From: Anaerolineales bacterium
GTDB lineage: Bacteria; Chloroflexota; Anaerolineae; Anaerolineales; UBA6663
Length of the DNA: 13,398 nucleotides
Reading direction: 5' to 3'
Assembly: GCA_016789245.1 (NCBI GenBank)
Contig: JAEURM010000027.1
Span: 1 to 13,398, forward strand
Shown here: positions 1-13,398 of the stretch, piece after piece
Numbering within the stretch: the first letter of the stretch is position 1
Layout: each line of letters begins with the position of its first letter
Notes under the pieces: model-generated
What the model was told of the DNA's origin: nothing
What the model saw: the letters and a program-made list of their open reading frames with translations, nothing else
Databases searched by the model: none
Translations under genes and position numbers: made by a program

Positions 1-1
1 C

Positions 2-607
2 GTAGCTGGCGTGGTGGGTGACCCGCCCGCCGATTCACCGCCCCAACCTGCCGCGTGGGGGTTGTACTTTGCTACCAACGATATTCATGGCGATGTAGCC
101 CGCGCGGAAACGCTGGGCGCAAAAGTGTTGGCCCCGGCCATGGAAGTTGGCCCACTGGGGAGCATGGTCATTCTGGCAGACCCGGCCGGCGCGGTGTTTG
201 GCCTGTGGGAGGCCGCTGTGCATAAAGGCGCAGAACTAACGGATGCGCCGGGCGCGGCCACTTGGTATGAACTGTACGCGCCAGAAGCAAAACAAGCGCT
301 GGCGTTCTACACCACCTTGCTCCAAGCTACCTCCGCCCCCATGCCCGGCGGCTTGGAATATTACTCACTCAAACACGGCGAAAAAGATATTTGCGGCATC
401 ATGCAGATTGACCCGGCGTGGGGCAAAATGCCCGCCCAATGGGTAACGTATTTTGCCGTGGCCAACGCCGATGAAACTGTAGCCAAAGTGGTTGCCAACG
501 GTGGCAAAATCATGGGCCACATTGATGACTCACCGTTCGGCCGCATCGCCGCGCTGATGGACCCGTTTGGCGCAATTTTCAAAATTGTTCAACCGCCTGC
601 CAAATAA
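2..607 (+). CDS. VOC (glyoxalase/bleomycin-resistance fold) family protein, 5' partial
   Basis: The reading frame is open to the left edge, so the true start lies outside the window and the GTG at 11 is not trusted. About 201 residues are visible. The first visible part is the end of one VOC module (YFATNDIHGDVARAETLGA, then ILADPAGAVFGLWEA). A second full module follows, with WYELYAPEAKQALAFY at its start and VTYFAVANADETVAKVVANG and MDPFGAIFKIVQ at its end. Two-module VOC proteins of about 260 residues are common in actinobacteria and Chloroflexota and are usually annotated as glyoxalase-like or hydroxylase-like, but the substrate of most is unknown. The metal ligands cannot be assigned with confidence from one sequence. 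It ends in TAA and is followed by a palindromic repeat, so it is probably not co-transcribed with pgl by design. Confidence 0.85.
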   Translation, partial: VAGVVGDPPADSPPQPAAWGLYFATNDIHGDVARAETLGAKVLAPAMEVGPLGSMVILADPAGAVFGLWEAAVHKGAELTDAPGAATWYELYAPEAKQALAFYTTLLQATSAPMPGGLEYYSLKHGEKDICGIMQIDPAWGKMPAQWVTYFAVANADETVAKVVANGGKIMGHIDDSPFGRIAALMDPFGAIFKIVQPPAK

Positions 608-620
608 GCCACAAATTTAT

Positions 621-724
621 CCACGAAGCACGCAAAGGGCACGAAGTTTTTAGTGAACTTCGTGCCCTTTGGGTTTACTTTGGAGGTTTCAAATTCCCTT
701 AGTGTTCCTTCGTGTGCTTCGTGG
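621..724. repeat. Nested inverted repeat (cacgaag-type microrepeat)
   Basis: This 138-bp gap between genes is mostly a self-complementary element. Outer arms ccacgaagcac (621-631) and gtgcttcgtgg (714-724) are a perfect 11-bp match. Inside them caaagggcacgaagtt (633-648) and aacttcgtgccctttg (656-671) are a perfect 16-bp match with a 7-nt loop. The motif cacgaag recurs several times within the arms, so the element is both palindromic and internally repetitive. The inner hairpin is followed by a T-containing stretch and might also act as a weak terminator for the VOC gene. Confidence 0.8.
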
Positions 725-725
725 T

Positions 726-731
726 TATAAT
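726..731 (+). promoter_or_regulatory. Candidate -10 box for pgl
   Basis: A perfect TATAAT lies 14 bases before the pgl ATG and directly abuts the right outer arm of the repeat. The -35 position (about 703-708) is not a good match. Transcription would start near 738, only some 8 nt before the ATG, leaving no room for a ribosome binding site. None is visible, so a nearly leaderless message is possible. This is inferred from sequence alone. Confidence 0.4.
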
Positions 732-745
732 CCGTCCAACACGTA

Positions 746-1495
746 ATGGAACTCAAACTCCGCATCTATCAAGATTTGAACATGCTCAGCCACGCGGCGG
801 CGGAAACGGTGTGCGCTGAACTGGCGCAGGCTGTGCAAACGCGCGGCGCGGCCTCCCTCGCGCTCTCCGGCGGAAGCACGCCCGCCGCCCTCTACCAACT
901 GCTAGCAACCGAGCCGTACGCCGCGCAAATGCCGTGGGCGCACGTGCACTTTTTTTGGGGTGATGAGCGCTGTGTGCCGCCCAATGCGGAGGGCAGTAAT
1001 TTCAAACAAGCACAAGAATTGTTATTTAGCCGCGTGGCCGTACCGCCGGAAAATATCCACCGCGTACAGGGTGAACTAACACCTGCGGAGGCCGCCGCTG
1101 AGTATGCGCGGGTGCTGGCGCATAACGCCGCCAGCGGCTTACAGTGGCCACGCTTGGATGTAGTGTTATTGGGCATGGGTGAAGATGGGCACACCGCTTC
1201 ACTTTTCCCCGGCCCCATCACCGAAGCAGAAAAAACTCAGCCCACACTGGCCGTTACGGCCAATTATCAAAACCGCCCGGCCAACCGCATCACGCTCACC
1301 CCGCGCGTTTTTAATGAGGCGCGGCAAGTGCTATTTTTGGTGGCGGGCGCTGGCAAAGCAGAGGCCGTGCGCGCTGTGCTCAAAGGTTATGCTAACCCAA
1401 TTCAGTGGCCGGCCAGCCGCATCCGGCCTACCATTGGCACGGTTACATGGATGCTAGACGAAGCCGCGGCGACATTGATTCAATCGGCTCGTTAA
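746..1495 (+). CDS. pgl: 6-phosphogluconolactonase
   Basis: Hydrolyses 6-phosphoglucono-delta-lactone to 6-phosphogluconate, the second step of the oxidative pentose-phosphate pathway, in the cytoplasm. The 249-residue length is normal for the SOL/DevB-type enzyme. Visible family motifs are SGGSTP (residues 41-46), HFFWGDERCVP (68-78), the SNFKQAQELL stretch after it, and GMGEDGHTASLFPG (143-156), which contains the conserved D147 and H149 near the active site. The C-terminal part has RITLTPRVFNEA and LVAGAGKAEAV, also typical. The ATG at 746 is the only sensible start. No Shine-Dalgarno sequence precedes it. It is first in a same-strand set with gnd and zwf, which catalyse the next and previous steps. 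Confidence 0.95.
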   Translation: MELKLRIYQDLNMLSHAAAETVCAELAQAVQTRGAASLALSGGSTPAALYQLLATEPYAAQMPWAHVHFFWGDERCVPPNAEGSNFKQAQELLFSRVAVPPENIHRVQGELTPAEAAAEYARVLAHNAASGLQWPRLDVVLLGMGEDGHTASLFPGPITEAEKTQPTLAVTANYQNRPANRITLTPRVFNEARQVLFLVAGAGKAEAVRAVLKGYANPIQWPASRIRPTIGTVTWMLDEAAATLIQSAR

Positions 1496-1556
1496 CCACA
1501 AAGCCACAAAGTTCACCAAGAACTTCGTGAACTTCTATTCTTCGTGGCTTTGTGGT
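1495..1556. repeat. Nested inverted repeat between pgl and gnd
   Basis: Outer arms accacaaagccac (1495-1507) and gtggctttgtggt (1544-1556) match perfectly over 13 bp. Inner arms aagttcac (1509-1516) and gtgaactt (1527-1534) match over 8 bp. Its design (outer plus inner stem) and wording (ccacaaag, cttcgtg) resemble the element at 621-724, but it is not a copy. The left arm starts on the last base of the pgl stop codon. Confidence 0.8.
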
Positions 1557-1607
1557 GAAACGTTTTCCACTCAAGTCAGTCTCTATATTGTTCTGGAGGC
1601 CATTCTC

Positions 1608-2516
1608 ATGGAAATTGCAATTGTAGGTTTAGGCAAGATGGGCGGCAATATGGCCCGCCGATTGCTTAAGGGCGGGCATCGCGTGGTGGGCTTTAACCGC
1701 TCACGTGAGGTGATTGACCAAATTACGGCGGAAGCGGGCATGACACCGGCGTACACGCTGGCCGAGGCCGTGAGCAAGCTGAGCGCGCCGCGTGCCGTGT
1801 GGCTGATGCTCCCCGCCGGGCAAGCCACGCTAGATGGCGTGAAGCAACTGATGGAACTGTTAACGCCGGGTGATATTGTGATTGACGGCGGCAACAGCAA
1901 CTACAAAGATGATGCCCGCAACGCGGAACTGCTCAAAACTAAAAACATCCATTTTGTAGATGTGGGCACCAGCGGCGGCATTTGGGGCCTGACGGAAGGC
2001 TACAGCATGATGGTGGGCGGTGAGAAGGAAGCTGTGGAACATCTGCGGCCCATTTTTGAAGCGCTGGCCCCGGCGGCGGATAAAGGCTGGGGCCACGTTG
2101 GCCCGCACGGCGCTGGCCACTACGTGAAGATGGTACACAACGGCATTGAGTACGGCATGATGCAAGCGTATGCTGAAGGCTTTGAAATTATGAAGGCCAA
2201 AAAAGAGTTTGGCCTAGATTTGCACCAAATTAGCCGCATTTGGCAAAATGGCAGTGTGGTGCGCTCTTGGCTGTTGGATTTAACGGCAGACGCGTTGGCC
2301 GAAGACCAAGATTTAAGCGCCATCAAAGGCTTTGTGCCGGATTCCGGCGAGGGCCGCTGGACGGTGTTTGACTCTATTGATTTAGATGTGCCTGCGCCCA
2401 TCATCACGCTCTCCCTAATGATGCGGTTTGTGAGCCGCCAAGATGAGAGCTATGCCGCCAAACTACTCGCCGCCATGCGCAACAAATTTGGGGGGCATGC
2501 GGTGAAAAAAGTCTAG
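1608..2516 (+). CDS. gnd: 6-phosphogluconate dehydrogenase, decarboxylating, short form
   Basis: Oxidises and decarboxylates 6-phosphogluconate to ribulose 5-phosphate. The start is ATG 1608, preceded by GGAGG (1595-1599) with 8-nt spacing; a GTG at 1527 would translate the repeat and is rejected. At 302 residues it belongs to the short class, which lacks the long C-terminal extension of the 470-residue E. coli-type enzyme. The N-terminal Rossmann motif is GLGKMGGN (residues 7-14). Substrate and catalytic motifs are GGNSNYKDDA, DVGTSGGIWGL and KMVHNGIEYGMMQ, where K174 and E181 correspond to the catalytic Lys and Glu of the family. After the second strand it has NRSRE, an Arg-containing motif more typical of NADP-preferring than NAD-preferring enzymes; cofactor choice is therefore an inference towards NADP. 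Confidence 0.95.
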   Translation: MEIAIVGLGKMGGNMARRLLKGGHRVVGFNRSREVIDQITAEAGMTPAYTLAEAVSKLSAPRAVWLMLPAGQATLDGVKQLMELLTPGDIVIDGGNSNYKDDARNAELLKTKNIHFVDVGTSGGIWGLTEGYSMMVGGEKEAVEHLRPIFEALAPAADKGWGHVGPHGAGHYVKMVHNGIEYGMMQAYAEGFEIMKAKKEFGLDLHQISRIWQNGSVVRSWLLDLTADALAEDQDLSAIKGFVPDSGEGRWTVFDSIDLDVPAPIITLSLMMRFVSRQDESYAAKLLAAMRNKFGGHAVKKV

Positions 2517-2540
2517 TAGTGCAATAGTGTCCTAGCGCCG

Positions 2541-2581
2541 AAGTGTCGAGTGTCCTCTGCCAAGATTGACACTCGACACTT
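2541..2581. repeat. Inverted repeat between gnd and zwf (gtgtcgagtgtc type)
   Basis: Arms aagtgtcgagtgtc (2541-2554) and gacactcgacactt (2568-2581) match perfectly over 14 bp with a 13-nt loop. Further loose copies of the same wording (tgacacctgacactgg) follow on the right. No T-tract follows, so an intrinsic terminator is unlikely. A TTG at 2566 that would extend zwf upstream lies next to the right arm and is not credible as a start. Confidence 0.8.
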
Positions 2582-2610
2582 TGACACCTGACACTGGTCA
2601 TTATTTCCCT

Positions 2611-4062
2611 ATGCCTGCTTCTACAACCATCGTCATTTTTGGGGCTTCCGGCGATTTGACGGCCCGCAAGTTAATTCCGGCACTGTTTTATAACTTCAAA
2701 AAGGGGCGCTTGCCCGATGGCACCCGCATTGTGGGCTTTGCCCGCCGCCCATGGAATGATGCGGACTTCCGCAACACTCTGCATGAGGGCATGAACCAGT
2801 TTGCGCCCGGCTTTGAGGCGGCCATGTGGGAAAAGTTCGCCGCGCGCATTAGTTATTGCCAAGGCAACTTGGATACGGCGGAAGATTTCATCAAACTTGG
2901 CCAGCAACTGAGCCAATTGGAAGGCGGCCCAACTAATCGGCTGTACTATTTGGCCACTGCGCCGGAATACTACGGGCCAGTGTGCACGCACTTGGGCGCG
3001 GCCGGCATGACGGCAGAGGAAGAAGGCTGGCGCCGCATCATCATTGAAAAGCCGTTCGGCACCGATTTAGAAACGGCGCTGGCGCTTAATCATGCCGTGC
3101 ATGGCGCTTTCAAAGAGCGGCAGGTATACCGCATTGACCATTACTTGGGCAAAGAAACCGCGCAGAACTTGCTCTTCTTTCGGTTTGCCAACACTATTTT
3201 TGAGCCGGTGTGGAACCGCAACTACATTTACAGCGTGCAAGTCACGGTGGCGGAGAAAGTGGACGTGGGCCACCGCGCTGGATACTATGACCAAGCCGGC
3301 GTTTTGCGGGATATGTTTCAGAATCACATCTTACAACTGCTGACGCTGGTGGCGATGGAGCCGCCCGCCAGTGTGAACGCGGATGCCATTCGCAATGAAA
3401 AAGTGAAAGTGTTACAGGCCATTCGCAACATTCACAGTGCGCGTATTACCGAAGACACTGTGCGTGCGCAATACCGCAAATACCGCGATGCGCCGGGCGT
3501 GGCCGCCAATTCTCAAACGCCCACGTACGCGGCCCTGCGCGTGCACATTGATAACTGGCGCTGGCAGGGTGTGCCCTTCTATCTGCGCTGTGGCAAAGCC
3601 CTGCAAGACCGAGTGACGGATATTGTGATTCAGTTCCGCCGCCCGCCGCACGTGATGTTTAATTTTCCGGCGGGGCATCGGCTCAACTCCAATATGCTTG
3701 TTATTCGCATTCAGCCAGATGAGGGCATTCACTTACGCTTTGAAGCCAAAGTGCCCGATTCATCGCAAGAAACGCGCTCAGTGGATATGGATTTCCACTT
3801 CCGAGATTCTTTTGGAGATGGTGCCCTGCCAGATGCGTATGAGCGGCTTCTGCTGGATGCGTTGAACGGAGACGCTAGCCTGTTTACGCGCGGCGATGAG
3901 ATTGAAGCGGCGTGGCGCTTCATAGATCCAATTCTGCATGGTTGGGCCGGCCCCCATGCGCCGCCGTTGGCCTTTTATGAATCCGGCACGTGGGGCCCAG
4001 CCGAGGCGGACACGTTTATTGAAAAAGATAAGCGGCAGTGGCTGTTGGGCAATTTGCACTAA
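2611..4062 (+). CDS. zwf: Glucose-6-phosphate 1-dehydrogenase
   Basis: Oxidises glucose 6-phosphate to the lactone used by Pgl, normally producing NADPH; this is the entry step of the oxidative pentose-phosphate pathway. The protein has 483 residues, a normal family length. The N-terminal nucleotide-binding motif is GASGDL (residues 11-16). EKPFGTDLETA follows, then the family signature RIDHYLGKE (174-182), with D176 and H177, and NHILQ with H239 matching the general-base His of the family. AEKVDVGHRAGYYDQAGVLRDM between these is also characteristic. ATG 2611 is chosen because the protein then begins five residues before the first beta strand; upstream extension would read through a repeat. 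No clear Shine-Dalgarno sequence is visible. Together with pgl and gnd it completes the oxidative branch. Confidence 0.96.
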   Translation: MPASTTIVIFGASGDLTARKLIPALFYNFKKGRLPDGTRIVGFARRPWNDADFRNTLHEGMNQFAPGFEAAMWEKFAARISYCQGNLDTAEDFIKLGQQLSQLEGGPTNRLYYLATAPEYYGPVCTHLGAAGMTAEEEGWRRIIIEKPFGTDLETALALNHAVHGAFKERQVYRIDHYLGKETAQNLLFFRFANTIFEPVWNRNYIYSVQVTVAEKVDVGHRAGYYDQAGVLRDMFQNHILQLLTLVAMEPPASVNADAIRNEKVKVLQAIRNIHSARITEDTVRAQYRKYRDAPGVAANSQTPTYAALRVHIDNWRWQGVPFYLRCGKALQDRVTDIVIQFRRPPHVMFNFPAGHRLNSNMLVIRIQPDEGIHLRFEAKVPDSSQETRSVDMDFHFRDSFGDGALPDAYERLLLDALNGDASLFTRGDEIEAAWRFIDPILHGWAGPHAPPLAFYESGTWGPAEADTFIEKDKRQWLLGNLH

Positions 4063-4067
4063 ACCGA

Positions 4068-4085
4068 GACGCGCCGCGGCGCGTC
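4068..4085. repeat. 18-nt perfect palindrome
   Basis: The sequence gacgcgccgcggcgcgtc is identical to its own reverse complement, five bases after the zwf stop codon. It has no loop and no T-tract, so it is not a convincing intrinsic terminator. It overlaps the place where a -35 box for the next gene would sit, so it could be a protein-binding site or another dispersed palindrome. Confidence 0.7.
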
Positions 4086-4102
4086 CCCACGCTAACATCG
4101 CC

Positions 4103-4108
4103 TATAAT
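4103..4108 (+). promoter_or_regulatory. Candidate -10 box for the DsbA-cyclophilin selenoprotein gene
   Basis: A perfect TATAAT sits 27-32 bases before the start codon. The corresponding -35 region (about 4080-4085) falls in the palindrome and does not match TTGACA. Transcription would begin near 4115, leaving a short leader that includes the GAAAGG ribosome binding site (4126-4131). Confidence 0.45.
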
Positions 4109-4137
4109 GCCTTTTAACTTGCTTTGAAAGGCTCATG

Positions 4138-5382
4138 ATGTTTAAGACCCTGCTCAAATTAATGGCGCTGGGTGCGGTGGCCACGGTGGCCCTCACTGGG
4201 TGTGTATCCTTCACGCCAGTGGCCGCACCTACGCCAACGCCGTTGCCTCCCACAGCCACGCGCATTCCGCCCACCGCCGCCCCCACCGTTGCACCCACCA
4301 CCGCCCCCGGCGGCCCAGATTCACTCTTCCCGCCCATCACTGAGGCTGAATGGCAAGTTGGCCCGGCCAACGCCCGCGTGACGGTGATTGAATATAGCGA
4401 TTTTCAGTGACCGTTCTGCAAAAAAATTGCGCCCGTGTTGGCGCAACTCGTTGAGAAATACCCAAATGATGTACGTTTAGTGTTCCGCCACTTCCCTTTA
4501 CCCATTCATGATAAGGCCATACTGGCCGCCGAAGCTACTGAGGCCGCCGGTGCGCAAGGCAAGTTTTGGGAATTTCATGATTTGCTGTTTGAGCGGCAGG
4601 AGGAATGGTCAGTAATTTCGCCCGCCGATTTCCGTAAACAGCTAGATGCGTATGCGCAGGAAATGGAATTGAACGTGGAGCAGTTCGGCGCGGATGTGGA
4701 TGGCGGGACGTTCAAAGCTAAAGTAGCCACGGCGCTAGAATCGGCCAGCACCATTGGCGGTCAAGGCTTGCCGTACACCCCTTTTATCCTGATTAATGAC
4801 CAACCCTTAGACGGCAACACACCCCAAGAGTTTTGGGTGTTTGATGCCATTGTGCAATTAGAGTTGTTGAAAGACCGCCAATTTGCACGGGCCGAACAAG
4901 TGATTGACCCGCTGAAGCAATACACCGCCACGCTTAAAACCACTAAAGGCGATGTGGTGATTGAACTGTACGCCGAGCAAACGCCACTCACCGTGAACAG
5001 TTTTGTATTCTTAGCGCAACAGGGCTGGTTTGATAACGTACAATTTCATCGTGTTCTACCGGGCTTTGTGGCGCAATCGGGAGACCCCACCGGCACTGGC
5101 TTTGGTGGGCCGGGCTACTACGTGAAGAATGAAGTTCTGCCCGAACTCACGTTTGACTCTGCTGGTGTGCTGGGCATGGCCAACTCTGGCCCGGATACTA
5201 ACGGCAGTCAGTTTTTCATCACTTACGCGGCCACGCCCAGCTTAGATGGTAAGTACACCGTGTTTGGCCGCGTGTTGGAGGGCATGGAGGTGGTGAATCT
5301 GCTCACCCCGCGTGACCCCGCCGTTAACCCTAACGCGCCAGAAGGCGATAAAATTTTGACTGTGATTATTGAAGAGAAATAA
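4138..5382 (+). CDS. Lipoprotein selenoprotein: DsbA-like thioredoxin domain (Sec-Pro-Phe-Cys) fused to cyclophilin
   Basis: Read as one gene with TGA 4408-4410 decoded as selenocysteine, it gives 414 residues. Upstream and downstream segments are in the same frame, and the protein continues without loss: EYSDFQ-U-PFCKKIAPVL, where the family has Cys at U. Order: signal peptide with lipobox LTGC (Cys22); Thr/Pro-rich linker (about 27-60); DsbA/Thioredoxin_4-like domain (about 71-250) with U91, C94 and a likely cis-Pro at P215; cyclophilin domain (261-414) keeping R305, F310 and Q313. Other than Cys22, C94 is the only cysteine. Predicted role: thiol-disulfide exchange plus prolyl isomerisation outside the membrane. 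The cyclophilin has Ser368 and Tyr373 where human CypA has Trp121 and His126. ATG 4138 is preferred over ATG 4135 for its 6-nt spacing from GAAAGG. An automatic annotator would split it into 4135-4410 and 4435-5382. The alternatives are a nonsense mutation or a sequencing error. Confidence 0.85.
4427..4446 (+). promoter_or_regulatory. Candidate bacterial SECIS hairpin
   Basis: TTGCGCC (4427-4433) pairs perfectly with GGCGCAA (4440-4446), leaving the loop CGTGTT (4434-4439). The loop begins 23 nt after the TGA. The published bacterial SECIS model asks for a small apical loop with a G in its first two positions, about 16-37 nt after the UGA; here G4435 is the second loop base. The hairpin lies inside the coding sequence (codons for IAPVLAQ), as bacterial SECIS elements must. 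The base after TGA is C, a context known to be leaky for termination. SelB binding is inferred, not shown. Confidence 0.75.
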
Positions 5383-5384
5383 GC

Positions 5385-5442
5385 CGTAATGCGTAAAACG
5401 TAAAGCGTAATTGCCATTCACGTTTCACGTTTTACGTTTCGC
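5385..5442. repeat. Imperfect inverted repeat (cgtaaaacgt type)
   Basis: The gap between the two cyclophilin genes is filled by a microrepeat of cgtaa/cgttt words. The perfect core is cgtaaaacgt (5392-5401) against acgttttacg (5427-5436), and pairing continues imperfectly to both sides. The loop is around ttgccatt. No T-tract follows, so the two genes may still be read as one transcript. Confidence 0.75.
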
Positions 5443-5458
5443 GCTCACAACAAACACC

Positions 5459-6073
5459 ATGAAGTTCATTAGACTCTTAATCCTAACTGTAGTTGCCTTT
5501 GCCACTGCGTGTGCCCCCATCACCACCACGCCGGAAGCAAATGCGCCCGCCGCCGCCAGCCCCAAAGAGTGGGCCGAGCCACCGGCCATGGAGATTGACT
5601 CCAACAAGCAATACACGGCCACGTTAGACACTGCAAAAGGCAAAATTGTAATTGAGCTGTTTGCTAAAGAATCACCGCTGACGGTAAACAATTTTGTGTT
5701 TTTGGCGCGACAGGGCTTCTATAATGGCGTGACATTTCACCGCGTGCTCCCCGGTTTTATGGCGCAAGGCGGTGACCCGACTGGCACGGGCATGGGCGGG
5801 CCGGGCTATCAGTTCGGCGATGAAACCCAAAACGGCCTTTCGTTCAATGAGCCGGGCTTGCTGGCGATGGCGAACGCTGGGCCGGGCACTAACGGAAGCC
5901 AGTTCTTTATCACTTATGACGCCACTCCGTGGCTGGACGGCAAACACACCATTTTTGGCAAAGTAGTGAGCGGGTTAGAAGTGGCGCTCTCCCTAACGCC
6001 GCGTGACCCCAGCCAAGACCCAAACGCACCGGCGGGTGATGCGATTACGACGATTACGATTGAAGAGAAGTAA
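5459..6073 (+). CDS. Cyclophilin-type peptidyl-prolyl cis-trans isomerase, predicted lipoprotein
   Basis: Catalyses prolyl cis-trans isomerisation during protein folding, here predicted outside the cytoplasmic membrane. The 204-residue protein starts at ATG 5459 with a signal peptide ending FATAC (Cys18, a somewhat weak lipobox), then an Ala/Pro-rich linker, then the cyclophilin domain (51-204). Active-site residues matching human CypA are R95, F100, Q103, the Phe of GSQFFIT, W158 and H163 ([10 protein letters not shown]), so it should be active. Its domain is plainly a paralogue of the cyclophilin domain of the gene just upstream ([14 protein letters not shown], AQx[23 protein letters not shown] and TIEEK are shared), suggesting tandem duplication. 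A start at 5411 would translate the repeat and remove the signal peptide from the N-terminus, so it is rejected. No Shine-Dalgarno sequence is visible. A strong terminator follows. Confidence 0.93.
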
Positions 6074-6107
6074 CTGGCGCGTAGTGCGAGTTGCGTAATC
6101 CGTAAAG

Positions 6108-6147
6108 AACAGGCCGCTCAGTTTTGAGCGGCCTGTTTTCTTTTATT
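6108..6147 (+). terminator. Rho-independent terminator after the cyclophilin genes
   Basis: Arms aacaggccgctca (6108-6120) and tgagcggcctgtt (6125-6137) form a perfect 13-bp stem with a 4-nt loop, followed by a T-rich run (ttttcttttattt). It closes the + strand genes. The convergent dedA-type gene ends 44 bases away; on the minus strand the T-run is poorer, so it is only a possible terminator there. Confidence 0.93.
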
Positions 6148-6190
6148 TAGCACGGTCAGAGCTTTTCTGCGTTATCAGTGTTCCCGCAAA

Positions 6191-6829
6191 TTACGCCCGC
6201 CCTAAACGCGCGCGCACCCAACGCATGATGGCTTCGTGATTTTCTTGCCACAGGTGGATGGCCGTGGGCGCAACTGAAAGCACAATTACCACCAACACAA
6301 TCACTACAAAGTAGCGGTCCAACACTTCGGGCGGGAAGATGCTACCGAGAAAGTAGCCGGCCAACGTGACGCCGATGGCCCAGACTAATCCACCCACCAG
6401 ATTGAACAACATAAAGCGTTTGTATTCCATCTCTACTGCGCCAGCCACAATGGGGGCAAACGTGCGGATAAAGGGCATAAAACGCGCCAAGACTATGGTT
6501 TTACCACCGTGTTGGTCATAGAACTTTTTAGCCGCTAGCAAATTCTTGGGCCGAAAGAACAAGGACTCTTCCCGTTGAAAGAGCGGTGGGCCAGCTTTAC
6601 GGCCAAACCAGTAGCCCACGTTATCACCTAACACCGCCGCCACAAACAGCATCGGCAACAGCACCCAAATGCTAAGCAGACCTTTGTACGCAAACAAACC
6701 GGCCGTGAGCAGTAAGCTATCACCCGGCAGGAAAAAGCCAAAGAACAAGCCGGATTCAGCAAACACAATCAAAAATAAACCTACATACCCAAAGGTTTCA
6801 ATCAAAAAGCGCGGGTCAAGCCAACCCAT
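6191..6829 (-). CDS. DedA (SNARE-associated/VTT) family membrane protein
   Basis: An integral membrane protein of 212 residues, typical for DedA. Members are thought to flip or transport lipids such as undecaprenyl phosphate or phosphatidylethanolamine, or to support proton-motive-force-dependent tolerance; the exact substrate cannot be read from sequence. Visible family features are E25 and D37 in FAESGLFFGFFLPGDSLL, the GDNVGYWFGRKAG loop (68-80), and ARFMPFIRTFAP with R116 and R122, all at positions where acidic and arginine residues matter in E. coli YqjA. A re-entrant-loop-like hydrophobic segment and further transmembrane segments follow. The start ATG (6827-6829, minus strand) has an AAGGA-like ribosome binding site. 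It is transcribed towards the cyclophilin genes and away from the Roadblock operon. Confidence 0.93.
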   Translation of the reverse strand: MGWLDPRFLIETFGYVGLFLIVFAESGLFFGFFLPGDSLLLTAGLFAYKGLLSIWVLLPMLFVAAVLGDNVGYWFGRKAGPPLFQREESLFFRPKNLLAAKKFYDQHGGKTIVLARFMPFIRTFAPIVAGAVEMEYKRFMLFNLVGGLVWAIGVTLAGYFLGSIFPPEVLDRYFVVIVLVVIVLSVAPTAIHLWQENHEAIMRWVRARLGRA

Positions 6830-6916
6830 AGAAAATTCCTTTCCAGCCCATCTCGGTTAGCCTGTGAGTTGCGCCGAATGAGCAATAGGAGTAAAACTCC
6901 AGCCATGAACTGCGCG

Positions 6917-6922
6917 ATTATA
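6917..6922 (-). promoter_or_regulatory. Candidate -10 box for the DedA gene
   Basis: The minus strand reads TATAAT here, about 88 bases upstream of the DedA ATG. No good -35 box lies at the usual distance. The predicted leader contains a small hairpin, ggagt-aaa-actcc (6888-6900). The rest of the 241-bp divergent region (6830-7070) holds only this and the opposite promoter. Confidence 0.3.
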
Positions 6923-6986
6923 CTGGCAAGCGCTGGGAACACTGATAGGAGGATGGTCTATCCCCACCTACTCAACGTAAATTCGC

Positions 6987-7015
6987 TTGACACCCCTCAG
7001 CCGCTATGCTACATT
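6987..7015 (+). promoter_or_regulatory. Sigma-70-type promoter of the Roadblock-V4R operon
   Basis: TTGACA (6987-6992) is a perfect -35 box and TACATT (7010-7015) a reasonable -10 box, with the ideal 17-bp spacing. Transcription would start near 7022, giving a leader of about 50 nt that contains the GGAGGA ribosome binding site. The promoter before the last gene in the window (13188-13215) has nearly the same form. Confidence 0.65.
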
Positions 7016-7070
7016 TTCGCGCGGCTTTACATTATTGATTGCCCTCTCACTGACTTCGGAGGATACTGCC

Positions 7071-7442
7071 TTGGCCAAGTCTCGAACTGAACTCATGGTC
7101 GATCGCCTGCGTGACATGCAGGTGAGTAGCCCAGATATTGAAGCGTCCGCGGTGGTAAGCGTGGACGGCTTGCCGATTGCCACCAACCTGCCTCGCGAGG
7201 TGGAGGAAGATCGCGTTTCGGCGATGTCCGCCGCGATGCTCTCCCTCGGCGAACGGATTGCGTCTGAACTTGGACGCGGTACGCTGAACGAGGTGTACAT
7301 CAAAGGCGAAAAAGGCTATGTGCTTTTGCAATCTGTGGGCAGTGAAGCAGTGCTGACAGTGTTGGCGCGTGAAAACGCCAAAATGGGCTTGGTCTTCTTA
7401 GATATGCGCCGCGCGGCGGAAGACTTGGCGAAGCTCGTCTAA
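7071..7442 (+). CDS. Roadblock/LC7 domain protein
   Basis: A 123-residue single-domain protein. Roadblock/LC7 (MglB-like) proteins dimerise and regulate small Ras-like GTPases such as MglA in polarity, motility or signalling. Family features: an N-terminal helix (MVDRLRDMQ), the first strand IEASAVVSVDGLPIAT, the helix SAMSAAMLSLGERIASELG, then YIKGEKGYVLLQSVG and AVLTVLARENAKMGLVFLDMRRAAEDLAKLV. The start is TTG 7071: GGAGGA (7058-7063) lies 7 nt before it and the resulting length fits the family. A longer frame from 6987 would overlap the promoter and is rejected. The V4R gene begins 18 nt after it, so the two form an operon. No MglA-like GTPase is in the window. Confidence 0.9.
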   Translation: MAKSRTELMVDRLRDMQVSSPDIEASAVVSVDGLPIATNLPREVEEDRVSAMSAAMLSLGERIASELGRGTLNEVYIKGEKGYVLLQSVGSEAVLTVLARENAKMGLVFLDMRRAAEDLAKLV

Positions 7443-7460
7443 TTTTCGGGAGTATCCTGC

Positions 7461-8093
7461 GTGAACGCTATCCCCAAGAGCGGCCTCTACTACCCCAACA
7501 AAGTGGCACGCATTTATTTGCAAGCCATGGAAGAAGTGATGGGCAAGAACGGCCTGAATGCCATTCTCAACATGGCCAGCCTAAAAAACTTAATTGATAA
7601 CTATCCGCCCGATAACCTTGAGCGTGAATTTGATTTTGCCGATTATTCTGCGGTGAACGGCGCCCTAGAAGAAATGTATGGCCCGCGCGGTGGCCGCGGC
7701 TTGGCGCAACGGGCCGGGCGCGCTTCTTTTGCGCAAGGCTTACGCAACTTCGGGGCGTTGGCCGGCGCGGGCGATTTGGCGTTCAAAGTTCTGCCCCTGC
7801 CCATGAAGCTGAAAATGGGCATTCCGGCCATGGCCAAAGTGTTCTCATCTCTAAGTGACCAAAAGAGCACGGTGGAAGAAACACCGGATGAGTATCTGTA
7901 TGTGATGAGGCCCTGCCCAGTCTGCCACGGGCGACACAGCGATAAACCCATGTGCTTTGCGGCGGTGGGCTTACTCCAAGAAGGCCTCAAGTGGGTTTCG
8001 GGTGGGCATGAGTTCAAGGTGTATGAGAAGCAATGTATTGCAGTCGGGGACGAAGCGTGTGTGCTCGCGATTCCTAAAGAGCCCGTGAGCTAA
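7461..8093 (+). CDS. V4R-domain (4-vinyl reductase-like) protein
   Basis: A 210-residue protein. The last third shows the V4R pattern: CPVCHG (C152, C155), MCFAAVGLLQEGL (C165), FKVYEKQCIAVGDEAC (C192, C200). V4R domains are small-molecule-binding, often cysteine-rich modules found in bacteriochlorophyll enzymes (BchJ), in regulators of aromatic catabolism and near TRAPP-like folds; cysteines often bind zinc. The N-terminal half has no motif I recognise beyond the general V4R layout (YYPNKVARIYLQAMEEVMG at the start). The start GTG 7461 has GGGAG (7448-7452) at 8-nt spacing. Operon context with a Roadblock protein suggests a sensor or signalling role rather than pigment synthesis, for which there are no other genes here. 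A terminator follows. Confidence 0.8.
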   Translation: MNAIPKSGLYYPNKVARIYLQAMEEVMGKNGLNAILNMASLKNLIDNYPPDNLEREFDFADYSAVNGALEEMYGPRGGRGLAQRAGRASFAQGLRNFGALAGAGDLAFKVLPLPMKLKMGIPAMAKVFSSLSDQKSTVEETPDEYLYVMRPCPVCHGRHSDKPMCFAAVGLLQEGLKWVSGGHEFKVYEKQCIAVGDEACVLAIPKEPVS

Positions 8094-8119
8094 CCCCCAC
8101 CACTCCCTGCGTTTGTGAC

Positions 8120-8157
8120 CGGGGCTAGACCGTTGTTCATCGGTCAGCCCCGTTTTT
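8120..8157 (+). terminator. Rho-independent terminator after the V4R gene
   Basis: cggggctagaccg (8120-8132) pairs with cggtcagccccg (8141-8152), with one bulged A and an 8-nt loop, followed by TTTTT (8153-8157). It ends the Roadblock-V4R operon. Its T-run finishes only four bases before the ATG of the next gene, which is unusual. Confidence 0.88.
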
Positions 8158-8161
8158 ATTG

Positions 8162-8896
8162 ATGAAGACCACCGTTATTATTCCAACTTATAACGAAGCG
8201 GAAAATTTACGCGGTCTAGCGGAGCAATTGTGGGCGTTGCCCTTGCCGCTCAGCCTTATTGTGGTGGATGACGCTTCACCCGATGGCACCGGCCAAATTG
8301 CCGATGAAATTGCCCGTCAAAACCCCAACCGCTTCAGCATCATTCATCGCCCTGGGCTAATGGGCTTGGGCACAGCGTATGTGGCAGGCTTCCAGCAAGC
8401 GTTAGCCAGCGGCGCAGAAGCGATTGTGCAAATGGATGCGGATTTTTCGCACTCGCCCAGCTACCTGCCAGAAATGGTCACGCAGTTGGCGCAGTATGAT
8501 GTGGTGGTTGGTTCACGTTACACCCCCGGCGGCGGCACCGATAAAGAATGGGGCTTAGGCCGCAAAATGCTTTCCTCATGGGCTAATTTTTACGCCCGTA
8601 ACATCCTTGGCCTGCGCACGTATGACGCCACGGCTGGCTTCCGGGCGTGGCGGAGCGAAACCCTGCGCGGCTTGGGACTGGATCGGATTGTCTCCAACGG
8701 CTATGTCTTTCAAGTAGAATTAACTTACCTCACCGAACGGCTGGGCTACCACACACTAGAAGTGCCGATTTATTTTGAAGACCGGCGCATTGGCCGCTCT
8801 AAGATGAGCATGAAGGTGAAGCTGGAAGCCGCCTTCCGGGTGTGGCAGGTGGCATGGCGGCACCACTTGCTTACCCACCGAGACCGGCGGGCTTAG
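8162..8896 (+). CDS. Polyprenyl (dolichol)-phosphate sugar synthase, GT2 family
   Basis: Transfers a sugar from a nucleotide donor to a polyprenyl phosphate on the cytoplasmic face of the membrane. The 244-residue protein is close to single-domain DPM1-type mannosyltransferases. Motifs: VIIPTYNE at the N-terminus (residues 5-12), [10 protein letters not shown] with D36-D37, the metal-binding MDADFSHSP (D92 and D94), [11 protein letters not shown], the acceptor-side TAGFRAWR, and the C-terminal signature [15 protein letters not shown] typical of the DPM1/Ppm1 group. No transmembrane helices are present at the C-terminus, unlike CsbB or GtrB. Mannose is the commonest sugar for this group, but glucose or GlcNAc cannot be excluded. 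ATG 8162 is chosen because the first beta strand begins at residue 3; there is no ribosome binding site. The next gene encodes a GT-C transferase and flippase that could use its product. Confidence 0.92.
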
Positions 8897-8916
8897 TTTT
8901 CCGAAACTTGGAAAAC
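8896..8916. repeat. Short hairpin after the GT2 gene
   Basis: gttttcc (8896-8902) and ggaaaac (8910-8916) form a perfect 7-bp stem with a 7-nt loop (gaaactt). It begins on the last base of the GT2 stop codon. No T-tract follows, so it is not a clear terminator. The rest of the gap to 9026 shows no recognisable signal. Confidence 0.5.
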
Positions 8917-9026
8917 ACTGAAGGGCGCGGGCTGACGAGCATTTCAAGACCGTCTTCATTACCCGTGTGGTGCACTCTTCCACGGCACGCCAACGCTACT
9001 TAATTCGTCTTACCCTGCAACTCAAG

Positions 9027-12000
9027 ATGCGTTCCTTATTTACGCGCTTCCAAGCTGATTTAGCCCTTGCGGCTTTGCTGTTCATTCTGCCGCTGATTTT
9101 GTTCTGGCAAGTAACGGTGGGTGGGCGCACCCTCATCCCCGGTGATAACCTAACGCTGTTTGAGCCGTGGAAAAGCGCCGCTGTTGAGTTAGGCGTGAGT
9201 GGCCCGCCCCACAATGATTTAGTTTCTGATTTAGTTTTAGAAAACTATCTGTGGAAAAAATTCACCATTGAGTCCGCGCAAGGCGGCGAAATTCCGTTGT
9301 GGAATCCGCACTTGTTCACGGGCGTGCCTTTCCTCGCCGCTGGGCAACACTCCGCGCTATATCCGTTCTCAATTCTGTATTACGTTTTACCCCTTTCGTT
9401 GGCTTACGGCTGGTTTACGGTTTCCCAACTGTGGCTGGCGGGCGTGCTGATGTATGTGTTCTTGCGCGTGCTAGGCCTGCACCGCTACAGCGCCGTGTTT
9501 GGGGCGGTGCTGTATGAGTTGTGCGGCTTTATGACGGCTAGCGTGGTTTTTCAGATGATTATCGCGGCTGCGGCGTGGTTGCCGTTGGTGCTCACCAGCA
9601 TTGAGCTGATTGCGCGCCAACAACCCGCGCTCGGCGGGCGGCCCGCCACTGTGCCGTGGGTAGCGCTGGGCGCCGTTGGCGTGGGCATGCAACTGTTGGC
9701 CGGCCACGTAGAAATCACGTATTACACGCTCATGGTTTCCGGCGCGTTTGCGCTGTGGCGGCTAGCCGTTGTAAGGGCGAATGGCCGTCCGCCCTTACGC
9801 GTCATATTTCGCCGGGCCATTGCCATGCTAGCTGTACCGCTATTGGGCGTGGCCTTAGGCGCAGTGCAATTTGTGCCGCTGTATGAATTGGCCAGCAACA
9901 GCTTCCGCACGGGCCGCGCCACGTTTGATGAAATTCGCGGTTGGGCCTTTCCGCTCCGGCACGCGCTGATTTATCTCATCCCTAATTTCTACGGCTCACC
10001 CGCCCACCACAACTATTTGGATTTGTTCAGTGGGCAGTGGCAGGCCGCGCCCCTCAACAATCAAACTATTTTCTGGGGCATCAAAAACTACGTGGAAGGC
10101 GCAACCTATCTTGGCGTTTTACCGCTCCTACTCGCCCCGCTCGCCGTTCTAAACTGGTGGCGCTCACGTTCACCCAATCACTCAATCACTCAATCACCTG
10201 TATTTTTCTTTTCCCTGCTTTCCATTTTTGCTTTGCTTTTTGCTTTCGGCTCCCCACTCTACGCCCTCATCTTCTGGCTTCCCGGCATCAGCCAGTTGCA
10301 CTCACCGTTCCGTTGGGTGTGGCCGCTGGCACTAAGCGTGGCCGTGTTGGCGGCCTACGGGCTGGAGTATTTAGAAAACAGGGCATCTAATACAGAACGC
10401 CGAAAGAGAGCTACCCGCCGTTGGGGATTGGTGGAAATTTTGGCGTGGGGCGCGATGGGCGGCGGCGTGCTAACGCTGTTGGCTTTGAGCTTGGCGTGGT
10501 GGCAGTTTGCGCGGCTAGAAAATTTCTTCAACCGTTTGGTGCCAGAGTTGGCGCTGGCCAGCCAAGCGTTTAATAGCGGCGCGATGTTCTTCTCTTACAC
10601 CGCGCCGTGGGCCGCACTGTTTGCCGCTACGCTGTTGGCTTCCGGCGCGGTTCTGCGGCTGAGCCAAAGCTCATTCACCATTTTAGGCCGGCCCGCGTGG
10701 AAGGCGGCGGCCATCGGTGTCCTCGCCGTTGATTTAATCATGACGATCTGGGGCTTCAATCCCGCTTCTGACCCGAAGCTATTAGAGTATGTTGCGCCCT
10801 CTGCGAAGTTTTTACAGCAAGATGCAAGTTTGTGGCGCTACACCAGTTTTGACCCAACGGGCCAGAAACCGTACAACGCCAATGTGGGCTGGTATTACAA
10901 CTTCCAAGATGTGCGCGGCTATGACTCACTCTTTACGCGCCAATACGCCGATTACATGAAGTTGATTAATCCGCAGTATGAGTTGGATTTCAACCGCATT
11001 GCGCCGCTGAGCGAGTGGGACGCGCTCAACTCTCCATTGCTAGATTTGCTCAATGTGAAATATGTTGTGAGCGTGGTGGAAATTCCCAATAACAAATACA
11101 CGCTGGTATTTGATGGCGAAGTAAAAATTTACCGCAACGAAGCTGTGATGCCGCGCGCGTATACTCTGCCGCAAACGGCTACCTTGGCCGTGGATGATTT
11201 TGCCCAAGCCGTTCAGCAGTTCAACCCGCGCGAGTACGCGATGGTAGCGCCGCCAGATGCGGGTGGCGTGCAATTTGCTCTGCCAGCCGCCTACGCAGAA
11301 GCCACAGTTACTTCCTATCAAAACAACACCGTGTTTGTGGATGCGGCCCCGGCGGAGCCAAGCTGGCTGATTTTGCTGGATGCGTATGACGCGGGCTGGA
11401 AGGCGTACGTGCGCGAAATTGGCGCGGCGGATAACACCGAAAAGGAAGTGCCGCTGGTGCGCATAAACGGCAACTTTCGCGGTGTACGGCTAGAAGCGGG
11501 TGAATGGACGGTGCGCTTCCGGTACACGCCGGTGAGTGTGCGGCTGGGCGGCATCATCTCTTTGCTCACTGGCATCACGTTAGTTTTCTTTTTAGGTGTG
11601 TGGCTGTGGCGTTACTTCTATCAAGAAAGCAAGATAGACAGCACCGCCCGCCGCATTGCTAAGAACGCGCTCGCGCCGCTGGCCCTTAACCTAATGAACC
11701 GCGCCATTGATATGATTTTTGCCGCCTTCATGGCGCGCGTGCTTGGCCCCGAAGATATGGGCAAGTATTACTACGCCATCGTCATCTTTGGCTGGTTTGA
11801 AATCATTAGCAACTATGGGCTGAACACGTTTCTCACGCGTGAAGTGAGCCGTGACCGCGCCCACGCCGGACGGTATCTCATCAACACCACCGTTCTGCGG
11901 CTGTGGCTGGGCTTTGCGTTTATCCCAGCGTTGGCGGGCATTCTTGGGCTGTTCTTCTTTGCGCCCGCGTTGGGCTTTGCTGTGGACGCACTCACCACTG

Positions 12001-13166
12001 ATGTGCTGTGGGCCATCGGCTTGCTCGTGTTGGCGCAAGCGCCCGCCACCATTTCTATGGGCCTCAGTGCCTTGTTTTACGCGTTTGAAAAAGCAGAATA
12101 TCCAGCGGCGGTGGCCACGCTTACCACGTTGGTAAAAGTGGGCTTGGGCACAGTGGCGCTGATTTTGGGTTACGGCTTTGTGGGCTTGGCAGGCGCCAGC
12201 ATTCTGGTGAATGTGGTGACGTTGGCCGTGTTGGGTTTGTTAGCATGGCGCGTGTTGGGCGGCGCGGCGTTGGTGGGCATGGCCCCGTCTGCCGCCTCGT
12301 CCCCGTCCAATATTGATTGGCCGCTACAAAAATCCGCCCTGCGTGAATCATTTCCGCTGATGCTGAATAACTTGTTGGCCACGTTGTTCTTTAAAGTAGA
12401 TGTAACTCTGCTCAAGCCCATTCGCGGCGCAACGGAAGTGGGTTGGTACAGTGTGGGCTACAAATATGTGGATGCTTTCAACATTGTGCCCTCGCTCTTC
12501 ACCTTTGCGCTCTTCCCCCTGCTCTCCCGCCAAGCCACGCAAAAAGAGCAACATGAAACTCTGCGCTACACCTACGGCTTCGCCATCAAACTGCTCACCA
12601 TTTTAGTTTTGCCGCTGGCCGTGGCCACCACCTTCTTAGCAGAATTAATGGTGGGCTTGCTCGGCGGCGCGGAATATCTGCCGTACGGCGCTATCGCCCT
12701 CGTCATCTTAGCTTGGTCAATGCCGTTCGGCTGGCTGAACAGCGTGACGAATTACGTGTTGATAGCGGTGGGGCAACAGCGCGGCCTTACGCGGGCGTTT
12801 GCAGTTTCAGTGGTGTTCAACGTGGTGCTCAATCTTATCTTTTTGCCCATGTACGGTTTTGTGGCCGCCGCCGCCATCACCATTGCCTCAGAATTTTTTG
12901 AAGGGCTGGCCTTTTACTACTACGTTCACAAACACGTGGGCCGCGTGCCGTGGCTTAAGATGCTGTGGCGGCCATGGCTGTGCGCGGGTGGAATGGCGCT
13001 GGTGATGTACTTGCTTTGGCCCGTAAACGGCTTGCTGGCTTTGCTAGCTTCCAGCGGCGCGTATTTGGCTGGCATTATTTTGCTCGGTGCCTTCAACGCG
13101 GAAGAACGCGCCACGCTAGTGAGCATTTTGCCTAGTTCGGTGCGGCAGAGGTTGGCGGCGAATTGA
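9027..13166 (+). CDS. Fusion protein: YfhO-type GT-C glycosyltransferase plus Wzx/RfbX-type flippase
   Basis: One uninterrupted frame encodes 1379 residues. Residues 1-860 are YfhO-like: first membrane helix (about 9-28), the acidic first-loop motif PGDNLTLFEPW with D40, then LWNPHLFTGVPF (from L91), many transmembrane segments, and a soluble outer domain (about 585-830) ending in the YfhO hallmarks YDAGWKAYV (W791) and VRINGNFRGVRLEAGEWTV, then a last helix (about 838-860). Residues about 870-1379 are a polysaccharide-export flippase of the MOP superfamily: MARVLGPEDMGKYYYA, NYGLNTFLTREVSRD, and repeated hydrophobic helices to the end. YfhO-type enzymes transfer sugar from polyprenyl phosphate on the outer face; Wzx-type proteins flip lipid-linked sugars. 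Start: ATG 9027 gives a normal N-terminus; GTG 8967 would add 20 residues. Neither has a clear ribosome binding site. The gene ends with TGA. Confidence 0.88.
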   Translation: MRSLFTRFQADLALAALLFILPLILFWQVTVGGRTLIPGDNLTLFEPWKSAAVELGVSGPPHNDLVSDLVLENYLWKKFTIESAQGGEIPLWNPHLFTGVPFLAAGQHSALYPFSILYYVLPLSLAYGWFTVSQLWLAGVLMYVFLRVLGLHRYSAVFGAVLYELCGFMTASVVFQMIIAAAAWLPLVLTSIELIARQQPALGGRPATVPWVALGAVGVGMQLLAGHVEITYYTLMVSGAFALWRLAVVRANGRPPLRVIFRRAIAMLAVPLLGVALGAVQFVPLYELASNSFRTGRATFDEIRGWAFPLRHALIYLIPNFYGSPAHHNYLDLFSGQWQAAPLNNQTIFWGIKNYVEGATYLGVLPLLLAPLAVLNWWRSRSPNHSITQSPVFFFSLLSIFALLFAFGSPLYALIFWLPGISQLHSPFRWVWPLALSVAVLAAYGLEYLENRASNTERRKRATRRWGLVEILAWGAMGGGVLTLLALSLAWWQFARLENFFNRLVPELALASQAFNSGAMFFSYTAPWAALFAATLLASGAVLRLSQSSFTILGRPAWKAAAIGVLAVDLIMTIWGFNPASDPKLLEYVAPSAKFLQQDASLWRYTSFDPTGQKPYNANVGWYYNFQDVRGYDSLFTRQYADYMKLINPQYELDFNRIAPLSEWDALNSPLLDLLNVKYVVSVVEIPNNKYTLVFDGEVKIYRNEAVMPRAYTLPQTATLAVDDFAQAVQQFNPREYAMVAPPDAGGVQFALPAAYAEATVTSYQNNTVFVDAAPAEPSWLILLDAYDAGWKAYVREIGAADNTEKEVPLVRINGNFRGVRLEAGEWTVRFRYTPVSVRLGGIISLLTGITLVFFLGVWLWRYFYQESKIDSTARRIAKNALAPLALNLMNRAIDMIFAAFMARVLGPEDMGKYYYAIVIFGWFEIISNYGLNTFLTREVSRDRAHAGRYLINTTVLRLWLGFAFIPALAGILGLFFFAPALGFAVDALTTDVLWAIGLLVLAQAPATISMGLSALFYAFEKAEYPAAVATLTTLVKVGLGTVALILGYGFVGLAGASILVNVVTLAVLGLLAWRVLGGAALVGMAPSAASSPSNIDWPLQKSALRESFPLMLNNLLATLFFKVDVTLLKPIRGATEVGWYSVGYKYVDAFNIVPSLFTFALFPLLSRQATQKEQHETLRYTYGFAIKLLTILVLPLAVATTFLAELMVGLLGGAEYLPYGAIALVILAWSMPFGWLNSVTNYVLIAVGQQRGLTRAFAVSVVFNVVLNLIFLPMYGFVAAAAITIASEFFEGLAFYYYVHKHVGRVPWLKMLWRPWLCAGGMALVMYLLWPVNGLLALLASSGAYLAGIILLGAFNAEERATLVSILPSSVRQRLAAN
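9771..9798. repeat. 28-nt near-perfect palindrome inside the YfhO-flippase gene
   Basis: Arms gtaagggcg (9771-9779) and cgcccttac (9790-9798) pair perfectly, and the centre (aatggccgtc) is also mostly self-complementary. It encodes a short loop (VVRANGRPPL) between membrane segments without breaking the frame. It looks like an inserted dispersed palindrome and not like part of the family sequence. Confidence 0.75.
10175..10198 (+). repeat. Three tandem copies of an 8-bp unit inside the YfhO-flippase gene
   Basis: caatcact, caatcact and caatcacc follow each other without spacing. Because three 8-bp units make 24 bases, the frame is kept; they encode NHSITQSP in a loop between hydrophobic segments. 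Confidence 0.8.
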
Positions 13167-13187
13167 CTGTTAGCGCTCAGAAACCGG

Positions 13188-13215
13188 TTGACAAGGCGGA
13201 ATTCCGTTCTACACT
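13188..13215 (+). promoter_or_regulatory. Sigma-70-type promoter before the last gene
   Basis: TTGACA (13188-13193) and TACACT (13210-13215) are separated by 16 bp. Transcription would start near 13222 and leave a leader of about 80 nt. Confidence 0.6.
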
Positions 13216-13251
13216 CTAGGGAATATCAACCTCCTTCTTAACTTTCGTAGC

Positions 13252-13278
13252 GTAATAAGCCGCCTACAGCGGTATTAC
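13252..13278 (+). promoter_or_regulatory. Hairpin in the 5' leader of the last gene
   Basis: gtaata plus ccgc (13252-13263, with a two-base bulge) pairs with gcggtattac (13269-13278) around a 5-nt loop. It lies between the predicted transcription start and the ribosome binding site GGAGAG (13291-13296). No known riboswitch class is recognised. Confidence 0.35.
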
Positions 13279-13300
13279 AACCTCATCCTTGGAGAGCCCC

Positions 13301-13398
13301 ATGTCTGATTGGATGCAATGGATAAGCGCCGACTATCAGAGTGGCGCTTTTGTACTTCTTGGCCCATCCCACCTGAGTGTGCTGTTTTGCTTGGCCGT
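13301..13398 (+). CDS. Probable YwaF/TIGR02206-like integral membrane protein, 3' partial
   Basis: Only the first 33 residues are in the window (start MSDWMQWISADYQ). ATG 13301 has GGAGAG at 4-nt spacing and a promoter and leader upstream, so the gene is real. The segment FVLLGPSHLSVLFCLAV resembles the first helix of the YwaF/TIGR02206 family, where a Phe/Gly-x-x-His pattern precedes the first transmembrane segment. The identification rests on a short stretch and is tentative; function is unknown for that family. Confidence 0.5.
   Translation, partial: MSDWMQWISADYQSGAFVLLGPSHLSVLFCLA

Follow-up and report, generated by a model that had tools for sequence, protein, structure and literature searches.

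The window analysed here, i.e. the whole stretch of 13,398 nucleotides, carries on its forward strand genes for a 6-phosphogluconolactonase, a 6-phosphogluconate dehydrogenase and a glucose-6-phosphate dehydrogenase, followed by a putatively recoded gene at 4135..5382. The only stop within this last frame before its end is a TGA at 4408..4410; when it is read as a residue, 415 amino acids remain open, and a predicted lipoprotein signal, a DsbA-like domain and a cyclophilin-type peptidyl-prolyl isomerase (PPIase) would be joined in one chain with selenocysteine (Sec, U) at position 92. A second, separate cyclophilin gene lies directly downstream on the same strand (5411..6073; PF00160, E 7.1e-45) and likely belongs to the same operon. 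Elsewhere in the window, positions 8967-13166 form one frame of 1399 aa that combines a YfhO-like membrane part (PF09586) with a part resembling polysaccharide flippases (PF01943), a fusion that looks unusual.

The predicted lipoprotein signal (4135..4203, forward strand) ends in the translation at Cys23 of the motif LTGC, which we take to be the lipobox of a lipoprotein-type signal; this Cys was found in 90% or more of a 50-sequence alignment. In the read-through translation, a Pro/Thr-rich linker leads from there to a DsbA-like thioredoxin-fold domain (residues 72-232, 4348..4830, forward strand). Scored with Cys in place of Sec, this domain was above the Pfam gathering cut-offs of both PF13462 (75.3 bits, cut-off 23.2) and PF01323 (56.1 bits, cut-off 25.6), and a match of the 415-aa protein to PF00085 was slightly below its Pfam cut-off (22.4, cut-off 23.5). 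The TGA, on the forward strand like the rest of the gene, occupies, as predicted Sec codon, the first position of a UxxC motif that appears as CPxC in relatives, and the second redox residue of this UPFC site, Cys95 (4417..4419, forward strand), was invariant across the 50 aligned sequences. In DsbA-like proteins of the Thioredoxin_4 type, the first long helix begins at the active site, and a cis-Pro is conserved. An AlphaFold2 model (50 aligned sequences, Cys replacing Sec, mean pLDDT 85.1) placed residue 92 directly before helix 93-108, and Pro216 was invariant in the alignment. The cyclophilin-type domain (residues 266-391, 4930..5307, forward strand; PF00160, E 3.5e-41, 141.5 bits for a gathering cut-off of 21.7) conserved Arg306 in at least 90% of the aligned sequences and Gln314 in all of them, presumably the catalytic Arg and Gln of cyclophilin PPIases. 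This half of the protein matched PDB cyclophilins both by sequence and by fold. The best 50 fold matches listed were nearly all cyclophilins or complexes, with no DsbA title among them, and the DsbA half is predicted from Pfam and from the secondary structure of the AlphaFold2 model. Modular variants were also recorded: P0009 has a DsbA piece together with two cyclophilin stretches in a single frame, and P0031 three cyclophilin stretches.

The original prediction had described a frame running from EYSDFQ through the TGA directly into PFCKKIAPVL, followed by a perfect 7-bp stem, and both descriptions proved exact. The frame reads gattttcag TGA ccgttctgc at 4399-4419, and in the predicted SECIS hairpin (4427..4446, forward strand) the stem strand TTGCGCC (4427-4433) pairs with GGCGCAA (4440-4446) around the 6-nt loop CGTGTT (4434-4439), which starts at +24, i.e. 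23 nt after the TGA, and has G as its second base. It had also been estimated that chance would produce such a stem in a few per cent of cases; rarity was borne out, the actual figure being somewhat lower. Under a synonymous-codon null that kept the protein (2000 draws), an equal hairpin at that place had p = 0.0075, and any 3-9 nt loop starting between +13 and +45 had p = 0.0085 (likewise 2000 draws). Parts of PMC13188914 give, for most bacterial SECIS elements, a spacing of 16-37 nt, a loop of 3-9 nt, a stem of 4-16 bp, a G within the first two loop bases and an MFE of at most -7.5. With a spacing of 23, a loop of 6, a stem of 7, G as loop base 2 and an MFE of -14, the window hairpin lies within these limits; a search of the window with Rfam gave no match at gathering thresholds. 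The 50-nt fold from the window TGA, to which this MFE belongs, had z = -1.98, with 8 of 200 dinucleotide shuffles folding as well, and the relatives L001, L002 and L007 gave z-scores of -0.34, +0.44 and -0.37, which are not significant. Because these z-scores were weak, the synonymous-codon null was adopted, for which Cys relatives served as control; folding against dinucleotide shuffles is the weaker evidence here and the strong evidence is comparative.

Relatives were found by a scan of genome contigs and by a search of 396 genomes, which sample the class of G004, an Anaerolineales MAG. The codon at the residue-92 column was read in 91 sequences (the window, L001-L020 and L101-L170; three relatives, including one with TGA, occur in duplicate) and was TGA in 61, TGC in 17, TGT in seven and another codon in six, so that 85 of 91 displayed TGA, TGC or TGT at the redox column. 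The 90 relative loci thus comprised 60 with TGA and 24 with TGC or TGT, TAA and TAG being absent from the column, and those with TGA had one stop per aligned DsbA stretch. The core of the original prediction was a TGA in the position of the first Cys of the CxxC motif of a DsbA-like protein, and the alignment of this column had been named as one of the places where the prediction could fail; it did not fail there. A match was obtained in 360 of the 396 genomes. Among the 150 matches listed, 58 had a single TGA, 92 had no stop and none had TAA or TAG. All but one of the 58 were read; of these 57, 56 had the TGA at the column, the other one (L170) having TGT there; the 58th listed, on G004:C93, is by position the same gene as L007. 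The six sequences with Ser, Ala or Glu at the column (L006 and L010, L011, L012, L013 and L014) replace the first Cys of CxxC and display a new Cys four residues upstream (YCDFQ[SAE]xxC). They make up one side of a branch with support 94, and their redox partner seems to have moved rather than been lost.

Hairpins were compared among loci that differ in their downstream DNA: 57 Sec loci, the window among them, 22 Cys loci and six others. Six loci had been dropped beforehand owing to identical downstream DNA, three as second copies of a gene already present (L004=L121, L003=L127, L005=L110) and three others that came from separate genomes. When the best hairpin was sought regardless of place, it reached p <= 0.05 under the synonymous null in 41 of 57 TGA loci, two of 22 Cys loci and none of the six others, leaving 16 Sec loci without such a hairpin. 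Two layouts were distinguished, by a score of at least 10 at two places: layout A (17 of 57 Sec loci), with a single hairpin, and layout B (36 of 57), with two in tandem. Since these classes were set after inspection of the data, the p-values and Sec counts per class are partly circular, with p <= 0.05 at the class's own place in 17/17 loci for layout A, 36/36 for the distal and 31/36 for the proximal hairpin of layout B. Cys relatives reached this level at the same places in 0/22, 0/22 and 1/22 cases, respectively. The proximal hairpin was scored at its best place within a range, and the null was searched identically. At +39, two of the six loci with neither Cys nor TGA had p <= 0.05, the mean score of that group being low (1.4). 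The fair contrast is the one given by the place-free counts together with the Cys group. Four Sec loci fitted neither layout (L128, L137, L159 and L169), two of which, L128 and L159, displayed a strong proximal hairpin with a GGC or GGA loop at +18 and lacked the distal one of layout B. We read these contrasts as pointing to a hairpin structure that was selected together with the UGA, and not with the protein.

The loop of layout A, to which the window belongs, is of the CGUGYU-like type, with 6 nt starting at +24 (CGTGTT in nine loci, CGTGCT in five, CGTGGT in two and CGTGGC in one). Across the 17 sequences, four of seven pairs changed on both sides and stayed paired (19 cells), 91.6% of cells being able to pair. 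The covariation score of 0.429 exceeded all 500 shuffles (0.108 shuffled) and slid versions reached at most 0.130. Likewise, the stem was recovered as RNAalifold consensus, and the hairpin was present in the predicted 60-nt fold from the UGA in 15 of 17 loci.

SelB exceeded the cut-off in 314 of the 396 genomes. The proportion was 46 of 56 among sampled genomes with TGA at the column (82%) versus 268 of 340 among the rest (79%), which may include TGA matches beyond those listed; SelB presence is thus uninformative as a correlate of the TGA and serves as a consistency check only. Among the ten TGA genomes without SelB above the cut-off, SelA was found in seven and a tRNA-Sec with anticodon tca in three, i.e. 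eight genomes together. In one genome, G259 (L150, L172), a contig of 5.35 Mb carries the TGA gene, SelA and tRNA-Sec, and no SelB above the cut-off was found, for which an assembly fault, a masked stretch or a divergent SelB are candidate reasons. SelB, SelA and tRNA-Sec all remained without a match above the cut-off in G322. Of the three, G328 displayed no more than a partial SelB-like stretch below the cut-off (profile positions 178-578, 127.7 bits), although a TGA-bearing FdhA is present in it. The first relatives with TGA came from four genomes, all of which had SelB above the cut-off; three of them (G001, G002 and G004) have a tRNA-Sec with anticodon tca, the best tRNA-Sec match of the fourth, G003, being a tRNA-Ser among the 150 of 637 first-look candidates that were scored. 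Counting was restricted to tRNA genes with anticodon tca because Rfam matches to tRNA-Sec were unspecific: five of 14 control genomes had one above the cut-off. Those Rfam matches of about 45-50 bits that were checked (L100, L174-L182) were rejected as tRNA-Ser by ARAGORN. The window's own 6-phosphogluconate dehydrogenase had its best matches among the 396 genomes in G177 (73%), G252 and G059 (72% each). G252 and G177 have SelB and the Sec form of the DsbA gene (L162 and L119, respectively), and a search for SelB in G059 gave no match.

The basis in sequence consists of the open frame, the TGA/Cys column, the covarying hairpin and the Sec genes in genomes of relatives. Since TGA stands at the reactive-Cys column of relatives and a hairpin is kept after it in many of them, we consider it very likely that the TGA at 4408-4410 is decoded as Sec by SelB and tRNA-Sec, with the hairpin at 4427-4446 as predicted recognition site, and that a predicted lipoprotein of 415 residues with a DsbA-like UxxC site and a cyclophilin domain results. 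The host of the window would then possess the Sec machinery, and SelB, docked on the hairpin with its Sec-tRNA, would supply Sec at the UGA. The protein would be exported and lipid-anchored outside the membrane or at the cell surface, where UxxC may exchange or isomerise disulfides on secreted proteins, helping them to fold. The cyclophilin domain of the same chain could turn proline bonds in the same secreted clients.

That the TGA is a true stop of a pseudogene, ending a 91-residue fragment, with the downstream part left as a relic or translated from the GTG at 4435 alone, is highly improbable. Two fragments do result under the standard code, as had been foreseen, and the automatic gene call (P0005) starts at 4435. 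Such starts, 9-10 residues after the column, occur in 25 of 120 listed similar proteins, P0005 included, and are expected if a gene caller begins after a stop (of the others, 82 have Cys at the column, four have Ser, Ala or Asp, and nine are unaligned there). Yet a relic fits poorly with a TGA that recurs in relatives without TAA or TAG ever taking its place and with a single stop per aligned DsbA stretch, with a frame that is otherwise open over 415 aa and with a conserved hairpin; moreover, in the model a start at 4435 (residue 101) would remove strand 82-88 as well as the active site and would truncate helix 93-108. Just as improbable is a sequencing or assembly error that turned TGC or TGT into TGA in the window only. 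The nearest full-length relatives, P0002-P0004 (84, 82 and 80% identical over the alignment), have Cys at the column, which would suit such an error and which indicates that Sec is dispensable for the protein. However, P0006-P0008, listed under other contigs as protein records alone, share 92-93% identity with the window and are near-identical mutually; they are among the proteins that begin at the same point just past the TGA column, and the window hairpin is intact (p = 0.0075). Least credible of all is a reading of the TGA as another residue (e.g. Trp, code 4) or as ordinary read-through. In its favour, the frame would be open whenever a code assigns a residue to TGA; against it, the other identified genes of the window are uninterrupted under table 11, relatives lacking TGA have Cys in 24 of 30 cases, tRNA-Sec with anticodon tca occurs in relatives and the stem-loop covaries.

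In layout B, the loop of the distal hairpin starts at +39, i.e. 38 nt after the UGA, and consists of three nucleotides (GGT in 28 loci, GTT in four, GGA in two, GGC and GTC in one each). Covariation was observed in five of eight pairs of its stem, with a score of 0.414 versus 0.163 in shuffled and at most 0.160 in slid versions. The proximal hairpin varies in register and loop, 29 different loops being recorded in 36 loci; these start at +14 to +19, and the hairpin spans 15-23 nt. Both hairpins were present in the predicted 60-nt fold from the UGA in 32 of 36 loci. With the proximal hairpin subtracted, 30 of 36 loci have a spacing of 17 or 19 nt and the other six one of 15, 20, 21, 22 or 23 nt. 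FdhA offered a comparison within the same genomes: 25 TGA matches were found in 38 genomes carrying the DsbA gene as Sec, and in all 20 that were read (L197-L208, L210, L213, L219-L223 and L225) GGTCT followed from +19, a spacing of 18 nt, the stem being computed for nine loci. We take this element to be of the E. coli fdhF type. The 20 loci divide evenly, ten each, between genomes of layout A and of layout B. G301, which has both, is counted under A; its two TGA copies of the DsbA gene are L125 (layout B) and L143 (layout A). As FdhA keeps GGTCT in genomes with a CGUGYU loop in the DsbA gene, one SelB would need to accept both loops.

These data fit a proximal hairpin that would shorten the path to a distal SelB site. 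In the reading to which we give about an even chance, the SECIS of the 36 layout-B loci is bridged: the intervening hairpin folds away 15-23 nt and brings the GGU or GUU loop for SelB from 38 nt to an effective distance of about 18 nt, equal to that of FdhA, and lineages swap among this form, the single CGUGYU hairpin at 23 nt (as in the window) and a proximal GGN hairpin, the UGA staying fixed. It is possible, although we find it clearly less probable, that the proximal hairpin is itself the SelB site and the distal one an accessory. Such a role would suit the 17 of 36 proximal loops that attain the published minimum spacing of 16 nt, as well as L128 and L159 with their strong proximal hairpin; the variable register and diverse loops of the proximal hairpin argue against it, as do the distal loop, located at +39 in 36/36 loci (by class definition) and reading GGT in 28 of them, and the fact that RNAalifold finds the distal stem.

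A tree of 100 sequences, obtained by a quick method with the SECIS-coding part excluded and with 28 of 97 inner branches weakly supported, implies nine or more changes between Sec and Cys and four or more between layouts A and B (L117, L169 and L170, short or distant, and P0028 and P0035, in which the motif was not located, were left out). The window grouped with P0006 (truncated, Sec inferred) and P0002 (Cys). Where Cys forms lie within Sec groups (L103, L110/L114, L113/L126), the hairpins of the class were absent or weak remnants. Among the latter are a 5-bp stem at +39 in L126 (1837-1896, reverse strand) and a 6-bp stem at +23 in L103 (1954-2013, reverse strand), as if Sec had changed to Cys with the SECIS decaying. 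Judged from sequence, the family appears common in the sampled class, its members having probably changed SECIS layout as well as switched between Sec and Cys.

The original prediction, which was right that UxxC members are known among DsbA-like families, covered neither the cyclophilin domain nor the large Sec subfamily nor the second SECIS layout. Parts of PMC1088965 and PMC13188914 describe a DsbA-like protein form 1 (PF01323, UxxC), first from the Sargasso Sea, which shares with the window protein the DsbA-like domain and Sec in place of the first Cys of CxxC. A cyclophilin fusion of this form goes without mention in those parts, and in the text of PMC13188914 covered by a word search 'isomerase' occurs once (thiol-disulfide), 'anaerolin' and 'chloroflex' being absent. 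Sec-DsbA proteins with UxxC are thus already known, and their cyclophilin fusion and tandem SECIS hairpins were not found described in the open literature searched. The best NCBIfam match of the window protein was NF041057 (Rcas_1661 family thioredoxin-like (seleno)lipoprotein; 87.4 bits, E 1.1e-24), likewise a thioredoxin-like lipoprotein family with a Sec form and listed, in the part of PMC13188914 that holds its Table 1, as a DsbG-like protein with UxxC. Yet this score is far under the curated cut-off of 190, which leaves the window protein outside the family, and the 247-position model matches residues 25-232, the cyclophilin domain being uncovered. According to part of PMC4959059, Anaerolinea thermophila UNI-1 encodes a Sec elongation factor and has no dehydrogenase annotated with Sec.

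Our results would add a common group of selenoproteins that gene callers cut short, predicted lipoproteins combining a Sec disulfide site with a proline isomerase. For Anaerolineae-type genomes, many of which have SelB, they offer a candidate selenoprotein besides formate dehydrogenase. With respect to known SECIS elements, the FdhA hairpin of the same genomes shares its apical-loop GGU with 28 of 36 distal hairpins of layout B, but it is a single hairpin at a spacing of 18 nt, in contrast to the CGUGYU-like loop at 23 nt of layout A. The tandem hairpins raise the question of whether linear or folded distance matters to bacterial SelB. Compared with the bacterial SECIS model in the parts of PMC13188914 cited above, layout A of the window lies within each constraint, whereas the distal loop of layout B, in all 36 loci of the class, stands at 38 nt, one over the range of 16-37 nt and with an extra hairpin in between, and a search held strictly to that range would miss it.
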